From NCBI GenBank assembly GCA_017743475.1, contig JAGHYV010000004.1:25813-89812 (forward strand): a stretch of DNA of 64,000 nucleotides. Reading direction: 5' to 3'. Positions 1 to 64,000 of this stretch are shown here, piece by piece. Source of the DNA: Roseiflexus sp. Its GTDB lineage: Bacteria; Chloroflexota; Chloroflexia; Chloroflexales; Roseiflexaceae. Within the stretch, counting starts at the first letter, position 1. Each line of letters begins with the position of its first letter. Position numbers and translations under genes: made by a program. The notes below the pieces were generated by a model. It did no database searches and was not told the origin of the DNA. It was given only the letters and a program-made list of their open reading frames with translations.

Positions 1-1130
1 CGTTCAAGCGCACGCGTAATGCCAACCCAGTCGCGGTCACGACGCGCCAGGACAAGCGCGCGCTCGTAATATGCAATCGCGGCTTGCGACTGGCGCAGCG
101 CGCGTGCAGCATCGCCAAGATGGATGAGCGCAATGCACTGACCACGTGGATTCTGCGTCAGTTCCTGCAATTCACAGGCGCGTTTATACGACTCCATTGC
201 CCGTTCGTGACGCCCAAGCCGGCTCAGCACCGCGCCAATAACAGTATACGAGCGCGCCTGACCGACAATATCGTTGATCCGACGACGCAGTTCCAGACTC
301 TCCTCCGCTGATGCCAGCGCGTCGGCAGCCCTGTTTTGATCGAGCAACGTCAGGGCGAGTTTATCCTTCAGGATTGCCTGCCCGATCAGGCTGCCGCGCC
401 CCTGCTCTAGCGACAGAGCGCGGGTGTAGAATGTGAACGCCTCACGACTCGATCCCAATACCCGATAGACATCACCAATACTGGTGAGCACCCGCGCCAG
501 TTTAAGCTTGTCGTCGGCAGTTTCGTGCTCCTCGCGCGCCAGTTGCAGTTCCTGCAACGCTTCCAGATGCCGCCCCTGCAACTGATGCACCTTCGCCAGA
601 TGCAACCGGGCTTCGGCTTCCAGATCGCTCAGATCGTCACGGGCAGCGCGATCACGCGCAAGGTTCAGCGCAGCCTCAGCCTGCATCAGTTGCCCCAATT
701 CCCGATGCATGCGACCAACCCCCAGCAGCGCACGCGCTTCCGCCTCAGCATTCTTGAGGCGTTGCGCCGCTCGCAGCATTCGACGGGCGTATTCGAGACC
801 TTCGCGATACTGACCGCCGAATTCGAGCACTGCAAGCGCCAGGGCGCAGGCGCGCAGTTCGTAGGAGCGCTGCTCTGCAACATCAAGGCGCTCAGTCAAC
901 GCTAGTACCCGCTCGGTCCATCGGCGCGCACCGCTGAAATCGAGGCGCGCAATGCGTGTCTCGGTAACTGACATTGCCGTTTCGACGGCAGCAGCATAGA
1001 CACCCGCCTGTTCCCAATGCCAGGTTTGTATCTCGCGCCAGTCTTCGGGTGCACGTTCGTCGTCGCTATAGCGTGCAGCCAGTTCTTCGGCGACACGACG
1101 GTGGAATGCACTTGTGCTTTCGTCTGTCAC
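1..1130 (-). CDS. TPR-repeat protein, partial (runs off left edge)
   Basis: Not in ORF track. Manual minus-strand translation from GTG at 1130 is open to the edge: VTDESTSAFHRRVAEELAARYSDDERAPEDWREIQTWHWEQAGVYAAAV...QAAIAYYERALVLARRDRDWVGITRALE; TPR-like helices. Confidence 0.75.
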   Translation of the reverse strand, partial: MTDESTSAFHRRVAEELAARYSDDERAPEDWREIQTWHWEQAGVYAAAVETAMSVTETRIARLDFSGARRWTERVLALTERLDVAEQRSYELRACALALAVLEFGGQYREGLEYARRMLRAAQRLKNAEAEARALLGVGRMHRELGQLMQAEAALNLARDRAARDDLSDLEAEARLHLAKVHQLQGRHLEALQELQLAREEHETADDKLKLARVLTSIGDVYRVLGSSREAFTFYTRALSLEQGRGSLIGQAILKDKLALTLLDQNRAADALASAEESLELRRRINDIVGQARSYTVIGAVLSRLGRHERAMESYKRACELQELTQNPRGQCIALIHLGDAARALRQSQAAIAYYERALVLARRDRDWVGITRALE

Positions 1131-1137
1131 GCCATGC

Positions 1138-2544
1138 TCAATTCTGCTGTCTGAGAGTGTCGATGATCAATTCTCCCACACGATACCCGTCGCCAGCCCC
1201 CAGAGTCAGTAGCACGTCTCCAGGACGTAAGAGCGCACCAATCGTTGCGGCTGCCTCGACAATATTCCCCACTACCTGAACATCGTTATGCCTGATGCAT
1301 CTAGCGAGCGCAAGCGCAGCAGTGCGAGGATCTCCTGTCTCGCGCGCCGGGTAAACATCGCCGATCCGCACAACATCTGCACAATCAAACGCGTCTGCCC
1401 AGGCATCACGTAACGCCTGCGTGCGCGAGAAGGTGTGTGGTTGCAGATAGACGACGAGCCGGCGTTGCGGAAAACGCGTCCGTGCGGCAGCCAGGGTTGC
1501 ACGCGCTTCCGTTGGGTGATGTGCGTAGTCGTCGATGATTGTGATACCGTTTGCCTCGCCTTTAACGTCAAAACGTCGGCGTGCTCCGCAGTAGACGGCA
1601 AGCGCATCCGCAATTGCAACGCGCTCGACCCCCAAAAGGGTTGCGACTACAATTGCTGCCAGGGCGTTGCGCACATTGTGATCACCGACCAGGCGCATGG
1701 TATATGTGCCGTCGAATCGGGTGCCAAACGTGCGCCGGTCATACTGCCAGAGATCGAAATGGGTCATCCTTCCATCATAGCATACATTTGCCGCCATCCA
1801 GTCCATCAGCGCCAGGCGACACGAAGCCGGGTTGCGGGCAATCGCTTCTTCAATGCCATATTGCTGCGCATCAGGGTAATTGGCGACGCGCAACGCGCCC
1901 GGATCATCGCCACACACGATCAGGCGCTGTGGCTGCGCCACACGTCTGGTAAATAAACGGAATGCCGCTTCGTAATCGTCGGGCGATGGATAGATATCGA
2001 CATGATCCCATTCGACATTGGTAATCACTGCCACATCTGGTATCAATGCCAGAAACGTCCGATCATACTCGTCGGCTTCGACCACAAGCGGCGCCGCCGG
2101 ATCGCCCCACCGCGCGTGTACGCCGAGATCGGGCGTCTCTCCGCCAATCAGAAAACCAGGATCGCTGCCCGCCCGCGTCAACATCAGCGCAATCAGCGCC
2201 GTTGTTGTGGTTTTTCCGTGGGTGCCGGCGACTGCCACCACGCGCCGCTGCTGTGACCACTCGCGCCATAGGTCGGCGCGTCGCAGCACCGGGATGCCGC
2301 GCGCACGCGCCGCTGACAGTTCGACGTGATCATCTCGCACAGCGGAGGTTGCCACGAGCGCATCGGCACCTGCGATCCATGCAGGATCGTGCCCATCACG
2401 GATCAGCGCGCCGCGTTGTTCAAGTGCTTCGGTGAGCGCGTTGCGCTGCACATCCGACCCGCTGACTGTGTGCCCCTGATCTAGAAGGATATGCGCAATC
2501 GCGCTCATTCCTGCGCCAGCAATACCGGTAATGTGATAATGCAT
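1138..2544 (-). CDS. murC: UDP-N-acetylmuramate--L-alanine ligase
   Basis: MHYHITGIAGAGMSAIAHILLDQGHTVSGSD, GTHGKTTTTAL, DDYAHHPTE motifs; dcw context. Confidence 0.97.
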   Translation of the reverse strand: MHYHITGIAGAGMSAIAHILLDQGHTVSGSDVQRNALTEALEQRGALIRDGHDPAWIAGADALVATSAVRDDHVELSAARARGIPVLRRADLWREWSQQRRVVAVAGTHGKTTTTALIALMLTRAGSDPGFLIGGETPDLGVHARWGDPAAPLVVEADEYDRTFLALIPDVAVITNVEWDHVDIYPSPDDYEAAFRLFTRRVAQPQRLIVCGDDPGALRVANYPDAQQYGIEEAIARNPASCRLALMDWMAANVCYDGRMTHFDLWQYDRRTFGTRFDGTYTMRLVGDHNVRNALAAIVVATLLGVERVAIADALAVYCGARRRFDVKGEANGITIIDDYAHHPTEARATLAAARTRFPQRRLVVYLQPHTFSRTQALRDAWADAFDCADVVRIGDVYPARETGDPRTAALALARCIRHNDVQVVGNIVEAAATIGALLRPGDVLLTLGAGDGYRVGELIIDTLRQQN

Positions 2545-2562
2545 CGTTTTCTGCTCAACAGG

Positions 2563-3216
2563 TTATTTTTTTTGTCCGCCGCCGCTGCCGCCGCTACCGC
2601 CGCTATCGACCGCCCAGATACGGTTGAAGCGTATCACCGTCACAATAAGTAGCGTTATGACGAATGCAGTGATGGTCGAAGGAATGATGCTGGTCCAGGT
2701 TGGCAAACTGTTCAATGCCGTCGCAAGTGTTGGCGAAACTTCCACTGTTGGCGCAAATTCTCGCCAGAAGATCGATACAGCACTGGTTAGCAGCACGGCG
2801 GTATACAGTCCCGTTAACGCTCCCAGAATACGCAGCGGACGTTTGCCGCCCCATCCGCCGAGCGGTTTGCCTTCCCACGGAAACGAATACCCGATACCGA
2901 TGGCAACCAGCGCGATAAAGAGCAGTACCCGCAGCAGGAGCGGCGCTTCGAGATTTTCGGGAATGATCGGACCGAGCGGCGCGACATCGGCAGTACTGCC
3001 GCCAGTCAGAAAGACAGCCAGGCGCGGCAGGTTACTGTACGTTCGGTTGATCAGGTCAACAATGAAATTGCCACCCTGGACTGACACCAGATAAGCAATC
3101 GTGGTCAGCAACCCCAGGCTGACAATATACCGAAACCCCCAGACCCAACCAAGGATGCCGAGCGCCGCAAGGATCGAATAGGTAACGAACGGACCACTTA
3201 GATCGATTGTTATCAT
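2563..3216 (-). CDS. Membrane protein of unknown function (several TM helices, Gly/Ser-rich C-terminus)
   Basis: Hydrophobic ORF; 4-bp ATGA overlap with murG stop; GGSGGSGGGQKK tail. Confidence 0.7.
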   Translation of the reverse strand: MITIDLSGPFVTYSILAALGILGWVWGFRYIVSLGLLTTIAYLVSVQGGNFIVDLINRTYSNLPRLAVFLTGGSTADVAPLGPIIPENLEAPLLLRVLLFIALVAIGIGYSFPWEGKPLGGWGGKRPLRILGALTGLYTAVLLTSAVSIFWREFAPTVEVSPTLATALNSLPTWTSIIPSTITAFVITLLIVTVIRFNRIWAVDSGGSGGSGGGQKK

Positions 3217-4541
3217 GCCGTTTGTCTCCTGATCGCCAGCGTCTCCAGCATGAACGCGAGCCTGTGTGCTGCGTCCGGTTGCGCCAGCGCCCGCGCGCGT
3301 TCCGCCATAGCACGACGCTCTTCTGAACAGTTGATGAGCCGGTAGATCTCACGAAACAGCAATCCTTTTTCTGTCGTGTCTGCCAATGCAGCATCGCTTA
3401 CCTTGACTGCAGCGCCGCGCTGTACCAGGTAGTCGGCATTCTCATCCTGGTGAACGTGAGGGTACGGCACCAGCACTGCCGGTAAGCCGACCGCTGGTAA
3501 TTCTCCGAGTATCGATGCGCCGCTGCGACAGACTGCGAGATCGGCAGCGACCAGCGCGGCGATCATCGTTGGTGTTGCGGGCGAATCGCCCTGCCCTGAT
3601 GCGTCGGGCACGCTATGCAAATACTCAAAGAGATGATACCGCTTTTGCAGGTTCTCTGGCAATGCCCTAATCGCCGCACGCAGAAATGCCGCATCCCCTT
3701 CCCGACCACATACATGAATAATCTCCATTAATGGTAGCAGCAAGGGTAGCAGGGCAGCAATGGCGCGATTGATGCTACGCGCCCCGCGACTGCCGCCAGC
3801 GACCAGCAGTGTCGGCACGTCGTCGCTCAACCCAAACGCTGCGCGGCACGCACGCCGGTCAGCGTGAAATAATTCCCGCCGCACCGGATAACCGGTAACG
3901 ATCAGGCGGACTATTCGATTCTGCGTTGCCAGGTAGGGCACGGCACGCTCAAAATCCACTGGGGTCAACCCCAGATAGCGCCCGGAGTCGGCCACACTAC
4001 AGGCGACCAGGTTTGCCAGGCGAGCCAGCAAACGCACTGCCAGTCCAGGAACAACATCAGGCTGGTAGATCACCGTCGGCACGCGCGATAGCCGCGCTGC
4101 GAGAAATACCGGTACGCACACATATCCACCCGTTCCCAGGATTGCCGCAGGGCGATCATGGGCGATCAGACGACGCGCCGCCCTGGTTCCACGCGCCAGT
4201 ATCATCAGGTTGCGCACCGCGGTCAATGGATTCTGCCCCCGCACCGCAGCCGCAGGCAGCGCGTGGAAAGGCAGGGTGCTCTCACGCGCCACCAGCCCGG
4301 CTTCCATGCCGCCGACACTGCCGACATACAGCACCGACCATCGTGTGTAGAGCGACATCGCCCGGCTGTGTCCACCATCTGTGTCAGTGACGACGAATTG
4401 CGCCCCACGCGCGTTGAGTGCTGCGGCGACGGCTAGCGCTGGATACACGTGCCCGCCCGTTCCGCCACCAACCAGCCAGGCGCGCAAAGGAAGCAGTCCG
4501 TCCGGATCGCGTAGTGTCCGTGACTGTTTCATCGGTCTCAC
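3213..4541 (-). CDS. murG: UDP-N-acetylglucosamine--N-acetylmuramyl-(pentapeptide) pyrophosphoryl-undecaprenol N-acetylglucosamine transferase
   Basis: GGGTGGHVYPALAVA, CRSGASILGELPAVGLPAVLVPYPH motifs. Confidence 0.96.
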   Translation of the reverse strand: MRPMKQSRTLRDPDGLLPLRAWLVGGGTGGHVYPALAVAAALNARGAQFVVTDTDGGHSRAMSLYTRWSVLYVGSVGGMEAGLVARESTLPFHALPAAAVRGQNPLTAVRNLMILARGTRAARRLIAHDRPAAILGTGGYVCVPVFLAARLSRVPTVIYQPDVVPGLAVRLLARLANLVACSVADSGRYLGLTPVDFERAVPYLATQNRIVRLIVTGYPVRRELFHADRRACRAAFGLSDDVPTLLVAGGSRGARSINRAIAALLPLLLPLMEIIHVCGREGDAAFLRAAIRALPENLQKRYHLFEYLHSVPDASGQGDSPATPTMIAALVAADLAVCRSGASILGELPAVGLPAVLVPYPHVHQDENADYLVQRGAAVKVSDAALADTTEKGLLFREIYRLINCSEERRAMAERARALAQPDAAHRLAFMLETLAIRRQTA

Positions 4542-5703
4542 CAGGAGACGTGGCGCGGGTATAACGCGAAATGTTTAGCAGTATGCCAACTGCCGTCATA
4601 CACACGGTCAACGACGTTCCGCCGTAACTGATAAAGGGCAGTGTCAACCCTGTGAACGGAATAAGGGTCGTTACCACAGCAATGTTGATCAATGCCTGAA
4701 AGACCAGCCAGGCAGTGATGCCAGTTGCGAGTAGCGCTGCAAAGGGATCGGACGATCGTCCGGCGATACGCATCCCGCGGTAGGCAATCACCAGAAAGCA
4801 GGTGACAACGAAAAGGGTTCCGATCAGACCAAACTCTTCGCCAATGATGGCGAAGATGGCATCGGTGTGTGCTTCGGGTAACCAGAAGAACTTCTGGCGT
4901 GCCTGTCCAATGCCGACGCCAAACAGTCCGCCGCTCGCCAGGGCGTAAAGTGCATGCACCGGTTGATACCCCGCACCCTGGTAGTGCGCAAACGGATCGA
5001 TCCAGGCAGCGATCCGCTCCTGCCGGTATGCCGCAATGTTGATCAATCCCCAGAATGCGCCACCTGCAATGACTGCTGCTCCAATAACATGGAGCACGTT
5101 TGCGCCAGCGACAAAGTACACAATCCCGGCAATGATCACTAGCACAATCGTCGTTCCGAGATCGCCCCCTAGCATTACCAGCCCGCACACTACGCCGAGC
5201 GTCAGTGCGAACGGAACCAGTCCATAGGTCACGTTGGTCAGTTTCTCGCCGCGACGTGATAGCCAGTCGGCGAAGTAGATTACCAGCGCCAGTTTAGCAA
5301 TCTCCGATGGTTGCATACTGAACGCGCCAATGCGGATCCAGCTACGTGCGCCGTTGGCTTCAGTCATTGATGCTGGCAGGATCAGCGTCAGCAGGAGAAG
5401 GAAAAGCGTACCCGCCATCAGATGCACCGAGAAGCGCCGCCAGATGCGGTAATCGATGCGTTGCGCCACAAGTAAGCCAGCTGTGCCGATCAGGGCAGCG
5501 ATCATCTGCCGTCCGGTGTAGTAGAATTGATCGCCAGTATCGGCATACGCGCGCATAAACGATGCGCTGTAGACCATGACCAGTCCAAGCGGGATCAGTA
5601 CCCCAACTGCCGTCAGCAGGGGGTAGTCTGGTTTGCGTTGACGCATGACTGCCATATGCCACCAGGTATGAATGGGGAACGCAGTATGACTGCGTCCCAG
5701 CAC
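4384..5703 (-). CDS. ftsW: FtsW/RodA/SpoVE family peptidoglycan polymerase
   Basis: 10-TM SEDS protein; PFISYGGTSL-type motif near C-terminus; C-terminal 40-50 aa overlap murG start. Confidence 0.93.
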   Translation of the reverse strand: MLGRSHTAFPIHTWWHMAVMRQRKPDYPLLTAVGVLIPLGLVMVYSASFMRAYADTGDQFYYTGRQMIAALIGTAGLLVAQRIDYRIWRRFSVHLMAGTLFLLLLTLILPASMTEANGARSWIRIGAFSMQPSEIAKLALVIYFADWLSRRGEKLTNVTYGLVPFALTLGVVCGLVMLGGDLGTTIVLVIIAGIVYFVAGANVLHVIGAAVIAGGAFWGLINIAAYRQERIAAWIDPFAHYQGAGYQPVHALYALASGGLFGVGIGQARQKFFWLPEAHTDAIFAIIGEEFGLIGTLFVVTCFLVIAYRGMRIAGRSSDPFAALLATGITAWLVFQALINIAVVTTLIPFTGLTLPFISYGGTSLTVCMTAVGILLNISRYTRATSPGETDETVTDTTRSGRTASFARLAGWWRNGRARVSSASRRRSTQRAWGAIRRH

Positions 5704-5730
5704 TACTCCGGATCAAATCATGGACTGCAT

Positions 5731-6582
5731 CTACGGCGAAATTGTTTGCAGCGGCGGTGTGATAATCAGCGCCAGCGCGATCAGCACTGCCAGTACCGCC
5801 ATTGTCGCTGGCCATCCGACGCGCAGACTCAATCGCACGACTGTCGGTGGATAGGAACGCTGGTCGAGCGCAAAACGCGGCGCCAGCAGCCATCCGATCA
5901 CTGCACCAGTCAGCAACCCACCGATATGTGCATTGTTGTCGATGTAGGGTGACGTAAATCCGAGCGCCAGATTGATCATCACCACAAATATCAGGCTGCC
6001 GAGTTGCTGGCGTGCGATGCCGCCCAGCACCGAACGCCCAACAATGTAGAAGGCGATCAGCGCGCCAATCAGACCAAAAATCGCTCCTGACGCGCCAACC
6101 GAGGGGTTGGGATTGAACGCATACGACATCACTCCGCCGCCCAGACCGGCAATCAGGTAAAGCGCCAGGAAGCGTTGCGAGCCGAAGATGCGTTCGGCTT
6201 CGAAACCAAGTGAATAGAGCGCAAACGAGTTGAAGAACAGGTGTGCAATGCCGCCGTGGAGAAACATTGCGGTCAGAAAACGGTAGTACTGCCCGCCGAT
6301 AAAAATCGCGGCATTCTCTTTCGCGCCCCAGATCAGGGTCAGTTCGTACACACTCACGACGCCAGCAATACGGATGCCAATCACGTCCAGCAACCAGGGT
6401 CCAACGAAGACGAGAATGTTGATCACCAGCAGAATGCGCGCCGCCCAGGGCATAAATAGCGGAACACGCATGCGCACCGATCCTGCTTCAGCCTGTTCGG
6501 CAGGCGCTGGTTCTTCTGGAGGGCGCCCCGCTGCTTCGAGATCGCGCAGGATACGCTGATAATCGCTGTCGTTGTCGCTCAC
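5731..6582 (-). CDS. Rhomboid family intramembrane serine protease
   Basis: [36 protein letters not shown] (catalytic Ser), AHIGGLLTG (catalytic His). Confidence 0.93.
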
Positions 6583-7979
6583 GTGAAACTCTCAACGATG
6601 CGGCGAAACGCTTCACCACGATGAAATTCGTTGCGGAACATGCCAAAACTGGCGCATCCCGGCGAAAGCAGCACAACGTCGCCGGGTGCAGCGATGTGAC
6701 GGGCTGCCATAACCGCTCGCTCAAAGTCGTCGAATGGTCCGCATACTTCGACCGACGGATCAACCATACGCAGAGCCTGCTGCAACTTCGGGGTGGCGGT
6801 TCCGTGCACCAGTACGACTGCTTTGACGCGCCCGGCAATCTTACGCGCAAGATCATCGAATGGCAACTGTTTGTCTGCGCCGCCAGCGATCAGCACAATT
6901 GGATCGTCGAAGGCGCGCAGGGCTGCTATCACTGCTTCGGGCGCTGTTGCTGTGGTGTCGTTGACATAACGCACACCGTCAAGTTCTCGTACCAATTCCA
7001 GTCGATGTTCGACGCCGGTAAACGTTTGCACGGCGCGTCGAATATGATCCGGCGCAACGCCAAAGGAACAGGCTGCCGCAGTTGCCGCAGCAATGTTCCC
7101 AAGATTATGCGCGCCACGGAGTCGCACGTCGTCGCGTGTGCAGATGACGTGCCTTTTGCCGCACTGATCACGCCAGATCAACTCGTCTCCCTGCCAGAAG
7201 GCTGCCCGGCCTGTGCGTGCAAGTGCCAGATGGGTGGCGCTGGCGAACCAGACCACATCGTCAGGGCGCTGTTCAACCACCGCCATCGTACGGATGATCG
7301 GCGAGTCGGCATTCAGCGCTACTGCGTCACCAGGGCGTTGATGTCGCCAGATCTGCTCCTTTGCCAGAATGTACGCTTCCATCGTTCCATACCGGTCCAG
7401 ATGATCTGGCGCAATAGTGGTGATACAGGCAATCTTCGGGCTTAGCCCGGCTTCGCCCAACCCTTCGAGCGCAAACGATGAGAGTTCCAGTACCACAGGG
7501 GTTGCGGCGGTAATCGCAGGCAACTGATCGAGCGCCGAAATGCGCAGATTGCCAGCAATCACGGTATCCGGAAACTGTTCACGCAACATAGCGCCGAGCA
7601 GGAGAGTTGTTGTCGTTTTGCCCTTGGTGCCGGTAACGCCGAGGATGGGTCCGGGGCAAAGCCGGAAGAAGATGGTCATCTCCATCTCGATCGTTGCGCC
7701 AGCCGCCCGCGCAATCTGGAGATAGCGCGAGGTGGGCGGCACTGCCGGGTTGCGGACCACAATCTCCGCTCGACGAAAATCATCGTCACGGTGTTCGCCC
7801 AACACGAAACGGATCGGCAAACCAGCAAGTGCATCAAGCGATGCACGCAGGTCATCGGGTCCGCGTAGATCGGTGACTGTCACATCGGCGCCCTGCAAGG
7901 CGAGAAATCGAGCTACGCCTGTTCCGCCGCCGTGAATGCCAAGCCCCATAACCAGCGCGCGTTTGCCTGCCAGTTGCAT
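6579..7979 (-). CDS. murD: UDP-N-acetylmuramoylalanine--D-glutamate ligase
   Basis: [40 protein letters not shown]. Confidence 0.96.
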
Positions 7980-7985
7980 ACTGCT

Positions 7986-9077
7986 TTACCGCTCCACTGT
8001 TACTGCCGGACGTTCGACTGCCATCCACGCCTCTTGCGCATCATCGATCGTCAGCGCCAGCGATATGCCAACCAGCGCCGACACCATGCCTATCAGCACG
8101 AAGCGCTGCATTACCTGCGTTTCGCTCCAACCGAGCAGTTCAAAGTGGTTGTGCAGTGGCGACATTTTGAAAACCCGACGCCCGACGCCAGTGCGCCGTT
8201 TCGTCCATTTGAAATAGCCAACCTGGATGATGACCGAGAGCGCTTCGGCAACGAACACCAGACCGACGACCGGCAACAGCAGCCATTGCTGCGACTGAAG
8301 GGCAATCACACCCAGCACTGCTCCCAGTGAGAGCGAACCCAGATCACCCATGAACACCTGCGCCGGGTGCGCGTTGTACCATAGAAATGCCGCACACGCA
8401 CCGACAAGCGTGAAACAGAACGCCATCAGGTTGATGAACTCGCCGTTCAGGAAGGTGATCACCCCATAGGCGGCGAATGCCAGCGTCAGATTCCAGCCTG
8501 CCAGACTATCGAGACCATCAGTAAGGTTCACTGCATTGCTTGTGCCGACAATGATCAGCATAGCAAACGGGATGAACCACAGACCAATATCGAACTGCCC
8601 GACAAACGGAACGCGCACCTGCCCGAAGTTTGCCAGACCGAACGGTGGCGGCAGATAGAGCGCCAGCGCAGCGCCAAAGGCGATTAGCATCATCAACGCC
8701 ATTTTGGTCTGCGGCGTAAACCCATAGGTCTTTGACCGACTCCCAACCAGCGACATGTAATCATCAATCGCGCCAAGGATGGCAAACGCAATCAAAACCG
8801 CGAGTGGTAGCAGAATCGACCAGCGATCAATCAGGTTGAACGCCACGGTCAGAACAATGACCGGCAGCAGGATGATGATCCCGCCCATCGTTGGCGTACC
8901 GGTTTTGACCAGGTGACTCTGTGGTCCTTCGAGGCGAATCTGCTTGCCAATCCCATGGCGGCGCAGGAAGCGGATCCAGTATCCGCCCGTTGCGAGGGTC
9001 AGGATAAAGGCAGCTGCTGCCAGCAGCAGCGCTCGTGCCATATCTTGCACCAGTAATGCCTGGAGCGTTTCGCGCAC
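7986..9077 (-). CDS. mraY: Phospho-N-acetylmuramoyl-pentapeptide-transferase
   Basis: TPTMGGIIILLP, NAVNLTDGLDSLAGW, FMGDLGSLSLGAVLG, HNHFELLGWSE. Confidence 0.97.
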   Translation of the reverse strand: MRETLQALLVQDMARALLLAAAAFILTLATGGYWIRFLRRHGIGKQIRLEGPQSHLVKTGTPTMGGIIILLPVIVLTVAFNLIDRWSILLPLAVLIAFAILGAIDDYMSLVGSRSKTYGFTPQTKMALMMLIAFGAALALYLPPPFGLANFGQVRVPFVGQFDIGLWFIPFAMLIIVGTSNAVNLTDGLDSLAGWNLTLAFAAYGVITFLNGEFINLMAFCFTLVGACAAFLWYNAHPAQVFMGDLGSLSLGAVLGVIALQSQQWLLLPVVGLVFVAEALSVIIQVGYFKWTKRRTGVGRRVFKMSPLHNHFELLGWSETQVMQRFVLIGMVSALVGISLALTIDDAQEAWMAVERPAVTVER

Positions 9078-9137
9078 GTGTATCTCCTCTACGTCATTGA
9101 TCTCCGGGACGATAGATATCTGCAGAACGATGGAGCA

Positions 9138-10610
9138 TCACGGACGATGCTGCTGCAACCGCGCCACAATACTCTCCATCAGCATACCACGCGACCCCTT
9201 GATTAACACAAAGTCGCCGGGTGCCAGGTAGGACATCGCCAGGTCTGCCGCTTCGTCATTATCGTCAACGCTCCACACCTGTTCAGGCGCCATGCCAGCC
9301 TGAAGCGCCTCATCAGCGATCCAGCGCGCCCGTCGCCCAACCGTGATCAGGAACTGGGCGACTTCGGCAACACGCGCTCCGACTCTGCGATGCGCCTCCT
9401 CTTCAATGCTTCCCAATTCCAGCATATCACCCAGAATGGCAATGCGCCGCCCCTCAAGGTCTGCCAGCAGGTTGAGCGCTGCCAGCATCGAGGCTGGCGA
9501 TGCATTGTACGTATCGTCGATCAGCGTTGTCTGATTGACGCCAGGCACAGCCAGAAGCCTGAGTTGCGCGCTCTCATCGCGCAGCCCAGCGATGATCGCT
9601 TCCCATTCCATGCCGAGCAGTAACCCGGCGGAAGCTGCAGCAAGCGCCGTGTGAACGCTGTGCCGCCCTAGCAACGGGAGTGTCAAATAGAAAGCATCAC
9701 CCTGATAATGCACCCGAAAACTAATCCCCTGCAACCCACGACTTTCGATCGAATCCGCCCAGAGATCCGCTGCCGGGTCGAGACCGTAGAAGAATGGGCG
9801 AGCACGCGTCACCTCCGCCATTGCGCGCACCCGTGGGTCATCGATGTTGAGGATCGCAAACCCATCGTCGGGCAGCGCCTGCGGCAACTCGCTTTTGGCG
9901 CGTTGGATCGCTTCGATACTCCCCATCCGCTCAAGGTGAGAAGGCCCTACATTGGTCACAATCCCGAGGCGTGGCCGGGCGAGAGCCGCCAGATGCGCGA
10001 TCTCACCCGGACCGTACATGCCCATTTCCAGCACCGCCACCTGATGGTCGGCGGTCAGTTTGAGCAGCACAATAGGCAATGACGCCTCGCTGTTGTAACT
10101 TCTTGGACTTTTTAAGGTGCGAAAGCTGCGCTGGAGCACGCTGGCAGTCACCTCTTTCGTCGAGGTTTTGCCCACGCTCCCGGTAACGCCAATCACGATA
10201 GGGTGATATTTCCCCCGGTGATAGGCTGCCAGCCGGTTCAGCGCCGCCTGTGGATCATCAACAGCGATCAGTAGCACACTATCGGGTGTCGCCTGTTCGA
10301 GTCCTTCCCCAGTGACCGGATCGATCACCGTGTAAGGATGTGCGAGCGACAGGTTTGACAGTTTGTCCCGGCGCACCAGGGCGCCGCGCGCACCACGCGC
10401 TGCCGCATCTGCCAGAAATTCGTGGCCATCGACCCGCTCGCCACGCAGTGCAACGAACAGGCACTCCGACGTCGCCAGCCGCGAATCAATCACCGCTTCG
10501 CTAAAGGCGACCTGCATCAATGCGGGCGGTAGCGATAGCTTGCGCCGATCCGCTTCCGCCTGCACGCCAAGCAGCACTTCGTCCAGTTGTAACACCGCCG
10601 TGTCCTTCAT
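9138..10610 (-). CDS. murF: UDP-N-acetylmuramoyl-tripeptide--D-alanyl-D-alanine ligase
   Basis: GVTGSVGKTSTKE, DDTYNASPASM, AILGDMLELG, KGSRGMLME. Confidence 0.96.
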   Translation of the reverse strand: MKDTAVLQLDEVLLGVQAEADRRKLSLPPALMQVAFSEAVIDSRLATSECLFVALRGERVDGHEFLADAAARGARGALVRRDKLSNLSLAHPYTVIDPVTGEGLEQATPDSVLLIAVDDPQAALNRLAAYHRGKYHPIVIGVTGSVGKTSTKEVTASVLQRSFRTLKSPRSYNSEASLPIVLLKLTADHQVAVLEMGMYGPGEIAHLAALARPRLGIVTNVGPSHLERMGSIEAIQRAKSELPQALPDDGFAILNIDDPRVRAMAEVTRARPFFYGLDPAADLWADSIESRGLQGISFRVHYQGDAFYLTLPLLGRHSVHTALAAASAGLLLGMEWEAIIAGLRDESAQLRLLAVPGVNQTTLIDDTYNASPASMLAALNLLADLEGRRIAILGDMLELGSIEEEAHRRVGARVAEVAQFLITVGRRARWIADEALQAGMAPEQVWSVDDNDEAADLAMSYLAPGDFVLIKGSRGMLMESIVARLQQHRP

Positions 10611-10689
10611 CCATCACAGGAATCAATCCGGCGGCATTGTAACATAACCTTATCTGACCGGAAACAACGGCACAGTATGCGTCCTGCGC

Positions 10690-12546
10690 CTACCGATTGA
10701 GACGCCCGCCCACCGTCTGTCCTGGATCGACCAGTCCCATATCGGGGGCGATCCGTGCATACTGGAGCAGTTGCGTCGCTATCGACTGGAAGAGCGGGAT
10801 CGCGGTGCGCACTGCCCAATAATCGTCGCGTGGGCGATCAACTTTCACCAAGATGGCGAAACGCGCACGCTCAGCTGGCGCAAGCCCAACGACCGATCCG
10901 ATCGTCGCATCGGCGATATACCCGCCGCGTCCGTCCGGGATCGACGATGTGCCAGTTTTGGCGCATACTTCATAGCCGGGCACAAGCCATGTATCACCGT
11001 AGTGACCGGTCACGCCCGCCCAGACAACCGGTGCATAATGGTTGGCGGATTTCACCAGCATACGGCGCACTGTCCACGCTACGCCCGGCTCGATTGGTTG
11101 TCCAATCTGTTTAGGCTGGGTAATGACACAATCATCGCCGCGACAGCGCCGTTCGACAACATATGGGCGCATGAGTTTGCCGTCGTTGCCAATCGCAGCC
11201 ACCATACGCACCAGTTGAAGCGGTGTCACGGCAATCCCCTGACCATACCCATTGGTGTCGAGCACCAGCGGACTCCAGCCCTGTCGCGCTGGTGTCTGCA
11301 CCATGCCTGCCGCTTCACCAGCAATGTCGATACCGGTGGGATGTCCAAAACCAAACTCATTCAGCATTGCGTAGAAGCGATCAGCGCCGATCAGTTCCGC
11401 AAGTTGCAGCGCACCGACATTGCTCGAGTAGTAAAGTACCTTTTCCGGGTTGACAGGACCGTTCCCCGCCCCATTCCAGTTCGACAGACGCCATCCATAG
11501 CGATAGACACTGCCGGGGTCATCGACAACCGTATCAGCGGTAAAAGCGCGCGTCTGCAACCCGGCGGCAACCGTAAAGATCTTGAAAGTCGAACCCGGCT
11601 CATACTGTGTCCCGATAGCCGGGTTCAGGTTGTACATTTCCGGTGCATACTCGAAGTAGCGGTTCGGATCAAACGTTGGATAACTGGCCATGCCAAGGAT
11701 CGCACCGGTGCGCGGGTCCATCACGATTACCACGCCACTGTCGGCGTTGTGCTCATCAACCGCTTTTTTCAGTTCGGTCTCGATAACGTGCTGGACCGTA
11801 GGATCGATAGTCAACTGGAGATCGACGCCTGGCGCGGCTGGCTGAATTTCCTGCGGCGCGATCCAGATCGGATTGCGCTGCGAGTCGACTTCCGCTGTAA
11901 TGACGCCAGTGCTGCCACGCAGCAGCGTATCGTAGTACCCTTCGATGCCGCTGATGCCGACGTGATCGAAATTGACTGCGCCAACCACGTGGGCAGCGAA
12001 GGTCTGTTGCGGGTAGACACGGCGCGGTTCGTACTGGAGCAGCAGTCCAGGCTCGTCGAGCGCTATGATGCGTTCGGCGATCTCTGGTTCGAGCCAGCGT
12101 TTGATACGCACCTGATAACGCGATGTATTCTGCATCGCTGCCAGAATGTCGGGCGACGGAATGCCCAGTAGACCGGAAAGGGTCAGCGCCAGGCGCTGTG
12201 CCTGCTTCTGATCGATCAGCGACGGTACAACATACAGACTCTGGAAATCGACATCGAGCGCCAGGACGTTTCCTTTGCTGTCACGAAGAACGCCGCGCGG
12301 CGCAGGGATCGGCAGGCTTTGATACACCTCAGCGCGCGCCATCTCTGCCAGCGTGCGTCCACCGACCCGCACCTGCCCGGTCTGAATGCTGCCCAGATGC
12401 ACCGCCACGCGCACGATGATCACCACAGCAATCAGCAGGATCAGGTTTAGCCGCCAGCGACTGATTGTGATCGGGTGTGTCGGTATGGCGCTGCGCCGCG
12501 CTGGAATGCGATTGACAACCGTGCCGCGTGTGGTGCGGGCAGCCAT
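10690..12546 (-). CDS. ftsI: Penicillin-binding protein / peptidoglycan D,D-transpeptidase
   Basis: PBP dimerisation and transpeptidase motifs (EPGSTFKIFT, SSNVGALQLA, AKTGTSSIPD). Confidence 0.92.
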   Translation of the reverse strand: MAARTTRGTVVNRIPARRSAIPTHPITISRWRLNLILLIAVVIIVRVAVHLGSIQTGQVRVGGRTLAEMARAEVYQSLPIPAPRGVLRDSKGNVLALDVDFQSLYVVPSLIDQKQAQRLALTLSGLLGIPSPDILAAMQNTSRYQVRIKRWLEPEIAERIIALDEPGLLLQYEPRRVYPQQTFAAHVVGAVNFDHVGISGIEGYYDTLLRGSTGVITAEVDSQRNPIWIAPQEIQPAAPGVDLQLTIDPTVQHVIETELKKAVDEHNADSGVVIVMDPRTGAILGMASYPTFDPNRYFEYAPEMYNLNPAIGTQYEPGSTFKIFTVAAGLQTRAFTADTVVDDPGSVYRYGWRLSNWNGAGNGPVNPEKVLYYSSNVGALQLAELIGADRFYAMLNEFGFGHPTGIDIAGEAAGMVQTPARQGWSPLVLDTNGYGQGIAVTPLQLVRMVAAIGNDGKLMRPYVVERRCRGDDCVITQPKQIGQPIEPGVAWTVRRMLVKSANHYAPVVWAGVTGHYGDTWLVPGYEVCAKTGTSSIPDGRGGYIADATIGSVVGLAPAERARFAILVKVDRPRDDYWAVRTAIPLFQSIATQLLQYARIAPDMGLVDPGQTVGGRLNR

Positions 12547-12558
12547 ATAGCGTTCCTT

Positions 12559-12957
12559 CTACGGGTTCAGCGGCAAGCTATCATCCGATGACGATTCACG
12601 GTCAGTGGTTGTGCCAATGGTAATATACCGCGCCTGTTCCGGTCGCATTGGGCGAAGGTTCATTCGGAGCGCACGGCGCTCAATGTCAGCGAGCGACTGA
12701 GCGCGCGCCAGACGCAAACGCAGATTACTCTGCTCGCGCAGCAACAGCGTTTGCTGACGCTGCAACTGAGCAACAGCGTGCCCCTGGGTCGCTAGATGCC
12801 CGGTTTGCGCAAGCGTCAACCCGCTCATCAACGCCAGCCATAGTGCGGCGGCAATCAACCGTCGCCCACCATCGAGCCGCAGATAGCGCGCGAGTTTAAT
12901 GCGCCGCTCTTTCGCTTCACGGATGGTTGGATAGAGCGGTTTGAGTGTGACAGCCAT
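12559..12957 (-). CDS. ftsL: FtsL-like septum-formation membrane protein
   Basis: Short N-terminal basic region, one TM, coiled coil (QLQRQQTLLLREQSNLRLRLARAQS); located between rsmH and PBP as expected for ftsL. Confidence 0.7.
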   Translation of the reverse strand: MAVTLKPLYPTIREAKERRIKLARYLRLDGGRRLIAAALWLALMSGLTLAQTGHLATQGHAVAQLQRQQTLLLREQSNLRLRLARAQSLADIERRALRMNLRPMRPEQARYITIGTTTDRESSSDDSLPLNP

Positions 12958-13012
12958 CGGTTCCCCTCTCTTCTTCAGTTGTGCAATGGAATGGAACAGC
13001 GTGCATTTTCGT

Positions 13013-13900
13013 TCACAATACCCGTTCCGCTACCCGCAACCTGGCGCTGCGACTGCGCGGGTTGGCGCGTTGTTCTTCGACACTGGCTTCGACCGGCTTG
13101 CGTGTGATGATACGCAGACGACCGGCCTGCGCTTCGGCACGCAGCGTGTGCTTGACGATCCGGTCCTCCAGCGAGTGAAATGCAATGATCGCCATTCTCC
13201 CGCCCGGTACTAGCAGGTTAACGATCTGCGGCAATGCTGCTTCCAGGCTTGCCAGTTCATCATTGACTGCAATCCGCAACGCCTGAAACGTGCGCGTCGC
13301 CGGATGAATTCTGCCGCGCTGCCCACCCAGCGCTCGACTGACAATCGCTGCCAGTTCATCGGTGGTCGTCAGCGGTTTGCGCTGCCGCGCTTCGACGATC
13401 GCGCGTGCGATGCGGCGCGAACCGCGTTCCTCGCCATATCGAAAGATCAGGTCGGCAAGTTCCTGTTCCGGCAGGTCGTTGACCAGATGTGCTGCCGTTA
13501 CCAGCGCGTCCGGATCGAATCGCATGTCAAGCGGAGCGTGTGACTGAAATGAAAATCCCCGCTCTGGCATGTCAAGTTGATACGATGAGACCCCCAGATC
13601 GAGCACCACACCCTCTACCTGCGCAAAACCGGATGTCGCCGCCAGTTGTCCGATCTCCCGAAAACTGCCGCGGACAAGCGTCACCCGATCACCGTATGGC
13701 GCCAGTCGCGCTGCCGCCGCCGCCAGCGCTGCCGGGTCACAGTCAATCCCCAGCAGACGACCGTTGGGCGACGATGCCTCCAGGATCGCTGCGGCATGAC
13801 CGCCGCCGCCAACCGTTCCATCGATATACCGACCGCCAGGGCGCGGCAACAGCCCGGCGACTACCTCTGCAAGGAGTACTGGCGTGTGATGGTATTCCAA
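13013..13900 (-). CDS. rsmH: 16S rRNA (cytosine(1402)-N(4))-methyltransferase
   Basis: [12 protein letters not shown]...[21 protein letters not shown]. Start set to TTG at 13900; ORF-track N-terminus ([15 protein letters not shown]...) is translated tandem repeat. Confidence 0.92.
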
Positions 13901-14026
13901 GAACCAAGAACCGAGAACTAAGAACCAGGAACCGAGAACCAGGAACCGAGAACTGAGAACCGAGAACCAAGAACCAGGAACCGAGAACCAGGAACCAAGA
14001 ACTGAGAACCAAGAACTGAGAACCAG
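13900..14026. repeat. Heptanucleotide tandem repeat array, consensus RGAACYR (plus strand), about 18 copies
   Basis: agaacca agaaccg agaacta agaacca ggaaccg ... read directly. Confidence 0.93.
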
Positions 14027-14205
14027 GTTCAACGTTCAAAACTCGACCTTCTAACGTTCAACCTTCAACGCTTCGACCTTCTAACAACCTTCAACTCTCA
14101 ACCCTCAACCTTCAACGCTCCAACTTATCACAACTCAGACGACAGAAACGTACTTCGGCTTTCAACCTTCAACAATAGTTCAACGTTCAACTTCACTCTT
14201 TCAAA
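14027..14205. repeat. Degenerate CTTCAAC/GTTCAAC-type heptamer-like repeats
   Basis: ttcaacgttcaaaactcgaccttctaacgttcaaccttcaacgcttcgacc...ctttcaaccttcaacaatagttcaacgttcaac. Confidence 0.65.
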
Positions 14206-14632
14206 ACCGCAACTCTGCCAGTTTCTGCGCGAACAGGCTCGCATTTGCATCCATAGTGCTCAACACATGCTGCCAGCGGCGCGGCGCCCAGATCTCGAAG
14301 TGCCGGTTCAGACCTGCAATGATCGCTTGATCACCAAGTTCAGCAAACTCACGCAGGTTCTGCGGAATAAGAATGCGTCCCTGCCGGTCAAGCGTCATGT
14401 CAGCGGCGCCCGCAAACAACATGCGCTGCAAATGGCGCGTCTCTTCGCTGCCGATCGGCAGACTGCTCACCTGGCGCGCCAGTTCTTCCCAAACACTGCG
14501 CGGGAACCCCATCAAACATTTATCGAAACCGCGCGTGATCACCACCCCCTCGCTAAGAGCATCTCGAAACCGGGCCGGTATCGCCAGACGACCCTTGTCA
14601 TCGATGGTATGTTCGTATTCACCTAAAAACAC
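14201..14632 (-). CDS. mraZ: Transcriptional regulator MraZ
   Basis: MFLGEYEHTIDDKGRLAIPARFRD...DRQGRILIPQNLREFA. Confidence 0.97.
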   Translation of the reverse strand: MFLGEYEHTIDDKGRLAIPARFRDALSEGVVITRGFDKCLMGFPRSVWEELARQVSSLPIGSEETRHLQRMLFAGAADMTLDRQGRILIPQNLREFAELGDQAIIAGLNRHFEIWAPRRWQHVLSTMDANASLFAQKLAELRF

Positions 14633-14763
14633 AATTGTTCGTCTGAACTAACCGGTTGATAACGCAATTAACCCGCCAATCGCGCTGCACATTGTAAATT
14701 GCACTCAAGCATAGTATGGAGATAGAACATTTGTTTTCAACTCGCAACTCCTTGAACATCGTA

Positions 14764-14794
14764 TTTCCCCACTTTGCCCCACATTTCCCCACCC
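14764..14794 (-). promoter_or_regulatory. Putative MraZ-binding box (three GTGGGG direct repeats, 10-bp period)
   Basis: Minus strand GTGGGGAAATGTGGGGCAAAGTGGGGAAAT upstream of mraZ; matches known MraZ box architecture (TGGGN repeats with 5-bp spacers). Confidence 0.85.
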
Positions 14795-14801
14795 GATGGT
14801 G

Positions 14802-14830
14802 ATTATATACCACTTATTCCCACATATCAA
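14802..14830 (-). promoter_or_regulatory. sigma70-type promoter TTGATA-N17-TATAAT for the dcw cluster
   Basis: -35 at 14830..14825, -10 at 14807..14802 on minus strand, 17-bp spacer. Confidence 0.75.
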
Positions 14831-15151
14831 GCAGAATGTGCATGATCTGCAAAACTTCGTTGCTACGATCGCATGTCGTTATCGGTGTTGCCTACCAGGA
14901 CGTGGCGGCGCCCTGACCGTCTCGTGCTTTACCAATGCCCAGGTCTGGACCTGCAGGTCGGTACACAATTCATCCAGGTCTGTCTGGCGATTGAAGCAGT
15001 GTCTGGACTGTTCCGGGTGTATCTCCGGCTTGACAGGCGCACCGGTTTGAGTTATTATCAAAAACGATAACGATATTAATTCGGGAAACGTTGGAAAGGG
15101 AAAGATCGAAAGCGCCTATACCGACACGCAACATCAGTCATCGAGGTATCT

Positions 15152-16816
15152 ATGCACACACGTCTTCAACACATCATCCTCGTGATTGGTCTGTTCTCGC
15201 TGTCTGGTTTTGTTCTGTCCGCCATAGGGGCACGCGCTGCAGAACCGCCATCCACCGTCCCGCCGAATGTCGTTGGCGGCGAGCCGGTCAATCCCGGGGA
15301 GTATCCATGGCTTGCGGGTCTGCTCGTAGCCAGCGTGCAGGAAGAGGCTGCCGTCTTCTGCGGCGGTGCGCTGATCGACGACGGCGCTCCGACTGCTAGT
15401 TCACAATGGGTGCTTACAGCAGCGCACTGCCTGGTTAGGAACGGTGAGGTTAGGTTGCCATCAGCGATCGAGGTGCTTGCCGGTCAGCACGACCTGACGC
15501 AGGTTCAGCCAGAACAACGGCATCCGGTTGAGGAAATCATCGTGCATCCGCTTTACCTCTCCGGATACGCGCCTGTCAACGATATTGCGCTGCTCCGCCT
15601 GGCTGCACCGGTGAACGTGGGTAACACCCTGCCTGTCGCCACTCCCGCTGATACTGCATTCTTTGCACCCGGCGTCGATGCACAGATCGCCGGGTGGGGC
15701 AATCTCCTGCCGCAGACTGGCGTTCAGCAACCGGATATTGCACACAAGGCGGTCGTCAAGATCGTGGATGACGCCACATGCAATGCGCGGTATGATCGCG
15801 CGCTGGGTATTGAGCATCTCTGCGCGGGCAATATGCTGACTGGCGGCGTTGACACCTGTTAGGGCGACAGCGGCGGTCCGCTTATGGTAATGAAAGGCAG
15901 CACACTGATCCACGCCGGTATTGTCAGTTTTGGTCAGGGGTGCGCCTGGCCCCATTTCCCTGGCGTTTATGCGCGCACAGCAACCTATGCCAGCTGGATC
16001 AATGCGGTCATCAATAACCAACCGCACGTTGATGTCATACAGGAGGGTCCGTATCCCATCTGGCCCGGCGAGGATGTTCCCGATCCCACGTTGTTCCATA
16101 TCTCGACTGCTGCGCCAGGCGAGCCGTTTACGTATACGCTACGGGTCGCCAATACCGGTATGCAGGTCCTCGATACGCTGACCATTACTGCCACATTGCC
16201 TGGCAGCGCCAGTCTGATCGCCATTAACGACGGTGGAATCGCCGCAGGACCTGTTATCACCTGGACTGCAACCAATCTAGCGCCTGGCGAGGTGATCGAG
16301 CGCTCGTATGTCGTCTCCACCACCACGAGCGTCACGACCGGTCCGTATGGGGTGATGGCGATCAGCGGATCAACAACGGTAACGTCGTCCGGGCGTTTGC
16401 CGATCACGACGCTGATCAATACACCGCGGCTGCACCTTCGCACATTTGCTGAATCAGAGGTGGAAGTGGGATCGGTCTTTGGACAACGCTTTCTGCTGGT
16501 CAATTTTGGGCAGGGTAATGAAGCAGACGTGACGACGCCCATAGATGTGCGCGCAAAGATTCCCCCTGGCGCCAGCATTGTGGCTATCAATAATGGATCG
16601 ATCATTGGCGACGAGGCGCGCTGGCAAGTTTCAGGGTTAACCGGGGAGAGTTTCGTGTTTCTGGGTATGGATGTGCGCGCCGGGGCTGTTGGCAGCGTCT
16701 TTCGCATCACCGATTTCCAGGCGCAGATCGGTAGCGCGACACCTACCCTTGGCGCGACTGCAAGCCAGACGGTCATCACCGAAGCACGCCGTTATCTCCC
16801 CCTCATAGTCCGCTGA
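15152..16816 (+). pseudogene. Secreted trypsin-like (S1) serine protease with DUF11-like C-terminal domain; interrupted by one in-frame TAG at 15860-15862
   Basis: Signal peptide, VVGGEPVNPGEYPW, LTAAHC, NDIALLRL, then GGVDTC*GDSGGPL; reading frame continues intact to TGA at 16816. Confidence 0.85.
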
Positions 16817-16830
16817 ACCCGGTTGTGATA

Positions 16831-16857
16831 GAGCGGCGCTGGTTCGCAGCGCCGCTC
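16831..16857. terminator. Perfect 11-bp hairpin between convergent genes
   Basis: GAGCGGCGCTG-GTTCG-CAGCGCCGCTC. Confidence 0.6.
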
Positions 16858-16905
16858 CAAATCGTGCTATTCGGGAGAGGTGCGGGCAATCGGGGCGGAG
16901 ACAGC

Positions 16906-18072
16906 TCAGTACAGGCGCACCTTGTAACCCACCGTCTTCAGCAGTTCGCTGGCAATGACATACCGCTGAATTTCGTTGGTGCCTTCGTAGATGCGGAAGA
17001 CGCGCGCATCGCGGTACATGCGCTCAAGCGGCAGTTCGCGCGAGAAGCCCATGCCGCCGTGGATCTGGATAGCTTCATCGAGGATCCACGCCAGCGAATC
17101 GGTGCAATACAGTTTGACGATGCTCGATTCGAGTCGCGCAGTTTCACCACGGTCCACCTTCTTCGCACAATCGTACACGATCTGTTCCATCGTGTAGATT
17201 TTTACCGCCATATCTGCCAGTTTGAACTGGATCGCCTGAAAATCAGCGATTGGGCGACCAAACTGCTGCCGTTCGACGGCGTACTTGAGTGACAGTTCAT
17301 ACGCTTCCTTCGCCGCACCAAGGCAGGCGGCGCCCAAACCACAGCGTCCAATGTCGAGCGTCTGGAGCGCGAGCGCATACCCGCGCCCGACTTCGCCAAG
17401 CACGTTTGACGCTGGCACACGGCAATCTTCGAAGAAGATCGAAGCAGTGTGCGACGCGCGCAACCCCATCTTCGGCTCGACTTTGCCGACCTTGAAGCCG
17501 GGGAAGTCTTTCTCAACAATGAACGCAGTGATACCACGCGGACCGGCCTCCGGATCGGTGCTGGCAAAGACAACAATGACATCAGCGAACGATCCGTTGG
17601 TGATCCACATCTTGCTGCCGTTGAGCACCCAGAAATCGCCATCGCGCACGGCAGTGGTACGAATATGGGCAGCATCACTGCCAGCGTTCGGTTCGGTCAA
17701 TGCCCATGCACCCCACTTGCGACCTTCGATCAGCGGGCGCAGGTAGCGCTCCTTCTGGTCTGGCGTCCCTGCGAGATGGATCGACATGGAACAGAGCTGA
17801 ACATGCGCCCCCAGTATTGTCCCTGTTGATGCACATTTACGGTTTATTTCTTCCAGCAGAACGCAGTAACCCGTAATCCCGGCATCGGAACCACCGTATG
17901 TTTCGGGGAAGGGAACGCCAAGCAGACCAAGATCGGCGGCTTTACGCAACATCTCAAATGGAACCCGCTCTTCTTCATCGATCTCGCGGGCGATCGGGGC
18001 GATCTCCTTGTTGGCGAACTCGCGGACAGTCTGTCGCAACAATCGGAGATCTTCGGGAAGTTCATACTCCAT
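16906..18072 (-). CDS. Acyl-CoA dehydrogenase
   Basis: [50 protein letters not shown]. Confidence 0.96.
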
Positions 18073-18240
18073 CGTGTGGTCTCCCTTCTACCTGTGCCTT
18101 TTTTCCATTATAACACGTTGCAGCATGGAGATGCTGGCACGATGACGACTCAGCGCACGCTTCTGTTTTTGCCCACACTGCGATCTTCAGGGTACAATAA
18201 TAGATCAATCATATTCATTGACGAAAGAAGAATAAACTAT

Positions 18241-20934
18241 ATGCCCGATCAACAGATTCATCTCACCGTCACCGGTATGACCTGCGCATCGTGCTCCGGT
18301 CGCGTCGCCAGGGCGTTGCAGAAGGTTCCAGGCGTGATTGAGGCACGCGTCAATCTGGCAAGCGAGCAGGCGGAGATCCGTTTTGACGCAGCGCAGACGA
18401 CGCCGGAACGGTTGGTGGCGGCGGTCGAACAGGCTGGCTATGGCGTGATTACCGAGCGTGTCGAAATACCGGTGACCGGCATGACATGCGCGTCGTGCGC
18501 AGCACGGATCGAGAAGGCGCTGCGCAGGGTTCCCGGCGTGATCGAGGCGACGGTCAATCTGGCGAATGAACGCGCAACAGTACTGTTCTCACCGTCCGAT
18601 GCGGGACGGAGTGACCTGGTTGCCGCCATTGAACACGCCGGTTACGGCGTGATCGATCAACGCAGCACCGCCGCATCTGGTGAAGACGGCGAGGCGGTGG
18701 CGCGTGCACGCGAACTGGATCTGCGTCGCCGCACGCTCACGGTCGCAGTAGTGTTGACCACCCCTATCTTCCTGCTGTCGATGGGGCGCGATTTTGGACT
18801 GATCGCCCCCTGGTTGATCGGAGCGGGCGCGGACATGGCGCGCTCGATGAGCGGACCAATCCACGCGATGATGGAACACATTGCTGCGCGCGACGATCTG
18901 CTCAACTGGCTGTTTCTTTTCCTTGCCACGCCGGTGCAGTTCTATGCCGGGCGCGATTTCTATGTCCATGCCTGGAAGGCATTGAAGAACCGCACTGCGA
19001 CGATGGACACCCTGATTGCAGTCGGATCGTCAGCGGCATACTTCTACAGCCTGGCGCTGATGCTCACTGGTCTGGCAGGTCATGTCTACTTCGAGACGGC
19101 AGCCGTCATCATCACCCTGATCCTGGTCGGCAAATATCTGGAAGCGCGTGCAAAGAGTCAGACCGGCGCGGCAATCAGGGCGCTGATCGGGTTACAACCG
19201 AAGACAGCGCGCGTGGTGCGTGGCGGACAGGAAGTGGACATCCCTGCCGCCGATGTGCGTCGCGGCGAGATTGTGATCGTGCGTCCCGGCGAGAAGATAC
19301 CGGTCGATGGCATTGTCATCTCCGGCGCATCCGCCGTTGACGAAAGTATGATCACCGGGGAGAGCATGCCGGTGGAAAAGCGCGAAGGCGATACCGTCAT
19401 TGGCGCGACGCTGAATCGCAGCGGGAGTTTCCAGATGCGCGCGACGCGCGTCGGCAGAGAGACGGCCCTAGCGCAGATCATTGCGCTGGTGCAGCAGGCG
19501 CAGGGAAGCCGCGCACCGGTGCAGCGCCTGGTCGATCAGGTGTCCGCCGTCTTTGTGCCCATCGTCCTTGTGATTGCGCTGGTTACATTTCTCGCCTGGT
19601 TCTTTATCGGCGGAACGGGCTTCACCCAGGCGATGATCTTTGCCGTGGCAGTGCTGGTGATCGCCTGTCCCTGCGCGCTGGGGCTGGCGACGCCGACCGC
19701 TATCATGGTGGGGGTAGGCACAGGCGCCGCACACGGCATTCTGATCAAGAATGCCGAAAGCCTGGAGCGCGCAGGGAAGGTTCAGGCGGTTGCGCTCGAT
19801 AAAACCGGAACAGTGACAGTCGGAAAGCCGTCGGTCACCAACATCGTACCGCTTTCGGTTGCGACAGTTGCCAGCAACGCACTGGCGTTCCGATTGAATG
19901 CGAGTGATCGCCAGGAAACGCTGCGTCTGGTTTCGTTCGACCATGGCGCAGACCTGGCTTCGTCCGTTATCAACGGCAAACCTCTTACTCTAGACGATGT
20001 GCAGCGCAACAATCTGCTGCGATGGGCGGCAAGCGCCGAGGTGCGCAGCGAACATCCGCTTGGCGAGGCGATCGTTCGTGCAGCACGGGAAGCCGGTATC
20101 CCGCTGGCTCAACCTCAGCACTTCGAAGCCGTTGCGGGGCAGGGAGTGATTGCTACGGTTGAAGGGCATAGCGTGGCAGTCGGCAGTCTAGCGCTTCTGC
20201 GCGAACGCGGCATCGATCCATCAGCATTCGACAGCGACCTGACACGCCTGCAAGACGAGGGGAAAACCGTTATGCTCGTCACCATCGATGGCGTGGCGCG
20301 GGGGGTCATTGCCGTCGCCGATACGATTAAGCCGACCTCGCGCGCAGCAGTCGAGGCATTGCACCGCCAGGGGATTGATGTGTGGCTGATCACCGGCGAC
20401 AATCGCCGGACGGCAGAAGCGATTGCCCGTCAGGTGGGCATCGATCCGTCGCGGATCTACGCCGGGGTGCGCCCGGAAGACAAGGCGCGTATCGTTCGTG
20501 AATTACAGCAAGGACGCCGAATTGTGGCAATGGTTGGTGATGGCATCAACGACGCACCAGCACTAGCGCAGGCTGATGTCGGCATTGCGATCGGCAGCGG
20601 CGCCGATGTGGCGATGGAGACTGCTGACATTACGCTTATGCACGGTGATCTGCGCGGTGTAGCGCAGGCAATCGATCTCAGCAAACGTACATTGCGCACG
20701 ATTCGCTGGAACCTGTTCTGGGCATTCATTTATAACATCGCCCTGATCCCGATCGCTGCTGGCGCGCTCTATCCGCTGACCGGGTGGCAACTGAGTCCTA
20801 TGCTGGCTGCCGCGGCAATGGCGTGCAGTTCGATCTTCGTGGTGACCAACTCGCTCAGGCTGCATCAGGCGCTGGGGTTGCAACAAAGGTTGAACGTTGA
20901 AAGAGGGGACAAGGTGAGTTCACTTTACGGGTAA
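18241..20934 (+). CDS. copA: Heavy-metal (copper) translocating P-type ATPase with two HMA domains
   Basis: Two GMTCASC motifs, [47 protein letters not shown]. Confidence 0.95.
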
Positions 20935-20946
20935 GGAAGATACTGA

Positions 20947-21432
20947 TTGACACGCAACGCGGAATCGCTCATTCACCATAAACCGATCCATGCCGTTGGC
21001 GCAGTCGTCTACCGGCACAATGCACAGGGTCGTCTTCAGATTCTGCTGATCAAGAAACGTAAGGGCTACTGGACATTACCGAAGGGCAAGGTCTCTCCAA
21101 CTGAAGACGATACTTCTGCGTTGCTGCGCGAACTACGCGAAGAGACCAATCTGACGGGCATTGTCGAAGAACGGATAGCGCAGGTGATGTATATTACGCC
21201 ACGACGACGGTTGCCACGGCTCAAAATTGTGACATACTATCTTGTACAGGTGGCACCGGAAGCCATCGCCACACCGGGAGGGCACCCCGGCGAGATTATT
21301 GAGCGCGTGCGCTGGACTTCTCCCGCTGCAGCGCTCCACCGGGTCAAACGCAAGCGCATTCGTGAAATCATCGCCTGTGCTCAAAACGTGCTGGTCAAGC
21401 GTCAGCAGGGTCGTGGAGCAGCAGATCGATGA
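20947..21432 (+). CDS. NUDIX hydrolase
   Basis: Nudix box [28 protein letters not shown] start. Confidence 0.9.
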
Positions 21433-22022
21433 TCGCATCGATTCGCGGAATACTCATTGCAGTGGCAGCGGATCACGTCGTTGTAGAGACTGGCGGCATC
21501 GGATGGATGATCTACGCGCCACGTCCAGTGATCGCTGCGCTGGGTGACATCGGCGCTACGGTACGCCTGTTCACCTGTCTGCTGGTGCGCGAAGATTCGC
21601 TCACCCTCTATGGCTTTGAAACTGTCGAACAACGGCAGTTATTCGAGACACTGCTCAGTGTGACCGGTGTTGGTCCACAAGCGGCGCTCAACCTTCTCTC
21701 ATCGGGAACCATTGATGAACTGCGGCTGGCGATTGCAACCGGTGATGTGACGCGGCTGGCGCGCACGCCGCGGATCGGCAGGAAAATCGCGGAGCGGCTG
21801 GTGTTGGAATTGAAAGGGAAAATCAACGTCAAGGGATTACCGACCGGCACCGCAGTCACCCCCGCAGTCGCAGCAGTGAATGCCGAGTTGAACGAGGCGC
21901 TAATCGGCATGGGATTTACCGACGCAGAAGCGGCAGCTGCGATTGCAGCGCTCCCATCAGACGCCCCCCTTGATCTCGAGGCGCGCTTGCGGCTAGCATT
22001 GCGCTATTTTGGCACACCGTAA
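21429..22022 (+). CDS. ruvA: Holliday junction branch migration protein RuvA
   Basis: [26 protein letters not shown]..., [26 protein letters not shown]. Confidence 0.96.
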
Positions 22023-22156
22023 ACTGTGTACAACCCTCCCAATTACGATCTGTCATCGTGTAATGCAGGACTGAAGAACGATTGATCCTCCTTCCTGCGT
22101 TCATTACAATACGCGACCGGAAAACGGAAGAGCACTACATCGCCACGAGCACTGCG

Positions 22157-25100
22157 ATGAACGCTGCTGATCCGCTGCGATCAGCACATGTTGTGCGGCG
22201 CATTGTTCTCAGTTTCGCACTAACGATCGGCCTGATCGCTGCGATTGCATTAATCTCCTACGGCTGGACGCAACTCCTCTTTGCTGCTGAACGGGGGCGC
22301 GTGGATCTGGTTATCGCTAGCACGCGACAACATGCGCTCTCACAGCGTATCGCATTATCGGCTGAGCGCCTGATGGCTACGTCTGACCCGGAAGATGCCG
22401 CCCGTGCGCGCACGACTCTGAGCGAAGCAATCGATGAGATGACGCAGCAGCATGAGAACCTGATCCGCGCTGTCGCATCGCTGCCACGTGACGATCCACA
22501 CGCACAGGCGATCCGCCGCCTCTACTTCGATCCGCCAGCGTCGCTCGACGCGCGCGTGCAGGAGTACCTGGAGTATGCACAGCGCCTGCATGACGCTCAG
22601 AGTCCGCAACACTCTGATCTGCTGGCGATCCAACATGCAGCGCTATATGATCTGCCGAGCCTCTTCGACACGGCAACCCGTCTGTACAGTGACGAGCGGC
22701 GCGCCCTTTTGTCCACAATGGATGCGATGCATGCTGTTGTCTTTGGCATGGTACTGATAGTGCTGATGCTGGAGGGCGTATTCATCGTGCGACCGATGGT
22801 GCGACAGACGCAACAGTACATCGCACAGCGCGACGAAAGTGAAGCGCGTTTGCGCGCCCGCGAAGCAGTAACGCGTGCTCTATACGATATAACCTCAACC
22901 ACACAGATGGATTACCTTCAAAAGGTGCAGGCGCTGCTTGCTATGGGGTGTGACTACTTCCGGATGATTACCGGCATACTCACCAGAATCGATGGCGAAG
23001 AACTGGAGGTCGTTGCAGCGCATCAACCTCCTGAGCACCTGGCACCCGGTCAGCGCTTTGCGCGTGCCGATAGTTACTGCACTGCCGTTCTGGAGTCCTG
23101 CACGCCGGTTGGCATCAACCACGCTGGGCGCTCTGCTTGGCGCGATCACCGCTGCTACGCGCTTCAGCGCATGGAAGCATACATCGGCGCACCAGTGCGG
23201 ATGCGGGGCGTAACGGTCGGCACGCTCTGTTTTGCCAGCACCACACCCCGTCAGGCGCCATTCACCGATGGAGATTACGATCTGATCCGCCTCATGGCGC
23301 AATGGATTGGCAGTGAACAGGATCGCTTGCAGACCGAAGCCGCGCTGCGCGAGAGCGAGGAGCGCTTCGCTCTGCTTGCAAGCGTCACAACCGAAGGAGT
23401 CGTTATCAGCGAGCAGGGGATAATTGTTGACGCAAATGCTGCTGCCAGCGCACTGCTCGGTTGCCCGCTTGAACAACTGCGCGGCAGGTCGGTATTCGAG
23501 TTCACAACTCCCGAAGGGCGAGAAAAAGTCGCTCACGCGCTTGCCACTGGATATGATCATCCCTATGAGGTGCTTGCCCGCCGGAGTGATGGAACCCTCT
23601 TTCCAGCAGAGGTAACCGGACGGAACATCCCCTATTACGGACGGACAGCGCGCGTGACGACCATCCGCGACATGTCGCGTCAGCGCCTCGCGGAAGCCGC
23701 CTTGCGTGCCAGTGAAGAACGCTTCCGCCAGTTAGCGGAGAATGTCAACCAGGTCTTCTGGATCTGCACTCCGGCGCTCGATCAGGTGCTATATGTCAAT
23801 CCGGCGTACGAACGCATCTGGGGACGATCCTGCGACAGTCTGTACGCTCAACCGGCATCGTTGTTCGAGGCGATTGTTCCGGAGGATCGCGAGCGCGTTC
23901 TTGCACTCCACAATGCCGAATATCATCGTGGATACAGCATCGAATTCCAGATTCGGCGGGACGATGGTCAGTCACGCTGGATTCTGACCCGCACTTTTCC
24001 AGTAGTGAACGAGGCAGGAGTCATCTATCGTATCGCTGCTATCTCGGAAGATGTGACCGGACGCAGGCAGGCGGAGGAAGAGCTACGCGCGACATTGGCA
24101 GCGCTTGAGACGCAATATCACGCAGCAGATCGCGCCCAGAGTGAGATGCGCGCAATCCTCGACGCTTCCAGTGAAGCAATCGCGCTCCTGGCGCCTGATG
24201 GCACGTTCCTGACGGTCAATCGCTGTTTCTTCGACATGTTCGGCACGACCGCAGAACGTGTGCTCGGACAGCGACTGGCAGACATGTATGCCGCCATCCG
24301 GCAGATCTTCGACAATGCTGATGAATTGTACATTCGTATGTACCATGCCCTTCAGGATACTCAGACTATTTTCCACGAACGCGTGTCGCAGCGTAAACCG
24401 CAGCAACGTGAACTGGCAATCTTTTCTTCGCCGGTATGGACAGCTAACCAGACGCACCTCGGGCGCCTTTACATCTTTCGCGATGTTACACACGAACGCG
24501 CCGTTGAGCGGATGAAATCTGAATTCGTGGCAATGGTGTCGCACGAACTACGCACACCGCTGACCTCGATCAAAGGGTACGTGGATATGCTGCTCGATGG
24601 CGATGCAGGACTGCTTGCCGATGAGCACCTGGAACTCCTGCGCATTGTCAAATCGAATGCTGATCGCCTGCTACTGCTGATCAACGATCTCCTCGACATG
24701 TCAAAGATCGAAGCAGGAAAACTGTCGCTCCACCGCATTCCGCTCGATCTCCGCCCGCTCATCTGGCAGGTCGCTGCCGCCCTGCGACCGCATCTCGATG
24801 CAAAGCAGCAACGCCTGACCCTTGATCTGCCAGAGACCTCACCGGATGGTTCAGCCCCGCTTATCGCAGGCGATGCGGCGCGTCTGAGTCAGATTCTGAC
24901 CAATCTTCTCTCCAATGCGATCAAGTATACTCCTCAAAACGGCGAGATTACAATCCGCCTGACAAAAGAACCACCCTGGCTCTGCATCGCCGTCCAGGAT
25001 ACCGGCATTGGCATGACACTCGAAGAACAGGATCATATTTTTGATCGCTTCTACCGTGCACGCAACCGCGCAACCCGTGAAACCAGCGGAACAGGACTCG

Positions 25101-25276
25101 GTCTGGCAATCACTCGTTCACTTGTCGAACTTCATGATGGACGGATTACAGTTGAAAGCCAGCCAGGACACGGTTCGACATTTCGTGTCTATATTCCGCT
25201 GTTAGAGTATGTCGATCAGCACGACAACGCCCTAACAGCAACGCGGACCGATGGCAGGGAAGAGCGTGATGGATGA
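22157..25276 (+). CDS. Membrane sensor histidine kinase with GAF and multiple PAS domains
   Basis: N-terminal TM/helical sensor, GAF region, PAS repeats, FVAMVSHELRTPLTSIKGYVDML (H-box), NLLSNAIKYTPQNGEI, DTGIGM, GTGLGLAITRSLVELH. Confidence 0.93.
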   Translation: MNAADPLRSAHVVRRIVLSFALTIGLIAAIALISYGWTQLLFAAERGRVDLVIASTRQHALSQRIALSAERLMATSDPEDAARARTTLSEAIDEMTQQHENLIRAVASLPRDDPHAQAIRRLYFDPPASLDARVQEYLEYAQRLHDAQSPQHSDLLAIQHAALYDLPSLFDTATRLYSDERRALLSTMDAMHAVVFGMVLIVLMLEGVFIVRPMVRQTQQYIAQRDESEARLRAREAVTRALYDITSTTQMDYLQKVQALLAMGCDYFRMITGILTRIDGEELEVVAAHQPPEHLAPGQRFARADSYCTAVLESCTPVGINHAGRSAWRDHRCYALQRMEAYIGAPVRMRGVTVGTLCFASTTPRQAPFTDGDYDLIRLMAQWIGSEQDRLQTEAALRESEERFALLASVTTEGVVISEQGIIVDANAAASALLGCPLEQLRGRSVFEFTTPEGREKVAHALATGYDHPYEVLARRSDGTLFPAEVTGRNIPYYGRTARVTTIRDMSRQRLAEAALRASEERFRQLAENVNQVFWICTPALDQVLYVNPAYERIWGRSCDSLYAQPASLFEAIVPEDRERVLALHNAEYHRGYSIEFQIRRDDGQSRWILTRTFPVVNEAGVIYRIAAISEDVTGRRQAEEELRATLAALETQYHAADRAQSEMRAILDASSEAIALLAPDGTFLTVNRCFFDMFGTTAERVLGQRLADMYAAIRQIFDNADELYIRMYHALQDTQTIFHERVSQRKPQQRELAIFSSPVWTANQTHLGRLYIFRDVTHERAVERMKSEFVAMVSHELRTPLTSIKGYVDMLLDGDAGLLADEHLELLRIVKSNADRLLLLINDLLDMSKIEAGKLSLHRIPLDLRPLIWQVAAALRPHLDAKQQRLTLDLPETSPDGSAPLIAGDAARLSQILTNLLSNAIKYTPQNGEITIRLTKEPPWLCIAVQDTGIGMTLEEQDHIFDRFYRARNRATRETSGTGLGLAITRSLVELHDGRITVESQPGHGSTFRVYIPLLEYVDQHDNALTATRTDGREERDG

Positions 25277-25463
25277 TCTGTCGCTATGGGTTGATACAAA
25301 CGTACGACTGGTGCGACGCATTTTGGGTGGTTGATGATGATCCGGACATCAATTTATATATCGGAGAGGAAGAGCGTAATGGATGATCCGTTGCTATGGG
25401 TCAATACAAACGCGCAACCGGTGCGGCGCATCCTGGTGGTTGATGATGATCCGGACATCAATC
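25255..25463 (+). repeat. Imperfect tandem duplication, 110-bp period, of the 5' end of the response-regulator gene
   Basis: gaagagcgtgATGGATGATctgtcgctatgggttgatacaaacg... (from ~25258) repeated as gaagagcgtaATGGATGATccgttgctatgggtcaatacaaacg... (from ~25368). Confidence 0.88.
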
Positions 25464-26554
25464 GCCTTCTGCGCGTCCGTCTGACTGCACGCGGGTATGA
25501 GGTGGCTACCGCTGCAAGCGGTGAGGAGGCGCTGGAACTCCTGTCAGAAACACCTGCTGATATTGTGTTTCTCGATATCTCCCTGCCCGGCGTGAGCGGT
25601 TTGCAAACCCTAGCGGAAGTGCGTCGACGCGGGATGGATACTGCGGTCATTATGACCACTGCCTTCGGCTCGGAGCAGATCGCAGTCGAGGCGTTACGCC
25701 AGGGCGCCAACGACTATCTGCGTAAGCCATTCGAGTCAGACGAGTTTTGTCGTGTGTTGAAGCGCACAGTGCAGTGGCTCGAACTTGAGCGTCAGAACCG
25801 GCTGCTGCGCCGGCACCTGGAAGCGCATCACCGCCGTCTGAAGAGCGAGCTGGCGCGTGCCGCTGAGGTGCAGGCGCGGTTGTTGCCGCAGATGGCGCCA
25901 GCACTAACTGGGTTTCAACTCGCTGCCGAATGCATCCCTGCCCGTGATGTCGGCGGCGACTTTTACGACTGGCAGCAACCTCAACCGCATCTGCTCAGTT
26001 TCTGGCTCTGTGATGTCATGGGGAAGGGAATCGATGCAGCGCTCCTCATGGCGACGGTACGCGCCGTTATGCGCGCAGTCGTGCGTCGTAGCCCGCCTGC
26101 CGAAGCAATGCGCTACGTAACGAATGCGCTCATCGATGACCTGGTACAGTCAGGACGGTTCGTTACCCTCTTCCTGGCGCAACTCGATACCAGCAGCGGA
26201 CGCCTCGCCTCAATCGATGCAGGACACGGGTTAGCCTTTGTGCGACGCGCCGATGGAACGGTCGAGACTCTCGATGACCAGCGTGGTCTGCCGCTTGGCG
26301 TGCTTCCCGACGAGCAGTACGCTCAACGCGAAACAGTGCTCGCTCCGGGGGATGCTCTGATCGTCTACAGCGATGGGCTGGTCGATGCGCGCGTCGATCT
26401 CGATCTGACGCCGCACGTTCTGGCGAGTCATCTCTACGGCGCAACTAGTGCATTGGCGATGCTCGACCGCCTGGTGACGCTGCTGGCGCCGGTGCAGACA
26501 CCGCCTGATGATATGACGCTGCTGGTGGTGTATCGGAAGACTGGTCAGGGATGA
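25379..26554 (+). CDS. Response regulator with C-terminal PP2C/SpoIIE-type serine phosphatase
   Basis: Receiver: RRILVVDDDPDINRLL...DIVFLDISLPG...RKPF; phosphatase: QARLLPQ...GGDFYDW...DVMGKGIDAALLMA...YSDGLVDAR. Confidence 0.93.
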   Translation: MDDPLLWVNTNAQPVRRILVVDDDPDINRLLRVRLTARGYEVATAASGEEALELLSETPADIVFLDISLPGVSGLQTLAEVRRRGMDTAVIMTTAFGSEQIAVEALRQGANDYLRKPFESDEFCRVLKRTVQWLELERQNRLLRRHLEAHHRRLKSELARAAEVQARLLPQMAPALTGFQLAAECIPARDVGGDFYDWQQPQPHLLSFWLCDVMGKGIDAALLMATVRAVMRAVVRRSPPAEAMRYVTNALIDDLVQSGRFVTLFLAQLDTSSGRLASIDAGHGLAFVRRADGTVETLDDQRGLPLGVLPDEQYAQRETVLAPGDALIVYSDGLVDARVDLDLTPHVLASHLYGATSALAMLDRLVTLLAPVQTPPDDMTLLVVYRKTGQG

Positions 26555-26731
26555 GACGCTTTGCTTAGAAGAGCGCGAAGAGACATACGGATAACTTTGA
26601 ACCTTGTACGTGACATGTTGAAGCCTGGGAACGCGGGCTTCCGACCCGCCGCCTCCAGAACGCACGCTTTGCGTTATTGAGGTTGCCCCGCAACGTCACG
26701 ACGTACCTTCGGTGTAAATACGAGGAAGCCA

Positions 26732-28888
26732 ATGCACATCTCCTGTTACCATCACCGCATCCGTACACACTTGAGCCTGGCATGGGCGCTTCTGTTCCTG
26801 AGCGTCCTCATGTTGAACACTGCGCCCTCCAGCGCTGCGGCTGCGGCACGGTTGTCGTCCGAACCGAGGACATATCGCTTCGCCGATCTTGGCTACGGCG
26901 ACCGGACGGCGCGAACGATGTATGGCAGTCTGGATTATTTCTTTCCGGTTCCCGCCGGTGAAGAACCACTCGAAGGCGCGCGCCTGGAACTGATCTACAG
27001 CCACTCGCCGCTGCTGCTGCCGGAACGCTCGACAATGACCATTATCGTCAATGGTCTGTCGGTGCAGAGCGTGCGACTCACGCCAGACACCCGGACGAGA
27101 GCATCATTGACCGTGCCGCTGCCACCAGACCTGTTCAGCGGCGAGGGGTTCTTTGTGCAGGTGCGTTTCTACATGCGTCTGACTCGTGACGAGTGCGAAG
27201 AGACCCGCAATCCGGCGTTGTGGGCGACCATCCACGGCGACTCGCGCCTTGTGCTGCCGACGCGACCGGTCAGCACATACCGCCTGGAGCATCTCGACCG
27301 CCTGTTCCGTCCCCCGCCCGATGATCGTCCACCACTGACGCTGGTTATCCCGCCATCACCATCGCCCGAAGAACTGGAAGCGGCCGGGCTGATTGCGTTT
27401 CAGTTGGGACGCTGGGCGGCTGCCGTTCGCGCCGACTCGCGTCTCGACGTCGCTACGACCGTGCCCGACACTGCCAGCATCGTTATCGGAAGCGCACCCG
27501 CGCTGGCAGGGATGCTGCCATGGGGCGCCGTCGATTGGAACGGAACTGCGGTGACCATCAACGGCATTGCCATTCCCATAGATCACGGCGCCCTTGCGCT
27601 GGCGAACGACGGAACGCCACGCCTCCTCGTCACCGGCGCAACCCCGGCGGCAGTCCGCCTTGCTGCACGTACTCTCGTCACGCCGGAACGACGCGCCCTG
27701 CTTGATGGCGCGTATGTGGCGATTACCGATGCGCCGGTTGCCACAACGACGCTGGCGCCCTGGGTGAACGGCGCTGCCAGTTTCGCTCAACTCAATGTTC
27801 CAGAGCGGGTTGTGAACGGTTCTGGCGAGCATCGCATCGACCTGGGGTTCACCCGCCCCGCCGGGTGGCGTTTACGCGACGGCAGCACACTGACGCTCGA
27901 CGTGGAAGTGACCCCGGCAGTGCGCCGTGAAACGTCCTGGATTGCCGCCAGCGTCAATGGCATCGATCTGGGAGCGCAGCCGCTGCGGTTCGACACGGAT
28001 CGCCCTCAGCGGTATTCGTTCGCCCTGCCTGCCGATCTGCTCACCACAACCCTCGACGGCAGATCGATGCGCACCCTCGACCTGACCGTGCGCCTGTTTC
28101 TCGATCCGCCTGAGGAGGGGTGCGTTGTCGTCGATGGCGATAGTCTGCGCGCGACGTTGCTCCCCACCTCGGCGTGGCGTCTGCCGCACGACGTTATTTC
28201 GACGCTCGATCTCGGTCGGTTTCCCACACCCATGCTGAGCATCGATTCCCGTCTGCCGCTGACCGTGGTGTTGCCGCAACAACCCAACACAGCGGAGTAT
28301 GCCGCAGCGTTGCGCCTGATAGCGGCATCAGGTCGATGGGCGGACACCGACAGCATACCGGCGCCACAGCTGACCACTGCCGATCGTCTGGAAGAGCGCA
28401 GTGGGCGGCATCTCGTCCTGATTGGCAGTGCGGAACGCAATCCTATCAGCGCCGAAGCAATAGCCCGCCAACCAAATCGCCTAGCGCTACTCCAGGCTGT
28501 CGTCTACCGTCCCGACGACAATGGGCAGTGTCGCCTGCTGCTCACCCCTTCGCCCTGGCAACGCGACGCTGCGCTGCTCCTGATCGACGGTGCAACGCCG
28601 GAGGATCTGACCATCGGGGTTGCTGCGTTTGAACGCCGTGAAACCATCGAGCGTCTGCGCGGTCCGCTTGCGCTGATTCGCATCAATGCACTGCCCCAGA
28701 ACAGTGCTGGTGCATCAGATGTCGCTCCTCCGCCGATCAGTCTCATACCGCAGATCGAAACACCGCTGCTAGAGCGATTACCCGGCTGGCAGATCGCAGG
28801 CGCCGTGTTACTCGGTGCGTTTTTGAGCGCACTTGTTATTCTGCTAACCATTCAGGTGCGACAACGAACGCGACGGAAAACGCCATGA
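26732..28888 (+). CDS. BcsB-like cellulose synthase accessory/regulatory subunit
   Basis: Signal peptide, long beta-rich periplasmic region with YSHSPLLLPERSTMTIIVNG, single C-terminal TM; followed by GT2 synthase. Confidence 0.82.
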   Translation: MHISCYHHRIRTHLSLAWALLFLSVLMLNTAPSSAAAAARLSSEPRTYRFADLGYGDRTARTMYGSLDYFFPVPAGEEPLEGARLELIYSHSPLLLPERSTMTIIVNGLSVQSVRLTPDTRTRASLTVPLPPDLFSGEGFFVQVRFYMRLTRDECEETRNPALWATIHGDSRLVLPTRPVSTYRLEHLDRLFRPPPDDRPPLTLVIPPSPSPEELEAAGLIAFQLGRWAAAVRADSRLDVATTVPDTASIVIGSAPALAGMLPWGAVDWNGTAVTINGIAIPIDHGALALANDGTPRLLVTGATPAAVRLAARTLVTPERRALLDGAYVAITDAPVATTTLAPWVNGAASFAQLNVPERVVNGSGEHRIDLGFTRPAGWRLRDGSTLTLDVEVTPAVRRETSWIAASVNGIDLGAQPLRFDTDRPQRYSFALPADLLTTTLDGRSMRTLDLTVRLFLDPPEEGCVVVDGDSLRATLLPTSAWRLPHDVISTLDLGRFPTPMLSIDSRLPLTVVLPQQPNTAEYAAALRLIAASGRWADTDSIPAPQLTTADRLEERSGRHLVLIGSAERNPISAEAIARQPNRLALLQAVVYRPDDNGQCRLLLTPSPWQRDAALLLIDGATPEDLTIGVAAFERRETIERLRGPLALIRINALPQNSAGASDVAPPPISLIPQIETPLLERLPGWQIAGAVLLGAFLSALVILLTIQVRQRTRRKTP

Positions 28889-29050
28889 ATGAGTCCACCG
28901 CAAAAAGGCTACATTACCGCAGAGGCGCAGCGTTCATAGAGGAAAATGCCATATCGTGTCGCTCAAACGCACGCTTCGCCGCACGTACATTTCATTTTTG
29001 AAGTTCTCTGTGCTCTCCGCATCTTGGCGGTACGTTTTTGCAGTGAAGTC

Positions 29051-31084
29051 ATGAATCGTTTCGTCCAGAAACTGCTGCCCGAAGACCCCGATCTGCGCGC
29101 AGAATTGCGCCTGGGATTGCTGCGCGTGCTCGTTGCCGCTAATCTGCTCCTCGGCTTCCTGTATCTGAGCTGGCGCTACTCTGCAACGATCAACTGGGCC
29201 GCCTGGCCCATCGCCATTGGTCTGGTGATTGCCGAAACATACAGTTATATTGACGCATGGCTGTTTGGGCTGACTCTCTGGAAACTGAAGCAGCGCGGCG
29301 AACCGCCGCCACCGCCCCCCAACGCAACTGTCGATGTCTTCATCACCTGCTACAACGAACCAGTTGAGATTGTGCGCGAAACAGCGATCGCTGCACGCGA
29401 CATTCGTTACCCGCACCGCACCTACCTGCTCGACGACGGCAATTCGCCAGCGATGCAGGCAATGGCAGAGGAGATCGGGATCCGGTATCTGGTACGCTCC
29501 GAGGAATGGAAAGGAAAACAGCGCCACGCCAAGGCAGGCAACCTAAATAACGCTCTCTGCCACACCAATGGCGAATTTGTGCTGGTGCTGGACGCCGATC
29601 AGATCCCATCACCCCATATTCTCGATCGCACGCTTGGATACTTTGCCGATGAGCGTGTAGCGCTGGTGCAAACACCACAATGGTTCTACAACGTTCCCCC
29701 AGACGACCCGCTTGGCAGCCAGGCGCCGCTCTTCTACGGTCCCATTATGCAGGGAAAAGATGGCTGGAACGCAGCGTTCTTCTGTGGATCGAACGCTGTC
29801 CTGCGCCGCGAGGCGCTCATGCAGATCGGCATCGCCAATTATGTGCGCGACCTGGAACTGCGGGTGCAGCGCGCCCTGCGCACCGCCGATACCCTGCTGC
29901 ACAAGGCTGCGCAACAGGTGAAGACCGCCGGGAATCAGGCGCTTCAGGCGGCCATTGACGAATTGCATGCTGCCGTGCGCACGAGTCGTCGCATGTTGCG
30001 CGAGGGACGCCCCATCCAGGAAGTCACCTGGTACTTCCAGCAGTGCGCTGCCGCCGCCGCGCGCCCAATTGTTGCCGACGACCTGGCGCGCCTGCGCGAC
30101 GAACTGACGACCATCCCCGGACTCGAAGGGGATGATGACCTCACCTCAACGCTGAGCCGGTCGCTCGATGACGAAGCGATCCTGCATACACTGACGACGC
30201 GCGAACGCTCGCCGCTGGCAGCCATTGCCACCGTGCGCGAGTTGCTGCTGGCGGTTGATATCGACCGCGCTGATGAAGCGCAACCGGTGATGCCGCTGGC
30301 AACGATCTCGGTGACCGAAGACATGGCGACGGCGATGCGTCTGCACGCCGCAGGGTGGCGTTCCGTCTATCATCATGAAATCCTGGCGCGCGGTCTGGCG
30401 CCAGAGGATCTCCGCTCGGCGCTCCAGCAACGCCTCCGCTGGGCACAGGGAACGATCCAGGTGATGCTGCGCGAAAATCCACTCTTCATACCGGGGTTGT
30501 GCTGGGGACAGCGCCTGATGTACTTTGCCACCATGTGGAGTTATCTTTCCGGTTTTTTTAGCGTTATCTACCTATCCGCGCCGATCTTCTACCTGATCTT
30601 TGGAATGCTGCCGGTGCGCACGCAGGCGGACGAATTTTTCTGGCGGCTCGTGCCCTACCTGATCACAAACGAACTGGTCTTCGCAGTAGCTGGATGGAAA
30701 CTGTCCACCTGGCGCGGAAGGCAGTACAGTTTGGCGCTCTTCCCACTCTGGATCCGGGCAGTCATCAGCGCCATCGGCAATGTGTACGCCGGACGACCGC
30801 TTGGTTTTGTTGTGACGCCAAAAGTACGTCAAGGAGGCACGCCTCTCTGGGGCGTATTGCGCCTGGTGCGGATCCAGCTCATCACCATAGCGCTCCTGGT
30901 GCTGGCTGCCGTATGGGGATTAACGCGACTGGCGTTAGGCTGGCAGATTGAAGGCATTCCAACACTGGTCAATGTCTTCTGGATCGGGTATGATTTGCTT
31001 ATGTTGAGCGTGGTGATCGACGCGGCGCTCTATCAACCGGACGAACAGGAACAACCTATGTCGGTGGCTGCGTCAGCAGCATAG
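29051..31084 (+). CDS. GT2 processive glycosyltransferase, cellulose-synthase-like, with large internal insertion
   Basis: VDVFITCYNEP, DDGNS, VLDADQIPS, FFCGSNAVLRREAL, VTEDMATAMRLHAAGW, QQRLRWAQGT; multiple TM. Confidence 0.9.
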   Translation: MNRFVQKLLPEDPDLRAELRLGLLRVLVAANLLLGFLYLSWRYSATINWAAWPIAIGLVIAETYSYIDAWLFGLTLWKLKQRGEPPPPPPNATVDVFITCYNEPVEIVRETAIAARDIRYPHRTYLLDDGNSPAMQAMAEEIGIRYLVRSEEWKGKQRHAKAGNLNNALCHTNGEFVLVLDADQIPSPHILDRTLGYFADERVALVQTPQWFYNVPPDDPLGSQAPLFYGPIMQGKDGWNAAFFCGSNAVLRREALMQIGIANYVRDLELRVQRALRTADTLLHKAAQQVKTAGNQALQAAIDELHAAVRTSRRMLREGRPIQEVTWYFQQCAAAAARPIVADDLARLRDELTTIPGLEGDDDLTSTLSRSLDDEAILHTLTTRERSPLAAIATVRELLLAVDIDRADEAQPVMPLATISVTEDMATAMRLHAAGWRSVYHHEILARGLAPEDLRSALQQRLRWAQGTIQVMLRENPLFIPGLCWGQRLMYFATMWSYLSGFFSVIYLSAPIFYLIFGMLPVRTQADEFFWRLVPYLITNELVFAVAGWKLSTWRGRQYSLALFPLWIRAVISAIGNVYAGRPLGFVVTPKVRQGGTPLWGVLRLVRIQLITIALLVLAAVWGLTRLALGWQIEGIPTLVNVFWIGYDLLMLSVVIDAALYQPDEQEQPMSVAASAA

Positions 31085-31209
31085 CGTAGTCTGATATGGC
31101 GGATTCCTCTCATAATCGGTGCTCCAGGGGTAACGTGATGAAAACCAACCACGAAATTTAACCCTGAGATCAGCAACAGAACGACCCGCATAGGAGGCAA
31201 AAGCGAGTC

Positions 31210-31563
31210 ATGATACTCCAGATCGAACAGGGCGATGATGGGGTCACAATCGTGCGTATGGAAGGTCGACTGGATCTGCTGACAGCTGCCGATGTCAAGC
31301 ATGATCTCACTGACCTGGTTGCCGATGGCCGGCGACGGCTGATTTTCGACCTGGAACGGGTCAGTTTTGTGGACAGTTCTGGGCTTGGCGCGCTGATCAG
31401 CAGCTTGAAGGCTGCGCGACAGGCAGGCGGTGATCTGCGGATCGCGCGGGCCAATGAGCAGGTTCGCACATTGCTGAAATTGACAACCCTCGAACGGGTG
31501 TTGCGACCCTACGAGACTATCGAGGAGGCTCGTGCTGGCTACACCTCGATCGCTGCTGATTGA
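31210..31563 (+). CDS. STAS-domain anti-anti-sigma factor (RsbV/SpoIIAA-like)
   Basis: LIFDLERVSFVDSSGLGALISSLKAARQAGGDLRIARANEQVRTLLKLTTLERV. Confidence 0.93.
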   Translation: MILQIEQGDDGVTIVRMEGRLDLLTAADVKHDLTDLVADGRRRLIFDLERVSFVDSSGLGALISSLKAARQAGGDLRIARANEQVRTLLKLTTLERVLRPYETIEEARAGYTSIAAD

Positions 31564-32017
31564 AGCACAGGTTGCCACACAGACAATGGCAGAGGGTCTC
31601 GATGCCATGCACCATCTGCTGGCATGCTTCTGGGAAGACGCGGCACGCATCGACTATCTGCCCTCTGAAACGTGGCGACACCTGTTTACAACGGCGCTGG
31701 CGGAGGTTGTGGCGAATGGTTTGCGCCATGCGTATGCCCCCGAGACGCCTGAGCGCCCGTTGCGGTTGCGGCTGCGCCTCTTTCCAGATCGCGTCGAGGC
31801 GCTCCTGATCGATCAGGGCGAGCCGTACCGTTCAGCGCCCTGCACCACGAACCTGCCCGATGATCGTGTTGACATCGCAGACCTGCCAGAGAGCGGGTAT
31901 GGATTGAGCATCGCGTATGCAGCACTCGATATGGTGCGCTACCATCGCACGCGTGGCGGGTACAATTGCTGGAAACTGGTCAAAAAATTGCAGCAGAAGC
32001 ACAAAAGTAAATCTTGA
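31532..32017 (+). CDS. ATP-binding protein, RsbW/SpoIIAB-like HATPase
   Basis: TALAEVVANGLRHAYAP (N-box), LLIDQGEPYR, SGYGLSIAYAALDMVRY; overlaps the STAS gene by 32 bp. Confidence 0.85.
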   Translation: MLATPRSLLIEAQVATQTMAEGLDAMHHLLACFWEDAARIDYLPSETWRHLFTTALAEVVANGLRHAYAPETPERPLRLRLRLFPDRVEALLIDQGEPYRSAPCTTNLPDDRVDIADLPESGYGLSIAYAALDMVRYHRTRGGYNCWKLVKKLQQKHKSKS

Positions 32018-32099
32018 TTTACCACACGCAGTGGTATATACTTGCGACGGTATGCGTTTGCGCTGCCGTCACAACCATGCACGCAAAGGAGGCTTCCAG

Positions 32100-32882
32100 A
32101 TGGCTAATACGCAGACCCGTCGCGCTGCACCTGATCTCCAATCGTCGAGTGATTCGTCTACGATGCTTGCGCCGCGCAAGCGCGCGATGCCATTGTGGGG
32201 GTGGTCGCGCAATCAGACGCAGGCGCAGGTGGATAGCAGGCAACCACAGCGCGGTTCGCGTCTGACGTCCTTCTGGAAGGCATTGATCATCACATCATTT
32301 GTGATCAACATTGTGCTGCTGACAGTGGTGCTGTTGCTTGTCGGGTTCATTGTTCAATGGCGACAGCAGATCACATCGACTGCCATGCTGGGGCAGGGGT
32401 TTGCTGCCGATAATGTCGCCGAACTGCGCAGCATCGTCGCTGGATTGCAGGGCGCAACGATTCGTACTACGATCCCGCTCGATCAACCGCTGCCATTGAA
32501 GGGCGCTGGCGTGATCGTGCCGGTTGATCAGCAGACGACAGTAACACTGGTCGAACCAGTTCCATTGCAGTTGAGCGGAGCAGATATCGATCTCGGCAAC
32601 GGCAATCGCCTGCGCGCTAATAATATCCGCCTTACCTTGCCAGCAGGAACGCCGTTGCGCATTGCGCTAAAGATGGATATTCCGCTCGACGACGTCACCA
32701 TTCCGGTGCGCCTCAACGTACCGGTCGAAATACCGCTCAAGGATACCGAACTCGGTCCACAATTCCAGCGTCTGGGATGGCTGGTGGATCGTCTTGTCGG
32801 TCCCCTCGCGCCAGTATTGGGACTCGACCCGATTCCGCCTGCGCCGCCAGCGCCACGCTATCAACCATCATCACAACCATGA
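32100..32882 (+). CDS. Single-TM membrane protein of unknown function
   Basis: Start ATG at 32100 (MANTQTRRAAPDLQ); TM FWKALIITSFVINIVLLTVVLLLVGFIV; Pro-rich C-terminus. Confidence 0.75.
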   Translation: MANTQTRRAAPDLQSSSDSSTMLAPRKRAMPLWGWSRNQTQAQVDSRQPQRGSRLTSFWKALIITSFVINIVLLTVVLLLVGFIVQWRQQITSTAMLGQGFAADNVAELRSIVAGLQGATIRTTIPLDQPLPLKGAGVIVPVDQQTTVTLVEPVPLQLSGADIDLGNGNRLRANNIRLTLPAGTPLRIALKMDIPLDDVTIPVRLNVPVEIPLKDTELGPQFQRLGWLVDRLVGPLAPVLGLDPIPPAPPAPRYQPSSQP

Positions 32883-33577
32883 CAGCACATAAACTCGTTC
32901 TCTGGGATATTGATGGCACGCTGCTCTACAGCGGCGGCGTTGCGGGCGAAGCGATGCGCGCCGCAATGACGCGCGTCTATGGTCGCCCATCTGTCAATGA
33001 ACGGCGCTCCTACGCTGGCAAAACGGATCAGCAGATCATCCTCGAGACCTTCCCGGAACGTTCACCGGAGGAACTGCTTGGCCAGCTTGATGAGTTTACC
33101 GCTGCCTACCTGGATATCCTGAGTGCGTGGGAGGATGCATTTCGCACCCGCGGGCGCATCCTGGAAGGCGCAATTGAAATCCTGCAACGACTGCGTGCCA
33201 GAGGGGTTGTCCAGTCATTGCTGACCGGGAATCTTGCACCAGTAGCGCATCTCAAACTGCGCATGATGAATCTCGTTGAGTTTTTCGACTTCGAGATCGG
33301 CGCATATGGCAGCGACAGTCCGCGCCGCACGGATCTCCCCTCGATCGCGGCAGAGCGTGCTGCCCGGCGCTATGGACGTGTCTTTGCCGGACCCGACATT
33401 GTTATCGTTGGAGACACGCCAAACGACATTGCATGCGCACGCGCCGTCGGTGCACGCGCCGTGGCAGTTGCGACTGGTCCGTTTGGCGTCGAAGAACTGC
33501 GTACGCATGCCCCTGATGCAGTACTCCCCGATCTCACCGATACCAGCGCTGCGCTGACAGCCATACTTGCTCAGTGA
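32879..33577 (+). CDS. HAD-superfamily hydrolase
   Basis: KLVLWDIDGTLLYSGG, SLLTGNLAP, IVGDTPNDIACARAVGA. Confidence 0.93.
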   Translation: MTAHKLVLWDIDGTLLYSGGVAGEAMRAAMTRVYGRPSVNERRSYAGKTDQQIILETFPERSPEELLGQLDEFTAAYLDILSAWEDAFRTRGRILEGAIEILQRLRARGVVQSLLTGNLAPVAHLKLRMMNLVEFFDFEIGAYGSDSPRRTDLPSIAAERAARRYGRVFAGPDIVIVGDTPNDIACARAVGARAVAVATGPFGVEELRTHAPDAVLPDLTDTSAALTAILAQ

Positions 33578-33730
33578 AGCAACGGCTTCAGGAGCGTTTC
33601 CGGTGCAGCTCCTGCACAAGAATTTGGTCTTCCTCTTTCCAGCGTTCAACCTTTCTACCACATCGTGATCAATCAGGATGCATTCCCGCCGAGGCGCACC
33701 ATAGCGGCAACCCCGAACCAACAACGAAAT

Positions 33731-33756
33731 CGCCCCCCTGGTTACCCAGAGGGGCG
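33731..33756 (-). terminator. Hairpin downstream of Flp-type pilin gene
   Basis: Minus strand CGCCCCTCTGG-GTAA-CCAGGGGGGCG followed by ATTTCGTTG. Confidence 0.55.
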
Positions 33757-33780
33757 GCGACCAACGAGCGCGAACCGATA

Positions 33781-33939
33781 CTAGCGGCTCAGACCACTAT
33801 TGATCTGGCTGAAGACCTGGCTGACGCGGTTGCCAAGCAGGGTGAGGATACCGATGACAACGATGGCGATCAGCACGAGGATGAGTGCGTACTCAACCAG
33901 ACCCTGGCCTTCTTCCCTGGCGAAGAAACTGCGAACCAT
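33781..33939 (-). CDS. Flp/Fap-type pilin component (52 aa)
   Basis: Not in ORF track. MVRSFFAREEGQGLVEYALILVLIAIVVIGILTLLGNRVSQVFSQINSGLSR; AAGGAGG Shine-Dalgarno just upstream. Confidence 0.9.
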   Translation of the reverse strand: MVRSFFAREEGQGLVEYALILVLIAIVVIGILTLLGNRVSQVFSQINSGLSR

Positions 33940-34200
33940 TGCGAAACCTCCTTAGAAATTGGGTTGAACTAAATGAACCACAACCCTAGTATAGACATCG
34001 GATCCCTGGTTCTCAATAGGCAATCAGTCCCAAAAAAAAGACGGTACTCTGTGAACGCTCTCTTAGGAAACGGGTAGGACTTTTGGGCGATACGATAACG
34101 GGTAGAAGCGATAACAGGCAGAGCCTGGCAAAACGACCAGAGAGCCCCACAGCTTGGACAGTCCGCTGGCTTCAAGGCAATGTTCTTTTCTCTAGCATTC

Positions 34201-35277
34201 CTACATCGGTAGGGGGATCAACGCTTCGACGCGCGTACCACGTCCGATGGCGCTTTCGATGCCGAACTCACCGCGGAGCAGCGTTTCGACCTGTTGACGG
34301 AGTGTGGCGATTCCCATGTTGCGCCGTCCGCTGTCATCAGCCAGCACGTCGCTGACGTGGAATCCGCTGCCGTCATCCTCGACCGATACGTGGATCATGC
34401 GCGTTCCACCAACATCATCGCGCACGCTGACAAGCACGCGCGCCTGGGTGGCATTAGCATGCTTGATGACATTGTTGAGCGCCTCTTGAATAAAGCGAAA
34501 AATGGCGACTTCGTAGTGGGAAGGCAGGCGCATATCAAGATTCTGCACCATCAGGTTGATGTCGAGTTTGTTCTTTTCGCTTACCTGCTGAACATAGCGG
34601 CGTAACGTCGGCGCAAGACCGAGATCGTCGAGGATCATGGGGCGGAGATCGAAGATGAAGCGGCGCGTGTCCTGGAGGGTGGCATTAATGGCATGTTTGA
34701 GAGCGCCAAGCTCAGCGCGCGCCATCTCGACATCGCGGTCAAGCAGACGCTGGCAGATTTCAGCACGCAGCACGAGGTTGCTCATCGATTGCGCCGGACC
34801 GTCGTGCATCTGCAGCGAGATGCGCAAACGTTCTTTTTCCTGCGCCTGAATAATATCAGCGATCAACTGGTCGCTTCCAATCATCCCAGGCGCACTGCCG
34901 GAGGGTGCAGCAATGCCCAGCAGTGGTTCGAGCGCAGTGATCAGTTCAAACACCTGACTCTGCCGTTGTTTGGTGGCCTGCTGACGATATTGCAGTTGCT
35001 CAAGCTGGCTGCGCATCGTCAGGAGACGCATTTGCACCTCCTGCGCCGAAGCATAAAAATTCTTAATGTCCGCCTTGCTGTACCGATCAATATTGACATC
35101 CAGATCACGCAGGCGATTTGAGACGGCCAGTTCGCGTTGCTGGAGTTTTTCGACCTCGTTGGAAGTTTGCCGCAAAAGTGCTTCGATCTCGATCAGTTCC
35201 TTGCGCGCTTTTTCCAAATCGGCATTCAATTTATCGTAGAGTTCTTTGATAGATGGCGCAGTATCATTCACCGTCAC
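34201..35277 (-). CDS. Cytoplasmic HisKA_3/NarX-type sensor histidine kinase with N-terminal coiled coil
   Basis: EKERLRISLQMHDGPAQSMSNLVLRAE; FRFIQEALNNVIKHANAT; VEDDGSGF. Confidence 0.9.
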   Translation of the reverse strand: MTVNDTAPSIKELYDKLNADLEKARKELIEIEALLRQTSNEVEKLQQRELAVSNRLRDLDVNIDRYSKADIKNFYASAQEVQMRLLTMRSQLEQLQYRQQATKQRQSQVFELITALEPLLGIAAPSGSAPGMIGSDQLIADIIQAQEKERLRISLQMHDGPAQSMSNLVLRAEICQRLLDRDVEMARAELGALKHAINATLQDTRRFIFDLRPMILDDLGLAPTLRRYVQQVSEKNKLDINLMVQNLDMRLPSHYEVAIFRFIQEALNNVIKHANATQARVLVSVRDDVGGTRMIHVSVEDDGSGFHVSDVLADDSGRRNMGIATLRQQVETLLRGEFGIESAIGRGTRVEALIPLPM

Positions 35278-35353
35278 AACAGCCTCCAGAGCGCAGCTTT
35301 GGCAGAATTACAAAGGCAATCGCCGGGTATTATACCACCCTCGACGACTGCCT

Positions 35354-36130
35354 TCATAGAGAACAGAACCGAAGCCGCCAGACGTTGATCAGCGCTTCGA
35401 GGACAATACGCTTCGACATCTTCGAGCACCCGACACGCCGGTCTGGAAAGATGATCGGCAGTTCGCCAATACGAAAACCAGCGCGCATGGTGCGATAGAC
35501 CAGTTCGATCTGGAAAGCGTACCCGTTCGACTGAATATCATTAAGATTGATGGTCTCCAACACCCGACGCCGATAGCAGCGAAAACCGCCAGTCGCATCC
35601 ATGACTGGCAGCCCCAGGATCGCACGGGCATAGAGGTTGCCGCCACGACTGATCATCTGCCGGACGATCCCCCAATCGGTCGTGCCGCCGCCCGGAACAT
35701 AGCGTGAACCGATTGCCAGGTCGTAGCGCGTTTCGGCGGCTGCCAGCAACTGCGGCAGGTATGCCGGATTGTGGGAAAAATCGGCGTCCATTTCGCAGAT
35801 GTATGCCGCGCCTTCAGCAAGCGCGCGGCGAAAACCGGCGATGTAGGCGCTGCCCAACCCGCGTTTCTCCGGTCGCAGCAACAATCCGACACGTGGCTCC
35901 TCGGCAGCCATATCTGCCACAATGCTAGCAGTCCCATCGGGCGAATTGTCATCGACGACCAGCACCCGGAAGCGTGACATCTCCAGGATGCGCCGGATGA
36001 GTTCCGCGATGTTCTCGCGTTCGTTGTAGGTCGGAATAACAACCGTGCAGTCAGCCAGCCCGATATCAATGAACGCTCGTTTTTGCGTGATCGGTTGCGG
36101 CAACGTCATGCGATCTCCTTGCCAGCACAC
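35354..36130 (-). CDS. Polyprenol monophosphomannose synthase-like GT2
   Basis: CTVVIPTYNERENIAELI, VVDDNSPDGT, MDADFSHNPAYLPQL, GSRYVPGGGTTDWG. Confidence 0.92.
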   Translation of the reverse strand: MCWQGDRMTLPQPITQKRAFIDIGLADCTVVIPTYNERENIAELIRRILEMSRFRVLVVDDNSPDGTASIVADMAAEEPRVGLLLRPEKRGLGSAYIAGFRRALAEGAAYICEMDADFSHNPAYLPQLLAAAETRYDLAIGSRYVPGGGTTDWGIVRQMISRGGNLYARAILGLPVMDATGGFRCYRRRVLETINLNDIQSNGYAFQIELVYRTMRAGFRIGELPIIFPDRRVGCSKMSKRIVLEALINVWRLRFCSL

Positions 36131-36363
36131 AAAGACCCAAAACTGGCGCGGTTGATCTACCAGCGCCTGTCCATTATACTCGTCACATCGCCTCCTGCGC
36201 GATCACGATCATGACGCGAGAAGGTAGCAAAACGGCAACAAAATTGTCCGCCAGAAAGCGCTCTCTGCTCGTTTCGGGACGTATCTGGGGCGGACCCAGA
36301 GCAACGATTGATACAGCTGTGCGTCGCACGAACACGTCTGTGCTTCGTACTGTTGGGGGACTC

Positions 36364-37857
36364 ATGCGTAATGCGCCGTTCCCTGCGCTTATTCATCTGT
36401 ACGGCCTGATCCCCCTGGCCGTGGTGGCAGCGCTGATCACGCTAGCGCCAACCGATCCGCACGATTTCTGGTGGCATCTGCGGGTGGGGCAGATTGTAGC
36501 CGAAGCGGGTGTACCGCGCACCAACATGTTTGCCTGGACTGTTCCGCCTGATCAACCGTTCGTCTACGCTGCCTGGCTTAGCGACTGGCTCTTCTATCAG
36601 ATGTATCTCATCTACGGGTTGCAGGGTCCGGTGCTGGCGCGCAATATCCTGGGAACGCTCGCGTTTGCGCTGGTATTGTTGGAAGCCTGCCGACGCAGTG
36701 GTTCGTGGCGTCTGGCTGGGCTGGCGGTTTTCCTGGCAGGGATGATGACGATTAACAATCTGACGACGCGCCCGCAGAACTGGGCATGGGCGCCGTTTAT
36801 GGCGTATGCGATCATTCTTGGCGCATATGCGGCAAAGCAGGTAGGATGGCATGCGCTGCTAGCGTTGCCACCGTTGATGGTTTTCTGGGTGAATGCGCAC
36901 GGCTCATTCGTGTTGGGGCTGGCGCTGCTGGCCCTGCACGGCATTGGCGAGGGGACGCGAGCCCTCTTGCGACACCCGGATGCGCCCGATTTCCGCCGTC
37001 TGATAGCGCTTGTGGTGGCAGCGCTCGCAACATTGGCTGCCACCCTGGTCAATCCGATCGGCGCCGATATTTTCGCATACGTTGTGAAATTATTAACCGA
37101 TCCGCCGAGCCAGAGGTTGGTGAACGAGTGGCAACCGCCAACCGTGCGGAGCCTAGCAGGTCAGGTGTTCTTTCTGGCGACGCTGTTCCTGATCGCTGCG
37201 CTGGCGCTTGGTCGGCGGCGTTTGAACCTGACCGATACGTTGCTGTTGTGCGCCTTCTTGTGGCTGGCGTGGAGCGGCATGCGCTATGTGGTCTGGTTCG
37301 GCATGCTGGCAATGCCGATGCTGGCGCAGTGTCTGGCGCGTCCTTCGTCGCAAGCTGCCGCGCAACGCGGAGACCTGTTCGCCGCAATCATTGCGCTTAC
37401 CCTGGTTCTTGGGGTCGGCGCGCTGCAACCACCGTTCAAGTCGTCACTCAACCTGCCGGAATCCTACCAGGGTTTGTTCGCCGATGTGCCAGGAGCGCCA
37501 CTGCTCTACAGCGCCGACACGCCGGTCGGGGCGGCTGCGTACCTGCGCGATCATCCTGGCGGTCGGCTGTTCAACGATATGGCGTATGGTTCGTACCTGA
37601 TCTGGGCGCTTCCTGCGCCGCAGGTGTTCGTCGATACACGCGTCGAACTTTACCCGCTGGCGCTGTGGGAAGATTACCTGGCGCTCGGCGAAGCGCGTGC
37701 GTATCGCACCCTGATCGAACAGTACGGCATTGATCGGGCGCTGCTCAGTCGATCACGGCAGGCGCCGCTCGTCGCTGCACTGGCTGCCGATCCGTCCTGG
37801 GTTATCGAGTACGAGGATCGGTATAGTATTCTGTACCGACGTGTTGAAGAAAGGTAG
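36364..37857 (+). CDS. Polytopic membrane protein, GT-C-like (paralog of next gene)
   Basis: PHDFWWHLRVGQIV..., VNAHGSFVLGLALL, EWQPPTVRSL, MAYGSYLIWALPAPQVFVDTRVELYP. Confidence 0.75.
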   Translation: MRNAPFPALIHLYGLIPLAVVAALITLAPTDPHDFWWHLRVGQIVAEAGVPRTNMFAWTVPPDQPFVYAAWLSDWLFYQMYLIYGLQGPVLARNILGTLAFALVLLEACRRSGSWRLAGLAVFLAGMMTINNLTTRPQNWAWAPFMAYAIILGAYAAKQVGWHALLALPPLMVFWVNAHGSFVLGLALLALHGIGEGTRALLRHPDAPDFRRLIALVVAALATLAATLVNPIGADIFAYVVKLLTDPPSQRLVNEWQPPTVRSLAGQVFFLATLFLIAALALGRRRLNLTDTLLLCAFLWLAWSGMRYVVWFGMLAMPMLAQCLARPSSQAAAQRGDLFAAIIALTLVLGVGALQPPFKSSLNLPESYQGLFADVPGAPLLYSADTPVGAAAYLRDHPGGRLFNDMAYGSYLIWALPAPQVFVDTRVELYPLALWEDYLALGEARAYRTLIEQYGIDRALLSRSRQAPLVAALAADPSWVIEYEDRYSILYRRVEER

Positions 37858-37867
37858 CGTTCCATCT

Positions 37868-39367
37868 ATGACCTCGCCTTCGACCCTCGAATCCGTTCCA
37901 AAACCGCAGGCGCGTCTGTGCCCAACGCTTGATCAGGTATATGTGACGGCTGCGTTGATGCTGATTGCGCTTCGCCCCTTGTTAACCCCCATTCCGCCGC
38001 ACGACTTTTGGTGGCATATGGCAACCGGGCGCGCGATCATGGAGACTGGAACGATCCCGCAGAACGATCTTTTCTCCTATACCCGCGCTGGCGAGCCGTT
38101 TTTTAATCAGGGATGGCTGGCGCAATTGTTGATGGCACTGATCCATCGGATCGGCGGATTGCCGTTGATCATCGTGGTGCAGGCGCTGGTGCTGGCGCTG
38201 GCATATGGGCTGCTGCTCCGTCTCTGCATCCTGTGTACCAACCGGATCCGGGCGTGCGTGGCAATTCTGCTGCTGGTGACTATGCCACTGTCGTTCGATA
38301 ACTGGACGGTCCGCCCGCAAACGTATGTATTCCCACTGTTTGCCGGGTTTCTGACAGTGCTGACCGAGTACCGTCTTGGAATGGCGCGTCGCCTGTGGTT
38401 GCTGCCGATCATCATGGCGTTGTGGGTGAATATGCATGGCTCGTTTGTGCTCGGTTTAGGACTGATCGGCATCGTCTTCGCCGGCGAAACCATCAAGCGC
38501 TGGCGTGGCGCGCCAGGTCCCCGTATGGATGTACCGCTCATCGTGTGGGGGGCGGCAACCGCAGCCGCAACGCTCCTCAACCCGCGCGGCGTTGAGGTGC
38601 TGGGGTATGTGACAAACCTGATTGGCAGCAGTCAGGTGACCGATCTGGTCACGGAGTGGTCGCCGCCGACTGTTCGAGACATCAATGGCGTCATCTTCTT
38701 CCTGTTTCTGATCGTCGCCGCTCTCACACTGATCTATGCGCGCACCCGACCCGACCTGACCGATCTGATGCTGTTTGGTGCGTTTCTCTGGCTGGCGCTC
38801 GGCGCCACGCGCAATATCGTGTGGCTGGGGTTTGTGGCAACGCCGCTTCTGGCAGTTCAGGCAACGACATTGCTGCCACCGCCGCCACAACGCCGGTTCC
38901 AGGGCATTCCGACAATGAATATAGCACTCATCGGTCTGCTAGCGCTGATCCTGCTGATTGGCTCACCCTGGGTAAAGCCTGCCCTCTTGCCGCCCGAAAC
39001 TGGCGCCTTACTCGCAAAGGGCACGCCAGTTGAGGCGACGCGAGCGCTTCAGGAATTGCCACAACGACCGCAGCGACTGTTTCATGCCATGAGTTACGGT
39101 TCGTATCTGATCTGGGCAGCGCCGGAACAGAAGGTCTTTATCGATCCGCGTATCGAGTTATATCCGTTCGAGCAGTGGCGCGACTACATCTTGCTGGGGC
39201 AGGGAGTTGAAGTTGAGGCGCTGCTGGCAAAATACCGCATTGACGGCATGATGCTGAGCATCGAAGAACAGGCACCGCTGCTGGAATACGCCCGCACCCA
39301 CGCCAACGTGTGGCGCGAGGTGTACGCAGACGAAGAGACAGTGGTGCTGGTGCGATCAGGGGGATAA
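37868..39367 (+). CDS. Polytopic membrane protein, GT-C-like (paralog of previous gene)
   Basis: PHDFWWHMATGRAI..., VNMHGSFVLGLGLI, EWSPPTVRDI, MSYGSYLIWAAPEQKVFIDPRIELYP. Confidence 0.75.
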   Translation: MTSPSTLESVPKPQARLCPTLDQVYVTAALMLIALRPLLTPIPPHDFWWHMATGRAIMETGTIPQNDLFSYTRAGEPFFNQGWLAQLLMALIHRIGGLPLIIVVQALVLALAYGLLLRLCILCTNRIRACVAILLLVTMPLSFDNWTVRPQTYVFPLFAGFLTVLTEYRLGMARRLWLLPIIMALWVNMHGSFVLGLGLIGIVFAGETIKRWRGAPGPRMDVPLIVWGAATAAATLLNPRGVEVLGYVTNLIGSSQVTDLVTEWSPPTVRDINGVIFFLFLIVAALTLIYARTRPDLTDLMLFGAFLWLALGATRNIVWLGFVATPLLAVQATTLLPPPPQRRFQGIPTMNIALIGLLALILLIGSPWVKPALLPPETGALLAKGTPVEATRALQELPQRPQRLFHAMSYGSYLIWAAPEQKVFIDPRIELYPFEQWRDYILLGQGVEVEALLAKYRIDGMMLSIEEQAPLLEYARTHANVWREVYADEETVVLVRSGG

Positions 39368-39497
39368 ACGCGACCTGTTGTGCGCTTCTTGTGCTAGAAA
39401 AGTGACGAAGATATGAAAGGTACGCGCAACGATGACAATAGACTTCATCAAGATTTAATAATATACTATTTTTGTACAATCTGAAAAGAGAAAAACA

Positions 39498-39702
39498 ATG
39501 TGCAAGCATCGATCCATTATTGAAAATCCGGAAAATGACGCTCTGCGACCGGCCTGACCGCTGATGAGTTTCACGCGGTGTTTCCGATCTTTCACGCCGC
39601 ATTTGAAGCATATATGAAACTTCGCACCATTGATGGCTGGCCTGGTCATCGAAGACTGGTCATCCCCGTAGTTTGCTTGCTGAAGAGACGGTGGCACTAA
39701 TG
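39498..39702 (+). pseudogene. Truncated, frameshifted N-terminus of an IS5-like transposase
   Basis: MCKHRSIIENPENDALRPA (frame 1) continuing, after a frame change, as ATGLTADEFHAVFPIFHAAFEAYMKLRTIDGWPGHRR. Confidence 0.5.
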
Positions 39703-39706
39703 CGAG

Positions 39707-40951
39707 TTATTCATACCGCAGCGCATCGATCGGGTTGAGCCGCGAAGCGCGAATAGCAGGGTAGATACCGAAGATCAACCCGACAATAATCGATGTGAGC
39801 GTTGCAAGCAGGATCGCATCGAGTTGCACACGCGCCTCAGCACCTTCCGCCACCCTCTGTAGAAAGACCGTTCCCAGCGCCGAGAGCACATATCCCAATG
39901 CAATCCCAAGCAATCCGCCGAGCAGACTCAGAGTTGTCGCTTCGACAACGAACTGAAAACGAATATCGCGCCGCCGCGCCCCGACCGCTTTGCGCAACCC
40001 GATTTCGCGGGTTCGTTCGGTGACTGAAACGAGCATAATATTCATAATGCCGATTCCGCCTACCAGCAGCGAAATCGCTGCAATTGCACCAAGAAACGCC
40101 GTCAACGCACCAGTAATCGTCCCAAACGAGGCGATCAGGTCTTGCTGCGTCACAATGGTAAAATTGTTGTCCTGATAGGTCAATCCATTCCGGCGACGCA
40201 GAACATCGGTGACCTGATCGATCACTGCATCGATACTGCGTTCATCAATTGCCTGGATGTAGACCACACTTACATCGATCCGACTCACAGTCCCTGGTGG
40301 CGACGGAAACAGGCGCGTTTGCGCAGTCGTGATTGGCACAAATACCAGATTATCTTCGCTGGGACCGAAATTGCCGCCGCGCGGCGCTATTTCGCCGATC
40401 ACCTCAAAACTAACATCGTTAATACGGATGCGCTTTCCAATCGGGTCTTCGTTGGGGAAGAGCGATTCGCGCACATCTGCGCCAATCACTGCCACCCGTG
40501 ATCGCAGGTCAGTCTCTGTCTGATCGAAAAAGCGTCCGCTGATCACTCTGGCGTTACGCACCTGCGGATAGTTTGGCGTCACCCCCGCGACACGCCCGTC
40601 GAAACTGGCACCAGCATAGACGATCAGTGCGCCACGGGTCAACTGAGGCGTCACCGCTGCGGCTGCTGGAACATTGAGCGGATCGGCGAGCGCAGCAACG
40701 TCTTCATTCGTCAGGCGCGGCGGAACACGCCGATTCTGTTCAGGATCGTTGGTGCCGGGAAACAGGAAAACCAGGTTCGACCCCAACCCCTGCAACTCGC
40801 GGGTGACCAGCGTCTGAATGGCACCGCCCAGCGCCAGCAGCGTAATGACTGCACCGACGCCGATAATGATCCCAAGCATCGTCAGCACGGAGCGCAATTT
40901 GTTGGCTGCCAGGCTATTCAGCGCGATTCGGATGGTTTCGATCAGGTTCAT
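39707..40951 (-). CDS. MacB/FtsX-type ABC transporter permease
   Basis: ALNSLAANKLRSVLTMLGIIIGVGAVI; GIMNIMLVSVTERTREIGLRKAVGARRRDI. Confidence 0.93.
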   Translation of the reverse strand: MNLIETIRIALNSLAANKLRSVLTMLGIIIGVGAVITLLALGGAIQTLVTRELQGLGSNLVFLFPGTNDPEQNRRVPPRLTNEDVAALADPLNVPAAAAVTPQLTRGALIVYAGASFDGRVAGVTPNYPQVRNARVISGRFFDQTETDLRSRVAVIGADVRESLFPNEDPIGKRIRINDVSFEVIGEIAPRGGNFGPSEDNLVFVPITTAQTRLFPSPPGTVSRIDVSVVYIQAIDERSIDAVIDQVTDVLRRRNGLTYQDNNFTIVTQQDLIASFGTITGALTAFLGAIAAISLLVGGIGIMNIMLVSVTERTREIGLRKAVGARRRDIRFQFVVEATTLSLLGGLLGIALGYVLSALGTVFLQRVAEGAEARVQLDAILLATLTSIIVGLIFGIYPAIRASRLNPIDALRYE

Positions 40952-40975
40952 GGTTGTTGTGCCATTCGCATCAGG

Positions 40976-41908
40976 TCAGACAACATCATGCGCCTGCAAC
41001 CAGTCGCGCGCAGCGGCGACGTCGCGGGTGATCTGCGCCACCAGCGACGTAATGCCATCGAACTTCTGCTCACCACGCAGACGATGCAGGAACATCAATC
41101 GCAATTCCTCGCCGTACACCTCATCGCTGAAATCGAGCAGGTATGCCTCGACGGTCCGCCGCGCTCCATCGAAGGTCGGGCGCACGCCGACGTTGGTCAC
41201 TGCGCCATAGGTGACGCCGCCAAGCAGAGCGCGACAGACATACACCCCGTGCGCTGGCAGCATACGACGCGGATCGACATGGATATTGGCAGTTGGGAAA
41301 CCAATCGTTCGCCCGCGCCGGTCACCTTCGACGATCGGACCGCGCAGACCATATGGGTAGCCAAGCAACCGATTCGCCGATTCAATATCGCCATTGTCCA
41401 AAGCCGCACGAATGCGCGTTGAGCTGACTATCTCACCATCGAGCAGGAACGGCTCGACACGATACACTGTATAGCCGAAGGTCTGTCCGATTGCCGCCAG
41501 ACGCTCAGCATTGCCTTCCCGACCACGACCTAGTGCAAAGTCCCAGCCAATGCAGAGTTCACGGATTGCCAGCGATCCGCATAGGCAAGCCATAAACTCG
41601 TGCGCAGTCAGTACCATCAGCTCTCTCGTAAACGGCATGACGATCATCAGATCAGCGCCGAGCGCAGCAATCAATTCTGCCCGCTCAACGATGGTTGTAA
41701 GCGTGGGTCGCTCATTCCCCGGACGAACAACAACATCCGGATGCGGATCGAAGGTCAGCACCGCCGCCTGACACTCCAACGCACGCGCGCGTTGCACGGT
41801 CGTACTGATCAGGTGGGCATGCCCGCGATGCACGCCATCGAACGCGCCAATGGTTAGTACGGTTGGTCGTTCGTTGATCGATTGTGGAAGACCGTAAATA
41901 ATATTCAT
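40976..41908 (-). CDS. ribF: Bifunctional riboflavin kinase/FAD synthetase
   Basis: TIGAFDGVHRGHAHLI, GDRRGRTIGFPTANI, VTNVGVRPTF. Confidence 0.96.
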   Translation of the reverse strand: MNIIYGLPQSINERPTVLTIGAFDGVHRGHAHLISTTVQRARALECQAAVLTFDPHPDVVVRPGNERPTLTTIVERAELIAALGADLMIVMPFTRELMVLTAHEFMACLCGSLAIRELCIGWDFALGRGREGNAERLAAIGQTFGYTVYRVEPFLLDGEIVSSTRIRAALDNGDIESANRLLGYPYGLRGPIVEGDRRGRTIGFPTANIHVDPRRMLPAHGVYVCRALLGGVTYGAVTNVGVRPTFDGARRTVEAYLLDFSDEVYGEELRLMFLHRLRGEQKFDGITSLVAQITRDVAAARDWLQAHDVV

Positions 41909-42807
41909 GCGTTAGTCCAATCGAATACTTTTATCGGACGCCAGTATGTGCCATCAAGACGTAGAATCGCGATCAGCGTCCCATCAGGAGCATGAGCGCG
42001 CGCTCGTGGCGCTGCGCCGGATGGTGCGGCGAGCGGCATGCCGTGCCGGAGGCGTCGGGCGCTCTCTTCATCGACCTGGACGGCATACCAGTCGGCGACG
42101 GCGATCTCAGGCGGCAGCAGATGTCGGCGCACGATGTCACGCGTCGAAAGCGCTTCGGCTTGTGCCTCCTCTTCCAGAACCCTCAGCGGCAGTGCGTCTT
42201 CGATACGGAATGTCCCGACTGCAGTGCGGCGAAGCGCAGCGAGATGCGCGCCACACCCCAGCGCTGCCCCCAGATCGCGCGCCAGCGCGCGAATGTACGT
42301 TCCGCTGCCGCACACCACATCGAGAGTCAGCAGTGGCGGATCGAACGCGATCAGGTCGAGACGCTCAATATACACCTGTCGCGGCGGCGTTTCAACCGTC
42401 ACACCAGCGCGCGCCAGTTCATACAGCCGCCGTCCCTCATAGTGCAATGCCGCATACATAGGCGGCGTCTGCCAGATTGTCCCAAGCAATGGCGCAAGTG
42501 CGCGTTCGACCGTTTCCCGGTCCAGTGGTGGAACCGGATGCCGAGCAATAATCTCGCCGTCTGCATCATCAGTTGTCGTGGTCACACCCAGGCACAAGGT
42601 CGCCCGGTACTGCTTCAGCGTCTGATGCTGAACATACTCAATCAACCGGGTTGCTCCGCCAAGCGCAACAACCAGCACTCCGGTCGCTGCCGGATCGAGC
42701 GTGCCCGCATGCCCAACGCGCCGTTGCCCGCTAAGGCGACGAATCCATGCCACGACATCGTGCGATGTCATACCGGCGGATTTATCAATGTTAAGAAATC
42801 CATGCAT
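41905..42807 (-). CDS. truB: tRNA pseudouridine(55) synthase
   Basis: MHGFLNIDKSAGMTSHDVV, GHAGTLDPAATGVLVVALG, SGTYIRALARDLG. Confidence 0.96.
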   Translation of the reverse strand: MHGFLNIDKSAGMTSHDVVAWIRRLSGQRRVGHAGTLDPAATGVLVVALGGATRLIEYVQHQTLKQYRATLCLGVTTTTDDADGEIIARHPVPPLDRETVERALAPLLGTIWQTPPMYAALHYEGRRLYELARAGVTVETPPRQVYIERLDLIAFDPPLLTLDVVCGSGTYIRALARDLGAALGCGAHLAALRRTAVGTFRIEDALPLRVLEEEAQAEALSTRDIVRRHLLPPEIAVADWYAVQVDEESARRLRHGMPLAAPSGAAPRARAHAPDGTLIAILRLDGTYWRPIKVFDWTNA

Positions 42808-42820
42808 GTGGTGATCTGAG

Positions 42821-43822
42821 TTAGGGCAGGTCATGCGCTGCCAGCGCCTTGAGCAGCGGAACCACGGCATCGGCGGCATCTGCTGGCGTCATTGGGATAT
42901 TGGCACCTGCCGCCTGCGCGTGCCCGCCACCCCCCCAGCGCTGCGCAATATCCGCCACATTTAGCGGCGCACGCGCCCGCAGGCTCACCTTTGTTGTGCC
43001 ATCGTCGCGTTCTTTGAACAGCGCCATCACTCGCGCCTCGCCTATTCGTTGCAGCACGCGAATGACTTCGTCTGCCGCTTCCTCCTCAGCGCCGGTCGCC
43101 GCGAACATCTCCCTGCTCACCGTCACCCAGGCGACGCCATCCTCACAGCGCAATCCGGCGAGCGCGCGTCCCATCAACGCCGCGCTGCTCGCGGGCAACC
43201 CATAGTACACTGCCTGAATAATCTGAGCGTGGTCGGCACCAGCTTCGAGCAGTGCAGCTGCAGCACGCAGCGATGCCGGACGGGTGGCATTCGTCTGGAA
43301 ACTTTGTGTATCAGTCGTTAGCCCAAGCAGCAGACAGGTAGCGATTGTCCTGTCGATATCCACTCCCATGGCGCAGAAGAGCCGATAGAGCAGATCACAG
43401 GTGGAGGCAGAGTCTGGGTCAATCAGGTTGAACGTCGCACTGCCATCATTCGTCACGTGGTGATCGATAACCACAACCGGCAGCGTTGCCAGAAACGCTG
43501 CATGCTCATCGTAGATCAGCCCAATACGGGTCAGATGCGCAGTATCGACAAGGATCGCCAGGTCGACCAACGGGAGCGCCATCCCCGACTGATAGAGAAT
43601 GATCTGATCGGCGCCGGGGAGCCACTGCGTATACCCTGGCACAGGCGGCATGAGGATCGCCGTGCGCTGTTTGCCAAGGGTGCCAAGCGCGTGCCACACG
43701 CCCAGCGTCGCTCCAACCGCATCGCCGTCGGGGTTAATATGCGTCAGAATAAGAATGTGCTGCGCAGCGGCGATGCGTTCGGCAAGTGGCGCTGCTGCGA
43801 TGGCTGGATCGTTGTAGATCAT
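42821..43822 (-). CDS. DHH-family phosphoesterase (NrnA/oligoribonuclease-like)
   Basis: THINPDGDAVGATLG, VIDHHVTNDG, GGGHAQAAGANI. Confidence 0.93.
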   Translation of the reverse strand: MIYNDPAIAAAPLAERIAAAQHILILTHINPDGDAVGATLGVWHALGTLGKQRTAILMPPVPGYTQWLPGADQIILYQSGMALPLVDLAILVDTAHLTRIGLIYDEHAAFLATLPVVVIDHHVTNDGSATFNLIDPDSASTCDLLYRLFCAMGVDIDRTIATCLLLGLTTDTQSFQTNATRPASLRAAAALLEAGADHAQIIQAVYYGLPASSAALMGRALAGLRCEDGVAWVTVSREMFAATGAEEEAADEVIRVLQRIGEARVMALFKERDDGTTKVSLRARAPLNVADIAQRWGGGGHAQAAGANIPMTPADAADAVVPLLKALAAHDLP

Positions 43823-44448
43823 GCAGGCACCTTGTGGATGTGATAAACCGTATGGCCAGCACGCTTCTTGACTTCTTTCAGGCGCAGGTTATGGCGACGC
43901 CCCAGCGCTGGTATCAGGCGGTTGAGACCACTGACTACCACAAACCAGTAGTCACCACCGGGATGGAGATGTTCGAGCGGATCGAGAATGAACTCGCGTT
44001 CGATGGCCTCATCGCCAATTTTTGCCGGGATGTTGGAGACGATCAGATCAAAGGGAAGAGCAGGAATGTGCTCGAACCCAACGCTGCCAATCACCTCGAC
44101 ATTAGGGGTCTGATTGAGTGCAGCGTTATGACGGGCATAACGCACTGCCAGGAGATCGCGGTCGGCTAAAATAACGCGCGCCTGCGGGAACCAGCGCGCC
44201 AGAACGATCCCGATCACACCGCACCCGCACCCCAGATCGAGGATCGTCTGCGGTGAGCATGGCGCAATCGTGCGCAAGAACAGGTCGGTCCCCTCATCAA
44301 TCTGATAGGACGAAAAAAGCGTATGTGCCACGTCGAATGCGAACGTCTGGCCCCGACAGGTGTACGGAATTCGCTTTTTGTAATACACATCGACTGGGGT
44401 CGCGACCGTCGTCATTGCGCATCCATTTCCAGACGCAGGCAATCGCAA
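43819..44448 (-). CDS. Class I SAM-dependent methyltransferase (RsmC-like fold)
   Basis: ILDLGCGCGVIGIVLARWFP, ADRDLLAVRYARHNAALN, DLIVSNIPAKIG. Confidence 0.88.
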   Translation of the reverse strand: MRLPASGNGCAMTTVATPVDVYYKKRIPYTCRGQTFAFDVAHTLFSSYQIDEGTDLFLRTIAPCSPQTILDLGCGCGVIGIVLARWFPQARVILADRDLLAVRYARHNAALNQTPNVEVIGSVGFEHIPALPFDLIVSNIPAKIGDEAIEREFILDPLEHLHPGGDYWFVVVSGLNRLIPALGRRHNLRLKEVKKRAGHTVYHIHKVPA

Positions 44449-44457
44449 ATCAACCCA

Positions 44458-44850
44458 CTACTCCGCCAGTTTGTCATCTTCAGGTTGCTGAGTGGGGGAG
44501 TCGGCACGCTCTCCGGCGGCGCGCCGAAGCAGTTCATCGATATGCAGACTATAATCAACGGACGTATCGAGGATCAACCGCAATTCTGGCACGAAGCGCA
44601 GATAGTTCAGTTCTTCCGCCAGACGCCGGCGCAGGAAGCCTTTGGCGCGTTCGAGCGCCGCCATCGTTTCCCGCCGCTCATCTGGCGTTCCCATCACCGA
44701 GATCCGCACCCGCGCGATCTGCAGATCGGCAGTCACCTCAACCCCCACAACCGTTGCAAATCCAACCCGCGGGTCCTTCAATTCATACTGAATAATCTCT
44801 CCTAGGATCCGCTGGATCTCGTGACCAAGCTGTTCGGTGCGCTTACTCAT
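44458..44850 (-). CDS. rbfA: 30S ribosome-binding factor A
   Basis: [49 protein letters not shown]. Confidence 0.95.
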
Positions 44851-47009
44851 ACTGTTCGTTCCACGCGCTCTCTGCGATAGAACTCCATCGTATCGCCGGG
44901 CGTAATATCGTTGAACCCTTCAACAATCAAGCCGCACTCATAGCCAGCCTGTACTTCGCGCACATCATCCTTGAAACGCTTCAGACTGGCGATCTTCCCA
45001 TCGTGAAGAACGACCCCGTTCCGCAGCACACGCACATTATACTGGCGTGAAATCTTCCCCTCGGTCACGTATAGACCCGCCACAATCTCACGGGTCGGGA
45101 GGCGGAAGATATTGCGCACCTCAGCGAATCCTTCGGTCACCTCACGATACTCCGGTTCCAGCATACCGATCATCGCCTTCTTGATGTCTTCGGTCAGCTG
45201 GTAGATGATATTATAGAACCGGATATCGACGCCGTGCTGTTCAGCCTGCCGGCGCGCTGCCGGATCAGGGCGGGCGTTGAAGCCGATGATAATCGCACGG
45301 GATGCAATAGCCAGGTTCACGTCACTCTCGGTAATTGTCCCAGTACCGCGATGGATAATCCTGATCTGCACCTCATCGGTATTAAGCTGGCTCAGGGCAT
45401 GTTCGATTGCGCCAATCGATCCCTGGACATCCGCTTTCAAAATGATGTTCAGTTCTTTGATTTTTCCCTGCTGAATGGAACTGAACAGTCCATCAAGGCT
45501 GACGCCGCGCGAGCTTGCCATCGCTTCAAGGCGCTGTTTGCGTTGTCGTTGCAGTGCGATCTCACGTGCCACTGCCAGATCGGGCATAACCTGCAAAATA
45601 TCGCCCGCCTGCGGCACATCATGTAGACCAAGAATAACTACTGGCGTTGCCGGTTCGGCGAAACGCAGACGCTTCCCCGCATCGTTGAACATTGTGCGAA
45701 TTGTGCCGGTCGTACTTCCAACTAGCACATTATCTTCCAGGCGCAATGTTCCGTTCTGCACCAGCACAGTAGCCACTGGACCGCGCGTGCGATCCATTTC
45801 GGCTTCAATAATCGTTCCAACTGCTGGCGCATTGGGGTTCGCCTTGTACTCATTAAGGTCGGCGACGAGCAGAATGATCTCAAGTAACCCGTCGATGTTC
45901 TTCTTCAGTTTGGCGGACACCTCAACCGATGGAACATCACCGCCAAACTGCTCGACGATCACACCAGCGTTGGCAAGTTGCTGGCGGACGCGATCCGGAT
46001 TAGCATTGGGCGCATCAATTTTATTGATCGCCACAATCATCGGCACGCCCGCTGCTTTCACATGTGAAATCGCCTCTAGCGTCTGCGGCATCACCCCATC
46101 GTCGGCAGCAACGACGAGCACCACAATATCGGTCACCTGGGCGCCGCGTGCGCGCATTGCAGTGAATGCTTCGTGCCCCGGCGTATCGAGGAAGGTGATT
46201 TTCCGTCCGTGCAGTTCAACCTGATAGGCGCCAATATGCTGCGTGATGCCGCCAGCCTCGCTCTCTGCCACCCGCGTCGAACGGATCGCGTCGAGCAGTT
46301 TCGTCTTCCCGTGGTCAACGTGACCCATAATGGTGACAACTGGCGGGCGCGGTTTCATATCCTTTGGATCTTGCGCAGCCAGCACATCGCGGATATTCTC
46401 GACGACCCCTTCCAGTTGCGGCGGCACATATTCGACTGTCTCGATGCCGAAATCAGCAGCAATCACTGCAGCAGTTTCATAGTCGATCTGCTGATTGATG
46501 TTGGCCACCACGCCAGCCTTGAGCAGTGCCTTCAAAATCTCAGAAGCGCCGACGCCAGTCGCCTCTGAGAACTCGCGCACTGTCATTGTCATTGGCAGCG
46601 CGATTGGTCCTTTCGGACGCACAGGCGCGCGCACAATGGTCGTTGGGCGCGCTAATCCGCCCGGAGTACGCGCAGGTGTCGCGGTGCTGGTAGCACGTCC
46701 GCTCCGATTGCTGCGTCCTCCTTCATTTTCAGCAAAACTCTCATCACGCCGGCGACTATCGCTGCCGCGTCCACTGCCGCGCCCGCCACCCGAATTGCGC
46801 CCACCGCCCGGATTGCCCAGGCTGCGCCCGCCGCCCGGATTGCCCGAACCGCGCCCGCCGCCCGGATTGCCCGAACCGCGCCCGCCGCCCGGATTGCCCG
46901 GACTGCGCCCGCTACCCGAATTGCTCGAACCACGCCCGCCGCTGGCGAACTGAATATGATGCTGCGCGTTAATAGCGCTCTGATAACTAGAGAGCTCCAT
47001 GTCACTCAT
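44847..47009 (-). CDS. infB: Translation initiation factor IF-2
   Basis: [47 protein letters not shown]. Confidence 0.97.
46795..46920. repeat. 27-bp tandem repeat inside infB encoding GNPGGGRGS units
   Basis: (G N P G G G R [GS] [SL])n in N-terminus of IF-2. Confidence 0.85.
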
Positions 47010-47109
47010 TGTCGTTCCTCCTCACTACAGGCCAGGCCCGCGGTTGGTACGCTCTGTTGTACTCTATCAGCAGTGCTTCGCTCTGGCTCTAGCGGAGGAA
47101 GCAACCGAC

Positions 47110-47475
47110 CTACTTCACACCCGTCGCCAACGGTAGCGTTCGTGCGTATGCCTCAAGTGCTGCTAGATCTTCAGGGTGCAGCGCACTTACCCGCAGTGCA
47201 CGTTCCAGTGCATGGCGTCGAAGCGCCTGATCCCAGCACGCCGGATTGTTGCACAGATAAGCGCCACGCCCATTTCGTTTCCCTGTCGGATCGATATGCA
47301 CCCGAGCGTCAGCGTCGCGCACCAGACGAATCAGCGTGCGCTTGGCATTGGTATGGCGACAGGCGACGCATGTACGCTGCGGTACATGCTTCTGACGCGG
47401 TCCTTTCTTCTTTTTTGCCGTCTGCGTCACTGCTGTACTCCGGTCAGGGCACAATGTGCCCTTCACGTCTCTCAA
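47110..47475 (-). CDS. ylxR: YlxR family protein (DUF448, RnpM)
   Basis: PQRTCVACRHTNAKRTLIRLVRD...DPTGKRNGRGAYLC; between nusA and infB. Confidence 0.92.
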   Translation of the reverse strand: MRDVKGTLCPDRSTAVTQTAKKKKGPRQKHVPQRTCVACRHTNAKRTLIRLVRDADARVHIDPTGKRNGRGAYLCNNPACWDQALRRHALERALRVSALHPEDLAALEAYARTLPLATGVK

Positions 47476-47478
47476 CCA

Positions 47479-48801
47479 TTACTCCTCGTCGTCATCCTCT
47501 TCGTCGTCTTCAACCAGAATATAGGAAGCAACCAGACGATCACCGCGATAGATGTACAGTTTCTGCGGTGTTGCGCGCAACTGAACCGTTTCACCGACCA
47601 GATCATCGCCGAGCGGGCCATAGCGGTGCTTGCGATAGACGATCGTGCCATCAGCATAGACTTTGCGGGTCTCAACCTTTGCTGTCGCCAGCGCCGCTTC
47701 AGTCGCCAGCGCCTCAGCTTCTGCTGCATCGCGCGCTTCAGCAGCGGCACGCTCTTCATCGAGCAACGCCGATGCACTCTTGATATCGATACGCCATCCG
47801 GTCAACTTTGCTGCCAGGCGCACATTCTGACCCTCTTTGCCGATTGCCAGGGAAAGCTGCTTATCCGGCACGATCACCGTCGCCGCGTGTTCATCATCGC
47901 GCAGTTGCACCTCTACGACCTGCGCCGGTGACAGCGCATTGGCAATGAACTCTTTCGGATTGGACGACCACTGAACCACATCTATTTTCTCACCATTCAG
48001 TTCATTGACAATGTTCTGGATCCGGATCCCACGCATACCGACGCATGAGCCGACCGGGTCGATTCCCTCCTGGCGCGCGACGACCGCCACTTTTGTGCGG
48101 ATACCCGGCTCACGCGCTATCGACTTAATCTCAACAGCGCCATTATAAATCTCTGGCACCTCCATCTCGAACAGGCGCGTGATCAGATTTTTGTGTGCAC
48201 GCGAAGCGATCAATTTTGGACCGCGATCCTCACGCCGGATTTCCATCAGATAGACTTTCAGGCGCTGCCCATGGTAGTAGCGATCGGTCTCAACCTGCTC
48301 TTTCGGCGGCAGAATCGCCTCAGCTTTCCCCATTTCGAGGATGACGTTACCTTTCGCTATCCGCTGCACTGTCGCGGTCACCAGTTCGCCCTCGCGATCC
48401 ATGTACTCACTATAGATGTGCTCGCGCTCGACTTCTTTGATTCCCTGAAGAATGACCTGCTTCGCCGTTTGTGCGGCAATTCGCCCGAAATCCCTGGGCG
48501 TTGCCTCTACCACGACCGACTCGCCTAACTCGACGTCAGGCTTGATCTTGCGCGCACTCTCCAGGTCAATCTCGAAGCGCTCATCTAAGACGTCGTCAAC
48601 GACCTGTTTTTCGGCATAGACACGAGCCATACCGGTGACAGGGTCGAGTCTGACCGAGATCTCCATTGGCGGCGGGTTCGGTCCCAGCGTCCGACGATAG
48701 GCAGTCGCCAGCGCTTTTTCCATCACTTCGACGATGGCTTCCTTTGGAATACCGCGTTCGGAGGCAATCTGCGAGATTGCTGCATAAAAGTCGCTTTTCA
48801 T
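47479..48801 (-). CDS. nusA: Transcription termination/antitermination protein NusA
   Basis: S1/KH domains; [46 protein letters not shown]; acidic C-tail. Confidence 0.97.
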
Positions 48802-48863
48802 CGTATCCTCAGCGTCGTGCTTGCGTGGTCGCTCAACCGTCAGATGATCACGCTAACAACAAG

Positions 48864-48886
48864 AAAAGTGGGGAATGCCCACTTTT
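48864..48886 (-). promoter_or_regulatory. Terminator-like hairpin in nusA 5' leader (possible attenuator)
   Basis: AAAAGTGGG-(5 nt)-CCCACTTTT perfect 9-bp stem; minus strand continues CTTGTTGTT. Confidence 0.55.
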
Positions 48887-48913
48887 TGACGCAACCGCGA
48901 ACTCATGGCTTAT

Positions 48914-48942
48914 AGTATACCATTTTCGCGGAATGGGCGCAA
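48914..48942 (-). promoter_or_regulatory. Putative promoter TTGCGC-N17-TATACT for nusA operon
   Basis: -35 at 48942..48937, -10 at 48919..48914 on minus strand. Confidence 0.6.
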
Positions 48943-48955
48943 ACTCCGTTCGTTA

Positions 48956-49141
48956 TTACAGCGACGGATAGGGATACGACAAGCCTGGCGCAGTAGCATG
49001 TGGAGTCACTGGCGTCGCCGGTGCCGTCGGGAGCGGAACAGGCGCGCCGGGCATGCGCCCGCCCTCAACTATCTCACAGGCGATCAACAGCACCACCAAC
49101 AGGGCAAAGATCCGTCGAAAAGCCAGCATTATATCGCGCAA
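48956..49141 (-). CDS. Small hydrophobic/proline-rich protein of unknown function
   Basis: 61 aa with N-terminal TM/signal FRRIFALLVVLLIACEIV then Pro/Ala/Thr-rich; occupies a non-overlapped interval. Confidence 0.4.
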   Translation of the reverse strand: MRDIMLAFRRIFALLVVLLIACEIVEGGRMPGAPVPLPTAPATPVTPHATAPGLSYPYPSL

Positions 49142-49314
49142 ATCTTATCGCTAATCCCATCTCAGTATACCAGAAACAGTGCAGTCGGCTTCGCCATTGA
49201 CGCACAGAATCGCCATTCTGGCAGGATCTTCTTCCTGTTCCCAATCCCTGACCCGATCTGTGTCTGTCGCTGGCGCGGTATATCTGTGAAGCCACAGTAG
49301 ATGGGAGGCGGAGC

Positions 49315-50832
49315 ATGCTGGCGAAGGTCTACAGCAGCGCCGTTATCGGTCTCGAAGGGGTACTGGTCGAGGTTGAAGTGGATATTGCGCAGGGGTTGCC
49401 AGGGTTTACCATCGTCGGTCTGGGTGATACCGCTGTGCAGGAGAGTCGCGAACGGGTGCGCGCTGCGGTGCGCAACAGCGGATACTCATTTCCCATGAAA
49501 CGGATCACGGTCAATCTGGCGCCAGCCGATCTGCGCAAAGCCGGTCCGGCGTATGATCTGCCGATTGCAATTGGCCTGTTGCTTGCATCAGAACAGATTC
49601 AGGGCGACACGAGCAATGCGGTCTTCATCGGCGAACTGGGACTCGATGGCGCAGTACGCCACACCGACGGCGTCTTGCCGATGGTCGCCGTGGCGCATGA
49701 GCGTGGTATCCGGCAGGTTTTCGTTCCAAAGGAAGATGCCGCCGAGGCGTCACTCATTAATGGAGTGAGCATTGTGCCGGTGCAGCGCCTCGATGATCTG
49801 GCAGCGCATCTGAGCGGCGCACGATGGTTGCCAGAGTATGCGGGCGTGCCTACACACACCAAACTTGTACCTGAATATCCTGTTGACTTCACTGTCGTAC
49901 GAGGACAGGAGCACGTTAAGCGCGCCCTGGAGGTCGCTGCAGCTGGCGGACACAACGTGCTGATGACCGGCAGTCCAGGCGCAGGGAAAACCCTCATGGC
50001 ACGCGCCTTGATCTCGATCCTGCCACCCCTCACAATGAGCGAAGCCATCGAAGTGACGAAGATCTACAGTGTCGCCGGGCAGTTGCCGAAAGATACACCG
50101 CTGATCCGCCAGCGGCCGTTCTGTGCACCGCACCATACCACATCGCTCGCCGGGCTGGTTGGCGGCGGAGGCGCGCGCGTCAAGCCCGGCATGGTGTCAC
50201 TGGCGCACCGCGGTGTGCTGTTTCTCGATGAATTGCCAGAATTCGGCAGCAAACTCGACGTGCTGCGCCAGCCGCTGGAAGATCGGATAGTGACGTTGAG
50301 CCGCGCCGTTGGCAGCATTACCTACCCGGCATCCTTCATGCTGGTTGCCGCCCAGAACCCCTGCGTGTGCGGCTGGTACGGCGATCCAGAGCGTCCGTGC
50401 ACCTGCACAGCATCCGCCGTTGCGCGCTACCAGCGGCGCGTTAGCGGACCGTTGCTCGACCGGTTCGATATTTTTGTCACCGTGCCACGTGTGCCCTTCG
50501 AGAAATTGAACAGCCTGCAACCTGGCGAAGGATCAACAACGATCCGCGAGCGGGTCATTGCTGCTCGACAAATCCAGGAGCGCCGTTTTCGCGATATGCG
50601 CATGCTCACCAACAGCGATATGGGACCTGCCGAAGTGCATCGGTATTGTGTGCTCGACAATAAGGGTCAACTGGTGTTACAGAGCGCGATGCGGCAGCTT
50701 GACCTGTCGGCGCGCGGGTATCACCGGGTATTGAAACTAGCGCGCACCATCGCCGACCTCGCTGGCGTCGAACGAATCACCGCGCAGCATGTTGCTGAAG
50801 CGCTCCAGTACCGCTTTCATCAGATAGAGTAA
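49315..50832 (+). CDS. comM: YifB/ComM family Mg-chelatase-like AAA+ ATPase
   Basis: MLAKVYSSAVIGLEGVLVEVEVDIAQGLPGFTIVGL, MTGSPGAGKTLMARAL, CAPHHTTS, LFLDELPEF. Confidence 0.95.
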   Translation: MLAKVYSSAVIGLEGVLVEVEVDIAQGLPGFTIVGLGDTAVQESRERVRAAVRNSGYSFPMKRITVNLAPADLRKAGPAYDLPIAIGLLLASEQIQGDTSNAVFIGELGLDGAVRHTDGVLPMVAVAHERGIRQVFVPKEDAAEASLINGVSIVPVQRLDDLAAHLSGARWLPEYAGVPTHTKLVPEYPVDFTVVRGQEHVKRALEVAAAGGHNVLMTGSPGAGKTLMARALISILPPLTMSEAIEVTKIYSVAGQLPKDTPLIRQRPFCAPHHTTSLAGLVGGGGARVKPGMVSLAHRGVLFLDELPEFGSKLDVLRQPLEDRIVTLSRAVGSITYPASFMLVAAQNPCVCGWYGDPERPCTCTASAVARYQRRVSGPLLDRFDIFVTVPRVPFEKLNSLQPGEGSTTIRERVIAARQIQERRFRDMRMLTNSDMGPAEVHRYCVLDNKGQLVLQSAMRQLDLSARGYHRVLKLARTIADLAGVERITAQHVAEALQYRFHQIE

Positions 50833-50887
50833 AGCACAGTGACAGACTCTGCGTACAGAAATCCGCCCCCACTGATCGCGCGCAGGA

Positions 50888-51493
50888 TCATTGTGATGCA
50901 GCGACGAGGATGAGAAACGTTGCCACGAACCAGTGAACGAGGAAGGGCTAGACGAATGATTTCGTGCGCCACTCCAGCCAGCCGAAACCAAACCCGCCAA
51001 TGACCGTGAAGAAGGTTTCCAGTTCCGGCTTGCCGATATGCACCAGGACGAACGGAACAGACTGGAGCCACAGCGCTTCGGGACCGAGTTGACGCGCATA
51101 GCCGAACAGGATCCATCCACGGAACAGAAACTCCCAACCGATTAGACCAAGCAGGGTTGTCCACGGCAAACCCACCGTTAACCCGCGATAGTAGGCGTTG
51201 AGCGCCGGATCATACCGCCCAAAGGCATACAGGAGCGGCGTCATGACGCCAATGCCGAGCAGAGTGAGAACGATACCAGCTTTCCAGTCGCCAATGTTAA
51301 AGCCCTAGATGCGCGGGTGTTCGCGACAGATAATGATGATGACGAACAGCGGCACAAACAGGTAGAGAATGACACGATCCCAGTACTTGTACGGTGTAAT
51401 GCTGTAATATCTGTCAAATACCAGCAGTGAAACGCTGATAACGCTGATTGCAACGATATTCCAGTCGAACGACATGGTTCGCCTAGCAGCCAT
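50888..51493 (-). pseudogene. CPBP (CAAX/Abi) family intramembrane metalloprotease, interrupted by two in-frame TAG codons (51305-51307, 50948-50950)
   Basis: MSFDWNIVAISV...CREHPRI*GFNIGDWKAGIV...GWEFLFRGWILFGYARQLG...VPFVLVHIGKPELETF...WRTKSFV*PFLVHWFVATFLILVAASQ(TGA), all in one frame. Confidence 0.75.
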
Positions 51494-51880
51494 TTCACCA
51501 GATTGGTGCGCAGCTTTGAGGTTCGTCGTTCACCGAGTATCTGACGCTGCATATCGTTCACGTTGTATTGACCGCGTTCAGTTCGTTGTCGAGCCTTTCG
51601 CCGCCGAACCGTTTAATATCGCGCCGCTCACCGTAGAGCGAGAGCATCCTGCCTTCGTGAGACAATTGAGGGCGGGATGTCCTTGCTCCCGTTATGGGTC
51701 ACACTGCTTCTTCATGCAAGCGAGAAGCCGATGTACCCAGGCGATGCGAGGACATGCAATGTTCCGGCGCGCCAGGGAGAGTATTTGAACGTGCGATAAT
51801 ACCTCTGTCAGGCAGCGTGTATCGTTTCTGATGACGTTCTGAGATTTTGGTATTTCTCCATCAGGAACAGGTATCTCTTT

Positions 51881-52812
51881 CTAGCAGGAAGACGCCATTG
51901 CCTTTGTACTGTAACTCACCTCCAGCGCAATCCCCAGCGCTTGCAGACGCTCGCGTAGCATGGCAGACGCGCTTCGGTTTCCCGCGCTGCCGCTTCCCGC
52001 TGCGCACGCTCCTCCGCTTCCATCCACGCTCACGCTTTGGCTTAACGCGTCGCTGCTTTGCGCCTTGCGCTCTTCCGCTTCCATTTGCGCTGCCGCTTCC
52101 TGCCGTGCCCGTTCTTCTGCCTCGGCATGCACTGCCACTTCGCGCCGCGCCTGTGCCGCCGCTTCTTCCGCCTGCGCTTCCGCCTTTGCCGCCTGCCCCA
52201 CTACCATCACATAGTCCCCGATCTCCCGCCCCGCCGCGTCATAGCAGACTACGTGGTCGCGCCGTATTCCCGGCCATACGTCCGCAATTGCCAGGTACAC
52301 CCGTCCCTCCGCGTCTGGTGCCTGCAACCGGTATGTCCCCGCTTCCAGACGATAGTCGAGCAGCCGTAACCGCCCGCATCTCGCTTCGCCCGTATCGTCC
52401 ACAATCACGTACTGCGCTACTCCACCCGCGCATAATGATCCACCTTGATCACCACGTCGTTCTCGCACGCATCCGGCGAAACGATGTCGATGATCAGCGC
52501 CGGGCGCGTTCGCTTGACCGCTACCTCAAATGTGCTCCAGTTGCGCCACTTGCGCACGCTGGGGATGACCATCACGTCCAGTCCGTGTGCACGCAGGTCG
52601 GGAAGGTCCCACGCAATGCGCACGTTGCTGAGCACAATCACTCGACGGGATTGCTCCAGACGCAAGCGCAGCACGGCGGTGAGGTCCATCCGGTCGGTCT
52701 CGTGGCGGTCGCTGTGCACGATAAAGTCTCCCTCTTTAGGGTGGAGCGCGTCGTCGAGGGTAAGTAGAACCTGTTTGAGATGATAGGGATTATCGGGGGT
52801 GGGACACGGCAC
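51881..52812 (-). pseudogene. Uma2 family endonuclease (DUF820), frameshifted
   Basis: RPALIIDIVSPDACENDVVIKVDHYARV|E* and, in another frame, |GVAQYVIVDDTGEARCGRLRLLDYRLEAGTY...; coiled coil also appears to switch frame downstream. Confidence 0.75.
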
Positions 52813-52920
52813 GAGGCGCCACCTATAGCAGAATGGGTCGGCTTTGGCGTCGGTGAGGGGAACCGATTGTGGCGTCGCGGTTGTCGTAGGGGATAGAATA
52901 GCACAGCATGTATCGTTACT

Positions 52921-53910
52921 TTACGGTTGGGCAACTGACTCCTCCACGCGCAGGACGAGTTTTCCAGCGTTTCGGTTCGCTTCCATAACACGGTGCGCTT
53001 CTGCGGCCTGGTGCAACGGGTAGATAGTGTCAATAACTGGACGCAACTCGCCACGCGCCAGGCGGTCGTGGGCAAACGCAACGAAATCAGCGGTGAGAGC
53101 GGTTTTCTGCGCTAATGGCATGCGACGCAGGGTTGCACCGGTCACGTGCAATCGTTTTGCTAGGATTGGTCCCAGGTCGATCTGCCCTGCCGATCCTCCC
53201 AGAAATCCGATCAACTGCAATCGTCCGTCGAGCGCCAGCGCCGCAGCATTCTGCTGCCAGTAGGGAGCACCAACGAAATCCAGCACCAGATCAACGCCGC
53301 GACCGCCAGTTGCTTCGAGTACTCGCGCCGCGAACGACTCTTCACGGTAATTGACTGCAAGTTCTGCGCCGAGTTCACGACAGAGCGCACATTTTTCCGG
53401 TGAGCCAGCAGTGGCGAAGACTCGTGCGCCAGCAACACGCGCCAGCTGGATGGCTGCGGTTCCGACGCCGCTGGCGCCAGCATGGATTAGTACTGTCTCG
53501 CCTGCCTGTAACCGCCCTAGCGTGAACAGGTTGAGGAACGCGGTCAGGAAGGCTTCCGGAATGGCAGCTGCTTCCTCGAAGGAAAGAGAATCCGGTATGC
53601 GCATAACCATGCCGACAGGCACGACTGCCAGTTCGGCATAGCCGCCGCCAGTCACCACAGCCATCACCCGATCACCGACGCGCCACGAACCGGCAGGCGT
53701 CAGTACTTCGCCTGCGAGTTCCAGCCCAAGAATGGGCGACGCACCCGGAGGTGGCGCATACACTCCGCGCCGCTGGAGCAGATCAGCGCGATTAACCGCC
53801 GTGGCGCGCACACGCACCAACACCTCGTCGGCGCCCGGAATCGGGTCAGGTGCATCGTCATACCGTAAAACATCCGGGCTGCCAGGAGCATCGAACAGAA
53901 TAGCTTTCAT
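52921..53910 (-). CDS. NAD(P)H-quinone oxidoreductase (PIG3-type MDR)
   Basis: MKAILFDAPGSPDVLRYDDAPDP, VLIHAGASGVGTAAIQLAR, GGRGVDLVLDFVGAPYW. Confidence 0.93.
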   Translation of the reverse strand: MKAILFDAPGSPDVLRYDDAPDPIPGADEVLVRVRATAVNRADLLQRRGVYAPPPGASPILGLELAGEVLTPAGSWRVGDRVMAVVTGGGYAELAVVPVGMVMRIPDSLSFEEAAAIPEAFLTAFLNLFTLGRLQAGETVLIHAGASGVGTAAIQLARVAGARVFATAGSPEKCALCRELGAELAVNYREESFAARVLEATGGRGVDLVLDFVGAPYWQQNAAALALDGRLQLIGFLGGSAGQIDLGPILAKRLHVTGATLRRMPLAQKTALTADFVAFAHDRLARGELRPVIDTIYPLHQAAEAHRVMEANRNAGKLVLRVEESVAQP

Positions 53911-54923
53911 GGCTTCTCCTCAAGTGTCTGTCCCCATTCGAGATGTTTAACCCATCGGAAGGCGTCCCGATCGCGTTTGAGTACGCGATGACGCACAATG
54001 CCGTCGCGTGACGAGATCAGGACTTCGGCATAGGCTTTATTATAGGACGGCTCAAGAATGACGCGTCCCCAGATTGGTCGTTCGGGAGGAAAACGAGCAA
54101 GTGCGGCATAACTGTACTTTGCATCCTCCCACGGCGACGGCGCGCCACGCGCGCGCCGCTGAAACTCAGGGCGGCGCAATCGTTGCGGGAAGTGACACCA
54201 GTCATCGTTGAGCGGACAGGGGAGATTGTGGGCGCATGGCGCAATGGTGATAGCGCCATTGGCGAGCAACTGGTCGCGCGCGGCACGCACAACGTTGAAA
54301 CCGCTCGGCGTACCGGGTTCGACGATCAGCAGCATACCATGCGTCATGCGCCACGCGGACGCGATAACAGCATCACGTTCCTCTGGTGGGATCTCGCCAA
54401 GGACATGCCCAAGAACGACCAGATCGAACACGCCTCTGTGCTCAATAGGAGTACTCAGGTTCCGCTGAACCCAGTGTGCATGGCGCAGTGCTGGATTCGT
54501 ACTTGCGCGCGCAAGATCGCGTCCTAGTGCAATCAGTATCGGCTCGCGCTCCCAGGCAGTGAGGTCGCGGAGCGACTGCCAGCACACGGTTGCCGCCCAC
54601 AATGCCGTGCCAGGTCCGCTTCCCATATCGAGCATGGTCTTCGGTTGCCACGACGGTGCACGCGCTGCAGCGGCATGCATCGCGCCATACAGTTGCACAT
54701 ACGTGGCAGGCATAATCAGAGCAGCATATCCAAGTGCATCAAGGCGGGTACGCACGATCGGAGCGGCGTCGGCGCTGTGGAGATTGCGGTACTGATCGCT
54801 CAACGCTCGCGCAGCGTTCAACCAGCGCGTTTCTGGTACAGCACTGAGCGCCTGCGCTATGGCATTGCGCAGCTCAGTGGGGAGCGCAATCATGCGCGGA
54901 TCAGGCGGTAGACGTTCGATCAT
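53907..54923 (-). CDS. Rsm22-like (METTL17-family) methyltransferase
   Basis: MLDMGSGPGTALWAA; IAPCAHNLPCPLNDDWCHFPQRLRRPEFQRRA Cys-rich signature. Confidence 0.85.
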   Translation of the reverse strand: MIERLPPDPRMIALPTELRNAIAQALSAVPETRWLNAARALSDQYRNLHSADAAPIVRTRLDALGYAALIMPATYVQLYGAMHAAAARAPSWQPKTMLDMGSGPGTALWAATVCWQSLRDLTAWEREPILIALGRDLARASTNPALRHAHWVQRNLSTPIEHRGVFDLVVLGHVLGEIPPEERDAVIASAWRMTHGMLLIVEPGTPSGFNVVRAARDQLLANGAITIAPCAHNLPCPLNDDWCHFPQRLRRPEFQRRARGAPSPWEDAKYSYAALARFPPERPIWGRVILEPSYNKAYAEVLISSRDGIVRHRVLKRDRDAFRWVKHLEWGQTLEEKP

Positions 54924-54983
54924 GCCTGAGTGAAGCGGGGATGCAAGGCTGTTTCGTGTGTAATTGGCTCATGCAGCGCTTAT

Positions 54984-56384
54984 TTACGCCTCGAATACTT
55001 CTTTTTCGAAGAAATGCACATCCACAGGGTATCTGCCAGTAAAACACCCATGACAGAACCCCTTGTTGGCGCTTCCTGTTGCCCGAATAAGGCCCTCCAG
55101 GCTGAGATATGCCAGACTATCGACCCCCAGATGATCGCGAATCTGCGGTAACGTCATCCGATGGGCAATCAACTCTGGATACGTCGCCATATCGACACCA
55201 AGGAAACAGGGATGTCGGATCGGCGGCGATGAGACGCGCATATGCACCTCGACTGCACCAGCATCCCGCAGCAAGCGCACAATCGGACCCGACGTATTTC
55301 CGCGCACAATACTATCATCCACCAGCACGACGCGCTTTCCTGCCAGGCTATCGCTCAGCGGGTTGAACTTCAACTGCACGCCCAGTTTGCGCAGGCGGTC
55401 ATCCGGTTGAATAAAAGTACGCCCGATATAGCGGTTCTTGATCAATCCTTCCTGGTAAGGAATGCCTGATTCTTGCGCATAGCCGATTGCAGCAGGAACC
55501 GCGCTATCCGGAACCGGAATGACAATATCCGCGTCGGCAGGCGCTTCGCGTGCCAGTTCACGTCCGGCAGCAACACGCGCGGCGTGCAGTGTCTGGCCAT
55601 CGATGATGCTGTCGGGACGGGCAAAGTAGATATACTCGAAGAGGCACATCGCCCGTTGCGGCGCAGGTGAATGCGCAATCGTACGTGGACCACGCTCATC
55701 AAATGCCATAATCTCGCCAGGTGCAAGTTCACGTTCCAGGGTAGCGCCAATGGTTGCCAGCGCGCAACTCTCCGACGCCACCACCCATCCGCCATTTCCG
55801 AGATACCCGTAGCAGAGCGGGTGCAGCCCCCACGGGTCACGCACGGCATAGAGGGTGTCGCGCGTCAAAACAGTGAGACAGTAGGCGCCTTCGGCGCGGC
55901 TCATAAAGACACGCAGTTTCTCTTCCCACGTGCGACCCTCGCCGCCAGCCAGCATCTGGATAATCACTTCGCTGTCGCTCGACGAGGTCAAACCAACGCC
56001 CCGCTGCAACAACTCGCGCCGCAATTGCGGCGCATTTGTCAGATTTCCGTTATGACCGACTGCCAGAGGACCTAGTGCGCTCTCGACAACAAAAGGTTGC
56101 GCATTTTGCAGGCGTGAAGAGCCGGTTGTGGAATAGCGAGTATGCCCGATAGCAATATGCCCCTTGAGTGGGCGCAGTTTCTCTTCGTTGAACACCTGTG
56201 CAACCAGACCCATCTCCTTGTGAAGATGGATGCGTCGTCCATCAGATACGGCAATGCCAGCGCTCTCCTGACCTCGATGTTGCAACGCATAGAGACCGAA
56301 AAATGTCAGGCGCGCCACATCCTCGTGCGGTGCGTAAATGCCAAAGATGCCGCACTTATGCTCTGGCCTGTCGCCCCTTGCCAT
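54984..56384 (-). CDS. purF: Amidophosphoribosyltransferase
   Basis: MARGDRPEHK-CGIFGIYAPHEDVARLTFFGLYALQHRGQESAGIAV; VVLVDDSIVRGNTSGPIV. Confidence 0.96.
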   Translation of the reverse strand: MARGDRPEHKCGIFGIYAPHEDVARLTFFGLYALQHRGQESAGIAVSDGRRIHLHKEMGLVAQVFNEEKLRPLKGHIAIGHTRYSTTGSSRLQNAQPFVVESALGPLAVGHNGNLTNAPQLRRELLQRGVGLTSSSDSEVIIQMLAGGEGRTWEEKLRVFMSRAEGAYCLTVLTRDTLYAVRDPWGLHPLCYGYLGNGGWVVASESCALATIGATLERELAPGEIMAFDERGPRTIAHSPAPQRAMCLFEYIYFARPDSIIDGQTLHAARVAAGRELAREAPADADIVIPVPDSAVPAAIGYAQESGIPYQEGLIKNRYIGRTFIQPDDRLRKLGVQLKFNPLSDSLAGKRVVLVDDSIVRGNTSGPIVRLLRDAGAVEVHMRVSSPPIRHPCFLGVDMATYPELIAHRMTLPQIRDHLGVDSLAYLSLEGLIRATGSANKGFCHGCFTGRYPVDVHFFEKEVFEA

Positions 56385-56620
56385 GAGATGACTCCTGATG
56401 CTGGCTTCCCCGGCGGTTGTTGTTTTAACGATGGAGCGCCGACGCGGACCGGAACTTCGCGCCAGGGGTATGTATCGCCGCGACCTGCGCATAGGTATTA
56501 TACCGCAATACATGCGAGAACATACGATCCGGGGCGGTTTGTGATAGAGCGATATTGCGTTCTTTGCCGCATTTGCCATCCTGTACAATAGACAGGGGGT
56601 GTGCCACTGTGCAGGAGCGT

Positions 56621-57643
56621 ATGATGACATCGACACGCGCAAATGCTATCGAAGCCACGAATGTCAGTCTGGTTTTTGGCGAGCATGCTGGCGTCTTCGA
56701 TCAGACGTACCGTGTGCCCGAAGGAACAATCCTTGGGCTGATTGGACCGAGTGGCTGCGGCAAGACCACGACCGTCCGCCTGGCGTTGGGTCTCTACCGA
56801 CCGCAGACGGGAACCATTCGCGTTCTTGGCGCCGATCCAGCGACATTCCGTGCCGAACATCGGGCACGCATTGGCTACATCCCGCAACAGTTCGTGCTCT
56901 ACCCCAATCTGAGCGTCGCGGAAAATGCAGAGTTCATTGCATCACTGTACGGCATGCGCAGTCACCAGATCCGCAGGCGTCTCGATGAACTGCTCGAATT
57001 CGTCGATCTTGCCGCTGCGCGCAACCGACTAGGACGTCAGCTATCGGGCGGGATGCAGCGCCGTTTGATGCTGGTTGGCGCGTTGATGCACAACCCTGAT
57101 CTGCTGTTTGCCGATGAACCAACGGCAGGCATCGACCCGGTGCTGCGCGGGCGATTCTGGGAGTATTTCCGCACCCTGCGTGACGAAGGGCGCACCCTGC
57201 TGATTACAACCCAGATCGTCAGCGAAGCGATGTACTGCGACTATGTCGCTGTCATGCGGCAAGGGCGCCTGCTTGCGATTGATACGCCCCAGAACCTCAA
57301 ACGACGCGCATTAGGCGGCGAGATCATCCACCTGACGCTGGCGAATCCGGCGAATCTGGCAAAGGCGATTGGGGCGCTACGCCGTTATCCACACGTCAAA
57401 GAAGTTCGGCATGTGCCAGAGTCGGATCGTGAACTCTACGTCACCGTTGATGATGCTGGCGACTGGCTTCCGGAGGTGCTCAATGTGCTGGAAGACCCGC
57501 AGGGTCCCAATATCGTCGTCGAAAGCGCCGAAGAACTGGCATTGACATTCGATGATGTCTTCATCCGCATCATTCGACAGTGGGAAGCGCAACCGGAGGA
57601 TCAAACCGCAGATGCGATCATCGGGGGAGAACAGCATGGATAG
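56621..57643 (+). CDS. ABC transporter ATP-binding protein
   Basis: LIGPSGCGKTTTVRLALGLYRPQTG, LSGGMQRRLMLVGALMHNPDLLFADEP. Confidence 0.95.
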   Translation: MMTSTRANAIEATNVSLVFGEHAGVFDQTYRVPEGTILGLIGPSGCGKTTTVRLALGLYRPQTGTIRVLGADPATFRAEHRARIGYIPQQFVLYPNLSVAENAEFIASLYGMRSHQIRRRLDELLEFVDLAAARNRLGRQLSGGMQRRLMLVGALMHNPDLLFADEPTAGIDPVLRGRFWEYFRTLRDEGRTLLITTQIVSEAMYCDYVAVMRQGRLLAIDTPQNLKRRALGGEIIHLTLANPANLAKAIGALRRYPHVKEVRHVPESDRELYVTVDDAGDWLPEVLNVLEDPQGPNIVVESAEELALTFDDVFIRIIRQWEAQPEDQTADAIIGGEQHG

Positions 57644-59207
57644 TGCATCGCCAGTACGACCGACACAACGTTCTCAAACCACATCGCGTTCATCCGACGG
57701 GTTATCACAGTGGTTCATTCGCATCCGCGCCTACTTTCTGAAAGAAATCCGCGAAATCCGGCGTCAACCGCTCCTGATTATCAGCCTGATCGCCGGTCCC
57801 CTGCTGGTACTGGTTCTGTTTGGCATCGGTTTTGTCAACAGCAATCCGGTACTGCGGACGGCGCTCATCCTGCCGGATGATCTGCCGGACGATGTGCGCA
57901 CCCGACTGGTGAGCCTGATCGGTCTCAACTTTCAGATCACCAACCGCACATACACGCTATCTGAGGCGCGCACAGCCCTGGAGCACGGCGATCTCGATGT
58001 GGTGCAGGTGATTCCCGATGATATGTTTGGCAAACTGCAGCGCAGCGAACACCCAACGATCCTGGTCTACTCCAATGCCATCAATCCACTGGTCGAGGGA
58101 TGGGTTCAGTACCTGGCATACGCGCAGGTCAACGAGATCAACAAAGCGTTGCTCATCGAGCAGACTCGTCTGGCGCAACAACAGGCGCGCGAAATAGGGG
58201 TGCGCATTGCGCTTGGAGCGGACCGTCTGACCGAACTCGAACGCGAGGTGAGTCGCGCTGAACAGGAAGCGATTCGTCAGGAATTGCGCGCCCTGCGCGC
58301 ATTCCTCGAGCAGTTTCGCGCAACGATACCGCTGGAGAACCTGTTTGCCGGTCGGAGCGAGGATATCGAACAGGTGCGCATGCGCACCGACGATGCGATC
58401 CGCGCGCTCGACGACGTTGACGCAGTCCTGGCGTCGGGAAACATCGAAGAGGGACTGAAGGAACTGCGCGACACAAAGGAATTGTTGACCCTGCTCGACC
58501 AGCAGATCACGATTTTTATCAGCATCGCGCCGGAGACGATCGTCTCGCCTGTGCAACAGCGATATCAGAACATTCGCACCGAAGCGAGCGGTGAGGCAAG
58601 CGGCGCTTATCCGGCAGTGGTATACTATGCACCAGGCGTCCTGGCGCTCCTGGTGCAGCACACGGCAGTGTCGCTCGGTGCGCTGGCGCTTGTGCGCGAA
58701 CGAATGATGGGAGCGTTCGAGTTGTTCCGCGTTTCGCCCGCCAATATGGTGCAACTGCTGATCGGCAAATATCTCGGCTATACCGTTTTTATTGCCCTTG
58801 CATCAGTTGCGCTCGCGGCAGCAATGCGTCTGCTGGGAGTGCCGCTCCTGGGGAGCTGGTTCCTGTTTGCGCTCCTGCTCCTGTTGCTCACTATTGCATC
58901 ATTGGGAGTTGGATTTCTCATCTCGACCGTCGCCGGATCGGATAGCCAGGCAATCCAGTTTGCGATGATCAGTCTGCTGTTATCGATCTTCTTTAGCGGG
59001 TTCTTCATCAGTCGCGACAGTTTTGCGGCATGGGTTGCGCCGATCATCGCACTTATTCCGATGAGCCATGGGGTTGAAGGATTCCAGGATGTGATGCTAC
59101 GCGGCATTCCGCCCGATCCGGAGGTCTGGATTGAATTGGGCGCCATTGCAGCAGCGACGTTTGGATTGGTGACCTTCCTGACGCAGCGACAGTTCCGTCG
59201 CGCATAA
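57636..59207 (+). CDS. ABC-2 type transporter permease
   Basis: N-terminal TM, long extracytoplasmic domain, C-terminal TM block; overlaps ATPase gene by 8 bp. Confidence 0.92.
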   Translation: MDSASPVRPTQRSQTTSRSSDGLSQWFIRIRAYFLKEIREIRRQPLLIISLIAGPLLVLVLFGIGFVNSNPVLRTALILPDDLPDDVRTRLVSLIGLNFQITNRTYTLSEARTALEHGDLDVVQVIPDDMFGKLQRSEHPTILVYSNAINPLVEGWVQYLAYAQVNEINKALLIEQTRLAQQQAREIGVRIALGADRLTELEREVSRAEQEAIRQELRALRAFLEQFRATIPLENLFAGRSEDIEQVRMRTDDAIRALDDVDAVLASGNIEEGLKELRDTKELLTLLDQQITIFISIAPETIVSPVQQRYQNIRTEASGEASGAYPAVVYYAPGVLALLVQHTAVSLGALALVRERMMGAFELFRVSPANMVQLLIGKYLGYTVFIALASVALAAAMRLLGVPLLGSWFLFALLLLLLTIASLGVGFLISTVAGSDSQAIQFAMISLLLSIFFSGFFISRDSFAAWVAPIIALIPMSHGVEGFQDVMLRGIPPDPEVWIELGAIAAATFGLVTFLTQRQFRRA

Positions 59208-59360
59208 TGTCCACATGGGTCGATTTCTGAAAACAACCCGCGTCCACGCACGATGAAGAATCGCCAGTCAAGTCGTCAACTGATCGTCGCCGATTCTTCG
59301 ACAGGAGAACAGGAAGCCGGTTGCGATCAACAGGCGAAACAACACTAGAAGGAAACGAAT

Positions 59361-60053
59361 ATGTTCAGCCCGCTCTATCTGATCGTCATGCTGCTCGGTG
59401 CAGGCATTACGCTGTGGGCGCAGTGGAAAGTGCAGTCTACGTACAAGAAATATGCGCAGGTACGCAATGTGCGCAATATGACCGGTCTCGATGTGGCGCG
59501 CGTGCTGATGCGCAACGAAGGTCTCGATCACGTGCGCATCGAGCAGATCGGCGGCGAATTGACCGATCACTACGACCCTCGCGCGAAAGCGATGCGTCTC
59601 TCTGCCGGTTCAATCGCCCACCCTTCCGTTGCGGCGATGGCAGTCGTCGCCCATGAGTTGGGACACGCGCTCCAGGATCAGCAGGGGTATGCCTGGTTGC
59701 GGGTGCGCTCTGGAATTGTGGGCATTGTCAATGCTGGCTCACAACTTGGTAGTCTGCTCCTGATTACCGGGCTGGTGCTCGGCACATTTTCGCGGGCAGG
59801 TCTGGCGATTGCGTGGATCGGTGTGCTGCTGATGAGCGGCGGCGCCATTTTCAGCCTGGTGACGCTGCCGGTGGAGTTCGACGCCAGCGCCCGCGCACGT
59901 GCAATGCTCGAACGGTATGGTCTGGTTACCCGACAGGAGGCGGAAGGCGTCAAAGCTGTGCTCGATGCGGCTGCGCTGACGTATGTCGCTGCCGCTGCCA
60001 CCGCTATTCTGCAAATGCTGTACTACGTTTCGCTCCTTGTGCGGCGGCGTTAG
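59361..60053 (+). CDS. YugP-like neutral zinc metallopeptidase
   Basis: MAVVAHELGHALQDQQGYAWLRVRSGIVGIV (HEXXH); membrane helices. Confidence 0.93.
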   Translation: MFSPLYLIVMLLGAGITLWAQWKVQSTYKKYAQVRNVRNMTGLDVARVLMRNEGLDHVRIEQIGGELTDHYDPRAKAMRLSAGSIAHPSVAAMAVVAHELGHALQDQQGYAWLRVRSGIVGIVNAGSQLGSLLLITGLVLGTFSRAGLAIAWIGVLLMSGGAIFSLVTLPVEFDASARARAMLERYGLVTRQEAEGVKAVLDAAALTYVAAAATAILQMLYYVSLLVRRR

Positions 60054-60109
60054 CACATTTTACGGCGCGGATGGAGCGTCGCCTGGCAGCGTCTGATCTG
60101 GCAGCCAGT

Positions 60110-62506
60110 TCATCCAACGCACGATTGCGGCATATGCGGTCGCGCTGCCAGCAATCCAGTCATGGTATCGGCATCGGCAGCGCGCCCGAACAACCATCCC
60201 TGGGCATACGGACACCTGAGCTGGAGGAGCGCTGCGCGTTGCTCTTCGGTTTCCACCCCCTCGGCGACCACGCACAACTGCAACTCCCGGGCAAGCGTGA
60301 TGACAGCACGTATGATCATCGCCGCGTGCGGATCGTGCATCATTGACCGGACAAACGATCGATCGATCTTGACCCCGTCTACTGGCAGACGTGCCAGATG
60401 GCTGAGCGACGAATACCCGGTACCAAAATCGTCCAGCATCACACGCACACCTAGCGCCTTAATCGGAAGCAACTGTGACAGAACCAGATCGAGATCGTTC
60501 ATTGCTGCCTTCTCGGTGATTTCGATGGTCAACGCCGCGCCGGGCAGATTCTGCTGACGCAACACCTGTTCCACCTGCGTGAGCAGATCGGCCTGATCGA
60601 GGTGCTGGCTGTGGATATTGACGCTAATCGGAATATCGGCAACCGCGCCAAACCGGTCGCGCCAGCAGCGCGCCTGACGGCAGACTTCGGAGATGCTCCA
60701 GTTGCCGAGCGTCGGGACGAGGTCGGCTTCCTCGGCAATCGGCAAGAAACTATCGGGGAACAGCAAGCCATGGCGCGGGTGTCGCCAGCGCATAAGCGCT
60801 TCGAAACCGCATATCTCACCGCTGCACAGATCGACAATCGGTTGATAGTGCATCTCCAGCGTCTGATGCTGTACAGCCTGGCGCAGATCAATTTCGAGTT
60901 GCAATTGCCGCGCAGCCTCTGTATGCATCGCTTCCTCGAACATGACAATCCGTGATCGCCCACGCGCCTTCGCCTGATGTAATGCCGTATCAGCATTGTG
61001 CAGCAGCGTCATCGCATCACTCGCCCGACCATCATCGACAGCAATGCCGATACTGACGCCGACAGTCAACGAATGATCCCGGACCATGACTGGATGGCTC
61101 AGCGTATGTTGAATACGCTGCGCAACACGCCAGATATCCTCTACCGATCCTGGCATGTCGATCACCACGGCAAATTCATCGCCGCTGAAACGGGCCACCG
61201 TATCGCTAGGTCGGGTGATGTGCTTCAATCGTCCCGCAACAGCGATCAACAGCTCATCGCCAACGGCGTGCCCCAGACTATCGTTGATCTGTTTGAAACG
61301 ATCCAGATTGATCAACAAGACGCCACACGGTAGCGACCGTCCTTGATTCCGCCGGTCTAACGCCTGTTGCAACCGGTCGATCAGCAATGTCCGGTTCGCC
61401 AGACCGGTGAGCGGATCGTGTGATGAAAGATACGCCAGGCGAGCTTCGGTCAATTTTCGCTGCGTCATGTCGGTATGCACGGCAATCAGGGCAACCGCCT
61501 GTCCAGCAGAGTTCAGTACCGGATCGAGATTCACATGTACACTAAGCGTATTGCCATGACGATCAATCAGGCGCATCTCACCACGGTACGACTGACCGTT
61601 GCATACCGCTGCCAGCGCTGCGCGCGCCATGCCGGGATCGCGATACAGGCGCAGCAATCCGCCCGCCGCCCGCAGATCATCGAGCGTCAGGCCAACCATG
61701 GTCTGGAAGGCAGGGTTCTGATAGTGCGGAATACCGTCGAGATCGGCAATGACGATGCCATCGCTAGTGCTGGAAATGGCCGCCATCATCAGGCGCAGAT
61801 CGACATCGATGCGATGCTGCCGCGACGCTGCGCGCAAGATTGCCAGGTAGGCATCATCTGAATGCTCATCAAGCACGTGGAGCAAAAACAGCTCTGCTGT
61901 AATCGGCTCGCCATTACGCTGCGGAATCTCAATTGTAGTCACCAGGTTCGAGACAATCGGCGTCCCAAACGGCTCGCCGATCAACTGCCCGGTCAGATTG
62001 CCGAACAAAGTGACTGCCGCCGGGTTTGCCTGCGTAATCCGTCCGTCACGAGCGATCAGCAGTGCTGGATTGCTGCTCCGCAGTACCAGCTCCTTTAATG
62101 AAACCGGTTGATCCCGATGCGCATCTACATCTAGATGATGTGCCACCGCGCTGCGCATGCGGCTGATCAGCACATTGGCTGCAGCGTCAGAACTGATCAC
62201 ATTGTGCGCACCGGCGGCTAGCGCTGCTGGAGCGCGCGAATCAATATCGCCGACCACCAGCGCTAGAATTGGCACATGGGGAGCAATTGCTACAATCGAG
62301 GCGATCAGTTCCAGGGGAACTTCGGGAAATGGGCTGATGTCGAGCAGGGCTGCATCGGCGCGGGAGACGAGCAATGTTTGCAACGCCTGTTCGGGAGAGA
62401 CGTGTTCCAGTGTGATTGCAAGATCACCGAACACTGACCGTATCCTGCCTGCGACATCATCATTCTGGGCAATCAACAGCACTCTAAGGGGCATCTTATC
62501 ATTCAT
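60110..62506 (-). CDS. PAS-GGDEF-EAL protein with N-terminal receiver-like domain
   Basis: RFSGDEFAVVID (GGDEF variant), GFEALMRWRHP (EAL), DDFGTGYSSLSHLARLPVDGVKIDRSFV. Confidence 0.94.
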   Translation of the reverse strand: MNDKMPLRVLLIAQNDDVAGRIRSVFGDLAITLEHVSPEQALQTLLVSRADAALLDISPFPEVPLELIASIVAIAPHVPILALVVGDIDSRAPAALAAGAHNVISSDAAANVLISRMRSAVAHHLDVDAHRDQPVSLKELVLRSSNPALLIARDGRITQANPAAVTLFGNLTGQLIGEPFGTPIVSNLVTTIEIPQRNGEPITAELFLLHVLDEHSDDAYLAILRAASRQHRIDVDLRLMMAAISSTSDGIVIADLDGIPHYQNPAFQTMVGLTLDDLRAAGGLLRLYRDPGMARAALAAVCNGQSYRGEMRLIDRHGNTLSVHVNLDPVLNSAGQAVALIAVHTDMTQRKLTEARLAYLSSHDPLTGLANRTLLIDRLQQALDRRNQGRSLPCGVLLINLDRFKQINDSLGHAVGDELLIAVAGRLKHITRPSDTVARFSGDEFAVVIDMPGSVEDIWRVAQRIQHTLSHPVMVRDHSLTVGVSIGIAVDDGRASDAMTLLHNADTALHQAKARGRSRIVMFEEAMHTEAARQLQLEIDLRQAVQHQTLEMHYQPIVDLCSGEICGFEALMRWRHPRHGLLFPDSFLPIAEEADLVPTLGNWSISEVCRQARCWRDRFGAVADIPISVNIHSQHLDQADLLTQVEQVLRQQNLPGAALTIEITEKAAMNDLDLVLSQLLPIKALGVRVMLDDFGTGYSSLSHLARLPVDGVKIDRSFVRSMMHDPHAAMIIRAVITLARELQLCVVAEGVETEEQRAALLQLRCPYAQGWLFGRAADADTMTGLLAARPHMPQSCVG

Positions 62507-62702
62507 AACGCATCGTATTTGTCAGGAAGCATGGCATAGACCGACGAAGCGACGGACGCCCTCTCATAGCAGCGCTGCAAGCACGATGTTGCCTACGTGC
62601 ATAGCCCTGTATTGCTATCAGGGTTGCAGGCAGGGATAGGTTATACAAGAGCATGTGCTGCAATGAATTGCAGGAACAGGCATCATTCGGTAATGAGGAG
62701 AA

Positions 62703-62778
62703 TGGCGGTCCAGGAGGGACTCGAACCCCCAACACCCAGTTCCGAAGACTGGTGCTCTATCCATTGAGCTACTGGACC
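62703..62778 (-). tRNA. tRNA-Arg (anticodon UCG)
   Basis: GGTCCAGTAGCTCAATGGATAGAGCACCAGTCTTCGGAACTGGGTGTTGGGGGTTCGAGTCCCTCCTGGACCGCCA folds as a complete cloverleaf with encoded CCA. Confidence 0.95.
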
Positions 62779-63162
62779 ATACAACATTTTTAGTGTATCA
62801 CAGAGAGTTACATTATGCAACGTTCCATTAACCTGCTGCGTCACTTTGACAATTGTTGCAAGGTTTCTCCAGCTGTTCTCCGTCTCTGCCTGCTACACTT
62901 CGGATGAGACCAACAGCAAGCACCTCTCTCGAAAGAGGCATAAAGCCATTCTTCGTGCTCATTGTCGGTGCGTTGACTGTCGGGGCATTGATGTTCAGCA
63001 TCCCAATCGGTGCAGCACAGAATAGTCTCGGCTCTCCGGGGGATTGTCCGTTCGGCGGCGTGTGTCCCGCAGGGATGCTGATGGTGCTCCACACAGGCAG
63101 CGGCATACCGGTGCAGGAGCGCAATGGTGGACTGATTCGGCGTAGCTACCGATGTGTTAGAC

Positions 63163-63335
63163 GTGTCATGACAGAACCTGCTGGTCGAGCTGCAAAGCGG
63201 CAAGACCATTGCAATGGAACACACCATTGACAGTCATATCAAAAAAACCTGCGCTTGAAACTCGATGTCACTGGTGCTAAGGTCAGGATCGAGACTGTCT
63301 CCGGTGTAGGGTATCGTCTGACGGTGGTTTTGTGA
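63163..63335 (+). pseudogene. C-terminal remnant of an OmpR-family response regulator
   Basis: LLVELQSGKTIAMEHTIDSHIK / (frame change at A7) / NLRLKLDVTGAKVRIETVSGVGYRLTVVL*; in-frame TGA at 63169. Confidence 0.75.
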
Positions 63336-63955
63336 TTCGGCGTCTCTGGTTCCAACTCGTTTTGGCATTTGCTCTTGTGACGACCGTGAGCGCGTTGACA
63401 GCAGCACTTGTGGTGAATGTGCGCGCTGGTGATGAGTTTCGCACCTTTGCGGCACAGAACCAGGTGCGGCAACTCGACCTGATACTGCGTCTTGCCGAAT
63501 ATTACGCGGATCATCAAGACTAGAGCAGCGTCGAGACTGTGTTTGCCGGCATTTGCATGATGGGACTGAGGGGACAAGGGAAGATATGCAGACTGCTTGC
63601 GTTGATCCTTACCGATACTGATAGTCAGATTGTCTGTCACAGCAATGCGGTGAGCATTACGCAGGGTAGCGTCGGCAGTGCCGAATAGCGCCGCGCTATG
63701 CCGGTGATGGTTCAGGGCGAACCTGGATATCTGGTAGCGCAACTCCAACGCGACACTGCACTTTCCTCCATTACTCGACTCTCTCGATCAGTTCATTCAG
63801 GTAATGATCCAGGCATGTTTGATTGCGGGTGCGCTTGGGTTACTTTCGGGGATCTTCAATGGTATGCGGGCTGGTTGCACCGCTTAATCATCTGGCGGAT
63901 GGTCTTTGAAGAATTACTCCAGTATATCCTATGCAGGCAGGCTTCGCCTTGCATA
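63332..63955 (+). pseudogene. Decayed sensor histidine kinase N-terminus
   Basis: VIRRLWFQLVLAFALVTTVSALTAALVV...; TAG at 63521 and 63686; later frame changes around QFIQVMIQACLIAGALGLLSGIFNGMRAG / LVAPLNHLADG. Confidence 0.7.
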
Positions 63956-64000
63956 GCCGAGGGCTGATGGTCTTTGAATACATAATCCGCTATCCGAGAC

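Follow-up and report, generated by a model that had tools for sequence, protein, structure and literature searches.

The closest described relatives of the enzyme discussed here are the BcsA-type cellulose synthases (TIGR03030; PDB 4p00 and 9b8v). They combine a GT2 core, recognizable by its DDG, DxD, TED and QxxRW motifs and an FxVTxK gating loop, with a C-terminal PilZ domain (RxxxR and (D/N)xSxxG) that constitutes a c-di-GMP-dependent switch. In the plant synthases, CesA, a cytosolic extension called the class-specific region (CSR) occupies the slot between the DxD (U2) and TED (U3) blocks (PMC12430437). The CSR is described as largely disordered and mediates trimer-trimer interaction (PMC12077881). 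Yet another layout is found in cyanobacteria, where PilZ-less synthases carry an extra module in the catalytic domain, i.e., in the PCR slot between DDG and DxD (PMC12430437).

Partner switches, such as RsbU-RsbV-RsbW, SpoIIAA-SpoIIAB, SypE-SypA and HmpUVW, are built from a phosphatase, a STAS protein and a kinase. Sigma factors are the classical control target of RsbV/RsbW pairs. SypA of Vibrio and HmpV of Nostoc affect biofilm or polysaccharide formation, although their direct target was not identified (PMC4517449, PMC8256260). A literature search for partner switching of a cellulose synthase returned two incidental co-mentions and no paper treating the subject.

The locus described here lies in a 64,000-nucleotide stretch of DNA from Roseiflexus sp. 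(Chloroflexota), hereafter called the window. As read from the sequence, it encodes a BcsA-like synthase that lacks PilZ and bears a helical module in the CSR slot, and all genes of a partner switch belong to the same operon. Its features are as follows.

22082..25276, + strand: GAF/PAS sensor histidine kinase that may feed into the response-regulator phosphatase
25331..26554, + strand: response regulator fused to a SpoIIE/PP2C phosphatase (RsbU-like)
26732..28888, + strand: BcsB, periplasmic partner subunit (PF03170)
28946..29050, + strand: in-frame 5' extension that would add 35 aa, stems from a dispersed repeat and is probably untranslated
29051..31084, + strand: BcsA-like GT2 synthase, membrane-embedded, 677 aa when counted from the likely start codon, without PilZ
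29819..30304, + strand: helical insert, a 162-residue slot between AVLRREAL and ISVTED, ~154 residues beyond BcsA, at the position of the class-specific region of plant CesA
31210..31563, + strand: STAS protein (RsbV/SpoIIAA-like) with a conserved DSSG serine
31532..32017, + strand: HATPase_c_2 protein (RsbW/SpoIIAB-like serine kinase), its gene overlapping that of the STAS protein

In the window, the sensor kinase gene comes first, followed by those for the response regulator-SpoIIE phosphatase and BcsB and then by the synthase, STAS and HATPase genes. Downstream of the HATPase gene, at 32097-32882, lies a gene that is conserved in Roseiflexus and encodes a hydrophobic segment near its start; it matches no Pfam family above cut-off and was found neither in Chloroflexus nor in the other carriers.

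The synthase and its gene

The GT2 reading frame is open throughout positions 28946-31084 of the + strand (712 aa). A dispersed repeat is located at 28889-29050, between bcsB and the synthase gene. Residues 1-35 of the reading frame match this repeat, which occurs at many places in the window's genome (G000) and in that of a close relative (G002). Because the first 35 codons consist of repeat and the orthologues begin near position 29051, this position is probably the true start, giving a protein of 677 aa. Gene callers may have set the start too early owing to the repeat.

All catalytic motifs of the BcsA type are present, i.e., DDG, DAD, TED, QRLRW and, in the gating loop, FVVTPK. An AlphaFold2 model built on a 35-sequence alignment was fair overall (mean pLDDT 80.8, pTM 0.80); the fold resembles that of BcsA, and the nearest solved structures are those of BcsA and plant CesA. 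A further likeness to BcsA systems is that BcsB is encoded upstream of the synthase in Roseiflexus and Chloroflexus, the only insert-bearing genera in which it adjoins the synthase gene. In contrast to BcsA, the protein lacks the C-terminal PilZ motifs, scores 352.7 bits against TIGR03030, where the curated cut-off is 699.1, and contains about 154 extra residues before TED. The putative product is cellulose, a beta-1,4-glucan made from UDP-glucose. A search of the window's genome with this synthase revealed it as the only strong BcsA-like GT2. The same genome encodes a second BcsB homologue (G000:C143:54330-56093), distant from the synthase locus.

A helical insert between DxD and TED

The slot at 29819-30304, which lies between FFCGSNAVLRREAL and SVTED, measures 162 residues, whereas it consists of 8 residues in BcsA of E. 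coli, Azospirillum and Caballeronia and in a PilZ-type cyanobacterial synthase. A phmmer comparison with E. coli BcsA aligned two blocks of the 712-aa reading frame, namely residues 61-295 and 452-692. These are almost contiguous in the E. coli protein (chain 447 to 450), and, since BcsA is nearly continuous across the gap, residues 296-451 are extra. The initial annotation had proposed, at practically the same coordinates, an insertion of ~155 residues before TED that would be helical, and both statements are borne out. In the AlphaFold2 model, the insert is nearly wholly helical (block pLDDT about 50-92), with helices at residues 253-293, 296-317, 322-337, 342-352, 364-371, 375-383 and 388-401 in the 677-aa numbering. 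The first of these is 41 residues long and continues from the VLRR segment. Model confidence drops from about 80-90 at the start of the insert to 50-70 at its end. Modelled alone, the insert was predicted less well (pLDDT 67), with three long helices at about 77-90 and the remainder low.

Sixteen orthologues carry the insert at the same position and in the same reading frame, at insert identities of 40-98%. It is retained in 17/17 aligned members, the window included, over a length of 153-167 residues, and it contains invariant motifs, e.g., SPLAA. Between Roseiflexus species, identity is about 79% in the insert vs. 91% in the rest of the protein; between Roseiflexus and Chloroflexus, these values are about 42 and 68%, respectively, and for comparisons with the other carriers in Chloroflexota 51-54 and 61-66%. 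As omega inside the insert is 0.04-0.19 in within-genus pairs, the insert is under purifying selection. It is real and no artefact, though it evolves faster than the core. It is best explained as a folded, cytosolic helical module that defines its lineage.

Searches for relatives of the insert gave little. No Pfam family matches it, and the matches in NCBIfam were weak and far below cut-off. A profile search of the PDB yielded chance helical proteins only (best E 0.018), with no match to any CesA at E values up to 10. A Foldseek search with the insert alone, a weak model given its pLDDT of 67, returned for the most part helical bundles that were either designed or generic, and no hit reached E ≤0.001. 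The resemblance to the plant CSR is one of position and character: both are inserted between DxD and TED and are cytosolic, and the CSR has helical ends (PMC12077881, PMC12430437). The bacterial module differs from the CSR in that it shows no detectable sequence similarity, is not accompanied by an insertion in the PCR slot and is encoded next to partner-switch genes. With a bacterial module in the plant CSR slot, the use of this position becomes comparable across kingdoms.

Distribution and ancestry

A scan of 84,980 species (one genome each), made from the insert alignment with two short patterns that very divergent inserts could escape, yielded 13 confirmed loci, all in Chloroflexota and all inside this GT2 synthase; one of these is in a record titled Thermomicrobiales that is now filed apart by NCBI. 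A search of 400 Chloroflexota genomes, together with profile searches of two further classes, found the insert in Roseiflexus, Chloroflexus and three genomes from two other classes. Altogether, the carriers comprise Roseiflexus and Chloroflexus plus four scattered members of the Chloroflexota that lie outside the Chloroflexales; the family thus belongs to bacteria of hot springs and to related bacteria. The specificity of the insert to a lineage, as proposed earlier, is supported, and a check for its wide occurrence in BcsA with a known function was negative.

In a tree calculated without the insert columns, every carrier falls within one clade; judged by this phylogeny, the insert has a single origin. 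The carriers outside the Chloroflexales are scattered at similar core identity, which suggests that transfer between lineages may have occurred. Plasmid-borne spread was rejected, since none of the plasmid records covers the insert.

The closest insert-less relative found is a synthase encoded on plasmid pn1 of Nostoc sp. UHCC 0926 (L091), which is sister to the insert clade with 98% SH-aLRT support. In this locus (L091:7771-15149), the synthase gene is followed by genes for PIG-L, STAS, SpoIIE, a response regulator and HATPase, and the STAS, SpoIIE, HATPase and response-regulator genes all lie within about 6 kb of the synthase gene. The enzyme is devoid of PilZ, its CSR slot measures 30 residues, and it has ~100 extra residues in the PCR slot, the distance from DDG to DxD being 135 residues vs. 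31 in the Roseiflexus synthase. It fits the layout of the PilZ-less cyanobacterial PCR-domain synthases, i.e., no PilZ and an extra module in the catalytic domain (PMC12430437), here with STAS, SpoIIE and HATPase genes nearby. The insert is comparable to that module in being an addition to a PilZ-less catalytic domain, but it is located in the DxD-TED slot instead of the DDG-DxD slot. Homology of the insert to the extra residues in the PCR slot of the Nostoc protein was considered and rejected, since the two modules show no similarity.

The insert is, thus, not the sole marker of linkage to a partner switch. As the Nostoc plasmid carries the switch genes close to an insert-less synthase, this linkage may be older than the insert, and cyanobacteria may more widely rely on partner switches in making polysaccharides. 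The order GT2, PIG-L deacetylase, STAS is common to the Nostoc locus and one Chloroflexota carrier (L060). In the latter, a gene of the PIG-L (GlcNAc-PI de-N-acetylase) family is located between those for the synthase and STAS (L060:11209-12945), which hints that amino sugars may be present in the polymer.

Partner-switch genes and the role of the insert

Wherever an insert-bearing locus extends downstream of the synthase (12/12), STAS and HATPase genes follow; because the insert arose once, these counts are not independent and represent a single event that was kept. The same profiles detected STAS and HATPase in 0/20 insert-less BcsA-like loci of Chloroflexota, a few of which have short flanks. 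On the other side of the synthase, most insert-bearing loci contain a SpoIIE phosphatase gene, the exception being L062, where a histidine kinase takes its place. The phospho-acceptor serine of STAS, the kinase boxes of HATPase and the acidic motifs of SpoIIE are conserved. Hence, the set corresponds to RsbU, RsbV and RsbW with intact motifs. It differs from the described RsbU-RsbV-RsbW, SypE-SypA and HmpUVW systems by its fixed position beside an insert-bearing synthase in genomes where no SigB/F/G factor passes cut-off. The GT2, STAS and HATPase genes stay together also in lineages without BcsB in the operon or the genome. BcsB was not found in genome-wide searches of two insert-bearing genomes, G267 and G204, and it is a periplasmic protein; docking of BcsB is, therefore, unlikely to be the main role of the insert. 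After removal of the divergence of the synthase core, distances in the insert correlated with those in STAS at r 0.67 (permutation p 0.01) and with those in HATPase at r 0.66 (p 0.02) in a partial mirror-tree test, an exploratory analysis of six lineages.

No PilZ domain was found in the insert-bearing synthases scanned. Among 35 aligned synthases, 13 have the PilZ motif, and all of these are insert-less. A search of eight genomes of Roseiflexus and Chloroflexus likewise gave no PilZ. On the best reading of these data, the synthase would have moved from c-di-GMP/PilZ control to partner-switch control, with the insert as a regulatory or assembly module, and direct docking of the switch proteins is what we infer. 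The initial annotation had already suggested a docking or regulatory module; the neighbourhood counts, the absence of PilZ and the STAS content of G267 (see below) speak for it, whereas the Nostoc locus shows that the linkage as such is not unique to the insert.

More specifically, the insert can tentatively be regarded as the most likely acting site of the co-encoded partner-switch proteins on this PilZ-less BcsA-like synthase. Information would flow from the sensor kinase, which would phosphorylate the response-regulator SpoIIE phosphatase; the latter would dephosphorylate STAS at the DSSG serine, and unphosphorylated STAS would then capture the RsbW-like HATPase. Otherwise, HATPase, or perhaps free STAS, would bind the insert beside the TED region and hold the synthase off, or on, both the docking and its sign being presumed. 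That such binding in the CSR slot gates catalysis post-translationally and replaces the c-di-GMP/PilZ switch of BcsA is conceivable, if somewhat more doubtful than the location of the acting site. With its well-defined extra domain, the family would in this way provide a specific candidate for what STAS proteins act on in the control of polysaccharide, in organisms whose genomes yielded no PilZ.

The main alternative is an assembly function analogous to that of the CSR, in which the insert mediates synthase-synthase contacts, clustering or chain bundling while the partner switch acts elsewhere. The slot is identical to that of the plant CSR, which mediates interactions between CesA trimers (PMC12077881, PMC12430437), and the long helices of the insert would suit such a role. 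However, the PDB search detected no CesA related in sequence, the CSR is described as largely disordered, whereas the three long helices of the insert are moderately well predicted, and the linkage to STAS and HATPase would be left unexplained. An assembly function is, all in all, rather unlikely.

Slightly less probable still is that the partner switch controls transcription via a sigma factor, its proximity to the synthase gene reflecting co-regulation, and that the insert has a local role in shaping the active-site entrance or stabilizing the enzyme. Sigma factors are what RsbV/RsbW pairs classically act upon, gene neighbourhood is silent on direct binding, and the Nostoc locus shows the linkage without the insert. 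Against it, the usual target of RsbW is not evident, since none of 11 insert-bearing genomes encodes a SigB/F/G-family factor above the strict TIGR02980 cut-off, although all 11 contain other sigma-70 factors that match this model at lower scores; with so strict a cut-off, the missing match weakly favors a non-sigma target for the RsbW-like protein. Moreover, no sigma-factor family is among the 25 most frequent Pfam families of 60 neighbouring proteins, a ranking in which a sigma factor that occurs once would be missed. In G267 (94% complete), both STAS models gave a single STAS protein genome-wide, and its gene adjoins that of the insert-bearing synthase. Roseiflexus and Chloroflexus each have about 30 other STAS domains, so that other STAS targets are possible there. 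Finally, a tolerated surface insertion of little function, as its faster evolution relative to the core might suggest, is very improbable in view of the low omega values, the retention in all aligned members and the invariant motifs.

The proposed shift to partner-switch control need not mean that c-di-GMP has become irrelevant. Total loss of c-di-GMP signalling was rejected as the explanation for the absence of PilZ, since GGDEF proteins are present in the Roseiflexus and Chloroflexus genomes and, in Chloroflexus, GGDEF is fused to the SpoIIE phosphatase. Directly upstream of bcsB in Chloroflexus (L063:1454-4285 and its equivalents in other members of the genus), a 944-aa reading frame encodes Hpt, three receiver domains, GGDEF and the SpoIIE phosphatase, placing c-di-GMP synthesis and the partner-switch phosphatase on a single polypeptide. 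Because this phosphatase gene has a GGDEF domain, c-di-GMP may still enter the partner-switch circuit in Chloroflexus.
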